From: Pontederia crassipes
Lineage: Eukaryota > Streptophyta > Magnoliopsida > Commelinales > Pontederiaceae
Assembly (NCBI GenBank): GCA_030549335.1
Contig: JAUKPH010000018.1
Span: forward strand, 4,836,001-4,900,000
Length of the DNA: 64,000 nt
Reading direction: 5' to 3'
Shown here one piece after another: positions 1 through 64,000 of the stretch (positions are counted from its first letter, which is position 1; every line of letters begins with the position of its first letter). The notes below the pieces were generated by a model. The model saw nothing but the letters and a program-made list of their open reading frames with translations. It did not search any database and was not told where the DNA came from. Both the position numbers and the translations under genes were made by a program.

Positions 1-1727
1 TAATTTGCAGCGCTTGTCATAATTGATTAACATATGGCGTCACCATATTGGTGCTTATGGTTAAAATATTCAATTTTAAACATACCAATTAATGGGCTGC
101 CGAGCTAACAAATTGGATCAAGCCTTGCTATAACTGGATTTTGGGCTCTTACTTGGCCCATGTAACTGGATTTCCATATTTTGCGCTTCACGTGACGTGG
201 TTAATTAGTTCTGTTTCGTAACATCCATATGAAAGGAGTCTTTTGTTTCGTAAGCAGAATGTGACTCTGGGAACAAAGTTCAATATGTCAATATAAAAAT
301 TACAATTGGATTCCAAGTTCGATAACTCATTTAGGTTGGAATTATTTGTTGCTTTTCGGGGAAGCTTGCCACCACATGGGAGTGGCTCTTACCTTGAGGC
401 TATTATTTTCATAAGCTATCATCAGCTCCCTGCCTTAGTTTCATCTCTCTATGATTAAAATTGGATTAAAAGTTTAACGACTTTTGCCTAAGCTAGAATT
501 ATTAGTTGTCAAAATATGAACTAGATCTATCTTCTTACCGGCCCTCACCAATATTGATCCTATCTTGAAAATTGTATATTTAAGATCTTAATACGATTTT
601 AACCGATTCTATATGATCTAATATAATTAATATAATTATTTAAGTATTAATTAAAAATATATTTATGATAAGAAGATTGAATTCATATGAACTTTAATAT
701 ATTTTTCTTCATTTTTAATATGTTTCGATAAAATTTGACTTAAGAATTGACAAAAAATATTTAGTGGGATACAATTTAAATTTTCAAAGTGAAAATTTCT
801 TAAAAAAATATTTACTATTTTTAAATATAATTTTTTTTATTAAGATAACTTACAATTCTTGATCTGATCTTATGATATTCAATTTTATGATCTTCTTCGA
901 TCTTATGTAAGATCTCAATCTTGACAACTTTAACCTTGAGGCAAACCATCATGAGACCCATGCCCTATTCTCACAAGCTTTTACTAATTAATTAAGTGTC
1001 GATTAGATGAAGAGTTATTCTTTTGAAGATAAAGTATTCATAATCTGCAAAATCTCTCATCTTACAGTTTCGTTTTATTTTGTGTTTGATGGAAAATCAA
1101 TTAACTCCATTATCCCTAGTGCATTTATCATATGAGAAAATATTATTAAGATACAGCTAGTGACATACAATTTTAGTCATACATCAAGATGGACTAAATA
1201 ATGGTGTCCTTCTTTGAAATGAGGGACACCCCATTTCTATTTTTTATTCATCAAATAAAAAATATAAATCAGATTAAAAAAACTTTTTAATAAAAACAAT
1301 TAAAAGCATCCATAAAGTTTTAATCTAATGATTAAAAAGATAAAGAACACATTTAAAAGAGGGACATCCCCATTTTATCCAATACATATGACCTCCTATC
1401 ATGTCATTTAACTTTTTGAATATACTTGGAAGGGGGAGAAAAGAGAAATTCCACTTCTAAAGTTAATTACATGACTATAATCAAGATGAGCATTCCAAGA
1501 ACTGCAGAGGGAAGTGGAGATTAAAAAAGCATTTGATATGGGTTTAGGGTTTAAAGTAGATCAATATATTCCCTTGGACGAATTCTTTATAAGTTTACTA
1601 TTCAACCATGTGCTGCCATATAAATACTTCAATTCTTTTATAAAAAATAAATTACTGCGAAAGGTATAAAGTATGGAATTTGAGAACTTTCTTTTTAAAT
1701 CCTAATGAATAATATACAATTCTCTTG
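1..1727. other. AT-rich intergenic DNA, no gene seen
   Basis: No open reading frame with recognisable family motifs, no tRNA-like fold and no clear repeat boundary was found here. The stretch is AT-rich with runs of A and T, as is usual for plant intergenic DNA. It ends at the left target-site duplication of the LINE that follows. Confidence 0.6.
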
Positions 1728-1865
1728 AAGAGTGATTTTTCTTTTGTTGACTTGATGCGGAGGAAATGTCTTCGCCCCTAAACCCCCTGAGCCACGTCTC
1801 CACCCCCTTCCACTGCTCCGATCTCCAAGCTTTCGCTTCCGGAGTGCGCCCATGATCGAGTCGCC

Positions 1866-3525
1866 ATGCCAGCACACCCCCTTGACATTATCACAAACCC
1901 CAATCCAGCAATTTCATTGTTTGTTTCGGAACATCCCTCTCCACCTTCAGCCACAACCAACCCCCCTCTGCAGCGTGTCCACCAAACCAGTACTCTTCCC
2001 CCACGCCTCCCACTCCCTTCTACAAATCAGACTACCCGCCCACAGTCTTGGGCAGATCGTGTAAGAAATAAAAGGATGAGTGCTCCGCCGCTCATCTCTC
2101 CACGTCAGATTCGGGAGTTGGAAGCAAATATAACAGACGAGATTGTTATTTCTTAAGAGGATATCGCAGATTCAACAGCTGAGATCAAGCGATGCTTGCT
2201 GGGAAGGTTCTTGGGTGATTCAGAGGCTATCCTTCGTTTCCGTCAAGCTCTTCCGGAAATCTGGAGAACCAATGTCGTGATCACTGAACTGGGTAACTCG
2301 TATTTCTTATTCTGTTTATCTACTGAAGATATGGCCTTGCAGATACTGACGGCAGGCCCATGGGAGTTTGAGGGACGCATGTTAAACATTGTTTGTGCCC
2401 AACCATTTTTTCGCCCAGATGGTGCCGATGTCCACCTCTTGCCGGTGTGGATTCAAATGCCCAACCTGGCCTTCGAGTTGAGGACTAGACGTGTGGTGGC
2501 AAGGATTGCTGCAGCTTTTGGCACTCCTTTGTGTGTGGAAGAGATACTGAACAACACCTATGTTTCGCCGGTGCGCTTCTGTGTTGAGATTGACACACAG
2601 AAGCCAGTTAAACAAGGAACATGGCTCAGATTACCGAATGGGGATAGGTATTTTCAGTGTGCAATATGAAAATCTGCCGGAATTCTGTTATCGGTGTGGC
2701 ATGGTTGGACATCGCCTGGAGTTATGCCAAACTCGGTGAGGGTCGAACAACGGTGGGGTGGCTCCCTCAGGACATGTTCTTCTCTTTGGGCCTTGGATGA
2801 GGGCGAACCGACCATTACAACCCCCTCACAGGAGAGGTAGTTTTTCCGGCCATGGACGACAGGAGGTGATCGCTGATGAGCGAAGAATGCATAGCAATTT
2901 GGATTTCCAAGTACAGTCGGAGATGGTGGACCAAGATGGCATGTCAGCTCAACCTGTAAGCATCCAAGCGCACGTGGCAAGTCATGAGCACTTAGATCCT
3001 AACCCAAAGGTAAGGATGACCTCCCTGGCTATCCATTGTGATTCAATCTCATTGCAGGCACGATTGTACGGAAAATCTCATGCATTGAATGGAGGGGGGC
3101 GATCGAACGGTCGCCTGCTACCACTGGACACGCAAAGAAATCAGCACCGTACGATTGATACAACCACAACATTTTCACCCAGCACATCCCCACCGAACAA
3201 GACCCCACAAGTGCATCCCACTACGATTACACCACCACCGCTGGATCAAGCCCTAAACGTCACACTCACACCCATTTCCAGGGCAAACCGTAACTCCACT
3301 CTTGTCGGCGCTTCCCCTAGCACAGCTACTCCTCCCCTGCAACATACCCTCTCCCCCTCATACATCCCTGGCCCTATTAGGCCTCATTCCCCCAACTATG
3401 CACCTACTGGAGAAACAATGGACCACAATTTGCTTGTGAATCATATCACAGAACTGCTCCTTGTGTGTGGCAATTCTTCCTCTCCAACGGCATCAACACA
3501 TGGCGGCTCTGAAACGGATATGTAG
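1866..3525 (+). pseudogene. LINE ORF1 (DUF4283 domain plus CCHC zinc knuckle), broken
   Basis: Nucleic-acid-binding ORF1 of the LINE. A first segment (1866-2156) ends in a stop, and the same reading frame continues at 2157-2669 with a DUF4283-type domain (motifs GPWEFEGRML and LPVWIQMPNL). A frame change near 2660 then opens a knuckle with the spacing C-X2-C-X4-H-X4-C at about 2686-2727 (CYRCGMVGHRLELC). A third open segment, 2758-3525, is rich in Pro, Thr and Ser and looks like the usual disordered ORF1 tail. At least one stop and one frameshift separate these parts, so no intact protein is made. In related LINEs ORF1 binds element RNA as part of the RNP. Confidence 0.85.
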
Positions 3526-3752
3526 GTGGAGGACCTTGACATCATACCAATGATTAGATATGAGCAGAAAAAAAAAGGGTCAACAGGCGGCTTCTCCCTC
3601 CACCGGTTCCAAAGCTAAAAAACAAATCAAAGAAGGAGAAAAAACCTGTCGGAAAAGGTAAGCCAAAAACTCATAAGACTTTAGTTACTAATGTTGCTTC
3701 TTCATTCGTGCAGCGATCTAGTGGGGAGGTGGTGGGTCTCGATCTCAACAGA

Positions 3753-4460
3753 TGAAAACAATCTCTTGGATTTGTCGGGGGGCTACGAGAAGTAGAATCC
3801 GGGATCGCCTCGCCGACTTAATTAGGGAAAAATAGCCGGATATCTTAATCTTGCAGGAAACACACACAACGCTCGATACCTCCTCTTTGGTTGCTCGACG
3901 TTTAGGTAACATGTGGAATCATGTGGCTTCACCAGGTACAACCTCCTCGGGGGGAATAATACTAGCCTGGAAACATAATGTTATACAGGTAACTAGAATC
4001 GCAACTTCACCCCAATTTTTGCATGCAGTAGTCTCCGTCGACTCTTTTTCCTTCCTTCTTACATGCATTTATGCTAGTACTTCATCTACTGTTAGAACAA
4101 CCTTATGGCATGACTTAGCTAGGTTACAAATGTCGAATTTTCCATGGGCCAGAATAGGTGATTTTAATTCATATATTAATGCTGAAGACAAAAAGGGAGG
4201 TCGTCCATTCATGCTTACCATATCCATAAAACAATTTAGAGAATTTATTAATACGCAGGGTCTCATAGATATTCCCCTCAATTGAGTCCAATACACTTGG
4301 TGTAATAATAGAAATGGTCTTGCTAGAGTTTAGTGTAGATTAGATCGTATGCTTTTAAATTCACATTGGCTACTAAAATTTCCTGCCCTAAGTCTACATT
4401 CTTTACCTAGATGTGCCTTTGATCATAACCCTATCTTATTCAATTCTAACACTGAGGTGA
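3753..4460 (+). pseudogene. LINE ORF2 N-terminal endonuclease domain (EEP type), broken
   Basis: Apurinic-like endonuclease domain that nicks target DNA to prime reverse transcription. A possible start ATG lies at 3753, followed by a QETH motif (about 3855), a GDFN motif (about 4157-4168) and CAFDHNPI (about 4411-4434) in the place of the usual SDHSP catalytic histidine motif. In-frame stops occur after IREK near 3832, at 4283-4285 and at 4331-4333, so the domain is dead. The longest open piece is 3851-4285. Confidence 0.87.
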
Positions 4461-4603
4461 AAAAATCTCACACTTTTAAATAACAGGCTTTCTGGTTTGA
4501 GTATTCTGAGGCAAGACAAATTGTTCTAGACACATGGAGTTCTAAACGCTCACATGAACCTCTATACAAATCGCTCGAAACTATTAAAAGAAAAACTCTA
4601 TTC

Positions 4604-6265
4604 TTGAACAAGCACAGCTTGGGTAAGTTAGAACAGAAGGTGCAGGAGATCAAAGAACAGATCAACACTCTTGAATTAAAAGATGAAAAAACTGGACTAA
4701 ATGATAAGGAGCTGGGCAAATTGAGATCTCTCTACCACCATCATGCAGCAATTCTCAGACAAATAACACTTAAATGGTGGTCAAAATCTAAGATAAAATG
4801 GATAAATGAGGGAGATAAAAATATAATATTTTTTCACTTGAGCACCATGATTAGATATAAAAATAATCGTATCCAATCCATTGATACTAAAGCAGGGGTC
4901 AAGCTTGAAAATACTCAACAAATTTTAGACACCTTTATTGACCATTATAAAAACTTGTGGAAACCTAACACAACCTCAAATACCATTTGATTCTTGGCCA
5001 AATCTGCCCAAATTAGATTCCACATGGAATGCCTCATTAACAGCACCCATTACTGGCGATGAAATCTATCATAGTCTATGCTCCCTCTCCCCGAGTAAGG
5101 CTCTAGGGCCTGACAGTTTCACCCTTAAATTTTATAAAACATATTGGGATATAATCGGACCTGACATTATTACTGAGATCCAATCCTTCTTTACAATTAA
5201 AAAACTTCCTAGTGATTGGACACAGACTTCTTTGATTTTTATCCCCAAAAATTCATCTCCCTCAAAAGTAACTGATTACAGGCCTATTGCCCTCTGTAAT
5301 ATTTTATATCGAGTCATCTCTAAAACTCTGGCAACAAGATTAAAACCAACTCTGGAAAACTTAATAGACACATGTCAATCTGCTTTTCTCCTTAGAAGGT
5401 CTATCCATGACAATATGTTTTTAGCTCAGGAGGTTGCTCACTCAATGAACAAGGGTAGAAGGAAAAATATGATAATTAAAATAGATATGTCCAAGGCTTT
5501 TGATAGAGTAAATTGGAATGATATAAGAAACGCCCTAAAATGTATGAACTATCCACCAATATTTATTGACTAGATATGATGTGTGTGGAATCTCCACTCT
5601 TTTCTTGTCACATAAATGGCACCTCATCCCAATATTTCCAAGGTCATTGTGGGATCAGATAGAGGGATCCTCTATCTCCATACCTTTTCATTATTGTTAC
5701 CCAGGTCCTCTCCACTTTAATAAATGATGCTACTGCAAATAGATCAATCATTCCCTTTCAGATAAGAAATTTCTCTCTTAGTCACATTATGTATGCTGAT
5801 GACCTACTACTCACTGTAGCTGCCAATATCAAGAACTGTAAGGCATTAGGGAAAATACTCAAGATCTACTATAGTCTCACAAATCAATCGGTGAACCCAC
5901 AGAAATCTGAGCTATACTTACCTAGAGGACTTAATAGTAGAAGAAAGCAGGCTATTATGAATCTCTCCGGTATAAGGAAAGGAACATTCCTATTCCTATA
6001 CTTATGTGCCCTTATTTCAAACAAATACATTATCATTGCTCAACAACAAACACTAGTAGATAAATCTTCCAGTCGCATTGCTGGTTGGAAAACAAACATT
6101 CTTAACATGGCAGGCAAAATGATTCTTATCAAATCAGTAATTAACTCCATCCCAAACCATGCCCTGGGAGCTATGTACATTGCAATGGTCTCCTTGACAC
6201 CTTGGATAAATTGGCTAGGAACTTCTTATGGTCCAAGAGGGATGGTAAAAGAGGAATGCATATGA
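4604..6265 (+). pseudogene. LINE ORF2 reverse transcriptase domain, broken
   Basis: Reverse transcriptase core of the LINE. Visible landmarks are KALGPDSFTLKFYK near 5098-5139 (finger region), DYRPIALCNILYRVISK near 5274-5325, KIDMSKAFDRVNW near 5479-5517 (first catalytic Asp) and YADDLL near 5792-5809 (catalytic Asp pair). A coiled linker precedes it at 4604-4990. The frame shifts near 4940-4990, a stop lies at 5571-5573, and the segment with the GDPLSPYLF-like motif near 5660-5700 is out of frame with its neighbours. This is a dead copy. Confidence 0.88.
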
Positions 6266-7850
6266 TTGCCTGGAACACTGTTCAATTACCTGTGGGTGAA
6301 GGTGGGCTTGGTGTTAGAAACAGCCATTATATTCGCATCGCATTATTAGCTAAAAGAATTTTGTCTCTGCTCAACAATGGTTCTGCTCCTTGGGCAAGTC
6401 TCTTTGTAGCTAAATATGGTAATCCTCATCCTTGATCACATAATCAATCAATTGGGCACCTTTCTTGGTGCTGGCGCATGTTACTTAAGATTCAACAAGA
6501 CATCAGGCTGGGACTTAAGAAATATATTGGAAATGGCTGTACTACTCATGTTACCAATGATCCTTGGATATTCTCAATGCCAATAAACTTAATGCCAACC
6601 TATTTAAACATGGACATTCAATATGACAACATGACTGTAAATGATTTAATGATTAATAATGCATGGAATGTACAATTAGTGAACCTATGTTTTGGACCAT
6701 TGCTTGCTGCTGATATTTTATCGATTTATCTTTCACCTGCTGCCAGGGATGATAGGTGGATTTGGATGCATAGCCCACATGGGGATGCTTGCTCCAAGTC
6801 TGTTTATCACTCTCTATGCCGTCAAGTTGCACCTTCACTGAGGTTAGGAAGGCCTGCCTGGAACTATATCTGGAAGCTCTCAATCCCAAAGCGTATCATA
6901 ATTTTCTTTTGGAAATTAATTCATCATAGGCTTCCCACTCATGATTGGCTAGCACGTTTCAATTTCAACTTTAACCCACTCTATCCTGTTTGTGGTATTG
7001 CACTTGAGACCATTGAGCACCTTTTTTTGCACTGCTCCTTATCAAATAACTTTTGGTCACTTGTTCAGTCACAGTTAAATTATGAGTTCAAGTTCATGCA
7101 ATCGTGGATGAATGGGGATTGGATTATGGAGGGGGATAATCTTACTACTGATTCTAAGCATTCTTTGCATTCTCTCATTGCTTTCTCTCTGTGGGCTTTA
7201 TGGAAAGAAAGAAATGAGACCCAGTTTAGTTCCTGGAGGGCAACCACCTCTGTGCTATGGGAAATAACTTTGGCCTGGTATTCAGAATATGACAGACACC
7301 ACCGTACTGAGGCAATCCACACACTTGCACACTCTAACCCCCGCGACCTTCGGGTTAGTACGTGGGAGCCCCCGCCGCCCCTTGGGTCAAAATCAATTTC
7401 GATGGCTCTTTTTGTCGTCGTACATTGACCGGCGGAGCGGGATTTATTATACGGGATTTTAATGCAAACTTTATCTATGCAGGTGCTCTTCCTTGCAACC
7501 AATCAAGTATACTGCAGATCGAGGCTCTTGGCGCTCTTTGGGGACTAAAGATTGGGAAGGACTTGGGATTTCAAAATGTCATTTTGGAAGTGAATTCTTA
7601 CAATCTGATGGATATCATTACTAGGAAGTGTAAACCTCCATGGAAGCTCTGGTCATTGATTGCAGAAATTCATAATCTATCAAACTTCTTTGTAAACTTT
7701 CAATGTACTTTCTGTCCTAGATATAAGAACAATGCTGCTGACTATATGGCTAAGTTAGGTAGGAAAAGTAGTGAGAACATTTTTTGGGAGACTAACCCTT
7801 CTCAGGGTCTCCAACATCTTTTGTTAATCGACCACGGTGGTCATCTTTAG
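6202..7850 (+). pseudogene. LINE ORF2 C-terminal part: zf-RVT region and RNase H domain, broken
   Basis: Three open segments (6202-6435, 6478-7428, 7362-7850) cover the 3' part of ORF2. The zf-RVT zinc-binding region is seen at about 6868-7060 (WKLSIPKRIIIFFWK, then PVCG and ETIEHLFLHC). The RNase H segment 7362-7850 contains INFDGSF with the first acidic residue, followed by EALGALWGLKIG with the conserved Glu; a late NNAADYMAKLG matches the final helix. One stop near 6433 and a frame change near 7400 break the chain. The end at 7850 is 28 bp before the A-rich tail. Confidence 0.87.
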
Positions 7851-7896
7851 TTAATCAAAGGCATATTTTGTTAAAAAAAAGAGTGATTTTCTTTTT

Positions 7897-8874
7897 AAAC
7901 AAATGATATCCACATTTCAACTTTTCATTTCTCATGAGAATGAAGCAAATCTAGGCCTTTTCATTTTTTATGAATGTTCGGCTTTCAATGTTTGAAAAAT
8001 GATGTCTACTATTCAATCCGTGCAACGTTAATTTTCACTTTTACCAACCCTTCCCAAGGTTACTTTTTACTTTTATCAACTGTGGGCACATGAGTCCACA
8101 AATACTATACAGAGTTACTCTTATTCCAAGCATGGGCTAAAAAAATTTATCCCAGAACATGGTGGCTTTGACCCTGCTGCTGCCCCTAGCCTTTGTTCTA
8201 ATGAGAGCAAGCAAGTTCTAGCAGTCATGAAGAACTAATTTGCTCCATCTTTTTGTTGTTCTCGTCATTATTACAGGTGGGGTCCACATGTAAAAAAAAT
8301 GTTGTTTGGCTACTTGTTCAAGAACAAGACCTTTGTTCCTATTTTATTCTGATACCAAACAATTCCTTTAGTTTTGATCCTGTAACGAAGAGATATCATA
8401 AGCTTATTTTGAGCATACGAAGTACTTAAAGCTCTCTCTCCCTCTCCTGTGGGAAAAACTTTGTTTCTGTATATCTCCAACAGATTCATTTATTGAAGAG
8501 GAGATCATGCATGTTTGTTTTCATTCTAATCAATTCATGGGCTCAAAGTTTATCATTCATGGGAAAACAGGTGGGTTTTTGGATTGGGGTTTAGACAAGA
8601 TATCATAAGAATACTGTGAGACCCTTAATCTCTCAGCATGTGAAACATCTGATTATTGTAATTACTTTGATATCTTTTTTTTCCCCTTTGTCGGTGAAGT
8701 AGATGAGCTCACATGCTTTGTGGCCTTTCTAAAGCTTTCATCAACACAGGTCTTTGCAGACAAAACCTAACAATCTGATAAGAGAGGCATTTATTGTGTC
8801 TTCTAGAGAGAAACAAGAGGGCATGCATCTTGTTATCACGTACAACCATTTCTCATCAACCCCATACTACAAGC
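7897..8874. other. Intergenic DNA, no gene seen
   Basis: No coding region with family motifs and no repeat boundary was identified. Composition is typical AT-rich plant intergenic sequence. Confidence 0.5.
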
Positions 8875-9207
8875 ACTAGGTCTAGGTGTATATAATTATG
8901 CATGTAAACAAACATCCAAATGTCTGCTTTGTTCTGCATTGTCTTGAAACTTTCCCGGTGAGGACACATGCTTCTAGCTTTTATAATACATCAAGTAGCT
9001 GTTTTTTATACGTACTTTCCATCTGAATGCCCCCTTTTATACGACTAGGTCTAGGTGTATATAATTATGCATGTAAACAAACATCCAAATGTATGCTTTG
9101 TTCTGCATTGTCTTGAGACTTTCCCGGTGAGGACACATGCTTCTAGCTTTTATAATACATCAAGTAGCTGTTTTTTATACGTACTTTCCATCTGAATGCC
9201 CCCTTTT
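8875..9207. repeat. Recent tandem duplication, two copies of about 169 bp
   Basis: The segment 8875-9043 is repeated directly at 9044-9207. Both copies start ACTAGGTCTAGGTGTATATA and differ at only two positions that I can see (C/A near 8925 and A/G near 8948 of copy 1), plus the short tail TATACG present only in copy 1. The near identity says the duplication is young. Confidence 0.92.
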
Positions 9208-10535
9208 GACCATGCTTTCCATTTTTTAACTACCCCCCACCCAAGCATCCCTGGTCCTTTGATAATAATAAAAAAACACTAACTTTAGCATTGAGACAGT
9301 GACCATAAAAGTTGTGACAGAGGTCGCCCTTTAATGAGTCGAGAAAAGGTTAATTCTGATTTTCCTTTTTTCTATATGTATTTTTATATTACATATGTAT
9401 ACATACGTATATATATATATATATGTATTTGTATATTACGTTTATGCATGCATATACATTAGACAAGGAAAGATATAAATTGTAACTTGTAGGAACAACC
9501 TCAATTTCAGTCCGCTCACATGTTAGCGTCCGCAAAAGAGGGATATTATTGAAATTAAGATATATACATACAATTTGACATTTATTGTTAAATTATTACA
9601 TGTCATTTGCGTAAAATAAAAGTGAGCATTTTAACATCCAAAGGATATTATCCATTTTTTAAGGAACTTGTGGGATTTTCATAAATTTTATGGTTCTAAA
9701 GCTAACGCGGAATAGTTTCTTTCGCAAGACATGGCACCGTTCATGGATCCAGACCTCAAATTAATCACATAAGTATTAATATTTTTGTCCTCTTCATGTA
9801 TTAATCACATACGTCTCTAACTGTGTTCATTGCCCCTATGCTAAGTTCGTCATTTTTTAATGGAGAAATATATTCAATCTAACATTGCACGTGAAATTCA
9901 TATTTCATTATTTATCTTTTTTTATATACCCACTTAGTATTCAACAGTACTAGCACTTCAATAATTAAAAATTAGAATAAACAGTATAATGATATTCCTT
10001 AACCAAAAAGGCCCTTGGAATTAAACCCGAGTCTAAAAACGATTTTGTGATACAATCCTATGAATAAGATGTGACAAACCGTCCATCTTTTGTATGAAAA
10101 CTCTTTGATTACTTAATGAATATATCCTTCCTTTAAAAAAAAAAAGATGCGACAAACCAAATTTGACTATTATTCATGTTCGATATTGCAACATATTATT
10201 GTTGTTTCCATACGTTCGCAAGTATGATCTCCAAGTGATCTGAAGGAACCTTTATAAGGATTTAGAACACTAGAAAGAAAAGAGAAGATTATGATCTGAC
10301 CTGGTGGTGGAAAAAGGTATGATGTTGCTTTCATGATCAGTGTTTATTCCTCTTAGGAAGTGCCCATGTTGTGCACCCCTTTCCAAAAACAAAAATATCT
10401 TTGATTGATTCCGAAGGACCTTCAGACTTTTTTGGCACTGTCGTTGTCATGATCTCACAGATAGTGACCGATGGATGTTCCCCAATCAAGTGCGCACTAA
10501 GCCGATTCTCTACACCAAGGTAATCATCCTGATTG
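9208..10535. other. Intergenic DNA with short TA microsatellite
   Basis: AT-rich non-coding DNA. A short alternating TA/CA/CG stretch with (AT)n lies at about 9396-9440. I see no gene. Confidence 0.5.
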
Positions 10536-10539
10536 CCAA

Positions 10540-10625
10540 AGAAGCAACAACAACAACAACAATAAAACCTTATCCCACTAGGTGGGATCGGCTACATGGA
10601 TCTTACGACGCCAATTCGTTAGACT
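10540..10625 (-). mobile_element. Au-type SINE tail fragment
   Basis: Starting at a CAACAACAACAACAACAATAAA run, the sequence reads CCTTATCCCACTAGGTGGGATCGGCTACATGGATC. On the minus strand this is the 3' half of an Au-type SINE: TAGCCGAYCCCACCTAGTGGG followed by a TTG repeat tail. It matches the full-length copy at 44135-44309 for about 70 bases and then diverges, so the 5' half is missing or replaced. Confidence 0.75.
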
Positions 10626-10660
10626 TTAAATCAAAACATATTCTAACCATTACATTCTAA

Positions 10661-13001
10661 ATTTAGAATTATAATTGTACCAATCATATACGCGTCATAG
10701 GTTTAATAATAAATCACAATCACAAATTTAAAACCTAATAATCAAAATAAACCTGACACAATGTCAATAGAATGATACATTACACCCATCATTAATACAC
10801 ACACACTTTTTTTTAATTAAATATGTTATCTATTAAAGAGAAAACCATACTGTTTTGGTAGACATGCATTGTTAGTGAGTTAAAAATGAAACTGTTGTAA
10901 TAGTGATATCAGTACACAGCCGGATACCAAACTTATTGCTTTACTAAGTTATACATGCAAGATGTGTAAATAAATAACAAGATACAAACAAATTAAGTAG
11001 ATAATGCAACAATGCAGTTGGATAGATTTGCAAAATAAAATCGTCCAGTAGAGAGAAACATCTGCAAGCTAATCCAGAATCTCTTGATGTTGTGTGCAGA
11101 ACACTACAATTTATGTTGTCATATCTAAGTGGAATTATTAAGCTTCAAGAGTTAACACATGAACAGATGACCAGCAATTATGTCGGAAAAACCATGCATA
11201 TGAGTATATGACAAAAATAACACACGGGAGAAAGAGAGAGCTCGTTTTGCTTGGTCGGTTGCATGCTACTTCTTGTTCTTTTTCTCTCTCTTTTGTTTTT
11301 TATAAGCTTCCCTAAGAAAAAAAAACAAGAATAAATATATAATTCTTTGATTAACTTGATTATTGTTTATGTCCCTATTATATAACCTTAGTAGTTTTCA
11401 TCCAATTTAAAGGTGTTCGTCCTAAAATACCCTCACGACCACTATCTCTTCCTCCACACATAAAAGGTAAATATCTTAATTCGAGATAAATGATCCCATT
11501 TTTTTTATTTTTGTTTACCTCTCTTGAACAACATCCTATTTTCACTTCAATCTCTAAAATAAGTCATTAAATTTACCTTCACTACTTTTTACTGAAACCC
11601 ACAATAAATTTTTTTTCTGTCAATTAATTGTTTATTTAATTATGTTGTTACCCTACATTATCATTTGAAAATAAAAGAAAGATAAGTAAAATAATATGCT
11701 TATCCAATTTTCTTTTACGTTCTAAAAATATATATAATTGGATAAATTAAAATTCGAAAAAAATAACAGAAAATCTATAAAAAAAAGTTTAAGTTCAGAG
11801 GAGATGAACACAAAGCTACAAAAAAGAAAAATGAAATAACTTTTTTTGTTATCTCTTTTATCAGCATGTAATAATTTCATTCTAGCATGAATCACAGAAC
11901 CCTTTTCTCCTTATCCAATGCAACCATAAAAATAAGTCCTTCTTAATACTCAAATAATATTCGAGATCTCGACAGGTGATCTGCCTGGGCGCAGCGAACA
12001 AAAGTTGGCTGCCGCTGCGGGCGCAGCCAGAGCCGCTTGGCTGAGGACCACGTTACAGTAAAAATTATTAATCACTCAATGTCTACGCTGCTCTACACGG
12101 CATCAATTTGCAGGGGAGGAGGGGAAGAAAAGACTGTTTCAGTCAGCAGCGCATTGAGACAAACACTTGGCAGGCGCGCAGACTGGAACAAAAGTTTATA
12201 GATTCAACTCACCAGGATTTCAGACATCCGCATCGGCAGCAAGAAACAAGAGGAATCCCCTCCTAATGCGAACAAAATCGTAGCTTGCGCGGCCAGCCAT
12301 GCAGTCGGATACGGCCACCCTACAGCCACTGCGGCTGCTCCTTCTTCTTCCTTCCCCACTTTTGACTCGTCATCGATCCAGATGGGAATTCCGAGGCGAC
12401 GAGGACCCGTCACATTACACTGCTGCTGCGACAAGAGAGACAGAGAGAGAGAGAGAGAGAGATCACGAGGGAAAGGATGTGGAGGCGAATCCTATACTAC
12501 AGGGGATTAAAAAATTCCCATCTGTTTTGTCCGGGGATTCGGCGTCGTCGGGCCACGGGGAAATTTCCGGCGACGCGTGACGACGGGGTGTCACAGTGAG
12601 CGTGAAAGAGCAGGGAATAAAAAAAAAAGGGACGATTCGATGGGGCGCTGCAGCTTTAAACGTTGTGGGGGGAAAGGAATCTGACGGCTGTTGTTAGAGA
12701 TTGGGAAAGTGACGTTTCGGCTCGCTCGTAGATACCTCATCCTTTCTGTCTCGGAATTTGGCAAATAATTAATTGAGGGTCAAGCTTATGCTTGAAAAAA
12801 ATAATAAAACATCTAGGATAATGTTTAGCGGTTTGATTTTGATGGTCTGATAACTTAATCTTTAACGAAGAGAGATGTTGGGCACTTCATCCTATCCTTT
12901 TGTAATTGTCCAAATGCCTCCAGGTACAAATATTGAGGAGGTTCCTAACTAAAATATAGGATTATTTATTCAAATCTATCGTGAACTATACTGATTTTTC
13001 G
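10661..13001. other. Intergenic DNA with a GC-rich patch at 12.0-12.76 kb
   Basis: Mostly AT-rich. From about 11990 to 12760 the composition turns GC-rich, with a (GA)n run at 12437-12463. Short open frames on both strands here (12299-12580 plus, 12204-12434 minus) have no recognisable domain and biased, simple composition. It could be the remnant of a gene 5' end or promoter. A family A LTR inserted about 250 bp downstream of the patch. No gene is called. Confidence 0.4.
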
Positions 13002-13024
13002 CGTCTTGTAATGTATGCAAAATT

Positions 13025-13600
13025 TATATAAGAAAAAGTATTTAAAACTGAAATTTAATGCAATTAATGAAAGAAATTAAAACGTGAAATCAATGAATTT
13101 AATGGAGGAATCAATTAAATTAATTGAAATCAATGCCATTAATAGAGAAATTCAAATTGAAAATTAATTAAAATCAATTCTTAAAAAAGGAAATGAATTA
13201 AAAAACAAGGAATTAAATGACATTAATGAGAGGAAATCAAGAATCAAACGTAAATTGTAATTAAGGAAGGAAATTCAAATCAATGACAATTAATGCAAGG
13301 AATTTAAATTTAATTCAGAATCAAAAGATAGAAGAATACAAAAGAGGAAATGATTCGAACACAAATCATGTAACTAAGCATCAACACATATATAGAAAGG
13401 AATTGAATGTAAATTAAATTCAGGACAAGGAAAGATCAAAAGAGGAAGGGAATTCAAAATTCAATTCAAAATCAAATAAATAGAATTAAAGCGCGGAAGG
13501 ATCCAAATAGGAAAGAGATTTTAATTCGAACACGCATTGTGTAACGTCTGACAAGCATCAACACAAATATGAAAAGAATTTAAATACTAAATCAAATTCA
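13025..13600. repeat. AT-rich imperfect short-repeat tract inside family A LTR
   Basis: Many imperfect copies of AATTAAAT, AATCAATG and AAGGAAAT-like words. The matching part of the other family A copy (30010-30070, opposite strand) is only about 60-80 bp long, so this tract accounts for much of the length difference between the two LTRs. Confidence 0.7.
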
Positions 13601-14189
13601 GATCATGGGAGGAGCAAGAAAGGAAAGAGATTTGAAATAAAAAGAAAGAAGGAAAGGATGAATAATAAATGGGGAGAGAGATTTCCTCCCCGATTCGCTC
13701 TCCAGTTACACCCCGAATCAATCCGACCTGAAGCTATAAAAGGAGCACGAGGAGAAGCCCTCGCGCCCCTCTGGACTCCCCTCCGTACGGCTGCCACCAC
13801 CGCCTCCTCCGTTCCTCTTCCCCTGCTCCGACGAGACGCACGCACCGAGTGACAAGAACGACGAATAGGGACGATCCAATGGAGATCCGACGCACAACGA
13901 CCCTCCCTCAATGTGCTCGAAGGTCAGCCGCACCCTGTCGCCGGTCAGGACTGATCGCCACCGGAGAAAATGACGCAAAGATCACTAACAAACTCAAAAC
14001 GACAAAAAGAGCTACCTTAGATGTTTAATCCCCATAGGCAATAAATTATTGATCATATCATGTGTATAATGATTCCATAGTGATCAAGAGATTTTAGACT
14101 ACACTTTTTGTATAGTAACCGTCGCGATCCGATGACCGAAAGTCGGCCGGAAAAGAAGAAAATAATCAGCGGCTCTGTTCTGGCCGCAG

Positions 14190-14460
14190 AATCGGTTGAT
14201 AGATTCTATATGATCGGTCGACCGATCGGATGAAACAAAGGTGTGTCCGTCTGGAATGGTCGATCGATCCGACGAGGACGGTGGTCCGATGATGAGGCGC
14301 AGGTATGCCGCTAAGAGCGATCGACCGGCTCGACAATGCACATGTGTGACCGTCAGGAGCGATCGACCGACTCGGCGCAAGAAAATAGTCGACCGGCCAA
14401 TGGAAGCGATCGATCGGTCCAGTAAGAATGGTCGACCGGTCCAAGGACAGAGAATTACAA
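14190..14460. repeat. GATCGACCG / GGTCGACCG palindromic repeat cluster in family A LTR
   Basis: About ten words of the type CGATCGACC, GTCGACCGG and CCGATCGG lie within 270 bp, many self-complementary around GTCGAC or GATC. The same kind of cluster lies at 29140-29465 in the other family A copy, so it belongs to the LTR family and is not local noise. Confidence 0.75.
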
Positions 14461-14859
14461 ACCGATTTCAAAGTACGAACACTGGTCCGGCCCGAGTTGA
14501 ACCCCGACTCGGCCCGAGTCACGTACATGGATCCTTAAACAAAAGACTCGAACCGAATTTCTCTTACCCGGTCCGAACTCTATTACAAAAGACGTAAATG
14601 ACCTTTTTGGATTCGAACTTCATAGTTGGATCCCACTTTTTGTTAGGCCCACTTGAGGCCATGTCTAATATAATACAGAATATAATGGGCCTTTCTCATT
14701 CAGGAAAAGGGGTTTGACTTTACCCATTTTCTCTGATCCATGATTTCTAAATTCTACAAATGATTAACAATGTAAGTAAAGCAAAGATGAAATTACAAGA
14801 TTGCCATGTGTCGCCCCAAAGTACAGATCACAGAGGTCAACAGGTGTGTATTAATAGCC

Positions 14860-15215
14860 CCACCACGGCCAACGTCATGAGGTGGGTATTAATAGTCCCA
14901 CTGTGATGATATCATAGCATTGCATAGAGAGGGGCAGGTAGCTAAGCTAAGGAGACAGCGAACCTACTGGTCTTTGATGACCATGGTTCCTGGGGTACAG
15001 GTCTTCTCCCACCTGTGTCTCGAAGAAGGGTGATGATGCATTGACACACTCATTCTCCCAAAGAACATAGTATTGAGTCAGAAGGACATGTAGTTAACTT
15101 AGGTGACAGTGAACCTACATGTTCTTAAATGATTGTTCCTGGGGTGCATGTCCTCTCCCACCTGCATTTCGAAAAGGGTGATGTATTGACACACCCCTTC
15201 CCCAAAGTGGGCACA
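14860..15215. repeat. Two direct repeats of about 152 bp inside family A LTR
   Basis: A block with the words GACAGCGAACCTAC, GTTCCTGGGGTACAGG, TCTCCCACCTG and AAGGGTGATG starts near 14939 and recurs near 15091 with about 80 percent identity. A homologous pair with a period of 156 bp lies at 28556-28850 in the inverted family A copy. Confidence 0.8.
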
Positions 15216-15289
15216 CTGGCTTTACAGACTTACAGATGCACCTCTGTCATCCCAACCTAATAAAGTTGAGCTCGCATAGGACAACGAAC

Positions 15290-15775
15290 TTCAAGGACTG
15301 CATAGTAATGTAAAAAATGTAGTATAACTCATGGTAAGGTATGTAAAGTAAAGCACGGTAAAGCATGGTAAAGTAAAGTATTGTACAGTAAAGTATAGTA
15401 TGGTAAAATACAATAATGCATAGCAAAGTATTGTATGGCAAAGTATAGGAAAGTATGACAAAGTAATGTATGGCAAAGTATAGAGTATGGTATAGTAAAG
15501 ACAAAGCAAAGTTACAGAAGAGAATAGAGTATGGATATAATAAAGAATAAGGTATGAACATAATGATTCATTACCTTATGTAAAAGTATAGCAAAGCATG
15601 ACAAAGTAAAGCATAGTAACGTAAAGTACAGTAAGCATGACAAAGTAAAGTATAGCAAAGCATTGCATTGTAAAGTATAGCGAAGCATGATAATGTATGG
15701 CATAGTACCGAGTATGACATAGTAAAGACATGTGAAGTTACAAAAGAGATTACCTGTTCATGGTAAAGTATGTTA
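15290..15775. repeat. Low-complexity AAAGTA/AAAGCATG tract in family A LTR
   Basis: Degenerate short repeats of AAAGTATAG, CAAAGTAAAG and AAAGCATGAC. They create Tyr/Leu-rich open frames on the minus strand that are not genes. A similar, shorter tract lies at 28190-28450 on the opposite strand in the second family A copy. Confidence 0.75.
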
Positions 15776-16201
15776 TATTATTGCTTATTCATTATTGATT
15801 TAAGCATGATTTGATTATAAATTTATAGCCTATCATTCTATTGTACTGGGCATTTTCACTCACAAGTATTCGATGCCCCTGCATTTGGGATTTTGCAAGT
15901 GAGAATCTTGTCTAGAGAGGAGTGATGGAGGACGTAGAGCTTGAGATAGCTGCACATGACTTATTGAACTTTATAGTTTTCAAATTTTTTTAATTGCATT
16001 ATTTGAATAATTCATCTCTACATCAGATGGATGATATGGGCTTTTCCATTGTTATTGGACATGTAGTCATTTGCCTAGAGTTATTGGATATTGTTGTCAT
16101 TTTCCACCTTATTATGATTTTCCTCAGATGTCGGTGTCATTTGATATTCTGACTTCCTAGCTTCCGCAATAAAGTTCTTGAGTATTTGATTATTGTATTC
16201 G

Positions 16202-19009
16202 ACGCGTGATCACTAGCTGATCACTATAAGGTTCTATCCCATTTTAGATGCATTTCATTCATATTGAGCCCCATTTTTGCCTATCTTTTGGCCAATTATG
16301 CTTGGAATGCATAGATTGTGATAACTAATTGATCTTCCTTATTTTATACTTAATTCCATGTGCATAGAGGTTCTGAAATGCTAAAATCCATAAATAATTC
16401 AATTCTATGCCAACTTATCATTTTTAGGACAAGTTATCACTCCAAAAGGCCAAGTTATCATTATTTTGAGTGAACTGATTTTCAATAATTTTTTTGCCTT
16501 ACATCCATTATTATCATGTATGAACCATATCTGGATGGTCACATCTCAACTTGTGCAAAGTTTTAAGTCCATTTGAACAAGTTATCATTTTTCCAAAGCC
16601 AAGTTATCGTTAAAGGACAATTCTATCATTTCGACATTCAAAACCATTAATTCTGCACAAAATCCTTTGGCATTCATTATATTATTGTCTTAAATCTTTG
16701 CTGTTCAAATTTGATCACATTTGGATAAACACAACAAAAGTTATGATAAGTTATCGTTTTAAGGCAAACAAGTTATCATTTTGGCACCTAAGTTATCATT
16801 TCTATGAAATCATATTCATATTTGATTGCTGACTTCACTCACTTGCTACCTTAATCCATTTGATGCCTCTAATGCCTTGAATCACTTGCATTTGGATAAT
16901 TTCCATGATTAGTGCCAAGTTATCATTTCCGAGTTCCAAATCATTAGTTTTTCATATTGATTTCCACCCTTTGTATAACACCAAACCCCTTTTGATTACT
17001 GACCTGAGTTTACTTATTGTTCTTACCCTTATTTGTCTATTTCTTATAGGAAGACCTTGATACTTGCTGTTTTGTGTCTTCTAGAAGGGAAACAAGTTAG
17101 AAAAAGGTGGAAAAAGAAGGGGACCACCTACTTTTGGCTGCCCAAAAGCTGTGCAGTCAGCTGGAATCTTCAGGACAGTGGACAGATGGCTGCAATCAGA
17201 AAGAATAGAACATTCTGATGAGGATCAAAGGGTGGACAGAAGAAATATAAAAGCTGGAATTTTTGGAGGAGTTTTTGGAGGAGCCAAGGGGACTGGATAT
17301 TGAGGGTTTGGAGCAAGGGTTTCTGCACCAAGTTGCTACTAGCTGTTGGAGTTGCTGTCGAGAAGCCTCAAGCAATGATGAATTGTATCTGTTCTCCATT
17401 CCATTTTATGTCAAGCTTTGTAAATATGATGAGCTAAACTCCATTTCTTCTAGGATATGGTAGTAATTTATGTCAATTATGGATGGATGTTGACTGAAAT
17501 TTATCCTGCACTGCAATCATTTCTAGTTTTCAGATTTCAGCACTATTTTGAATTGATTCTAGCAATTATTATATCCCATTGTAATCTATAACTGAGCTGT
17601 TATCATTTGATCTAATCTTCTTTCAGAAATAAATTAAGAGTTAATGTCAAGTTTCTGGATTCCATTCTTATTTGAAAATCTGATTTTTGATTTCTTGATT
17701 TCCTAGTTTTCTGAAATTTCTGAATCTGATTTCCAAGGTTGTTTGAATCTGTTTGACAATCTCAATCTGATTAATTGAGCAACTGAGAGGTTGCTATTGC
17801 CCCCCCCCATCTTGTTCAGAAATGAATCAAGATGTTTGGCATACTTTTGATTCAAATCAGTTTACTTTTCTAATTTTTGAATTTTAATTCTGAAATCTAT
17901 TTTCTAATTTCTTTGGAATCTGATTTGCCAATTGAACTCCTAATTTCATTCAATCACTGAGAGGTGAGCCTTAGGAATTTCTTGCAGTCCAGAGATGGGT
18001 CAAGAAGCAATTGACAAGCCTAAATTCCATTGATTAATATTTCTAGTTCTGATTCCTTGAATTGTTGATTCCTGATTTCTGATTTCTTTTTTGAATTCTG
18101 ATTTTCATTATCAAGACTCATTTTAATCCACTACTGAGAAGTAGTCTTAAGGTCTTCCTTGAGAGTCAGAGATGGACCAAGGAGCATTGGATAATAACTG
18201 AATTCTCCATTTTAGATAGGATGTCTTTTAACCCCAATTAATTAGAGTTTGTGTGGATTTCATTTTCTTTTGCAACCGAGAGGTTGATTTCAAATCCCCT
18301 TGAAAATTCAGAGATGAACCCAGGAGCACAAGCACTATTATTGGATAGATTTCATCCTAGTTGAACTAATTGAAGTGATTTCATTATTTTATAATTGCAA
18401 TTACAAGTTATCACTTCAGATTTCCTTGAATTGTAAAAATCAGTAATGAACTTTCATTTGAGCCCAATGATAACTTGATTTTCAGTGAGGACCCTCTTCT
18501 GATTCAACCTAACTAACAATTATATGATAATATGTTGCTTAGTTAAAGGCCAATTGAGCTGTGAGAGCAGCTATATTTCAGGTTGAGTCAAAATTGGACA
18601 TTTAATGATAACTTGATCCAATCCATCCATAATTAATTTAGATGAACCCCAACTCTTAGGGGAACCTTCATCATTGATAGATAAACATTTTTAGTCATTA
18701 ATCTAGCATTTCTAATTCAGTTCTGACAAATTTCCTAAATCCCAAAAATAGTTATCATTCTGCATTTCATTAAAAATATGTTTTCACTTCTAATTAATTT
18801 CCTATTTTTAGCCACTGAAGTAGAACTAATATAGATTATTTTAGGGTGTCTTAGGCTTAAAATCTTTGTGGATACGATAACTTGAGTCTACTACAACCTA
18901 CCTGTGCACTTGCGGTTAGTGAGTTGGGAGACCAAAAATTGAAAAATTGCACTTTTACATTAATTCCAGCAAGTTATCACTACACCCACAAAATTTCACT
19001 ATCAACGCC
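16202..19009 (+). mobile_element. Nested solo LTR, Athila/Tat-like
   Basis: A 2798-bp unit from TGATCACTAG (16207) to TTTCACTATCA (19004), flanked by ACGCG at 16202-16206 and ACGCC at 19005-19009, a 5-bp TSD with one mismatch. Removing it rejoins the two halves of the family A LTR in register with the copy at 27673. Near the 3' end (about 18860-18920) it reads TTTGTGGATACGATAACTTG then TGTGCACTTGCGG, wording I associate with Athila/Tat-class LTRs; the lineage is inferred from memory of that motif. 'Accession-like' phrases such as ACTGAGAGGTGAGCC recur at 17783, 17956, 18132 and 18278. No coding interior remains. Confidence 0.85.
16425..18985. repeat. Dispersed AAGTTATCAT / GATAACTT motif array in nested LTR
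   Basis: The word AAGTTATCA(T/C), or its complement TGATAACTT, occurs about a dozen times: a dense group at 16425-16930 (seven or more copies, including AAGTTATCGT variants) and scattered copies at about 18405, 18465, 18600, 18885 and 18970. This is far above chance for a 9-mer in 2.5 kb. Confidence 0.85.
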
Positions 19010-19137
19010 ACGTGTACAAATTGTTGAATAGTCAATGCCATATTATGATCAATAGTGTAGCAGATAATGTAGCGCTTCCGGGGTCAACCTAACTGCCTAC
19101 GTGGCAGGAGGGGCGATTTTGGGGGCGTTACACGTCT

Positions 19138-19390
19138 GTTCCTAACTTTTGAACTCATTATAATGCTCCCCCTCCTCTCGAACTGTCATATAGTATTTTG
19201 TTTCAGTTCGGCCCGTAGTGACATATGAAATAGCTGATGGGATAAATTTAGCAACACCTATCCCTCGAGATCTCTTAATTTTTCACTTCAATCCATTCGT
19301 GAAGTTCTGTTAATTTTTTTGTTATTTTTTATTTTTTGATTTATAAAATAACTAAACTATCATTCTCTCATATCTTATAATATTTTAAAC
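19138..19390. other. Intergenic DNA between repeats
   Basis: Short non-coding stretch following the family A LTR. No recognisable feature. Confidence 0.4.
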
Positions 19391-19491
<101 letters not shown>

Positions 19492-19659
19492 TGCACTGAC
19501 GGGCGTGGCAACGCCCAACACCCATCTCGCCGACGACGAGATCGCAGGGTGACGGTGGCGACGGGAAGCAAGAAAGGGGGCATTGTGCCCTACGATCTCG
19601 ACGCCCCCCTGTCCCCTCGTGCGTGTCGGATGCCAGCGCATGCTTTTTTTACCCCATTC

Positions 19660-21720
19660 TTGGTACTACACTCTATTGGTGCCTTATCCTCAGTACCCTT
19701 CCAGCCTTCACTCTTGATTTATGAAATATATTGGCAACGACCACGATACCTCTATACACTATGATCCTTGGCTGCTCTCCAACCCGTTCTTCCATATGTC
19801 GACCTACACTAACATCAACTCTCCTATAATTCATGACCCTATTGTTGCCCTCCAACGCTTCGGTGTTTGCCAACACTTGTTCTCTCTCACTTTTGGTCCC
19901 AAGCTTTGTATGCAAATCAAAGTCATGTATGTCCTTCAGTCGCCGCTGATGATGTGTGGATTTGGTTTCTGTTTCCCAGGGCAAGGACTCGGGCAAGGCC
20001 TCGGCCAAAGCCATATACAGATTTCTCGGTTAGTTTGCCTCGTCGCTATTCTCGACTGGACGGCGGCCTTGATGCACAGTGTGGCAAATTCTGGTCACCC
20101 ATAGGCTCTACCTTTTCCTTTGGAAACTCCTCCACATGCGCCTCCCCACAAAAGATCAAATTGCCCTCCTTTGTCCTTCCATTGACCTCGCGTGCCTCTT
20201 GTGTAGGCTTGGGTTCTCAAGGACTCTGACTCGGGTTCTCAAGGGCTTCGACCTTGACCCCCCACCCGCCCAACAGCTCCTCTCTATTTTTGCTTATTGA
20301 TTATGGGGCTTATGCAATCTCCAGAATGGCACACACTTCTGCACCAAGCGCGCAACTGTTGAGGCTGTTTGGCTTTAGGCACCCGCTAAGTTTGATGATT
20401 ATTTCTCTGTCCATGCACCTAAGGCACCCCGTTCCATTACATGTTTTCCTATTATACGTACTAGATCTTCTTTTTGTCTCTCCTCTGATTCCCACCCACT
20501 CCATCCCTCGCCCCACCCCTCATGGTGCCCTATGGACCCAATGGGACCCTTTACCTCCCCCGATGTTCTTTGCACACCGATGGCTCCTTTTTAGAACCAT
20601 ACGAAATTGGGAGTGCTACTTTTCTCCTCCGTTCTCATATCGATTGCAGGTGTCGTTCCCTGCTCTGTGTGGTCTGCCCTTGAGGTTGAGACTTGAGCAC
20701 TCCTTCTCGGCCTACAACATTGCCTTTCGCAGTGCATCTCTCTGGTGGTCATCCGCACCCGATTCCAACTTGCTAGCTCATAACATTACTTCTGTCGTTG
20801 ATGAACCTTGGTGTTGCCCTTACTCACATCCCCTTATACACCATAGATCATTGTTAGAGGGAAGAAAATACTACTAACTATTTGGCCTCTCTTGCAAGAA
20901 CCTTGCAAAGCTTCACTGTTTGGCATGACAACCCCCTCCCAGGCTCATCCATTTTTTGTATTCAACCCTTAATTATCTAATGTTACTGGAAAAAATTACA
21001 CCAAATGCCTTCCAACTTTGATGTATGCTCAGTGATGCCCTCCAACTTCACTTTGTAACACGAATGCCCTCCATCTTTTAACTCGTTTCACCCGATGCTC
21101 TCCTTGCCTATGATCGACGGTCTCCCGATCACGAAGCTGATGTGGCACTATCTCTCTCCTCTCCACGGACATTGCAATGATGTGACAATATTAAAAATAA
21201 TAAAAAACAAAAAATGCCACGTCATGCATAGGGGCTATGCGTCAGAGTCCCCACCGGAGATGGGGTCGACCCCCTGCGAGCTCTCGCCAGAGCTCGCGGG
21301 AGGGAGGGGCGCCCCCAGCCCACGCACGCAGGCAGAGGGGGCGAGCTCGCAGGGGGGCGATCCCCCCCCCCCCCTTTTGCCTGCGTGCGTCACCGGGGTC
21401 GCCCTCCTACGGGGGCTCCGACACGTAGCCCCTTTGCGTGATGTAGCAGTTTTTGTTTTTTTATTTTTTTCTAATTTTTTAATATTGCCACGTCATTGTA
21501 ATGTCAATGTGGATAGGAGAGAGTCAGCACCGTCAGCTCCGTGACCGGGAGACCGCCGATCGTAGATAAGGAGGGCATCGAGTGAAATGAGTTAAAACAT
21601 GGAGGTCATTCATATTACAAAGTGAAGTTGGAGGGCATCATTGAGCAAACATCAAAGTTGGAGGTATTTCGTGTAATATTTCCAATGTTGCTGCATCCTT
21701 TAATAAAAAATAAAGAAACG
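19660..21720 (+). mobile_element. 5'-truncated LINE copy (zf-RVT and RNase H end), interrupted by a MULE-like element
   Basis: Only the 3' third of a LINE remains. MKYIGNDHDTSIHYDPW near 19721-19770 aligns with the KKYIGNGCTTHVTNDPW region of the LINE at 1.7-7.9 kb. A zf-RVT-like piece (LYLFLWKLLHMRLPTKDQIALLCP) lies at about 20106-20175, and an RNase H start (HTDGSFLEP) at about 20570-20600 in a different frame. Stops and frameshifts are frequent. The element resumes after the foldback insertion at 21693 and ends in TTTAATAAAAAATAAAG (about 21698-21717), the A-rich tail. Confidence 0.82.
20979..21692. mobile_element. Non-autonomous foldback element, MULE-like, 696 bp with 9-bp TSD
   Basis: Long terminal inverted repeats: the left arm (20988 to about 21190) starts GGAAAAAATTACACC and matches the reverse complement of the right arm (about 21480-21683, ending GGTATTTCGTGTAATATTTCC) over roughly 190 bp with few mismatches. 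Flanks are AATGTTACT (20979-20987) and AATGTTGCT (21684-21692), a 9-bp TSD with one mismatch; long inverted repeats with a 9-bp TSD are the hallmark of Mutator-like elements. The centre (21235-21435) is very GC-rich, with a C14 run, and itself partly self-complementary. There is no transposase, so it depends on another element for movement. Confidence 0.9.
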
Positions 21721-22182
21721 GTGATGTGCACATGAAGTAGTGTTAGAGTGTTTATTGTCTTTTATTATTAGTTATTTTCCCTAAATTCTTAAGAGTTGTA
21801 ATGGTTTAAATAGGCTTTTACTCTAATTCCTTATAATGTTGATATTATACTTGTTTCAATGTTTATAATGATGGCCCAACATGAGAGAGAAAGAGAGGTA
21901 AGTATATGCCACCATTAACGGCTAGTTGAGCGCGACCCCCTCCCTCTCCGACATCCCCCCCGCCCCCCCCCCCCCCCCCCCCCCCCGTTGGAGGCGCCAC
22001 ATGGCCTCCTCTCCCCCCTTCTTCCCCCTTTCTGTCTCTGGCGTCCCTTGTCGGAGGCACCACGCAGCCCCTCTACATCTTCAGCGTTCCCCGTCAGAGG
22101 AACCACCTTTCTCCTCTTTCCCACCCCCGCTTTTTCGCTCTCCGGTAGCTCACCCTCCTCCATTTAGGAGGGGGTCTTCACC

Positions 22183-23617
22183 ATGTCTGATGATGCAATG
22201 CCCTTGATCCTCCCCCTTCCCTCCTCTAACCACATTTCACCACTTTCAAATGACATCCTTCCTACCCCCATCGCCCTCACACTTGATTTTGCGCTTACTA
22301 ATTCACTCTTGGTCAAATATCATGCATGGTGCTCGCTAACTGTCCACTGCTCAGATTTCCCCTCAGCAATTACGCGCTTTGCAAGCTGCCACCACTGATG
22401 AAGTCGTCATACTTTCTTTCAATGTTGCCCTCCCCTTTGAGTGCCTCCAACACTATTTGATTTGTCGTTTCAAGGAGGACCACTATTATATCTAGGGCTC
22501 CTTCTTCCCTCGATCGATATCTGCCACAAGTAAACATTTCTACTGCTTCGCGTTCGATAATGATGTTCATCGCTTGCAAGTCCTCACCAATAGCTCGTGA
22601 GAGTTTGGAGTCAGCTCTTCCTACTTTCCTTGGTGTCCCCGTTCCTCCGCCTAGATGAGGCTGCCACCATCGCCATCCCCGATCTCCCACTTGCTCTATA
22701 GCACCGGGAATCATCACAGTGGCGCCTACAGACTCACTCTCTTTTGACAAGTCATCGATCCTTGCCTCTCCCTCACTGCGAGCCGATGTGTGCCACGTGG
22801 ATGACCACGATGCTCCTGGAAGAAGCACAACTCCTCCTTGGGACGACATGCCTCATGCTCGAGACATTTTGTCTCCTCATTCGAATCGTCCAGGTGTTGT
22901 CCTTCTGGATTCGTCGCATCTTGGCTGTCCACGCACCCCATTTTCGAAATCTTCTCCTCTGAGACTCTCACTATCACTTTGCTACCCCTCTTTCCTCTTT
23001 CATCATTCGTCTGATTTTGCTCTTATCTATCTATCTCACCCGGACGCTCTGCTCCCCCCACTCTCTATCCTCTCCTACCTCCATGCGACTCCCTGCTCGG
23101 GGGATCTCCGGTGCCCCCTATGACCCCCTCTCCCTCTGTGGTCCCCCTTCTTATTTCTTCTAATCCTGTTGCATTTCACGATCGGGGGGTTTCCAGTCCC
23201 CCCACATGTGGCCCCTTCTTCCTTTGTGGCCTCCTCCTTGTTTTCTCTATTGTTTCTTCTAACCTTGTTGCAGATTACACGGAGTTAGTGGCACGTGCTG
23301 CAAAATGTCTGGCAGTGGCCCAGGACCTTACGACCTCACTTGGAGACTCCTCGGTGGAGGAACTGGATGACCTTGACCTAACGTCACCGGGTCAAAAAAG
23401 AAGAAGACCAGGTTGGTTCAGCCACTTACGCCCCATCCCCTCCCTTCATCTTAGACCCATGTTGGTGATTGATCATGGCAAAGGTAAGAAGAAAATACCC
23501 CTTCTGATGACTCATCGCCCTCATTATCTATGCAGGCGCGGTCGGCGTCAAACGAGCTCATTTTCGTATGAAAATCCTCGCTTGAAATTGGCGGGACGCG
23601 TTCCGCTTGAAAGTTAG
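22183..23617 (+). pseudogene. Decayed LINE ORF1 of the third LINE
   Basis: The homologous N-terminal stretch at 22360-22440 is followed by a frame-broken body and a long Pro/Ser-rich tail (22719-23123, 23111-23617). I cannot see an intact CCHC knuckle. Several open pieces in all three frames show repeated indels. Confidence 0.6.
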
Positions 23618-23689
23618 AGATAGACTTATGAATTTGATTTTTGCTCATGCTCTTGATTTTGTAATCTTATTAGAAAGCAATGTTGGGTA

Positions 23690-24290
23690 TGTAAAAGTTA
23701 AATAGGTGATTCGCCAACTTGGTCCCTCTTGGAACGATGTCTTTTTTAAGGGATCAGGCTCATCGAAAGGTATTATCCTGGCCTAGAATGATCAGAATAC
23801 ATAGGTTACCCCTCTCCTTATCTCTGATCACATCTTACATGTTGCAATTTCATTTGACGGTTTTCATTTCATGCTATCTTATATTTATGCTAGTCATTTA
23901 CATGATGATATGAATTTATTATGGAACGTTTTGAATAATATTATATCTTTGTGTATTTTCCCTAGGCTCTTATTGTGGATTTCAACTTCTTGCTTTTTGT
24001 TGAGGATAAGAAGGGGATAACCAGTTTCATTATACTAAGCCTGTTAGAGCTATTCAAACTTTTTATTGACAACCATGGCATGTTTGATATTAATTTTTTT
24101 GGTAATCCTTATACATGGTGTAATAATAGGACTGGTTCAACTAGAATCTTATGCCATCTTGATCGTATGATAACTATTTTTGGATTGATATTTTTCCACG
24201 CCTAGACCTCTCTACTCTCCCTCGTTATGCATCAAATCATGCACCTATACTATTCACTTCCAACCACAACCCCCACTATCTCATCCTTTC
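23690..24290 (+). pseudogene. Decayed LINE endonuclease domain
   Basis: The segment at about 23970-24165 reads DFNFLLFVEDKKG then NPYTWCNNRTGSTRILCHLDRM, matching GDFNSYINAEDKKG and the YTWCNNRNGLARV...CRLDRM of the first LINE. The Gly of the GDFN motif is lost, and the domain is cut by stops. Confidence 0.75.
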
Positions 24291-24599
24291 AAGTATGAAC
24301 ACTTCTGGTTCTAGTATCCTATAGCTCGAGAGTCGTGCGTAAATATTGGACCTTCCCTTCCTCAAACTCCTCCATCCCCGCAGTCCTCCAGTCCATCCGA
24401 CGGGTAACCCAACGTTGGAATTGGATGTCCTTGGCGGCTCGAGGTTCGGGCAGATGAGGCCTTGGCTTGTATCGCGCACCTCGAGTTGCTCGACTCTTTC
24501 TCCAACTTGATTGCAGATGGACTCGGCGAGCTTCGATCAGCCTATCACATGCATGCTGCTCTTCTTCGCCAAATTAATATTAAGTGATGGAGAAAAGCT

Positions 24600-25560
24600 A
24601 GGGTGTCTTGGCTTCATTGGGGAGCCTTTGCCTTACCCTAACATCCTTACTGAGTTTTGGCCTCCTCTTCCGTCTCTGGACCCCTCACTCATTTTCTCTC
24701 TCACTTGTCCTATTACCCCTGACCGAAATTCGCGATGTTATGCATCCTGGGCGCCCCCAGGGGCCAGACAGTTTTATCTTTGAGTTTTATTGGAGTACTG
24801 GGATATTTTTGGGCCTAAGATCACCTCTACTATTTTGGATGTCTTCAACCACCTATCCATGCCTCATGAGTGGAAGCAAACTGCCTTCATATTCATTCAA
24901 AAAATAAATCACCTATCTTCGTCAAAGACTATCGCCCTGTCTCCCTCTACAATACACTGTACAAAATTATTTCCAAAATCTTAGCTAACCGCTTTTGCCC
25001 TTCCCTCGGGGGGATCACTGATAACATGTAAACAACCTTTATTCCCGGTAGAAACAGACAATATCCTTATAGTTCAAGAATTGACTCAGTCACTTGCCTC
25101 CAGGATCGAAAGTTTATGCTCATTAAAGTTGATATGGATAAGGCTTTTGATCATGTCTCCTAGCCTGTATACTTGAGCTTATGAACTACCCTCTCTCTTT
25201 ATTAATGGGAACAACCTTTATATCCACACACTTCTTCTGCGTTATCAACGGTCAAGATTCCCAATATTTCTCTACCCATTAGGACATTAGGCAGGGGAAT
25301 CCCCACTCGCCGTACCTATTTATCAGTGTCGTAAGTCTTCTTAGTTCTGATCAAGCAATTCGTCTTCTTGGAAACATAATCTCTTTCCAACTCAACTCTT
25401 TCTCATTAAGCCACCTTTTTTATGCCGACGATCTATTAGTATTCATCTGCGCCACTAAAACCAACTGCAGACACTTGAAGAAAGTCCTTCATATCTACAA
25501 GTATCTGACCAATGGATGAACCCCCTCAAGTCTGCTCTTTATCTGTCAGAATGCATGTCC
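24600..25560 (+). pseudogene. Decayed LINE reverse transcriptase domain
   Basis: Remnants in different frames: APPGARQFYL / PQGPDSFIFEFYW near 24748-24790, VKDYRPVSLYNTLYKIISKILANRF near 24920-24995, KVDMDKAFDHVS near 25126-25160, and FYADDLLVFIC near 25419-25452. The catalytic Asp codons are still readable, but the frame changes at least three times. Confidence 0.8.
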
Positions 25561-25681
25561 TATCATCACAAATAGTAACTTTCCTCCTACCTCAGCATCG
25601 CCTTAGGCAGTTACTCTTTTCAATCTCTTGGGCCCCATCATATAAGTTTATTGCCTTCAAGAACCATAAGTTTATTCTAAA

Positions 25682-27400
25682 TTGAATCTCCCCTCCTCTC
25701 TGGGTGGCGACATCTCCTACTTAATTAGCCAGGCCGACCGTACCACCCTTATCAAGTCTACCCTGTCCTCTCTGCTGACATACTACCTAAGGTCAACATA
25801 CCTTTTCGCGGGTACCTTGACATCTCTTGAGAAACTATCTTGCTCGTTTCTTTGGGCCCCTAGTGGTGGCCGTCGCAATTCCCATCTTGTTCGATGGTTT
25901 ACTATCCCACTGCCTCACGATGAGGGAGGTCTGGCTATTCGTAGCTATCGACTTATTCACTGCTCTTTCATTACCCATCATATTCTTAGCCTCTTAAACT
26001 GTGTTAGTTCACCATGGAACCACCTTGTCTTTGCTAAGTATTCTTCTATCAGCTTATGGGACCCCAGCATTACTCTGGCACTGTTTGGTTGTGGGGTATC
26101 ATTTTGGACGCTATCCTTGACCTCCGCATGGGTTTTATGAAAGCTATTGGCTTTGGGACTTACACCTCCATTCTATTCTACCTATGGATTTCCCCTATTC
26201 CTCTATGGCGCCTTTCAACATACCTAAATATGGATATTGATATCAGCTCCCTCAAGTCTTTGACTTAATTATTGATCACTGCTGGAACACCCCCCTTCTG
26301 TCCTTTATTTTCGGTCAGGCTCTATGTGAAGCAATTTGTGGCATTTATATTCTTATTTTCTCCTGTGATGATGCGTGAGTTTGAGTGACTGATAACAATG
26401 GACTCCCATCTATTAAAGCTGTGTACAAATTCATGAGAAGCTAGGCTTTGCTGATATGACCAGCTGAAGGGCCGCTGTGGACTAAAATATAATGCATTCG
26501 GGTTCCCCAAGATTCATTTTTTCTTATGGAAACCTTTTATGGCCACCTTTCTACTCTAGATTTTATACACAAATTTGACTCCTTTGTTGATCCAGCTTGC
26601 TCCCTTTGTGGCCTCGCTCTTAAAACCAACACTCGCTTATTTTTCTCCTGTCATGTGGCACATTAGTTTTTGGTCTTTTTCAACAAAAAATACCAATTCA
26701 CATTCTAGTTCCTTACCTCTTGGCCCTTGGGCTTCTAGGTCTGATCACTAGTACAAGAAAAACCTTTTGGACATTTTTTATTTTTGCCTATGGGGTTTCT
26801 AGAACCTGCGCAATGATATACACTTTCGTTTCATGCGAGTAATCGTCTCTAGAAAAAGGCATTGACCTATTTTCATAAATTTGCTATGTCATATTTCCAT
26901 GCCCCTGAGGCAACTCACCTCCAAGATCCCTTGCAGATCCGATGGGAGCCCCTTAGAATTGGGTTTTGCTCAATTTTGATGGCTCATTTATTAGAGTTGA
27001 TGGAACTAGGGGTTACAGATTCATTTTGCGGTCTAATTCTAGTGCTTTTCTTTTTGCAAGGGCTAAGCATTACAACTTTCACTTTGCGTTGTATTCGAAG
27101 GCATGAGCTTTGCTTACAGGTCTTCGCTAGTGTGCTTACCAAGGAATTACTCACATTTCCATTCAGATTGATTCACAGCTGCTTGTTTACCTCAGTGCCT
27201 TGTTGCATCTCTGTCCTTGGCACCTTCATGCTATAACCTCAGATATTCGCAGTAAGCTACGTATCTTATCTCCCATACATGTTGTATTTTGTCCCTGTTT
27301 GATAACTCGGCTGTGAATTTTCTTGCGTCTTTTGGCCGTCAGCGTGTCGGCCATTTTTTAGGCGATCGCCCACTTTTTAAGCTTACTGTAGTATCTCTTT
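25682..27400 (+). pseudogene. Decayed LINE ORF2 C-terminal part with zf-RVT and RNase H
   Basis: Open pieces at 25682-26140 (LIKSTLSSLLTYYL; WAPSGGRRNSHLVRW; EGGLAIRSY) match the segment downstream of the YADD motif in plant LINEs. FPKIHFFLWKPFM near 26503-26545 marks the zf-RVT region. The RNase H part near 26955-27400 starts LLNFDGSFIRVDG. Multiple frameshifts are present. Confidence 0.75.
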
Positions 27401-27410
27401 CTAAAAAAAT

Positions 27411-27667
27411 GTTCATGATGAACTTTCTCTTTTAACGTTTTTTTTCATTTTTCATTTTAAATTTTTGGTACCCTTGTACTTTAATCAAAGGACTAATCAA
27501 ACACACTATTTCAATCAAAATAGTACATAAGTGATAGTAATTCACATAACTTTTCAAATAGGGGTGTTCAATTTTGTTCATAAAATAACATCAGAGTAGA
27601 CTGATGGAATTTTGATAGGAAAAATGTCATTTAGATTTAAAAGCCATAGAGAAAAATATGAAAAAAA
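27411..27667. other. Intergenic DNA
   Basis: AT-rich spacer between the third LINE and the family A solo LTR. No feature seen. Confidence 0.4.
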
Positions 27668-28555
27668 TATAATGTAACGCCCTCAAAATCGGCCCTCCTG
27701 CCACAAAGGAAGTCGGGTTGACCATGAGGGCGCTACACTGCCTACTACATTATTGACTTTAATATGACCTTGACCATTCAACAGTTTGTATACATTGCAT
27801 CAAATATAATAATAAAATAACCAAGATATTATTGCGGAAGAGTGAACGTCGAAATACCAAAAGGCACTACTAATCAATACAGTTCATAATAAAGGAAGGA
27901 ATAACCACGACCTCGAGTAAGTCCAACATTTGAACAGATGTTCGATAAAAAAGATAGCATAAAGTCTTTTTAAAGTAATGACCAATGATCAGACTAATGC
28001 AATAATAGAACTGAATGCTTTTAGAATTGTAAGTCATGTGCAACATTCTCCAAGCCTTATGTTCTCCAGCTCCTCATCAAAGCAGAGTTCTCACCTGCAA
28101 AATCTCAATGTAAAACGCCCAGTACAATAGAAGCATAGACGATAAAATGTAATCAATGATGTTTGAATCATACATGGATAAGCGAGGAGTAACATGCTTT
28201 GAGTTTCCATACTTTGATTGAAATAGATAATAAGGCATGCTTCATCATATCAATATATGTACTCTATTCTTTACCATGATTGTGCTTTATTTTTACTATG
28301 CCTTGCCTTGTACTTTATTGGTCAATGCATTATCTTTACCATGCCATACTCTGTTCTTTACTATATCATGATCTGTACTTGAGTATACTATACTTTACTG
28401 TACATTACTTTATTGAGTTGCGCTACGTCTTTTACATTACTATGTCGTCCTTTGAGTTAGTTGTCCTATGCGAGTTCGACTTTATTAGGTTGAGATGTCA
28501 GAGGTGTCTCTGCGAGTCTGTAAAGCCAAAATGCCCATGATAGGGAAGGTGAAAT

Positions 28556-28850
28556 GCCAATGCATACCCTTTTCGGAATACAGGTGGGAGAGGACTTGTA
28601 TTCTAGGAACAGTGGTCATTTAAGGACCTATAGGTTCACTGTCTCCTCAGCTAAGCTGCATGTCCATCCGACACTATATTATGAAATTATGCCTTGTTTG
28701 AGGAAAGGGTGTGTCGCATCATCCTTTTTCAAAACACAGGTGGGAGAGGACCTGAATTACAGGAGCAGTGGTCATCAAAGAACATGTAGGTTCGCTGTCT
28801 CCTCAGCTTGGCTACCTGCCCCTCACTATACAATGTTATGATCTTTGTTC
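28556..28850. repeat. Direct repeat pair, period 156 bp, in family A LTR
   Basis: The phrase CAGGTGGGAGAGGAC starts at 28581 and recurs at 28737, with flanking homology that includes GCAGTGGTCAT and GTCTCCTCAGC. This is the same repeat pair as at 14860-15215, on the other strand. Confidence 0.8.
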
Positions 28851-29174
28851 GATAGTTTGGGGCAGCACATAGCAATCCCGTAGTTTCATCTTTTCTTTAC
28901 ATGTCTTTGTTTATCATTAATGGAGTCTAAAATCATGGATCAGAACCCAAAACGGTATTTACATCTTTTACAATAGGACTCGATCGGTTAAGGGTAATCC
29001 TGTTCGAATCTTCCGTTTAGGGTCCATGAGTGTGGCTCGGGCCGAATCAAGGTTCGACTTAGATCGATTTAGAGTTCATATATTGAATTCGGTCCAACAC
29101 CTTCCTATTGGTTCGATTGATTTGGACTGGTCGGCTAGAACTCGATTAGCCTAGACCAGTTGGTTTGAATGAAC

Positions 29175-29465
29175 CAGTCGTCTTGAACCGGTCGGTCTGG
29201 GCCGATCAACATGGTTGAACTGGTCGATCTGGGTCGGCCAACATGGTTGAACCGATCGGTCTGGGCCGGTCAACATGGTTGAACCGTTCGACTTGGACCG
29301 GTCGACTGCTCTACTTGGATCGATCGACCGATCTCACGAAGTCGGTCGACCGATCATCACGGCTTGTCGATACATCACCGGATCGGTCGACCTTCTGATG
29401 GAACCGGTCGATCGATAGTGAGAAGATGACTGCATCGACTCTCGTCGAATCGGTCGACCGCTCAT
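29175..29465. repeat. 32-bp tandem repeat and GTCGACC cluster in family A LTR
   Basis: CAACATGGTTGAAC starts at 29207, 29239 and 29271, an exact 32-bp period over three units. Downstream to 29465 there are many GGTCGACC and CGATCGACC palindromic words. Confidence 0.85.
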
Positions 29466-30088
29466 ATGATCTATTCTTGCGATGAAACAGAGCCGCCGAT
29501 CATCTTCTTCATTTTCGACGGCCCTCCGGTCGTCAAATCACGACGATAACAATATATAAAATGAAGCTAAGGCATTCATGATCATAATGGAATCATCAAA
29601 CACATCAATCGATCAACGCTTTATCATCTAAAGGGATTTAACGACTATAGTACCTCTTTTCGTTGTTGTGGTTCGTCGGAGTCGCTGTCGTCACGTTTCT
29701 TTGCTTCCGATCGTTCTTGGCCGACGAGGGGATGCGGCAGGCCTTCACGAACGTCAAAGGAAGGTTGCCGGACAACGAACGCGTGTCAGATCATCACATC
29801 GTCGGTCGCCCATTTGCCTACGCGTCAATTGTCGGTGGAGAAGAAAGAGGAGGAGCGGAGGGGCGGCGGCCGATCGAGCATCGAAGGGGCGCGAGGGCTT
29901 CCCTTCGCGTCCCTTTTATAGCCTCGGCCGGCCCAGTCCGAGACGCAATCGGGGGAGGGGATCTTCCCCCGGTCCACGTTTCTTTTTGTTTCATTTTTTC
30001 AATTTCGTTTGAATTCTTTCCATTTTTTGTAAATGAGTTTGATTTTCAAATTCTTTCCTTGTTTGAAGTTATGAGGCGTTACATATAA

Positions 30089-33000
30089 TCAAAGTATTTG
30101 ATTTCTGTACATAAATTAAGACAATTTCTTTTTGCAGTGAGGTGATTTTGATTGACACAAATTAATTAAAATAATAACGATACCAACTTTATCTGATGAA
30201 GAAGTTCTTTTTTTTTCTCGTAGAAAAATCTCTTTTACCTTTATTTTGTTTCAGAAAAATTAAAATATTACCATCTGCTGAGTTTTCCATTATAACTGGA
30301 GAGCGAAAGCGTGAAGTATGATTGATTTATTTATTTTTTCTCATGAATTCTGAACTTGGTGGAGGAGTAAGTTTGGTGCTTTTTCATTTTTCTTTGGCAT
30401 GAAAACAGGATCGGCGACGCTTACAAGAATGTAAGAAAGAGGAAATCATACATGTAAAAAAAAAAGGGTTACGATATCGTGAAGCGTCATGTTGCATTAA
30501 ATTTTACGTGACATCACCGATGCCACTCCGTGTCACCTTTTTATTTTTGGTCCTCGTAAAAATTGTAAACAGGTGGCTCCTTTTTTTTTCTCCATATTTT
30601 AACGGTGAACAAAGCAAAATGGCCGAAGGGCAAAATGCGACGTTTTTGTGAGTGTATACATTACATTTAGCGACGTGATTAGTTTTATAATTGAGAGTGT
30701 TAACTAAAGATGATTAAGATAATCAGATAGTGGAGTTATATTTTAGAGTCGCTAGATGTTAATAATTTTAAATTTAATTTCTAGAATTGATTAATTTTAT
30801 ATATACTACTGTTGTCTAAATATCAGTGTTTTTTAAATAAAAGATTATTAAATAATGATTTAAATTATGGGTGAATTAGGTACATAGTTCAAGGTCAAAA
30901 GAAGAGTTGAAAAAGAAAATCCAAAACAATGTAACTTTTTTTTTTGGTACAAAAAACAGAGATCAAGTACTAATGAATCGAAAGTCAAAGCCACAAATGA
31001 TTTGGTTGTTGAAAAAAAAGTGTGGAACACTCATAAGTCATACGTACGTTGCCAATTAATGCACCATATGCAATCAAAATAGGAAGAGTGTTGCTATATC
31101 CTCCTAAAAATTAATCTAATCATCCTCTTAGATACAATGGCATGCATCATAAATGTCCAATAATAATATGATCATGAGTGCAGTAAGATGCAGTTCTTGA
31201 TATTACTTTTTCAAAACGCTTTAAACTTCGGTCCGTACGATTTTATCAAAATACGTCACACTTAGACAAAGAACATACTTTCATATATATCTAATATTTT
31301 TTCCGTGACTTATACATGTGGAACTAATTTCAGAAGCACGCTTCGACTATGGATTGCACGCTGTTAGACGCCTCCCGGACCCGCCAAATCGGGTGATCCC
31401 AAACCCCCATCGTTTTGTTTCTCAATTAGTGGGTTGACTTTTCGGTGTTGATATGTTTTCTGACCTCGACACGTACTTTGACGCATGCACAGTGGGTTCA
31501 GCGGGCGTCAGATTAAAGCGGCAGGCGGCAGCAACTAGCGTGCGCCGTTAGCCACACTAACCTACGCCATAGCAGTAATATATCGACCAGTGGCACGGCG
31601 ACACGAAAGAGACCGACGTGGCAAGCCTTCCGTTTGTTTCGACCCTTTATTTCGACCGTTTATTTCTTTGGGAAAGTTTAACGTCGGATGCTTGTTTTCA
31701 TGGCAGATCGGACGGTCTGAATTATTGCGATCTCTGCCATCGAAGGCCCTTGACAATATTCTCCATGTCCTCGTTAGTCGTGCCCTCTTTTTATGATACG
31801 CAAAAGCTTTTTTAATCATTAATAATGTTTATTTGTTAGAATAGGTGTGGTATTTATATAGGGCATTTCACTTCAAAAAATAATAATAATATTATTATAT
31901 TTTTACTATTGTATTATTATTATTATTATTATGTGAATAATTTTTATTTAATAAAATAGCGTAAATAACAATATTTCGGAGCCATCCAATTTAAATTTGA
32001 GTGGAGTCCCTTTTTCTCTTTAATTCTAAAATTTTAAAATAAAAATAACTTAAGATACAACAAAAGTTTTATATTAAACGCACTGTAACAAAACATAAAA
32101 TATTTGTATTTATATTAATATTACTAGCATTAAGATTTCTGGGTTATAAGACATGTTAGGATTTTTGTAAAAAGATATTATACATGAAAAATTTAAGACG
32201 ACATAAAATTTTATTAGATAAAAAATAAAAGAGAATTACAAATTAATTTGCTTTATATTCAGATAGTTATGGAGTTTATATAGACATTTTTCTTATAAAT
32301 AATAGGAATTACAAATCGACTATGACCGTGATTAATTTCTCAAAATTAAGACATCTATATCATAATAAAAAAATAAATTAAGTCTGAATCACAAACATAA
32401 TTCACCATAATATTTTAGCCCCAAAAACTCCGCCTCCCATGCCCTAATGAAGGGATCCCCTTGAAATGATCGGGTAGCGAGACTTTCGTAGTGCGATGAT
32501 GCTTTTTATTTTGGACGTCTTGAGAATCGAATGAATTTTTAGTTATGATAAGATTTAAAGCATTATTAACAAAAAAATCTGACGGATTCCTAATTTCCTT
32601 TAACCCTGATCTCATCCTTTTCTAAACCTTTTCTATCCACCTCATCATTATTGTTATTATCACTATATTAATTATTCAAAAATGAAACTATAAACTTTTT
32701 TCAATAACCGATTGCGAGTATTTGGAAAGTCATACTGAACACACTGATTATATATTAAAAATTCGATTCACCGTCGAGTTTAACTAATTCGAACAAATCG
32801 TTGTTCGTTTCATAGCCGATGGTAGATAAAAATTGAACAAAAACTTTTGGCATTAACGTGAATCTCTAATTTGAAAATTTTTACTTGGAGAAGTCGACCT
32901 CAACTCCTGTTCGTAAATTATAAAAACTATGCCCACCTGATCTCCACGAAAGGGACGTACCTTAAACATGAAAAACAATTAATTAGGAATCGGTAAAATT

Positions 33001-33205
33001 AACTCGCATAAAAAGTTGAATATGGTACAAAACCATTAAATTGCAAAGGAACAAAACAAAAACGTCACTTGGTTCATATTACTCGTCCTTCCGCTCCATA
33101 ACGTCGGAAGGCAATTATGTGCCTACAATTAATTAAATTCCACTCCCCCCCCCCGTAGACACTGTGGAACAAGACAATGCCCGCATTTAATGAAACACGC
33201 GCAGA

Positions 33206-33242
<37 letters not shown>

Positions 33243-33860
33243 AAAAGGATAAAATTCTTTATCCAACATAACTCTTTATCTTCGGACTTCGACATATTGA
33301 TTTTCTATCGGAATTTTAAAATTTATATTGTCATATCCAAACGGGTGCATAATAATAATGCATATAATAGTCATCAATTTTGACTCATTATAATCACGAA
33401 AGATTCGAAATATTTTATCAATTGAGTGGACCATTTATTTTTTAATCCATATATGGAAAAAATAAACATATTCAATACTTTTCATATTACACGCGTTAAA
33501 TGGTTTTACATGTATTTTCTTTATATATCTTTCATCAACTAATTTTTTGCATTTGAATGCTGTGTTTCTAAAAGTCAAATTCCATTTATTATCTCATATC
33601 TTATTCTTCACAAATTTGAATGCTAATAACAACTCTTATTATTTTCCAAGTGTTATTATAAGTTTATATTTATATTTTCTTAATTTTTGTAAATAAATAC
33701 TTCTTTTAGTGTACATGCACTACGAATTTTGTCTTGTAATTGTCAAGAAGAGAACAATTTTAGAATAATTTTTCTTTAAAAAACGTTTTGACAGTTCTTT
33801 TTTCAGTAAATAAATTAACAATAAATAAATACCAGTTGAATATGTAGGAAATTAATATCA
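30089..33860. other. Intergenic DNA upstream of the SFH gene
   Basis: No coding region recognised. Features are simple repeats: an ATT run at about 31912-31932, a C run at about 33145-33154, and adjoining (AT)n and (AG)n runs at about 33206-33243. A moderately GC-rich patch at 31330-31800 yields short open frames without any known motif. Confidence 0.5.
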
Positions 33861-34274
33861 GATGTGTGTGCGTGTGTGAGAGAGAGTGAAGAGAGAGAGA
33901 GAGAGAGAGGAGAGAGAAAGAGAGCCGGGGGGAGTGAAAGGGTGTGCTCAGCAGCAGCAGCTGCTGCGGCAGAGCATTTTGTTTCGTTTTGCTCCAACCT
34001 TCGAGCTTCTTCCTCCTCCCTCCTCCCAAATCAAACCCCGACGAGAAGAAGCGACGCAAAAGGAAAGCGAAGGGCAAAAACTTTGCAGCAGATTAGAAGG
34101 GTATATATATTGATATTAATATATATAGACAGAGAGATTGGAAGGAGGCGGAGGAGAAGAAGCGATCCGAATTCTACGAGTTCCGAAGTGTAAACGCCGC
34201 TGCCGCGTTGATATCCAGTGTCTCGTTCTTCTATATCACTGGCGATGCACCACTCTTGAAATTTTATTTTCCAG
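33861..34274 (+). promoter_or_regulatory. Probable 5' leader exon and GA-rich promoter-proximal tract of the SFH gene
   Basis: A (GT)n/(GA)n tract at 33861-33925 precedes a purine- and GC-rich stretch typical of a plant 5' leader. A good splice donor, CCAG|GTAAAA, lies at 34274/34275, which would give a long leader intron up to the first coding exon near 35100. A five-codon-length upstream ORF (ATG at 34245, stop ending 34259) sits just before the donor and could dampen translation. The transcription start itself is not determined. Confidence 0.5.
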
Positions 34275-35112
34275 GTAAAAGAGAAAGAGGTGCTGAAACT
34301 GTGCTGCATGGATTCGTTTCTTGCCATTAATGCCTTTATATTCAGATTCGACGTCCTTTTCTTGGTTGGTTTTGGAAAAAGATGTCGGCTTTGCGATCTT
34401 TTCTTGGTGTCGTTTTTTTTTTCTGTCATTGTTTTCTCCTCACCGGAGGAGTGAAGTCTGCGACTGTTTTTGATGGAATTTTATCGGGGGTTTCAGAGTC
34501 TCCAGAAACGGATCATCCGAAGGTTCTCAGTAAATGCGGACAACCGTAGACATTGTCTCTCTCCTCGACTTTTCCGTCCTTCTTTCTAGATCTGATAATA
34601 TTTGCAACTCCAACAGTTTTGCATCTTTGTTTCCTAAAAACAAAAAGATTAAATTTTCGTCCCAATGTTTGTTGTAGTTAGCCTTTTGATCTGGTAAATA
34701 TGGTGTCTTGATTTTCTTGTGAACTCAATATTGAAATTTTGACGCGAAATGGGATCTTTTTTTCCTCTGGTTGAACGTATGGCCCGTGCAGTTCATGGTA
34801 GAAGAGCTCTCTATGAATCTACAGGGCCTTTTGGGAGTCCTTCGGTGATGTGAGTTATATTTTCCAGTGTCATTTTTCTCTTAGATTTTATAATGGATGC
34901 AGTCCTTAATATTCTTTCTGCTTTTATTCTTCATGTTGGGTTTCTCACCAAAATGGAAATTACTTGTAACTTCAGTTGCAGCCAATCTGATCTGAAGCTA
35001 AAGTTCTACAAAAAACAAAAAAATCTTTTATCACACAATGTCAGATATTATTTGAGCGATACATATCTTATAGAGTTTGCGACCAATATGAGTTTCCTCA
35101 ACCCTTGGAGTT

Positions 35113-38100
35113 ATGCATTTTGCTACTGCAGCCTATCATTCAGACTGTCATGAAGGTTCAGTCAGTTGCGATGAGAGGAAGGAGAGGAGATCTGATGTGG
35201 AGAACTCGGAAGACGAGAGGAGGAGAACTAGAATCGGGTCTCTGAAGAAGAAAGCGCTGAACGCTTCCACCAAGTTCACCCACTCTCTCAAGAAAAAGGG
35301 GAAAGAAGAGAGTTGATTACAGGTTCCCCTCTGTTTCCATCGAGGATGTAAGGGATGCTGAAGAGGAGCGGGCAGTTTATGCCTTCCGGCAAGACCTCAT
35401 CGCCAGGGATTTGTTGCCTGATAAACATGATGACTACCACACCTTACTAAGGTCAGCGTCATAAAAAAGTTCAATTTGATTGTCCACCTCTTATGCAGTC
35501 ATTTTGTGGTTCTACTCGTAATTTCCTCTTCCTTATATGAGATGGTGTTTTTTCAAATTTATCTGTTGCAGATTCCTTAAGGCTAGGAAATTTGATTTTG
35601 AGAAGACCATGCAGATGTGGGTCGAGATGCTTCGCTGCAGAAAAGAATTTGGAACCGACTCAATTTTGGAGGTGAGAACTTCATGAGATTGCATTAGCTC
35701 TTTGGAATGCACCGAATAGTTTTTAGTGATAAGGTGGGTACTCAAATTTGGCAGTTACAAAAAAAAATGTGCACAGTATGGAAATTGTAGTTAGATTATT
35801 GGGAGAAAAGTTTTGCTCAGGTCAACTTCCTCAGCTTGAATGTTCTGAAACGTGGTATTTAACATTCTGTATTTCAGAAGACTGTATGCTGATGTACATA
35901 CATTGAGAACTTCTTGGATTGTCTAAAATCTTGAAATTAGTTCTTCAAAATGTTGCTCTTTACACGTGTTATCCTACCGGGGCCATGCTGATTTCATTGA
36001 CAAGCTCCTTTATTATATTGTATCATCTATTATATCTTTCCATTAACCCAGTATCATAGTACTGGGCTCTTAGGCAAAAAAGACAAAACATCAAGGAAAA
36101 GAAAGGATCGAGCACAACCTGTTCTTTGATCAGTATACAATAATTGGAGCAAGTTGTCTACATTTACATGTTGAGAAATCATGCCACTCAATATTTTTCT
36201 AGGGTTTCCACAATTCAAAATCATCCATATTATATTTTTGAACTTCAGGACTTTGAATTTGAAGAGCTGGAAGAAGTTTTGCTTTATTATCCTCATGGAT
36301 ACCATGGAGTTGACAAAGATGGCAGACCTGTCTATATTGAGAGGCTTGGGAAAGTTGAACCAAATAAACTTATGCAGATAACAACGGTAGACTGCTACTT
36401 AAAATATCATGTTCAAGAATTTGAGAGGGCCCTGCAAGAGAAATTTCCATCGTGCTCTATTGCTGCCAAAAGACGTATTGGTTCAACAACTACCATATTG
36501 GATGTTCATGGTGTGGTAGGTTTCAGTTTTTAATTTGCTGAATGTCAGAATATAATATATTCTTGCTATTTGTGTGGTACTATTCTTAAAATGCAGGGCT
36601 TGAAGAACTTCAGCAAGACAGCAAGGGACTTGTTGCTTAACATGCAAAAAATAGACGGTGATTACTATCCTGAGGTAACACTATCATATTCTTTCAATAA
36701 GCTCTCATAGGCTGTCCGTATCATTGTTTTGACTTCTCCTTTTTTGCAGACATTGCATCAAATGTTCATAGTCAATGCTGGCCCTGGTTTCAAACTTCTG
36801 TGGAATAGTGTAAAAGGATTCCTTGACCCCAAAACTACTTCAAAGATACATGTAGGATCTATATCTCTGAAAGAATATGGTTCTGTCGCATCTTTTCTAC
36901 TTTAGATAATTGGAGCACTAATGCTGCATGCAGGTACTTGGAACCAAATATCAAGCCAAACTTCTTGAAGCAATTGACTCATGGTTAGTATCTTCTCTCA
37001 CTCTTCACTCTGGTCCTTTAGTGCTCTCCAAATGTTCATTGTGAATTTTCTATGTTCTTTCAGTCAACTTCCTGAGTTCTTTGGTGGCTCGTGTACATGC
37101 AATGATGAGGGAGGGTGTCTTAGGTCCAACAAAGGACCGTGGAATGATCCGGTGATTAAGAAGGTAAAATCTCATGCCTTGAAATAATTTGTTGACTAGT
37201 TTAATCATAACCTTAATATTGTTGTCTTAATTGAAAATAACTAACATTTTAGTTCTACCGTAGCTTGTGCACAGTGTTGAACCAACATCAATGAGGGAAA
37301 CTAGCCATACATCTGAGGGGGAACACAAGAGCACCTCTACTCTCAGACTACGCCGACTGAAGGCAATAATCTTCAAGCTGAAATTATTTCTGGTTAACTC
37401 CGTGTACTGCTTTTCTACTTCTAAAGATTTTTTTATCTCATGTTAGTGGCAAGGAAAACACAGTGATCCATCAACTGCTGAGTCAGGATCAGAAGATGAT
37501 GATCTTGGTTCTCCAGTCATATCACGGAATTCCAACCGTGCATGTTTGACTCCAGTTCGTGAAGAAGTGAGTTTAATCATCTGTATGTTATATTCAAATT
37601 GTGATAAGTATTCCTTTATTTAAACTGTTTTGGTATGTTAGAGCATGCAGTAAGATGCAGGAAGCTTGTGCATATCGAGCTTGCCATCCAAACAGGACAC
37701 AGTCTTTAATAACGTCTATTCATACAAAAAAGAATATTTCTGTAATCTAGCATGCAGAATAGATTTATTGTACTTCTTTTCAAGTTTGCATTGGATAATA
37801 TTCAGCTCCTCTTCTAGTACATTATAGTAAGAAATGTTTCTGTCATCTCCAAAAGCAGGTTTTGCAATATCTCATACATGATACAATATTTCTGATACCT
37901 AACATGAACTGTAGATTTTCTCTTTTTTTTTTCCTGTAAGTTATTTGCAAAGTTCCCCAAGAGCTAAAATGCATTCATGAAATAATTTTTAGTTATGATT
38001 TAACCATAATTTTGAGCCTGCATCCTCAAAAAAAGATTTTTTTTGAGCCTGCAAGTTTTTTTAAAAAATACCAGCTTCGTTTATTCTCAGTTCTCAGTTT

Positions 38101-40009
38101 GTTTTCTTTGACTAAGGCTAAGGATACCCAGTGGATCTCTTTCTATACAATCTTATTAGCTTTTTCTCTTATGCGCTTTGTTTCTAAGTTACCCCTCAAA
38201 AAACCTTTTAGTCCTGTCCTGTAAGCTCCTTTCTCAGACAATCCCCACATCTTATACAAGGACATAGCATGCTGTTCTAGCGGGCAACTGAATTGTTTAA
38301 TTTGTATAACATGCAGTCTTAGCAAGCAGCCACATTGTTTAATTTGCATGTCAAATCAGTAGAATCTATAGCTTATTACAGCTGCGAGGATCAATTTGTA
38401 TGGAGGACAAACTTGTAGACTGTGGTCGAGGGGGAGCTGGATCTGTGGTGAAGATATTGAAAGAAGGGAAAAATGATGGTCGTGGCTCCATGACCCAGAC
38501 ATCAGATTCTCTAGGTACTTGACTCACATAAGCTAGTTAATTACATTGTTTGCTCTTGGTGAGCGATGGCTGACGTCCTTTCTGAAGCTAATCAATATTC
38601 TTTCATTATAAATCACATGAAAGTTTCGTGCTTGTTTTTTTGCATCGTTTACATCAGAAAGCAATTACTAAGAGTTTATATATGACTCAGCTACGAGGTC
38701 AGACCTATTGCTGTTTGTGTCCAAGCCAAGTTACTAAGAGTTTCTTTATGTGATCTCACATAAAAGTTATTTGTTGATTGTGCTTTGCCTTCGGTTTTAT
38801 AACTATGGTATTGATGATGTGATTCCAATTGCCATTTTTATTGGTTCAGGTAACTTGGTTGCTGATAGGTTCAATCATGTCAAGAATGATGTAGAACAAG
38901 GCAAGTTGGAATATTTCACGAGAGCGTTAGTAGCACTTTTGGTAAAAGTGCTACCACTCTTCCGTTTCTTCCACACTAGACAACAGAGGCGGTTGGAGGA
39001 TATTCATCCATTGGATACGTTAGGTGTATCACATGGTGGGCAGTTAAATACAGAAGCTACGAATGAGGACTACATAAAAAACTTTGCAGAGCGTCTTCAA
39101 AAGCTTGAGGTCCTAATGGCTGAGCTTAGCAGTAAACCTGCTGAGATCCCTCGGGAGAAAGAGCATGTGATCCAGGAATCGATCGACAGGATTAAGTCCG
39201 TGGAGTTTGACCTTCATAAGACAAATAAAGTAAGTGAAATAATATTAACTTTTCGGATCTGTTGAAGATACAATAATATTGAGGATTTTTGGAGAGCCAA
39301 TTAAGTGTTGATTATGTGATTTTTGAAATACATCAGGTTCAAAGTGCTCTATATAAGTTTAGGGGTAAGTCAAACAAGCAATAACATTGATTTTGGAGAA
39401 CCTACCGAGTGTTTCATGGAAATTTTTTGAGATCCATGAGGTTCCCACTGCTCTATATAAGTGTATATAAGTAGCCTCAACCATTGATTTCTTTGCCGAT
39501 CTCCTTGACTATGTTGTGATCCATGTCCTGGTGTCCACACATGTTCTGATATTATGACATAATGTTGTAGTTCTCATCCTTCTCATCAAAATCTCTGATA
39601 CGTAGCATTACTTGTCATTGCCCACTGCAAAGTATCTTAATAAACCAATTGGATGAGATATTTGAGGTTTTTGAATCCACACCATTTTTTCAGGAAGTTC
39701 CATATAATAACTAATGGGGTATCCTATTTTACCTTATATTATATCCTCGACTTAGAGTTAGAATAGTCCTCGATTTTCTTGCTGCATGCTTGACCCTTGA
39801 AATTTTACTTTCTCAGCTATTGCAAGCAACTATGATGAAGCAAATGGAAATCGAAGCAGCTTTAGAAGATCTAAAAGACTCCAGTGTCAGGGTTAGTTGA
39901 AAATCCATTTCACTTGAATTGTTAGTTCACATGCTCGGCACAATGTTGTGTTAAGGGACTGATGGCTTCTGTTTCTTTGGTGCAACTGCAGAGGAGGAAG
40001 TTTTGTTGA
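35113..40009 (+). CDS. SFH: SEC14-like phosphatidylinositol/phosphatidylcholine transfer protein (SFH type), spliced, with apparent frameshift
   Basis: Sec14-nodulin protein that presents phosphatidylinositol to lipid kinases and organises polarised membrane growth. Coding exons inferred from splice sites and homology: 35113-35451, 35572-35671, 36249-36515, 36597-36674, 36750-36851, 36934-36983, 37064-37163, 37264-37362, 37447-37566, 38382-38514, 38850-39229, 39817-39891, 39992-40009. They encode about 619 residues, normal for the family. The basic N-terminus ([18 protein letters not shown]) is followed by the CRAL-TRIO N part ([21 protein letters not shown]), the Sec14 core ([74 protein letters not shown]), then a variable linker, a C-terminal coiled region and a basic end RRKFC. 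Exon 1 shows a +1 frameshift at about 35290-35312. The start ATG at 35113 is provisional; it could lie in an upstream exon. Confidence 0.92.
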
Positions 40010-41470
40010 TATTCAGAGCGAACAATTGTACATGGATAAAAGATGTGCCTGCCATCCTTGTCTGAGTTGAGAAGGGTGTCGAAAAGTAGTTACTGCTATA
40101 TCTTTTCTCTTCGTTTTAGGTTTTTGTTTTAAGTTTTCCCTTTGACTCATGATCACATGGTTGCGATACAAACTGTCATGGGTGACTTACAGTGGGCACT
40201 CAAGCAGAATCGAGAAGGTTTTCTTAGGAGCATTAGGGGCCTAACAAGGAAATCTAATGTCAGCGTCAGGGCTACATTGCGTTTCTTTTCTTATGCTTTT
40301 TGCAATGCTGCTGGCTGCCAGCAGCTGCCTTGTTTAACTATAGCCTTTTGTCTTCCATACGCCGTTTCGCCTGAGGCCATCTTGTATAGGTCTGTTTGAA
40401 TTGTATAGAAAACCACCAGCTAGCACTTGCATCTGGAACTTGTGCTGCACAACCACAGGATAAAGCACCAATATTCAGAATCTAGAAAGGTGAATTTTCT
40501 TTTTGGTAGCATTTTGACAGCAAAATGGATGTGTTCCTTGTACCCTGTCAAAACTTCTCAATTCAAAAAAGGGATTTTAACACTCTACTGGCAGTGCAGA
40601 AGTTTCTTTTCCATTCCTTTTGCTTTGTTTCTTCTTTTTTTTATGTACATGAGCATATGTGAATATGTTGCTAGTATTTTTTGTTTATGTTCCAAAGCTA
40701 AAGACTTGGTGAAAACAAGCCAGATATGCAATGGAGGGGTATGTGTATGAACATATAAGCATATAAGCATATAAACTAGATCTTATCCAATAGTTCATAT
40801 ATACAATTTTTTCCCATTTCAATATGGCAAAAAGCTTAAAAATTTGCACAGCACATGAAAAAAAAATCAATTTCAATATGTGTATGTGGAGACAAGATCA
40901 AAAGTTTCTTCTTTTCTGAAATTTGAAACTGAGAGTAATAGCAATGCCATAAAAAAATCGAAGTCATGGGACCCTTTTTCTTTCTTTTTTTGTTTGTTGG
41001 GAAGCAGTTCCAATCTCAACAGCTGTATCTTATGATGTAGCGTTTGATAGACATACATAACGTCCTCTAAGACAGATAACAGTGTATGATTTAATATAAA
41101 CTCATCAATTGAAACAATGATTATTTACCTAGGTAGTCTTATTTTTTATTAAAGAAAAATAAATACTTAAAATATTTTGTAACTATAAAAATTAAAAAAA
41201 ACATGGACCATCTTTTCCAAGTTTGGACAGGATTTATTGTTTTAGTTTGAAGGTTGAATGCTAATAATTCAGAACACCGTTCCCTTTTGACTCCAACACA
41301 TACCATCAATTGCAGCTTAAATTTTTTTTTTTGTCAATTTCATGATGCCGCCGCGAGAAAAAACAATCTGTCAAAACCGCGTTCTTTTTTGGTTTCATTA
41401 TTCCTCCTGTTGTGTCGTGCGCACGCATTTTGAATTGGCCGTGTCAAGTGTCGACGACCCGACTCGGCCG
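40010..41470. other. SFH 3' UTR and short intergenic region before LLG1
   Basis: The 3' UTR of the SFH gene probably covers 40010 to about 40650. The following stretch is AT-rich and carries the promoter side of the next gene. Open frames on both strands here (for example 40142-40399 and 40427-40750) are without known motifs. Confidence 0.55.
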
Positions 41471-41478
41471 TCCAAGGC

Positions 41479-41501
41479 CTCTCTCTCTCTCCCTCCCTCC
41501 C

Positions 41502-41557
<56 letters not shown>

Positions 41558-41608
41558 CCCGTCTCCTTCTCTTCCCTCCTCCACCTTGGACTAGAACGTA
41601 GCAGGAGT
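41479..41608 (+). promoter_or_regulatory. CT-rich 5' leader of the LLG1-like gene
   Basis: A (CT)n microsatellite at 41479-41554 lies directly upstream of the start ATG at 41609. CT-rich leaders and core promoters (Y patches) are common in plant genes. Length variation here could alter expression, but no TATA box is obvious. Confidence 0.55.
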
Positions 41609-44600
41609 ATGGGTTCGATTCGTAAAAATTTCTCCTTGTCAGCCATTCTGTTCGTTGGTTTGATCGGCTTGGTGGCCGGTTCCAGTTTCATCTCAGGTGG
41701 GTTTCTGGAGGCGACCATTTTTTTGGATTCTGTTTGGGGCTTTCGTTTCGAGAGTCTTTGAGCTGATGTGCTTGTCTTATTGTCGATTAGATCATGCCTT
41801 GGGGGCGCACGGATCTGGCGGAAGGAGTTTGCTGCAGGCCAAAACCAGTAAGATTGCTTTGTTCTTTTCTTTGTATTTCTTTCCATTTCGTTCTATCGAG
41901 GAATTGTGGACGATTTGCTCTTCCTGTGGTTCTTTGCTTTTTGGTATCTGCTGCTTGTTTACCTCTAAAGCAATCCCTCCAAAAAAAAAAAAGATTTAAT
42001 TCTTGGGGTGCGTTAGAATTCATGGAATGCAACATGATAAATCACTCTGGATTACAGAAAAATTGGATCTTGTTGACAGAATCATTTAAGTTTGTCCCCA
42101 TATCATGGAAGAAACATTGAACTGGAAGAAAAAAATATGATGAGAATTGAGGACCATTAGGTGGAAAATGAGGAAGGATGAACATGGTCAAAGAGTTGGG
42201 TAGTTTGGGCAGTCTTGGTCACCTGGGTGAGATCAGCCTGCACCCTCCAAGTTTAGGAAGAGCAGTCCAGCTCTATATCCAGTCCGATCTACTTCTAGCT
42301 TAGGAACATGGGAGGGATGCTCAGTTTTCGCTATATTAAACTATTAAGTTGCATAATTAGTTTTGAAATAAAAAGAACTAATTTAACTTAAAGATTGTAT
42401 TTCAACAGTTGGTGCTTGCCTCACCATAAGTAAAGTTTACAGAGAGAGATTGAAAATTAAATCAAGATAGATGTTATTAGTAGTAAAAATGTAAAGATCT
42501 TTAACACAATGATATTTGGTTACTTGTCCATTTGAGAGAAGAAATCTCTATAATATATAATAGCTTCTATGGAGTGGACCAAACTCCAAATATAATAGCA
42601 TAACTTTTCAAAGGCCGAGATTAAAGTTAGAATCCATCCATGTATGAATAACTTGAATGGTCAGATATCTATAACTACAACAAAGCTAACAATGGTGAAC
42701 ATGAACTAATGGAAGGTGTAAGTTATAAGATCCACTATTTTCTTAAACCATTAATTAATACAAGAAGTGGTATCTTATCAGATTATGAGAATTGAATAGA
42801 AGTGTGTGTGTGTGAAGGGAAGGAGGGAGGAGGTGGGGTGGGGAGAGATTTAAAAAACGTGAGATATCTTTTTGGTCTAGACAAGAAAAGTATGGACAAC
42901 AACATCATGCAATGTAGAGTAACAGCCAAAATGGATGCCAAAAATAAAACATTAAAATCAAAAGCATTTCCTTTGGCTTTAGATTATAAAGATGGACAAT
43001 AAGAATTCTACCTAAGTTTAAAATGGGCCAAGATTCTTAAAAACATACTTTATCTTTTATGATATATTTTTTTTTGAGAGAGCAAAGGATGATTACCATT
43101 TGTAATCATTCATTTTATTAAAGGTTGCTATATTACAAAAATGTACAGACAAACTTAGTCCTTCATCCACTCACCCACTATCTTCTCAGCCATTGCTACA
43201 ATGTTCTCAACATATAACCTCTCACCCCTAAAAACACAAACGTTGCATTGGATCCAAATAACCTATAGGAAAGCAAAAGGGGCCACCCGATGCCTCCTTG
43301 TACAGTACACTTGGACTCCATTTTGGCTCCCACATCTTGTTCGGAAGGAGCTCCAAAACTGGGTTAATCTTTGAAGGGGTAGACCTTGAGGATCCAAATC
43401 TTTGCCACACCTCTCTTGCCGTCACGCATTGAAAGAAAATGTGATCAATGTCCTCATCCGCTGCACCACAAAATACATAGGTTGTATTCACCTCGAGAAC
43501 CCATCTTTCCCTGTAGCATCATGTTGGAAGTCTTCCACATCGGAGCAGTCACGCAAAAATTCGTATTCGTTGAGGAATCCGTAGCCTCCAAATCCTGATA
43601 AAGTCTGTCCGCAAGTCGGTATCCTCTAGTTGACTGTCGTTAGTGAGAACTGTGTATACTTTAGTGACAGAAAATTGACAAGATGACCACATCCACGAGT
43701 CCTTCCTAGAGCTACTAGGCTCTATGCCATCCAACTGCCCCATGAGAGTGAGGAGTTCCTCCACCCTCTGGTCTGAAAGAATAGCATTGAATTTTGGAGT
43801 CCACACACAATTAGATAGCAGATTTCCTGACCTAAATTTGCAGCTGAATGCATCCTACCCTTTTCATACGGATTAGCGAGATAATTGTTTAACTATTTAG
43901 CACATAAAAGTTAGTTTATTATCGAATGGGAAGTTTGCTTATAAATTAAATAAAAAATACTAATCACAAATGTTAAAAATAAGCTAATAAGGTGGAAAAT
44001 AAAATAAATGAACTTAACTATCAAACGGTACAACTTGTGTCTTTGTGTTCACGTGCATGTGCACGTTCGTGCGATTGTATATTCTCCACTCAAATTTCTG
44101 CCAAATTAAGTTCGACTAATTGTTTTTTTTTGCAACTCCGCCTATGTTTTATAGCCGGTCCCAAGCCCGGATAAAGGAGGAGGGTTGTGTTAGGCCTCGA
44201 CAGCCAGCGTAAACCCCTGTCGAATCTCATGAACATGGATCAACGAAGCGTCGTATGATCCATGTAGCCGACCCCACCTAGTGGGATAAGGCTTTGTTGT
44301 TGTTGTTGTAATTGTTTGTTTTTGCATTTTATAATTCAAGACATCTAGATTCTCCTTTCATTGCTAGAGGCAACAAAAAGGATTTTGGGCATATTTCTTG
44401 AGCTTCACAAAGCTTTTCTTATATAAAGATTCTTAAGTGGTCATGTTTCAAATTTTTACAAGTTAATGATCCACAATAAATAAGTATCAGGCACTGTTGC
44501 TTCATGTTTTTTTATATCAACACTTGTTTCATGATACTCTCCTTTATCATCATCCTAATTTCTTTCGCATCTCCTTGACAACCATCCTGTTCATCCTACA

Positions 44601-47600
44601 AAAGGATTTACACACCTCTACATTTTTATTGTGCAGTTACTTTATGGCTTCATCTAATTCTTTTCTGATTATTTTTCTTCCTCTCATGATTCCTCTTTTT
44701 TTTGTATAAGAAGCGAGTGAAATACAAAAAAGTAACCAAAAATCACGATCACGGCTCTCACACAAGGTCAATCTCTAGCCCCTTACATTTCGTATTTCAT
44801 GTCAAGCAAATAAGACTTTCATTCAATACTTGCAAAAAAAAATTTAAATACGAGGGGTGAGCATCAATAGTAATGGAAATCCATAAATCTTAAAAGTCAA
44901 AAATCAAATCTTTTTGCGTGAATCAATGAAACTCAAACAGAAATGGTGCATATGTATGCCATGCATGCAAGAAAGGTTGTTTTCATGCTCCACCGTCTTA
45001 CACGGTCATAATCTATGGGGTCATGCATGCGTACTCGCCCTATTTCATGCCAAGAGCTATGACATTTACTCCTTAGGCCCTATTTCATCCCAAGAGTTAA
45101 ATGCTATTATCTCCCCTCCAGGCCCTATTTCATGCCAAGGGATATCTTTACTAAGTTGCCTATCGGCTAATAATTTCGCTCCTTAGGCCCTATTTCATGC
45201 CAAGAGTTATAACATCCGCTCCTCAGGTCCTATTTCATGCCAAGAGCATTACCGCCCCAAACGTTCATCTCGGTGTTGATCAGGCATCCGAGGTAGAACA
45301 TGCAAAAATCATTTTTGATGTGCGATGCATGAATGCAATGTAGCACATATTTAACTTGATCATAATCCAACCGATTTCAAATAATCCAATAAACTCATAC
45401 ATAAAATCGACATCATACTTCATATCATAGAGAATTCATCATTTAGCAAGGCAACATATCGAGCATCGGGGCATATGGAAACATTCATACATTCAAAACT
45501 TTACGCATATCAAGCCAATAAAATCCACTCCATATCAGCATGGAAAAAAAACATATAATTGCCCGAATGCCATCGTCACTATCTTTATGGATAAACCCAC
45601 TCACCTTGGATTACGTCGGGTCTCTACTACCTCCCACCCGAATCCGATCAAAAGAGAGAAAGACCTATTACATCCATTTAAACTTTATTTCAGAACATAA
45701 CCTTATCATTTAAAACATTTATCACTTCTAGGTATCATTTATCTTTTAGTTCATTAATCACTTCATAATAATCCTTTTTAAAGACATCTTGGTACCTAGA
45801 ATTAAAATTTATAAATCTTTTACCTAAGTTCATAAGTAACGCATTATAACACCCATATAATTAATTTCATAAGGGAAACTGAATTGCCAACCAATAGCAC
45901 CCTACTCAAACCCCCAACGGACAGCCACCTATCATATCCAATTAATTATATAATAATTTGAATTAGACACTATAACCAATTTTTATCAATTATAAAATTA
46001 AATCTTATAAATAGTTTCGGCTATCAATCATCCTTACCACAACAATGAAACCACACTCTCGAAACCAAAGATGCGCCCGTCGAAACGTCAAACACAATCA
46101 CCGAACGCCTTTTCATCAATAATAAAATATTATTATTTGAAATCAGTTCACATAACTGCAATTAAATATAATATGCACATTTCCCTTTCCCTTACCAACA
46201 AAATCTGAGGACGAATCGTTGGAAATGTCGAAAACGTTGGAGGACGGTCGAAAATCGAAATCAACGAACCCACAAGTAATTTTTGATTAATTTTCATACG
46301 GACAACAACCTAATACATTTCTCCCTCATGGAAGCACCTACCAGACGTGGTGAGATTGGCCGAAGCCCCTTCAGACTCGCCAAAAAATGTCGCCGGATAG
46401 GTCAGCGGAAAACCCCAAACTTGGCCACCTACATGATTGGGAGAACAAGCACATTTACAACCCTTGAAATGAACCTAATCGACCTGAGGATGATGCACAA
46501 CTCATTAGGAGAAACATCGGCGCGAATCGGAGCCGCAACGGGTCGCTGTAGAACTCCCCCATTTCTCGCGTTCGGCACTCATTGCATCGTCTATAGTGGG
46601 CCGATCTTCTCCTAACATATGTCAAAATGTTCGTCTCGGCGTCCTCTTTCCATCGGTATGTCTCGTGTAAAAAACGGTGGCCAGACGATGGAGAACGAGT
46701 GGCCGGAAGTGAGGGCGGCTAGGGCGTCTCTGTGCATAGGGGTGAACGGGCGTGAACAGTGAAGGGTGGGGAGAGGAAGAAGATGTCTTCTCTCTCCACC
46801 TTTCCACGTATTTTTTTGCCAAAAGACCAAAACACCCCTCCTTTTAAAAGTATTTACATTTTTATTTTTTTATTGTAGGACGTTACATTAGCACATAAAA
46901 GTTAGTTTATTATCGAATGGGAAGTTGACGTATAAATTAAATAAAAAAATACTAATCACAAATGTTAAAAGTAAGCTAATAAGGTGGAAAATGAAACAAA
47001 CGGACTCAACTATCAAATGGTACAATTTGTGTGTCTTTGTGTGCGTGCGCATGTGCGCGTTCGTGTGTTCGCATATTCTCCACTCAAATTTGTGCCAAAT
47101 TAAGATTGACTAATTGTTTGTTTTTGCATTTTATAATTCAAGACATCTAGATTCTCCTTTCATTGCTAGAGGCAACGAAAAAGGATTTTGGGCATATTTC
47201 TTGAGCTTCACAAAGCTTTTCTTATATAAAGATTCTTAAGTGGTCATGTTTCAAATTTTTACAAGTTGATGATCCACAGTAAATAAGTATCAGGCCCTGC
47301 TGCTTCACGTTTTTTATATCAACACTTGTTTCATGATACTCTCCTTTATCATCATCCTAATTTCTTTCGCATCTCCTTGACAACCATCGTGTTCATCCTA
47401 CAAAAGGATTTTCACACCTCTACATTTTTATTGTGCAGTTACTTTATGGCTTCATCCTCTCCTAATTCTTTCTGATTATTTTTCTTCCTCTCATGATTCC
47501 TCTTTTTTTTTGTCGTTTAAAAAAAAATGATTCCTCTTTTTTCTCTTCTCAAATCTTCTAAATGATCTTCTGCTGTTGTCATCTGTTTGCTACCCTATCA

Positions 47601-48293
47601 TCATTGATGCATTTGTTACTGTAATACTATTGCTTTTTATAAGGCTGTTATATGTTTTTTTATCACTATTTATTGTTGCAACTAATTTTGATTCTGATTA
47701 GTGCATAAAGATAGTATAAAGAATATGTGTTATGGTTGCTATTGGTTTCCAACATCATCTTGAATTTGGTTATTACTTCAGGAGCTGTTTCCTGTGGAAT
47801 AAATAGGGACCTCTTAAGTTATAGGGGATATAAAGCATCATCTCTGCTTGAAATATTTGATACATTGATTACATATGAGGGTTCAGAATTGGACATTGCT
47901 TTTCATTCCTAATTCCCTGCAATGATGCCAGGTTGCCCTGTTAACTTCGAGTTTGCTAACTACACCATCATCACATCCCAGTGCAAGGGTCCCAAATACC
48001 CAGCTAAAGAATGCTGTGCTGCTTTCAAGCAATTCGCATGCCCTTATGCTGATGAACTAAATGACACAACAAATGACTGCGCAACGACCATGTTCAGTTA
48101 CATCAACCTCAATGGACACTACCCGCCAGGCCTTTTCGCCAGTGAATGCCGTGAAAGCAAGGAAGGACTTGCATGCCCAGCTGATTCTCCTCAGTCTGGG
48201 AATGACAGTTCAGCTGCTGCTCTCATAAATCAGAAACTCATCTCCCTGATCGTTCCCATTTGTGCGACAACTTTAGTGTTCTTCTCTTCTTGA
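41609..48293 (+). CDS. LLG1: LORELEI-like GPI-anchored protein
   Basis: Small secreted, GPI-anchored co-receptor and chaperone for FERONIA-type receptor kinases at the plasma membrane, binding RALF peptides. Three exons: 41609-41696, 41791-41847, 47932-48293; junction codons (G+AT, A+GT) join in frame, giving 168 residues, the usual family length. Residues 1-22 form a signal peptide (MGSIRKNF then a Leu/Val/Ile-rich core). The mature domain starts at the CPVNFEF motif and has eight cysteines, including the CC pair in KECC, with the conserved NYTIITSQCKGPKYP and FSYINLNGHYPPGLF. A Ser-rich omega-site region (about SGNDSSAAA) and hydrophobic tail to the end signal GPI attachment. No broken residue is seen. 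Which paralogue (LRE, LLG1, LLG2 or LLG3) it matches cannot be settled here. Intron 2 is 6084 bp and repeat-filled. Confidence 0.95.
43066..43860 (-). mobile_element. LINE fragment (zf-RVT region) in LLG1 intron 2
   Basis: Read on the minus strand, 43549-43806 gives IWRLRIPQRIRIF and upstream matter, and 43228-43491 gives CGAADEDIDHIFFQCVTAREVWQRF: the paired halves of the zf-RVT zinc-binding region of plant LINE-type ORF2. A T-run at 43067-43075 on the plus strand is the A tail, so this is a 5'-truncated LINE inserted antisense to the gene. A frameshift separates the two halves. Confidence 0.82.
43897..44705 (+). repeat. Upstream copy of duplicated intron block (carries the SINE)
   Basis: This block is about 93-95 percent identical to 46888-47513 once the SINE and its extra target-site copy are removed (about 617 against 626 bp). 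It begins TTAGCACATAAAAGTTAG and ends at TCTTTTTTTTTGT. Minor differences include GAAGTTTGCTTAT against GAAGTTGACGTAT. The copy nearer exon 3 continues into intron sequence without a break, so it is the original right flank. Confidence 0.9.
44118..44326 (+). mobile_element. Au-type SINE, full length, with 17-bp TSD
   Basis: A short tRNA-derived non-autonomous retroelement at 44135-44309, with the phrases CCCGGATAAAGGAGGAGGG, TAGCCGACCCCACCTAGTGGG and a terminal TTG repeat, known marks of Au SINEs. The flanks AATTGTTTTTTTTTGCA (44118-44134) and AATTGTTTGTTTTTGCA (44310-44326) form a target-site duplication with one mismatch. The sister block at 46888 holds just one copy of that site and no SINE. 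Confidence 0.93.
44706..46887 (-). mobile_element. Truncated LTR fragment in LLG1 intron 2
   Basis: The right end GGACGTTACA (to 46887) and the preceding text (CCAAAAGACCAAAACACCCC, about 46818-46837) resemble, on the minus strand, the 5' end of Tekay/Del-like LTRs such as the solo LTR at 51328. The left end lacks a matching TG or CA terminus and is joined directly to the upstream intron block at 44705/44706. There is no coding interior. I interpret it as an LTR cut by the event that duplicated the flanking block. Confidence 0.6.
45038..45246. repeat. Five iterons CCCTATTTCATGCCAAGAG in the truncated LTR
   Basis: Nearly identical words start at 45038, 45078, 45123, 45188 and 45227 (variants CATCCC, CAAGGG and TCCTATTT), with spacings of about 40, 45, 65 and 40 bp. 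They are in direct orientation and separated by non-repeated sequence. Confidence 0.85.
46888..47513 (+). repeat. Downstream copy of duplicated intron block (SINE-free)
   Basis: Homologue of 43897-44705 without the SINE. At 47108-47129 it reads GACTAATTGTTTGTTTTTGCA with a single target-site copy, an unoccupied insertion site. It is followed without interruption by LLG1 intron sequence that leads to exon 3. Confidence 0.9.
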
Positions 48294-48600
48294 AGCACCG
48301 CTGCATTTTTGAATTCTCCAGTCATACTCTGTCATTTCACGTCTTTGATATTTTGGAGAACTTTCTCACGGTGTAAAGAGTATCTAGGTCCCCGGATTCA
48401 GTTGTATGTATTTTCATCTGTATATTATTTGAGGTGGACATGTTGCTTTTTATGCTGTAATTTATATAATGTTTAACTGTTGTTATCTGTTGCTGGAATA
48501 CACGGCATGGGAAGTGTGGAAATATCATTGTGTAATTCTTCACGTTCTGAAGAGCTGCTTATTTTTATTATTATTTTGAGAAAAAAAAGATGTGAGTCAG
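48294..48600 (+). other. Probable LLG1 3' UTR
   Basis: AT-rich sequence after the stop, with possible near-upstream poly(A) elements such as TTTATATAATGTTTAA around 48460-48475. The cleavage site is not determinable. Confidence 0.5.
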
Positions 48601-49318
48601 GTGCTCACGCTCATTTTTTATTCATTATAAAAAATTGTATCTATTATAAAATATTTTATAACCTCGCTCGCTCATTCGTCAAATTATTAGCTGGATTAGA
48701 ATGTTGTCGAGATAGCACTTTTCATATTGCCTATAAAAACACAATTGCTATGATTTGTTCTCTCTTTTGTCATCGAAAAGCTCACACCTGCAGCTGAGTA
48801 GGAAGCGAGCCATGATGAGACATCTGTCAGCAGAAAAATGATTGAGAGGATGATGTTTTTGGGTTCAAAGAGGAAAGCCTTTTCCTGTTTAATATGAATA
48901 TGTACTGAGCTAAGATGTACTATTAGGCTATTGGCGTAAACAGATTAATTTATGAAAACTGTATTTATATCTTTTATTACAATATTCAATTTGTTTATCT
49001 CTTATTACAATATTCAATTTGTTTATTTATGTTATTAGTTTAGTTTATCAAATAGCTTAACTGCTTAAGCCACCTGTTGGCATCCCTTAAAAAATGCCTT
49101 TGTAACTCCAAATATCAGTGTTAGTGGTTCTAAAAATATTTGTACTGTGATGGGAAAATAGTTTTGTAGATAGTGATTAACATTTTAAGTAAGTCAAATA
49201 GTTAGTGATTAGTATTGGCGCTTTGAAAAGTTGTTTCATAAGCATGTATGAAGAGAAGGTAAAGAGGGGAAAGGGAAATGATGAGAAGGGAATGTAGGAG
49301 AATGAAGGTGAATATTTA
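48601..49318. other. Intergenic DNA
   Basis: No gene recognised. A 23-bp direct repeat (TCTTTTATTACAATATTCAA and beyond) occurs twice at about 48970-49022. Confidence 0.45.
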
Positions 49319-49642
49319 CCCATGTTTGGTTGATATCATTAAAGGGAAAGGAAGAGAATGAATGTTAAGTGATTAATTTATTTAGACGATTTTATCATTT
49401 ACATATATAGTTGTATATTTAATTTATTTGGTCAAAATTAAAAATAAATACTTAATATGTCTTTCCCCTCCTTTCCACCTCAATTTAGAGGGGAAAGAAA
49501 AATAGAACATTGGAGGAGAATGAAAGGGAAAGGTCTCCTCTTTTCCCCTTCAACTTAAATTCAATCAAACGAGGGGAACTGATTCTCCTCCTTTCTTTTC
49601 CCACTCTTTATCTTCCTTTCACCTCCAACCAAACAGACCCTT
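49319..49642. mobile_element. Putative MITE with TTTGGTTG-type ends
   Basis: The left end CATGTTTGGTTG with GGGAAAGGAAGAGAATG is roughly complementary to the right part, CTTTCACCTCCAACCAAACAGACCC. Purine-rich text on the left and pyrimidine-rich text on the right could fold back. Such ends occur in hAT-like MITEs. The ends do not match perfectly and I could not fix a TSD. Confidence 0.35.
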
Positions 49643-49659
49643 AACGTTTTCCTTGATTT

Positions 49660-50030
49660 CCTCAATTAATTACCATTAAAAAGTTAGGATGTTTATTCAT
49701 TTTTATGTTCATAATATTAAATTTTATATTAACCAAACAATATACTACTAAAATTTTAAAGTTATCAAATTAAAATTCGATAATGTGATAAAAATGTTAA
49801 ATTATATATATATTATATCTATAATATAAAATTGATAACTTATGAATTAATTATATAAATTAAAAAAATTATAAATAGAAAATGGACTCCACGGGCTCCT
49901 AAATTTTTTTTAATTTATTAAAAATCACATTAAATCATATTCGAAACCCTCATTTTTTATTTTTTGGATTCGGTTTTTTTTTGCTGATAAGTTTTTCGAA
50001 TTCGTCAAGTTTTTCTTACATCCCTAGTGC
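49660..50030 (-). mobile_element. hAT-like MITE copy, one end visible
   Basis: The reverse complement starts TAGGGATGTAAGAAAAACTTGACG near 50028 and aligns through AGGAGCCC and TTAATTCATAAGTTAT with the complete MITE at 59494-60004. The opposite terminus was not found, so the copy looks truncated or diverged. Confidence 0.6.
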
Positions 50031-50379
50031 TAATTAAAAAAAAACAACTTATAATTCGTCAAGTTTCAATCTTCTCCAAACTCATGGATGTCTTTTATCT
50101 TTTTTCTAAGATTTATGTGAAGCTTTTTAATCTTCTTTCTTTTGCACCACACATTAAATGACTTCCTATAATTAACATGACAAACTCTAATGCTTTAGTA
50201 ACATGTCCATTAAAATCTAATGATGAAACCAATGCATGTTAATATGACAATCATATGGTAATTAATAAAAGTTTATCACAACCAATTAGGAATGACATCC
50301 GACCCTGTTTGGGGATCCGACGGCCATCGTCTTCACCTCCACCTTCTCCTCCTTCCATCAATGCTCGAACAATCAAAGG

Positions 50380-50925
50380 GATCTTCAACCTCCACCATGC
50401 TCCTCCACATTTTCCCACCGCCTCACGGCCCTCTGCTCCAAGGGCTGCCCCAGCAACGCCTTCCCCCTCCTCTCTCTACACCTTGGCCATTTCCTCCCCC
50501 TCCACTCTAGTCTCGCTCCCCTTGTAGTTCACGCCACTACGGCCGATTTCTACCTCAATTTCCGCGTCCACCGCCTCCTCCTCTCCCCTTCGCCGAGCTT
50601 CCTCGTGAACCCTGTCTTCTCCACCCGACTGCTCAACATGTATGCTTCCTATGACGCTCCCGTCGAGTGTTTGACGCCCTGCCCGATGGTGGAATGCCAT
50701 GATCAAGCTGCGCCCGGAATGAGCACTTTGGCGACGCCCTCAAGCTCTTCCTGCGCTTGCCCTTCTACAACGACCGTCGTCGTTGCCTTCTCCGATGTCA
50801 ATGTCTCGCCGCCCTCCTCTAGCAAGTGTCGCTGTCCTCCTTTAGCGGCCCTCGCCGTCATCCTTCACGACATCCTCATCGCCCTCCTCGCTGGCGGTGA
50901 GAATGTCTGACCGTCATGGAGGTTG
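50380..50925 (+). pseudogene. PPR-like (pentatricopeptide repeat) gene fragment, broken
   Basis: Read across frames, the GC-rich stretch gives LTALCSKGCPSNAFPLLSLH (about 50425-50485), then PVFSTRLLNMYASYDAPVE (about 50608-50665), then RVFDALPDGG and NEHFGDALKLFLRLPFY (about 50665-50770). The order LLNMYA, RVFDALP, ALKLF is that of PLS-class PPR proteins, RNA-binding factors of mitochondria and plastids. At least one frameshift (near 50660) and a stop (near 50700) interrupt it, and only about one to two repeats are present, so it is a dead fragment, perhaps carried here by a transposon. Confidence 0.5.
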
Positions 50926-51084
50926 AAGATCCCATGATCAGTTCCCTCGTTGTTGTTGTCTGATCAGCATCAAGGAAAAAAGAGGGACCGTCTGCCATGA
51001 TGTTAGGGTTAGGGAGGAAGAAAGACATATGAAAAAGTGGACAGTTGATATTTAAGGTGATTTGATGGATAACAAATTATATAT

Positions 51085-51260
51085 ATAATATGGGTGCTGA
51101 AATTCGGGGTCCTGATGGGGCAGGGGCAATCCACCCGCCCCGATCCCCGAAAGAGAGGGCGGGGCAGTTTGCCCCCATCCCCGCCCCCGTGAGGGAAATC
51201 CTCAAATTTGGGGCCCCAATCGAAGAATCCCTACGGGCCCGTAAGGGGTGGGAGATATTG
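51085..51260. other. GC-rich patch with G/C runs
   Basis: Runs such as GGGGCAGGGGC and CCCCGCCCC in an otherwise AT-rich context, partly self-complementary. No coding signal. It resembles the GC-rich cores found in some plant MITEs, but no termini were found. Confidence 0.35.
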
Positions 51261-51322
51261 TCATCCTTACAATCGATGGTTATCACAACTGATGCATGTT
51301 ATTTATATTAATATCAATCTCC

Positions 51323-53351
51323 ACTTCTGTAATACCTCAAAATTTCATCTCTAAAAAGTAAGGGCGATAAGGTCATTCGACTGTGTTAACCTATTCGCCA
51401 TCACATAATCATAATAAATATAATATTCAACTATTATAGCGGAAACATAGCCAATGAAATAAGATAAAAAAACTCTTTTCAAACATAGCAAAATACTTTG
51501 ATAAATCATCAAAAGTAATGTCAATTGTCGCATCACTAATAGCAATTAAAATATCTTAAAATCATAGTCAAATATACTCAATATCATTTGACTCTAAGAC
51601 TCTTAGTCCAATGTGTAATCTTTCTTGTCATGAGCTGAGTCGCCATCATCTATATTTTAGTTACGTGCACGGATCCAAGGTGCAGAATTTCCTAGTTAGA
51701 GTATGTAAAAGCCATGCAATGAAATGCCATGATCCCAAACAGGATACTACATGGTATGCATCATCATATTTAAATAATAAAAAGAAAATAATATGCATGT
51801 CATGTTCTTAACATATGATCTACATGTCATTCATTTATACCATTTCTATCACCATGCAATAAAATAAACGCATGACAAGACATGTAATCACTATCATCAT
51901 ACTTTTAGTATGGATATTCATACCAATCATCAATTTAATCATAGGCACATAAGTGAAGTACACTTAGCATAATCATTGCCTCCATAACTTTTTTCAGGGT
52001 TGCTTTATAACTCTTTCCGACTTTCACTTTCGTGGGACATCATTTTCATATGATCGATCATTGGCCCTTCTTATTGTTATATCTTTTGATAGTTGAGATT
52101 TATGTCATTGACCTCTCAATAGGCTAGCTAAGCCTTGGAGACAATGCTCCACTCTCATCCGAAGGTGACATCAGAATGCACACACCATTGTCGATGTGTA
52201 TAACGATCATTCTAGAGAAGTCTCATTCGAGGGCGACATCGGAATGACACATCATTGCTGACATGTGTAACGATCATTTCGGAAAAAAATCGATAAAGGG
52301 TCATAGATGGTCGACATGTAACATCATCCACAACTGGGTTCATTATGCTTGTCAATCAATAATCATTAACGTCACTCAATCTTCATGTTTAACCTAGTTA
52401 TGTGGGGAACATGCATATACGTGTATCTAGGTTCTTATACAACCAATGAACATCAATACATACTATTAATGCATTGATAATAACATTTTATATAACATAT
52501 ATGATTTTTGATATCATTCATGGCTGTGAAAGATGTTGTCATGGCTGTGACAAAATCTTGAAAAATGCCCTTCTGTCATGGTCGTGCTAGGACATAGTCA
52601 CGGCCGTGCCGAGCTTTGTCATGACCGTGACATTAGCCGACACGGGCATGATAGAAGCCCTATTTTGGGAGATTTCTCAGCCCTTCTGTCATGGGTGTGA
52701 TGGATTGTGCCACGGCCATGACAGAACTCTGGAACTTCGCCATCCAGTCTGATTTTAAACGATTTTCCATCCAAAATTTAGGGAAAATGATACACAACCT
52801 AATGAATCATTCAGACATATTTTCTAGACATTATAGGGTCAAAAGAACTTCAGAAAATATGTTAAAACATTCAGATTTGAGATTTAGGGTTCAACCCCCA
52901 ATTCATAAACCATATGAAGAGCATATGAACCCTAACACTAGATCTAATTATAATTCCTATATATGGCATAAATCTAATGATCTCACAGAGCAAAGCCCTC
53001 ATCACAATCCAAATATGAGGACAAAAGGATGTCGTCATGCTCTCAATCCAATCATGAAAAATCATTAAAATCCATTGGGAGAGAAGAGAGGGGTTTTGGA
53101 TTCCCATTACATACCTTTCTTTTAAATCTTTCTCCTCTTTCTTCCTCTTCTTCTTCTTCTTCTTCTTCTTCTTCCTCCTCCTCCTCCTCCTTGTTCTTCT
53201 TGTTCTCCTCCCTCAAGCCCTAGCCGCCAAGAGATTCAGATGGAGAAAAAAGTAAACAAAAGGGAATAAGGGTCTTTATATAGGGGAGATAATGAAGGTT
53301 TGACCAAAAGTCCAAATTGCCCCCGATCAAAATTTAAGGTATTACAACTTC
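51323..53351 (-). mobile_element. Solo LTR (Tekay/Del-like), 2019 bp, with TSD
   Basis: Bounded by TGTAATACCTCAAAATTT (51328) and AAATTTAAGGTATTACA (to 53346), which are inverted copies of each other. The flanks ACTTC at 51323-51327 and 53347-53351 form a perfect 5-bp TSD. The minus strand carries a TATA-like box (CTATATAAAG, complement of about 53275-53284) close to the 53346 end, and its first 45 bases resemble the 3' LTR start at 55799. There is no interior, so it is a solo LTR. It includes a TTC/TCC microsatellite at 53141-53200 and CGGCCGTGAC-type repeats at 52540-52720. Confidence 0.93.
52525..52725. repeat. CATGGCTGTGAC / CACGGCCGTG repeats in solo LTR
   Basis: About eight imperfect words of the type TGTCATGGYYGTGAC or CACGGCCGTGCC, several palindromic around CGGCCG, occur in 200 bp (for example at 52521, 52538, 52578, 52599, 52619, 52690 and 52713). 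Confidence 0.75.
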
Positions 53352-54365
53352 TTCTAGTTTCTCCCTACATTTACACTTTTTTTAAAGTGCCAACAAATGG
53401 TGGACACCCTAATTTATTGCTTAACGTTAGTTTTCTCCAATGTGAAACCTTTCATTTTTTGTACGTTCCAATTCTCTACATTTATAAATGAGGAACTTGA
53501 GGCCACAACAAAATTCCACAACAATGAAGAACCGTCGACAACAATGACATGTCGACTACATGCATGTTTCTTTTTTTATTTTCATTTTCTAACACTAAAT
53601 CTTTGTGACCGTTGATCCACCCTCATCTTCGTCTCTCACATCTTTCGCCATTCCTTTGTTGGCGTCTTCTTCGATGGAATTGTTGTTTATGGCTGGTGCA
53701 ATAGCCTCCAGTGCAATTCGCTCACCCTCTATCTGTTTGAACGCAGGTTCCTATGAAAGAATCGAAATAACAAAACTAGATCTAATCACGATGAATCATT
53801 AGAAAACTTATTAAAATGAATGCGAAAACTTACAATTGTCCATCGTTCTCTTTCAATCACAAACAAGTTGTCCATAGACTTCATGTATTGATGAGCACTT
53901 GATGGAATGGAGTTCCAAAATGAAACCGTAGAAATCTATTATTCTTCTCATGGACGAGGAATGTAAAAGAAGAACTTTTCACCAAATATATTTCATTCAA
54001 ATTGTTATGTGTTTTGAGGACCATGCCCATCTATTTATAGTAGGCACAAGGGGTTTGAAGTTTCACCCATCATGAAACCTCCAAATGCACTTTTTGATCT
54101 CTATATGCCTTTTGGCGTTGATGTATATTTTGATTATTATGTATATATCATTTCATAACATATATATATATATATCTTTATATACCTTTTGGTATATATA
54201 TACACCCTTTAACTTTTTGGTATATACAGTTTTTGGTCTCTATACATATAATTCTATATCATTTCATATTAATAAATATGTCCATAAATATTTTGATCAC
54301 TTTATTTGGGTCTTAATATATTTTGACAACTCTTAATTGTATAATTATGTTCACATTAAACCCAA
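53352..54365. other. Repeat-derived DNA without clear boundaries
   Basis: No intact gene. A possible TATA box on the minus strand (CTATAAATAG, complement of about 54031-54040) and the surrounding text suggest a further LTR remnant, but neither terminus nor TSD was found. A (TA)n run lies at 54159-54176. Confidence 0.35.
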
Positions 54366-54369
54366 CCCA

Positions 54370-54556
54370 TGCCCCCTCGAGGACGACATCTTGCTGAAGC
54401 AGGACCCGCAATGAAGAGCGTGTTAAGGAATCCTGTTAGCTACGCCCCTAGTGACATCGAACCCTTGGACTTCCGCAGGTCGTGGAGTTTGCTTCTCAAT
54501 TCAACTTCTTCCTCTTCCATGGGTGGGACACGACGACTTCTGCCATGAGGAGATGT
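54370..54556 (-). pseudogene. Possible gag-like fragment
   Basis: On the minus strand the text reads RRVPPMEEEEVELRSKLHDL and then a stop. A basic start followed by an acidic, coil-forming stretch is reminiscent of the N-terminus of Ty3/gypsy Gag proteins, but this is weak evidence and no further domain follows. Confidence 0.25.
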
Positions 54557-55232
54557 AAAACATGAAAGAAGTCAAGAAGTAATGATCAAGGAGTTATAAA
54601 GAAACTCCTATAATGTACATGACAATGGAAGTGAAGTGACATCATATGCTATGATTATGTATGATAATATGAATGTATGTTTCTATTGTAGAATACTTGC
54701 AAATGATGGATATGGTAAATATGTATGACATGATGTTTATATTTCATAAAGGTTATATGAAGAATGATTGTAAGTATGCTGTAATGTCATGTAAGGTTTA
54801 TGATATAATTCATGGTATGCATGTTCATATGTTATTGTTATTATGATGATGATGCATCGCATATAGTATCATGTGATAGGATATCACATGCACGACCTTT
54901 ACATACTCTAACTGGGAAATCTTGCACTCTAGATCCGTGCAGGTAATCATGATTAAGTAATGGATAATAGCTCAAGCTCATGACGAAATGTTGCACATGC
55001 TTAGATTTAAATAAGTCTTTTAGTTCTATGTGAACATTGAGGTTAATGATGTACTGAATGTTTAGGCATTTGATGTTTTTCGAAGTATTAGTTATGATTT
55101 GATTATTAGAAAATTTTTATCTATTATGATTTTCTCAAAATTGTCAAGTCTTTCAATGTTAAATGACGTATGGCGAACGGATTAACGACGTGAAATTGCC
55201 TTAAATTTAAGGTAGATTTTGGGTCATTACAG

Positions 55233-55247
55233 TTGGTATCATAGAAT
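55233..55247 (+). other. Primer-binding site (initiator Met tRNA type), degenerate
   Basis: TTGGTATCATAGAAT lies one base after the LTR end at 55231. The intact sequence in active plant elements reads TGGTATCAGAGC; here the last part is mutated. Confidence 0.75.
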
Positions 55248-55389
55248 AGTTAAGACCTAAGTCTAACTAATGTGATGTTAAGAAGTTTAAGTCCATGTGC
55301 AACCGTCATGAGTAGCCATCAAAAGTCAAAAGATATGTAATGTCTAGTGTCATTGTATGTGGGTTTAAATTAACTAGTTAATGTCTGGT

Positions 55390-55740
55390 TAATTTCTTTG
55401 AAAAGGATGGAGGCAAAATGTCATCCAATGCTAATGCTAATGATGGAATTCAAGTTGACAATATTGTCAAGTTGATTATAGGCAATATGTAAAATGAAGG
55501 ATATGAATATGAGATGTTAGAAAAAAAAAGTGAAGTATGATGGTGCATGAGACCTAAGTGATATTGATGGTATCATAAGATACCTTCAAATAGAAAATGA
55601 AAGTTGTCCAACATTTTAATAACATGAATGATGAGGACTAAGGTAAGCTTTAGGCAACCGACGTCCATTGTGCCAATGTTATAGATAATGAATACCTTTA
55701 TGCTTTGATTATTATCGAAGTAAAAGATAATGAAGAAAAA
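55390..55740 (+). pseudogene. Gag remnant of the deleted element
   Basis: Short frame-broken peptides such as KYDGA, then DLSDIDGIIRYLQIE near 55533-55600 fit the start of a retrotransposon Gag domain (family pattern FDG..DP..ad.W). There are stops in every frame. It fills most of the space between primer-binding site and polypurine tract. Confidence 0.45.
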
Positions 55741-55784
55741 AATTTAGTGTACAAGTAAGATTAAAATTCGAGGATGAATTTCTT

Positions 55785-55798
55785 AAAGGGGAGAAGGA
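55785..55798 (+). other. Polypurine tract before 3' LTR
   Basis: AAAGGGGAGAAGGA directly abuts the TG of the 3' LTR at 55799, where plus-strand DNA synthesis is primed. Confidence 0.8.
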
Positions 55799-57545
55799 TG
55801 TAACATCCATAAATTTTGGGCCAATGATATTTGTGCCTTTTGGACCAAAACGCTAATGTAACCCTATATAAAGGTCTAACAAGTCTATTAGTCTCCTCAC
55901 AAACCTAGCCGTCAACCCTTCCTCCTCTCTCTTTTCTTCTCCACAAAGAAAACTCTAAGATTGGGAGATTTAGAATCATATTCTTCATGATGGTTATTTT
56001 TTATGATCCACATGAAGGAGTAGATTAAGAGTTCAAGGGAAAGGACAAGAAGAAATAGAAGCTTTTAGATGATGAAGAAGAAGGAAAAGATGATTAGGAA
56101 AATGGGAATTTTAGAACTAAAATCCAAATATATGTAAAGGGGATCAAAACTCCTCTCTCCTCTCTCAATGATGTTTTATTTGGATTGAGAGTTTCAAGAA
56201 CACCTTGTTCTTAATAGGTAGTTTGATTGAGGATCGTATGATTTATGTTGCATAATCTATTAAATTCATGGCTGTCTTGCAATAATTATTTGGATAGGTT
56301 TTACTTATTAAAAAATTATGAATAATATATGGATGGAAAGCCCTCGAAGTCTAGTTTCTAGAGAAATACAATTTGAAGATGTATATAAATAGTTATGATT
56401 CAAACATCGGTCTGCTATCATGTTATCTCGGGTAACAGCGAAATGAAATTGTAAAATATATCATAAATTGGAAATACTGAATTAGGTTTGAAATTTATTC
56501 ACCGGTTAAAGGTTCAATTAACGTTATGTGAGAATTGGAATCATTTGAAAAGAACAAGTACAAATTAAATTATTAATATTTTAGTGTGTGCTGTCAGATT
56601 ACTATGTAAAGAATAAATCTCAATAGTTGTATGAATTTTTGGAATTAAATGCCAAAAAGATAAAATCCATGAATTTTATATGTGATTCCTATTAAAGTAT
56701 AGTTTGCAGGAAAATTAGAATCAATCAAAATAAACATCTAATTATTGAGTTATAATTTTTTTATTGATGATATGTTAGAATTGTCAAATAAGGAAGGTTG
56801 GCATATTATTATTTATGCCAATAATTGTTATGCTAATATTATGCATTTTCTTTGAATGTTTATAAACATTCCAAATACATTTATTTGATGATGTATAATG
56901 CTTTTTGATGTTTCATACATTTTATATATGATGCTATTCATGAAACATTGATTGATGCATTGACGATCACCTAGACATACGTTTAGATATACTCAGTCAT
57001 AATTAGGTTAAAAGATGAAGAATGATTGACATGAATGATTATTGTATTACAATGCATAATGCACATAAAGTTTAAGAATAATATCCTTGTCACTCATCAA
57101 TGATGAAAAGCAAAGTCTTACACCTATGTATGTACTTCAAAGGGACCTAAGCCTGCGAAGTAAAGTCCTGCATTTGTGTATGTGCTTCTCAGAGAACAAA
57201 GTCCCTCATTAGAAAGTATGCATATATCCTGGAATAAAGTCCCTCTCTATTATAGTGTGTGTATTCTTCGAAATAAAGTATATCACTATTATAGTGTGTG
57301 TATTTTTTGAAATAAAGCCCCTCACTATTATGATGTGTGTTTCCAAGGATGTGACCTAGCTAGCCAATGTAATGATGTGATATGATTCTCCAACTATGTT
57401 AAGATCAAAGATATTATAAGATAAAGTAAGAATGAAAGTCAAAGTATCTTATAACAAAGAAAGAATGTTAAGATGATGAAATAAAGATGAAAAGTAAAGT
57501 CCTACACTTATGTATATACTTTAAGGGGATCTAAGTCTGAGAAGT

Positions 57546-58379
57546 TGATGAATATCATATTAATTAACCAATGTCTTAACTTTTATTTATATTTTATTTA
57601 AGAGTAAACTTATGTAATTTTCTTTAAACTTTATCATCTATCTAAATCTTTCTTTATTACTATCTTCCTACATTTTGTATATAATTTCAAAATTTCCTTC
57701 ATATTATCTATTTCCTTTTTCATGTTCATGCTATAAAATTTATTATATTACTTATGTTTTAATTTTTAATATAAATTATTTATAATTATTTTAATTTTAT
57801 CATCTTATATAAGTTCATTATAATTTTCTCTTTTAAATTTGACTTTATTATTACCTTCTTACCTTTTATTTTCAAATTCAACTTTAATTTCCTTATTACT
57901 AATATCCTTTTTTACATTCACTCTATAAAATCTAATCCCTTACTTTTCTCCTCTTCTTATTCTTCCACCATTAATACTATAATATACTTTTCTTTTTTCT
58001 ATTTGTTTTCTATTAATTCGTATTTTTTTTACTTTCTTTTGAAAAAAACTGGATTGAACCAATTTTTTGATTCAACCCGATTCTAGCTGGGTTGACTCGG
58101 TTCAATCTGTTTTTTTTTTGCATTCTGATTTTTAATATGAAACCGGATCATACTAATGGGCGATTCGCAATTGAACTGTTTAGACTGGTTGGTCTGATTC
58201 GATTTTAAAAACAGTGGCTTTGATCCTATGGGGCACCAACCACAACCAAGATCCCATCGTCACCATGAAGATGCACAACCTTTCTTGTTCTTGCATTGCC
58301 CATGGTTAACATGTTCTTGCTGTCACTTTGCACGTCTGATCATAGCAACACAGTAGAGAACTTTAACATACAAGCATGC
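57546..58379. other. AT-rich non-coding DNA
   Basis: No gene seen. At 58040-58220 there are imperfect GGTTGAACC/GGATTGAACC words resembling low-complexity repeats. Confidence 0.4.
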
Positions 58380-58690
58380 TGTAACAACTCGAAATCTATC
58401 CTAAAAGTTTTGATCATTTAAGGCAATTTCGCGTCGTTAGCTCATTCAGCATATGACGTTTAATGGCGGAAGACGGCAATTTTGAGAAAATCATAATAGA
58501 TAAAAACTTTCTAATAATCAAATCGTAACTAATTCTTTGAAAAACATCAAATGCCTAAACCTTTAATACATCATTAACCTCAATATTCACATAGAATTAA
58601 AGGACTTATTTAAACTTAAGTATGTGCAACATTTTGTCTTGAGCTTGAACTGCCATTCATAACTTAATCATGGTTACCTGCTCGGAATAA
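58380..58690 (-). mobile_element. LTR 3'-end fragment, inverted relative to the element at 54.6-57.5 kb
   Basis: From TGTAACAACTCGAAATC (58380) onward, the sequence matches the reverse complement of about 54920-55231 at roughly 85-90 percent (for example ATTTTGAGAAAATCATAATAG and CAAATGCCTAAAC). Homology stops near 58690. It belongs to the same LTR family but is a separate, truncated copy. Confidence 0.8.
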
Positions 58691-59485
58691 CATCCTCTTT
58701 TTTTTAACACTGAATTTTTTTCTCCTATTTTTTAATCGATTCTCTTTGATTTCATGCATAAACATATGTAATGAAAAATTATGATAACATAGGTATATTC
58801 ATTACCTTTAGTTAATTGTGACAAGTCATAATTATTTTATAATTAAAAAAATCACATATGTTATATCTACTTAAATCCATTAGAATGGATATAAGGAGTC
58901 ATAATTATTTTTTAATTCAAACATCACATATGTTAACTATACATCTTTAAATTATTTAGACTAGGATTTGAAAAATCAATATTATTTTCTTATAAATATA
59001 TGATATTATTTTAGATAAGAATACTTGTTACTATGATAGCGAAATTGAATATGAAATAATACTTATTATAATATTATCGAAATGTACTATTTTTTATAAT
59101 ATTCTCAATTGTTTTAAAATATAAACTTAATTAGTATTTATCTTAGTTCAAATTATAAGATATTTGTAGATATAATGTATGTTACAAAAAAGAGTACATA
59201 TATATTATAAATTATAATAAATATATAAAATAATTTTTATTTATATATTTAAAATTATTTTTAAAGTATATTTAAATCGTCGCGAGTGAGTTAAACTAGT
59301 TTATTAATAAAGCCAACTGAAAGAATTAAACTTTTATTCAATGGCAATGGCAATTGTTAGTAATTAGTCAGCATTCACTAGCTAATTATTCAAATCGCTA
59401 TTTATGTAAGAAAAGTATGTACGATGCAATTTTGTCGCTGAGTACGTATCACTATATTATCAGATGTATTGCTATATATTATTAA
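58691..59485. other. AT-rich intergenic DNA
   Basis: No gene or clear repeat boundary recognised. Confidence 0.45.
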
Positions 59486-60012
59486 CCAAGATTTAGGGGT
59501 GTAAAAACATCCGACCAAATCAAAATATTTACTTGACGAAAAAAAATCGAATCGAAAAAATAAAAAAATAGTAGTCCAAATATGATTTACGATGATTTTT
59601 TATAAATTAAAATCACCCACTAAAATTAGAGTCCCATCCGAAAAAAATTGTAGGAGCCCATTTTTATTTATATAATTAATTCATAAGTTATCCATTTTTT
59701 TATTATAGATATAATACTTTTTGTATACAATCTCATAAATTTGGTAAACTAAAAATATTAATAGTATATTTAATATAAAATTAAATATTTTTATGTTAAT
59801 TTTAATTTAATATATAATTTAAAAATATAATTATATAAAAGTAGGGATAAAAGATCATCTGAAAAAAGTGACTCGCTAGAGGATGTTTTTTTATTTTTTT
59901 TAAAAATAATTTTAAGGTGATTTTTTTAATTCAAAAAATTGACCCAAAAATTAGTGAACGATTTTTTTGAACCGAAAACTCAATCCGAACTACTTTCACC
60001 CCTACCAAGTTT
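59486..60012. mobile_element. hAT-type MITE, 511 bp, with 8-bp TSD
   Basis: The element runs from TAGGGGTGTAAA (59494) to TTTCACCCCTA (60004); the ends are inverted copies of each other. The flanks CCAAGATT (59486-59493) and CCAAGTTT (60005-60012) form an 8-bp target-site duplication with one mismatch, the length typical of hAT transposons. The interior is AT-rich and non-coding. Confidence 0.88.
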
Positions 60013-62808
60013 GGTCAGAATAGCAAGATTATGCCTAAAAATCAACTAGAGTTATTAGCTTCGGATTTAATTTTTGAAATTATTATTTGGACAGAGGAAT
60101 ACCATATGCTTTTTATCCCAATTTTAAATTAATAAGATTCTAATAATCCCAAATGCTGAAGGAATAGCTCGCTAATGATTGTATACTATTTGAATGCCCG
60201 GAAGAAATGAATATTAAATAAAATAATATTCAGTATTAAATAATAATAATAATAATAATAATTAAGAAATGATTGTATTATTGTCTGACTATCGCTAAGT
60301 CTAGTGTATGAATATTCCAAAAAATAATAATTTTAAAAAATATTAAATAAAATTTTTAAACATGTAAGTGTTAAGTCAGATTAATTTGTTAAAAAAATTG
60401 GCACAATACGAAAATTAAATTGAAAGTAAAGTTTAAAATATGGTAGTGTGATTATATTAATCACCTTTACTTAGTTTCTTATTATTATAATTTTATTTAT
60501 AAAATATAGTTCTAAATTTAAAATTGGTAATGATAAATAGTTTGGGTCAATCTACTATTTTTTTAGATTTTTTAATTATATTTTTTAACTTTATAAACTA
60601 TTTGAAACTTTTCTTATTAAATTTAGTTAAGCTTATGATTCTTAATGTATTTTTATCTAAATAATGCTCAACATAACAATAACAATGCTGACGACGATGA
60701 CAACAATAATCACAATAACAACAGCGGCAACAACAAACAATAATAACAATTATCATAAAAGTATAGGCACATAGAGGTATTCAAAATACTTTTTTTCAAT
60801 CTAAAAATTTTGCACAATTTATTTTGAAAAAGACATGTAATTAATAATCTTTAATATTCTCAAATTAAATTTAATTTCCACTAATAACAAAACCCTATTC
60901 TATCTTCATTTATACAGAACTCTCGCTGTTAGCTACACACTTTACATTTTAATCCTTATACAAATAAAATTAATATTTTTATTATTTAAATAAATGTTGA
61001 CACCCAACTTCTTCAGCTAATTTTTTAAATAAAAAAATGATGCATTATTATTGAATTAAAGAAAGAAAAATAATTTTCTGTCTTAATTATTTTAAAACTT
61101 TAACTCAAACCGAAAATCTTGTTCTACTTTTATTTATATAGCACTCTTGATTCTAATTAAATTTCACCATTTTAATTTAATTATTAGAAGCAAATAATAT
61201 GATATTGTTACATATTAAATTAAATGTTGACACGGATTCTTTGATATTTGAAAAAATTAAATATAATATATTGTTTATTAAATAAGAAAAATATTCATTG
61301 ATTTTAATTATAATCAAAAGTCATATTGTGTATTCATTATATAAGTCTTGAGCTACATTTCACTTTTACTTAATTTTTAAAAGTAAAAATAGCAGTGTTA
61401 TAATTTTAATTAAATAGTGAAACATGGATTCTTCAAATTATTTTTTAATATGTATATAATGCATTATTTATTTGTTTTGGAAATTTAAAAGAGTTATTTA
61501 TCTTAATTATACTCAATTGAATTTATTTATGCTCAAATGAAGAATTTTATTTCATCTTTATTTACATAGAGCCACTAAGTTTACTTAAACTTTGCATTTT
61601 TAATTTATTTCTAAGAAATAAATAAAATAAATAATTTATATTTATTATTAAATATTAAGACGTTACTTCTTCAAGAGAAATAAATTAAATAAATAATTTA
61701 TATTTATTATTAAGTATTAAGATATTACTTCTTCAAGTCAAGAAGTTAGTAACATTAAATGTATCAGTCTTCTTTTTCAAAATTTTATTTTGAATAAAGT
61801 ATGTATTTTTTCTTTTTTCAAAATTTCAAAATCAATTTTTATAGTACAAACATCATTCATCAATAATTCATTCTTCCTTCTAACAGAAAGGTATGTTTGG
61901 ATAAAAAATGAAAATTTATTATGAAAATCAAAATTAATATTATCGTCTACATCATCATTATCACTATTAGCACAAGGACAATTAAAAATGGAGGCTAATT
62001 CATCATTCTCACTTTGCCATTAAGCATATGTCTAAATTAATGTTGGATGTTGTGGTTGTAAATCATCATCTTCTTTTTTGCCCTCATCCAATGTGATTTT
62101 TTTTCTCATTTTCGTCTTTTTCATATCTAGCTAGTAAAACTTTTTAAATTACATGATAAATGGAACAACTAGAGCTAGGATTTAACACATAAGTAGAATA
62201 ATGAAGTACACTTTGAATTCGAATCAAGTTTTATACAAAAAAAATGAAAATAATATATTCACAAAAAAGATAAAATTGACACAAACACCATTAACATTTT
62301 TCTTTGCCATTTCATTTTTTTTCTAAAAAAATTTCCAAATATCGAAATCAAGGGAATAAAGCATGTGGAATGTGCCAACCGATCTTTAAAATTGACCACA
62401 TCTTTAAAAGCCCAAATCACTCAACCGATCTTTCTCACCCTTTCTCAAACTCTGCGATCGCTCACTCGCCCTGCGTGTGACTGCTCCTCGTTTGCCCTTT
62501 TATGGCCATCTCCACCTCCCTCCGATCCTCGACGATGACATCACTATCCATCAGTGATTGACCATATGATGCAGCCACCCTCAATGACTTTGCAATTGTT
62601 GATCAGGCACTCTCTCATCCGCCTTCAACTCCAATTGCGTTGCACTCTCAGCCTTCTCTCTGGCCATCATTGATCCTCCATGACTCACTCTTCTTTCCTC
62701 TCCCTTTTTTTATATATCCTCAATTGTTTTCACCGACCCTAGGCACTTAGATTCTCTTTAGCCATCAAACCAATAGGTTGTTGTTCCTCTTGTATTAGTA
62801 ATCGACCC
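60013..62808. other. AT-rich intergenic DNA
   Basis: Very AT-rich with ATA/AAT microsatellites (for example about 60241-60262) and a CAA/AAT-rich tract at 60669-60750. A 53-bp direct repeat with few changes (AATAAATAATTTATATTTAT and surroundings) occurs at about 61624-61680 and 61684-61740. The 62400-62760 part is richer in C and T with no identifiable coding sequence. Confidence 0.5.
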
Positions 62809-63240
62809 TGTTGGAAAGTGCCCACATGGGCCGTGCTAGCGCAGCACGGACCACACTAGCGAACACGGACCGTGCACAGGCGCGCGTGGACCGTGTTGTC
62901 GCGCAAAAATTGCACCATCTTGCGCCGCGAGAAAAGAGGTCTGCGCAGATACGTCATCACGCTCGATGGACGCGCGTGATGCGTTTAGCCTAACTTCTCA
63001 CCCAAGTCTTCCTCCCCTATAAAAGGGGACCCATAGCAGAGGTCCCAAACACGCTTTCGAAAAGGTTCTTCTAGAGGCACTTGTACTGTGGCCAAGAGTT
63101 CCGTCCCTCCGAAGTTCAGTTCCCGATCCCGAGGTGCAAGTGCGTTCATCAAGAGTTCGTGGAAAAGTCCCGACGATCCGCTTCCGCTGCAAGAGGTATT
63201 TCATAACCTCTAGAATTTATATCTGTTATAAATTTCAATA
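62809..63240 (+). mobile_element. 5' LTR of a Ty1-copia-like retrotransposon
   Basis: The LTR starts TGTTGGAAAG at 62809 and ends near TTTCAATA at 63240, an inverted match to the start (TGTTGAAA) with one change. A TATA-like box CCTATAAAAGGGG lies at about 63015-63027. It is directly followed by the tRNA-Met primer-binding site. A short LTR (about 430 bp) with TGTTGG ends and this TATA context suits Ty1-copia; the lineage is inferred. The 3' LTR is outside the window. Confidence 0.82.
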
Positions 63241-63254
63241 TTGGTATCAGAGCC
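63241..63254 (+). other. Primer-binding site, initiator Met tRNA type, intact
   Basis: TTGGTATCAGAGCC follows the LTR immediately. It matches the 3' end complement of plant initiator Met tRNA, the usual primer. Confidence 0.9.
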
Positions 63255-64000
63255 TTTTAGATTTTTCTCGAACTCGTGATTGTGTCGGAAAAATAATATT
63301 TGTTACTATTTTTGGGATCTACGCACCTCGATTGTACAGAACCGAGGGACAAAGTGGACTTTATCATCACAAATATATTATGGATGAATCTAGACCATAA
63401 TACATTTTTCGAAATTATTTTAATAATTTTGGCAATTTCTTTTCGAATTTTTTTTCTGCATGTGTTACAGCAAAAAAAAGGGAAACTTGTTCCAGCAGGC
63501 ACACGGCCCGCTGGAAGGCCCACTTTGGATGCAAAGGAGTTGCACACAAAATGATTAGCAATTGGGCTAGCTGAGAGGCCCAATAAACAATTTTTTCCTT
63601 TTTTTATTTTCGTCAAAATTTTAAAATAATCCGAAAATAGAAAATGTCTAATATAAAATCTCAAAAAATTAGGAAAAATATATTTTTTCCTTAGAAATTT
63701 TTCTGTAATATTGCATGCAATTTAATATTATTAAACGAAATCATTTATTGATTTAGTGCATTAAATAAAATGATTAGATTTACATGTCAATAACAAATAT
63801 TGGCTAATAAATGTGTTATCATGCATGAAATAAATATTTTCATTTATGTATGTCAATATTTATTTCTGTGATTGAAATTTTGTCTGTGTGTTAAAACTAA
63901 AATTGGTATGCCCAATCTTGTTAAGCGTGATAACTTGCCTAGAATTTGAAATTGATTAAATTAAAATTAATTCCTTTTGTGAGAATTAATTAAGATGGCA
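63255..64000 (+). mobile_element. Leader region of the copia-like element, cut by the window edge
   Basis: Non-coding, AT-rich sequence between primer-binding site and the expected gag gene, which I do not see before the window ends. Open frames here on either strand lack known motifs. Confidence 0.5.

Follow-up and report, generated by a model that had tools for sequence, protein, structure and literature searches.

A complete solo LTR between two copies of a 0.6-kb intron block, one of them carrying a SINE, in an LLG1-like gene of Pontederia crassipes

Intron 2 of an LLG1-like gene of Pontederia crassipes carries two direct copies of a 0.6-kb block of host DNA, here called B1 and B2, with an LTR of a dispersed Ty3-like family between them and a SINE in the upstream copy, the site of which is empty in the downstream copy. 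In our analysis, the block may have been duplicated by the aberrant, one-ended integration of an LTR element, after which LTR-LTR recombination would have left a solo LTR, the SINE arriving later; we regard this course of events as about evenly balanced between right and wrong. The components are all known processes, and the unusual point is the presence around an LTR of a host duplication of 0.6 kb instead of 5 bp. The window, i.e., the whole stretch of 64,000 nucleotides analyzed, is part of contig C18 of a 1.13-Gb genome assembled in 43 contigs, and a paralogue of the gene is present on C17. The features of the locus are as follows:

41609..41696, plus strand: exon 1 of the LLG1/LORELEI-like GPI-anchored protein gene, from the in-frame joined translation
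41791..41847, plus strand: exon 2, from the in-frame joined translation and the GT/AG borders
41848..47931, plus strand: intron 2, which holds B1, the solo LTR and B2
43070..43830, minus strand: LINE fragment 5' of B1, from tblastn, the query being the other LINE of the window (E 6e-10); also present in C17
43897..44702, plus strand: B1, the upstream block copy, with the SINE inside, from BLAST and alignments
44118..44134, plus strand: left target-site duplication of the SINE, with one mismatch, from the alignment
44135..44309, plus strand: SINE of 175 bp with a TTG-repeat tail, from genomic copies with common ends
44310..44326, plus strand: right target-site duplication of the SINE, with the same sequence as the empty B2 site, from the alignment
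44703..46887, minus strand: solo LTR of 2185 bp (plus strand TGTATAAG...GTTACA), belonging to a dispersed Ty3-like LTR retrotransposon, from genome matches and the neighbours of its relatives
46888..47510, plus strand: B2, the downstream block copy, without the SINE, from BLAST and alignments
47111..47128, plus strand: empty SINE target site in B2, TAATTGTTTGTTTTTGCA, from the alignment
47932..48293, plus strand: exon 3, including the stop codon, from the LLG1/LLG2 matches and the joined translation

Since the flanking exons (41609-41696, 41791-41847, and 47932-48293) join to give an in-frame protein, and since it is the last of them that matches LLG1, the duplicated block lies entirely within an intron; no consequence for the LLG1-like gene is demonstrated. 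The product of exon 3 matched Arabidopsis LLG1 (6a5d_A, E 1e-46) and LLG2 (6a5e_C, E 3e-35). The LINE fragment, the left limit of which is approximate and was set by eye (the protein homology spans 43405-43713), is 93.7% identical to its C17 counterpart; beside the latter, about 700 bp (L025:6809-7505) are missing from the window, having been either gained by C17 or lost from C18. The window also contains a large foldback at 20991-21681, where 690 bp show a 75% match to their own reverse complement, and an inverted pair of about 0.5 kb at 14911-15421 and 28325-28842, 76% identical and with shorter direct repeats inside. Elsewhere in the genome, LLG1-like exon matches are clustered at C19:638511-755890, some of them with stop codons inside the matched stretch.

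When the region 43000-49000 was compared with the window by BLAST, positions 43897-44134 matched 46888-47128 (88.8%, E 8e-85) and positions 44309-44703 matched 47111-47510 (96.0%, E 0). The window contains five pairs of direct repeats of 80 bp or more; in the other four, the copies are no more than about 50 bp apart. Over 613 aligned sites, B1 and B2 differ by 30 or 31 substitutions, according to the target-site duplication retained, and by six indels; the substitutions are unevenly distributed, 23/221 being located to the left of the SINE and 7/392 to the right. The preliminary description of this DNA had proposed two copies of one intron block, with the filled and the empty site of a SINE side by side, and both points are confirmed: each copy is about 0.6 kb long and lies in intron 2, and the SINE with its target-site duplications is present in B1, while B2 has a single site. 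No remnant of the SINE, which it had been suggested to look for in B2, was found in the alignments of the two copies, the target copy in B2 being uninterrupted. The block limits needed a slight correction, B2 ending at about 47510 rather than 47513 and B1 at 44702 rather than 44705, where the next base belongs to the LTR with one to three bases of ambiguity. What had been missed was the nature of the interval between the copies, which corresponds to one complete LTR. The right edge of B2 contains ATGATTCCTCTTTTTT in two places, at a distance of 34 bp (47493-47542), and so does C17: this repeat is a small, older local duplication.

A genome search with the interval gave 62 matches, drawn from the best 40 of 1588 candidates; among the 61 matches other than the interval itself, 12 start at query positions 1-9 and 13 end at position 2185. 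The ends TG...CA (minus strand TGTAAC...TTATACA) are common to the members of the family. Almost all the LTR starts inspected in the relatives (11/12) adjoin the same internal-type sequence, which ends in variants of CAGTTAATAATT, and two LTR ends run into a second common sequence starting with variants of ATTACAATACCC; at one LTR end (C9:38.9 Mb), the last bases were unaligned. A reading frame located between two LTRs on C6 (L027) shows gag homology (PF03732, E 3e-7; Ty3_capsid, E 7e-7). These two LTRs, which belong to the same family and are separated by about 2.5 kb (C6:64222867-64229516), form a tandem LTR arrangement, in which the outer start of the left LTR again follows internal-type sequence. 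Since neither of the internal neighbours of the family was found beside the LTR in the window, on either side, the interval 44703-46887 is a solo LTR, and its sequence corresponds to exactly one complete LTR of this Ty3-like family in the minus orientation. Treating B1-LTR-B2 as a retrotransposon having the blocks as its own LTRs was rejected, because the blocks lack TG...CA ends and the interval itself has LTR relatives.

No 5-bp target-site duplication was found at the flanks of the LTR, which read TTTTT to the left and TTAGC to the right (4-6 bp being the general norm for LTR elements), and the edges of the duplicated block coincide exactly with both LTR ends. The element is an LTR by its sequence, but it does not stem from a normal, undisturbed insertion, and the fact that a complete LTR lacks its own 5-bp duplication suggests that the duplication of the block is likely to be a by-product of the arrival of the LTR element. 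Tandem duplications being common (PMC7971508), an ordinary duplication might have come first and the LTR have been inserted later exactly at the junction; this order of events seems very improbable, however, given that a 5-bp duplication would then be expected, whereas TTTTT and TTAGC do not match, and that the exact junction is an improbable target.

When the genome was searched with B2 and the following intron sequence, one place was found besides the copies in the window: C17:15386067-15387088 (93% over query positions 1-1042). This paralogue, which also matches the exon 1-2 region and exon 3 (the encoded protein is 97% identical), carries the block once, with an empty SINE site and no LTR, and the block is flanked there by the sequence preceding B1 and the sequence following B2. 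Since the block is contiguous with both flanks in the absence of the SINE and the LTR, the single-copy order of C17 (preceding intron-B-following intron) is likely to be ancestral, and that of C18 (preceding intron-B1-LTR-B2-following intron, with the SINE in B1) would be derived. We infer from similar pairs on C1/C2 and C5/C6 that C17 and C18 are a whole-genome-duplication pair; beyond the gene, C17 15370500-15376501 and window positions 30000-40763 gave no match at E 1e-8. Intron 2 of the C17 paralogue contains an insertion of about 5.7 kb absent from the window (L025:182-5917), which shows reverse transcriptase homology (RVT_1, E 5e-13).

The three copies are similarly distant from each other. 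In the left half, B1 differs from C17 at 12/198 sites and B2 at 16/200, and in the right half, the corresponding values are 7/394 and 9/398. Over 590 compared sites, private changes number nine in B1, 14 in B2 and nine in C17, all three copies being different at one site. The ratio between the age of the duplication and that of the C18/C17 split is 1.13 (rough interval 0.77-1.49), so that these three-branch counts cannot order the two events, which appear to be of about the same age. In principle, the duplication could therefore be older than the split and one copy have been lost in C17: the nearly equal distances between B1, B2 and C17 and the age ratio of 1.13 (0.77-1.49) are in keeping with this history. 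A recombinant origin of C17 from B1 and B2 was rejected, as the sites siding with B1 or with B2 alternate, as judged by eye, and no single crossover accounts for them.

The same distances bear on the possibility, raised in the preliminary description, that the duplication is an artefact of an assembly joining two haplotypes. Alleles should be closer to each other than B1 and B2, which have diverged (23/221 and 7/392) as much from each other as from C17; the copies can also be told apart by distinct indels and by the SINE, and the genome is assembled in 43 contigs. An artefact of this kind can thus hardly be responsible.

From left to right, the divergence between B1 and B2 falls abruptly at the SINE: the best change-point lies 3 bp from it, and its likelihood was reached in 0/2000 permutations. 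We considered as the main explanation that the SINE had acted as a barrier to gene conversion, and rejected it, since the left half has also evolved faster in comparison with C17 (Fisher p 5e-6 for B1-B2, 0.011 for B1-C17, and 0.0018 for B2-C17) and the indels, two to the left and four to the right of the SINE, do not follow the step. The same contrast was obtained against an unlinked paralogue, and most of the step is explained by faster substitution to the left of the SINE, where transitions account for 17 of the 23 B1-B2 differences. Some gene conversion may have occurred in addition, the contrast between the halves being strongest for B1-B2. Without a third copy, a divergence step at a mobile element can pass for a conversion boundary.

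SINE insertion is expected to produce target-site duplications of about 5-20 bp, and those flanking the element in B1 are 17 bp long with one mismatch, the right copy being identical to the single site of B2. The element, a putative Au SINE, as it was named in the preliminary description, belongs to a dispersed family with common ends and target-site duplications. Among the best 40 of 2137 candidates, 37 of the 41 genomic matches listed (its own included) span exactly query positions 1-175; the best 40 of full size, again with its own, have identities of 98-100%. Twenty copies were aligned, a selected set in that they rank highest against the query: 13 agree with the majority throughout, and 11, the window copy included, have a target-site duplication at the threshold used. 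The window copy differs from the majority at two columns, one of which is common to three other copies, leaving one private change in 175 bp. A minus-strand piece at window positions 10538-10620 matches the 3' part of the SINE with 87% identity.

The order of the two events, which had been left undecided, can be narrowed: as judged from the sequences, the SINE most likely arrived after the duplication of the block. The stronger argument is that the site is empty in both B2 and C17, so that an earlier insertion followed by duplication on the same chromosome would call for a precise loss. In addition, dozens of genomic copies are almost identical to the SINE, whereas B1, B2 and C17 are branches of about equal age; the private changes (1/175 bp in the SINE versus 9/590 sites on the B1 branch) point in the same direction, these being small numbers. 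The SINE could predate the duplication in the event that the latter brought together two different haplotypes.

As regards the LTR, the course of events that we consider to be evenly balanced would be the following. The retrotransposon cDNA would have been joined to the host by a single end, at the left border of the block, which corresponds to the present LTR-B2 junction, while its other 3' end would have missed its partner 5 bp away and paired instead at the T-run/TGT at the right edge of the block. From there, it would have primed repair synthesis back through the block, the gap being closed by recombination with the preceding intron; the host block would thereby have been duplicated across the element, instead of the usual 5 bp. 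Recombination between the two LTRs of the element would have given the solo LTR, and a SINE of a young family would have been inserted into B1 much later. A host duplication of hundreds of bp with the ends of the element at the block edges is indeed what aberrant one-ended integration should leave. TGT is common to the LTR start and to the host sequence at the right edge of B2, and no bases are shared at the LTR-B2 junction. When HIV integrates aberrantly, the integrase joining one end and host repair the other, the most common outcome is reported to be a duplication of host DNA, hundreds or thousands of bp in length, and the aberrant end usually shows a short homology (PMC5041404). Aberrant retroviral ends are often truncated, however (PMC5041404), whereas both LTR ends are intact here. 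The 3-bp shared sequence, which is reduced to TG, i.e., 2 bp, in C17, is weak and may be due to chance, and the duplication is about as old as the C18/C17 split, so that C17 could have lost a copy.

The main rival explanation starts from two members of this family inserted at opposite edges of the block, each on its own homologue; unequal crossing-over between them would give block-LTR-block without a matching target-site duplication. It predicts exactly the structure observed and directly yields a solo LTR; a tandem arrangement of the same family is present on C6, and LTR recombination between sister or homologous chromosomes has been proposed for plant tandem LTR elements (PMC11899658). It nevertheless calls for two insertions of the same family within 0.6 kb of each other, in two haplotypes, with crossing-over as a further step, and C17 has neither insertion; we consider it possible but unlikely. 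The third explanation, still less probable, is patch-type repair: the filling-in of a staggered double-strand break would have duplicated the block, an LTR copy or a free LTR cDNA being captured between the ends. Tandem duplications by patch repair are common in rice, where some perfect ones exceed 1 kb and reach up to 4.9 kb (PMC7971508), and these patch-type events resemble the present case in being direct local duplications of similar size; they differ from it in that a whole LTR lies here between the copies, and a captured filler need not carry two precise LTR ends such as those seen in the window.

One-ended integration, with one end joined by the integrase and the other by host repair synthesis, may have occurred in the germline of a plant, with an LTR retrotransposon and in the absence of any drug, a 0.6-kb block replacing the 5-bp duplication; we put this forward tentatively, as somewhat more doubtful than not. 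If it is true and frequent, LTR elements without target-site duplications would be an overlooked origin of local duplications on the kilobase scale in plant genes, and the locus suggests screening the genome for LTR elements that lack the 5-bp duplication but lie between direct repeats hundreds of bp long. A search of the open-licence literature with a few terms returned no plant example of an LTR flanked by a host duplication hundreds of bp long.

Among the known systems, the aberrant HIV integrations obtained with integrase inhibitors or resistant mutants (PMC5041404) resemble the present locus in that an LTR element lies within a direct host duplication of hundreds of bp, not 5, with a short shared sequence at one junction. 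The window locus differs from them in that it is an ancient event in a plant germline, with a solo LTR and both ends intact, and an impaired integrase is not implied. The Au SINEs of plants, as presented for wheat introns in PMC5787218, are likewise short, intronic, flanked by target-site duplications and represented by many near-identical copies; the likeness of the element in B1 to them lies in these general features. The locus as a whole preserves the states before and after two events, namely, the formation of an LTR within a 0.6-kb host duplication, for which the paralogue gives the single-copy state, and the later arrival of a SINE, for which there are two empty sites. Related empty sites are targets of a mobile element of which filled and empty copies exist in duplicated DNA. 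Here too, one genome shows the target with and without the element, but the filled site and one empty site lie 2.8 kb apart in the same intron, and the second empty site is in a paralogous gene.
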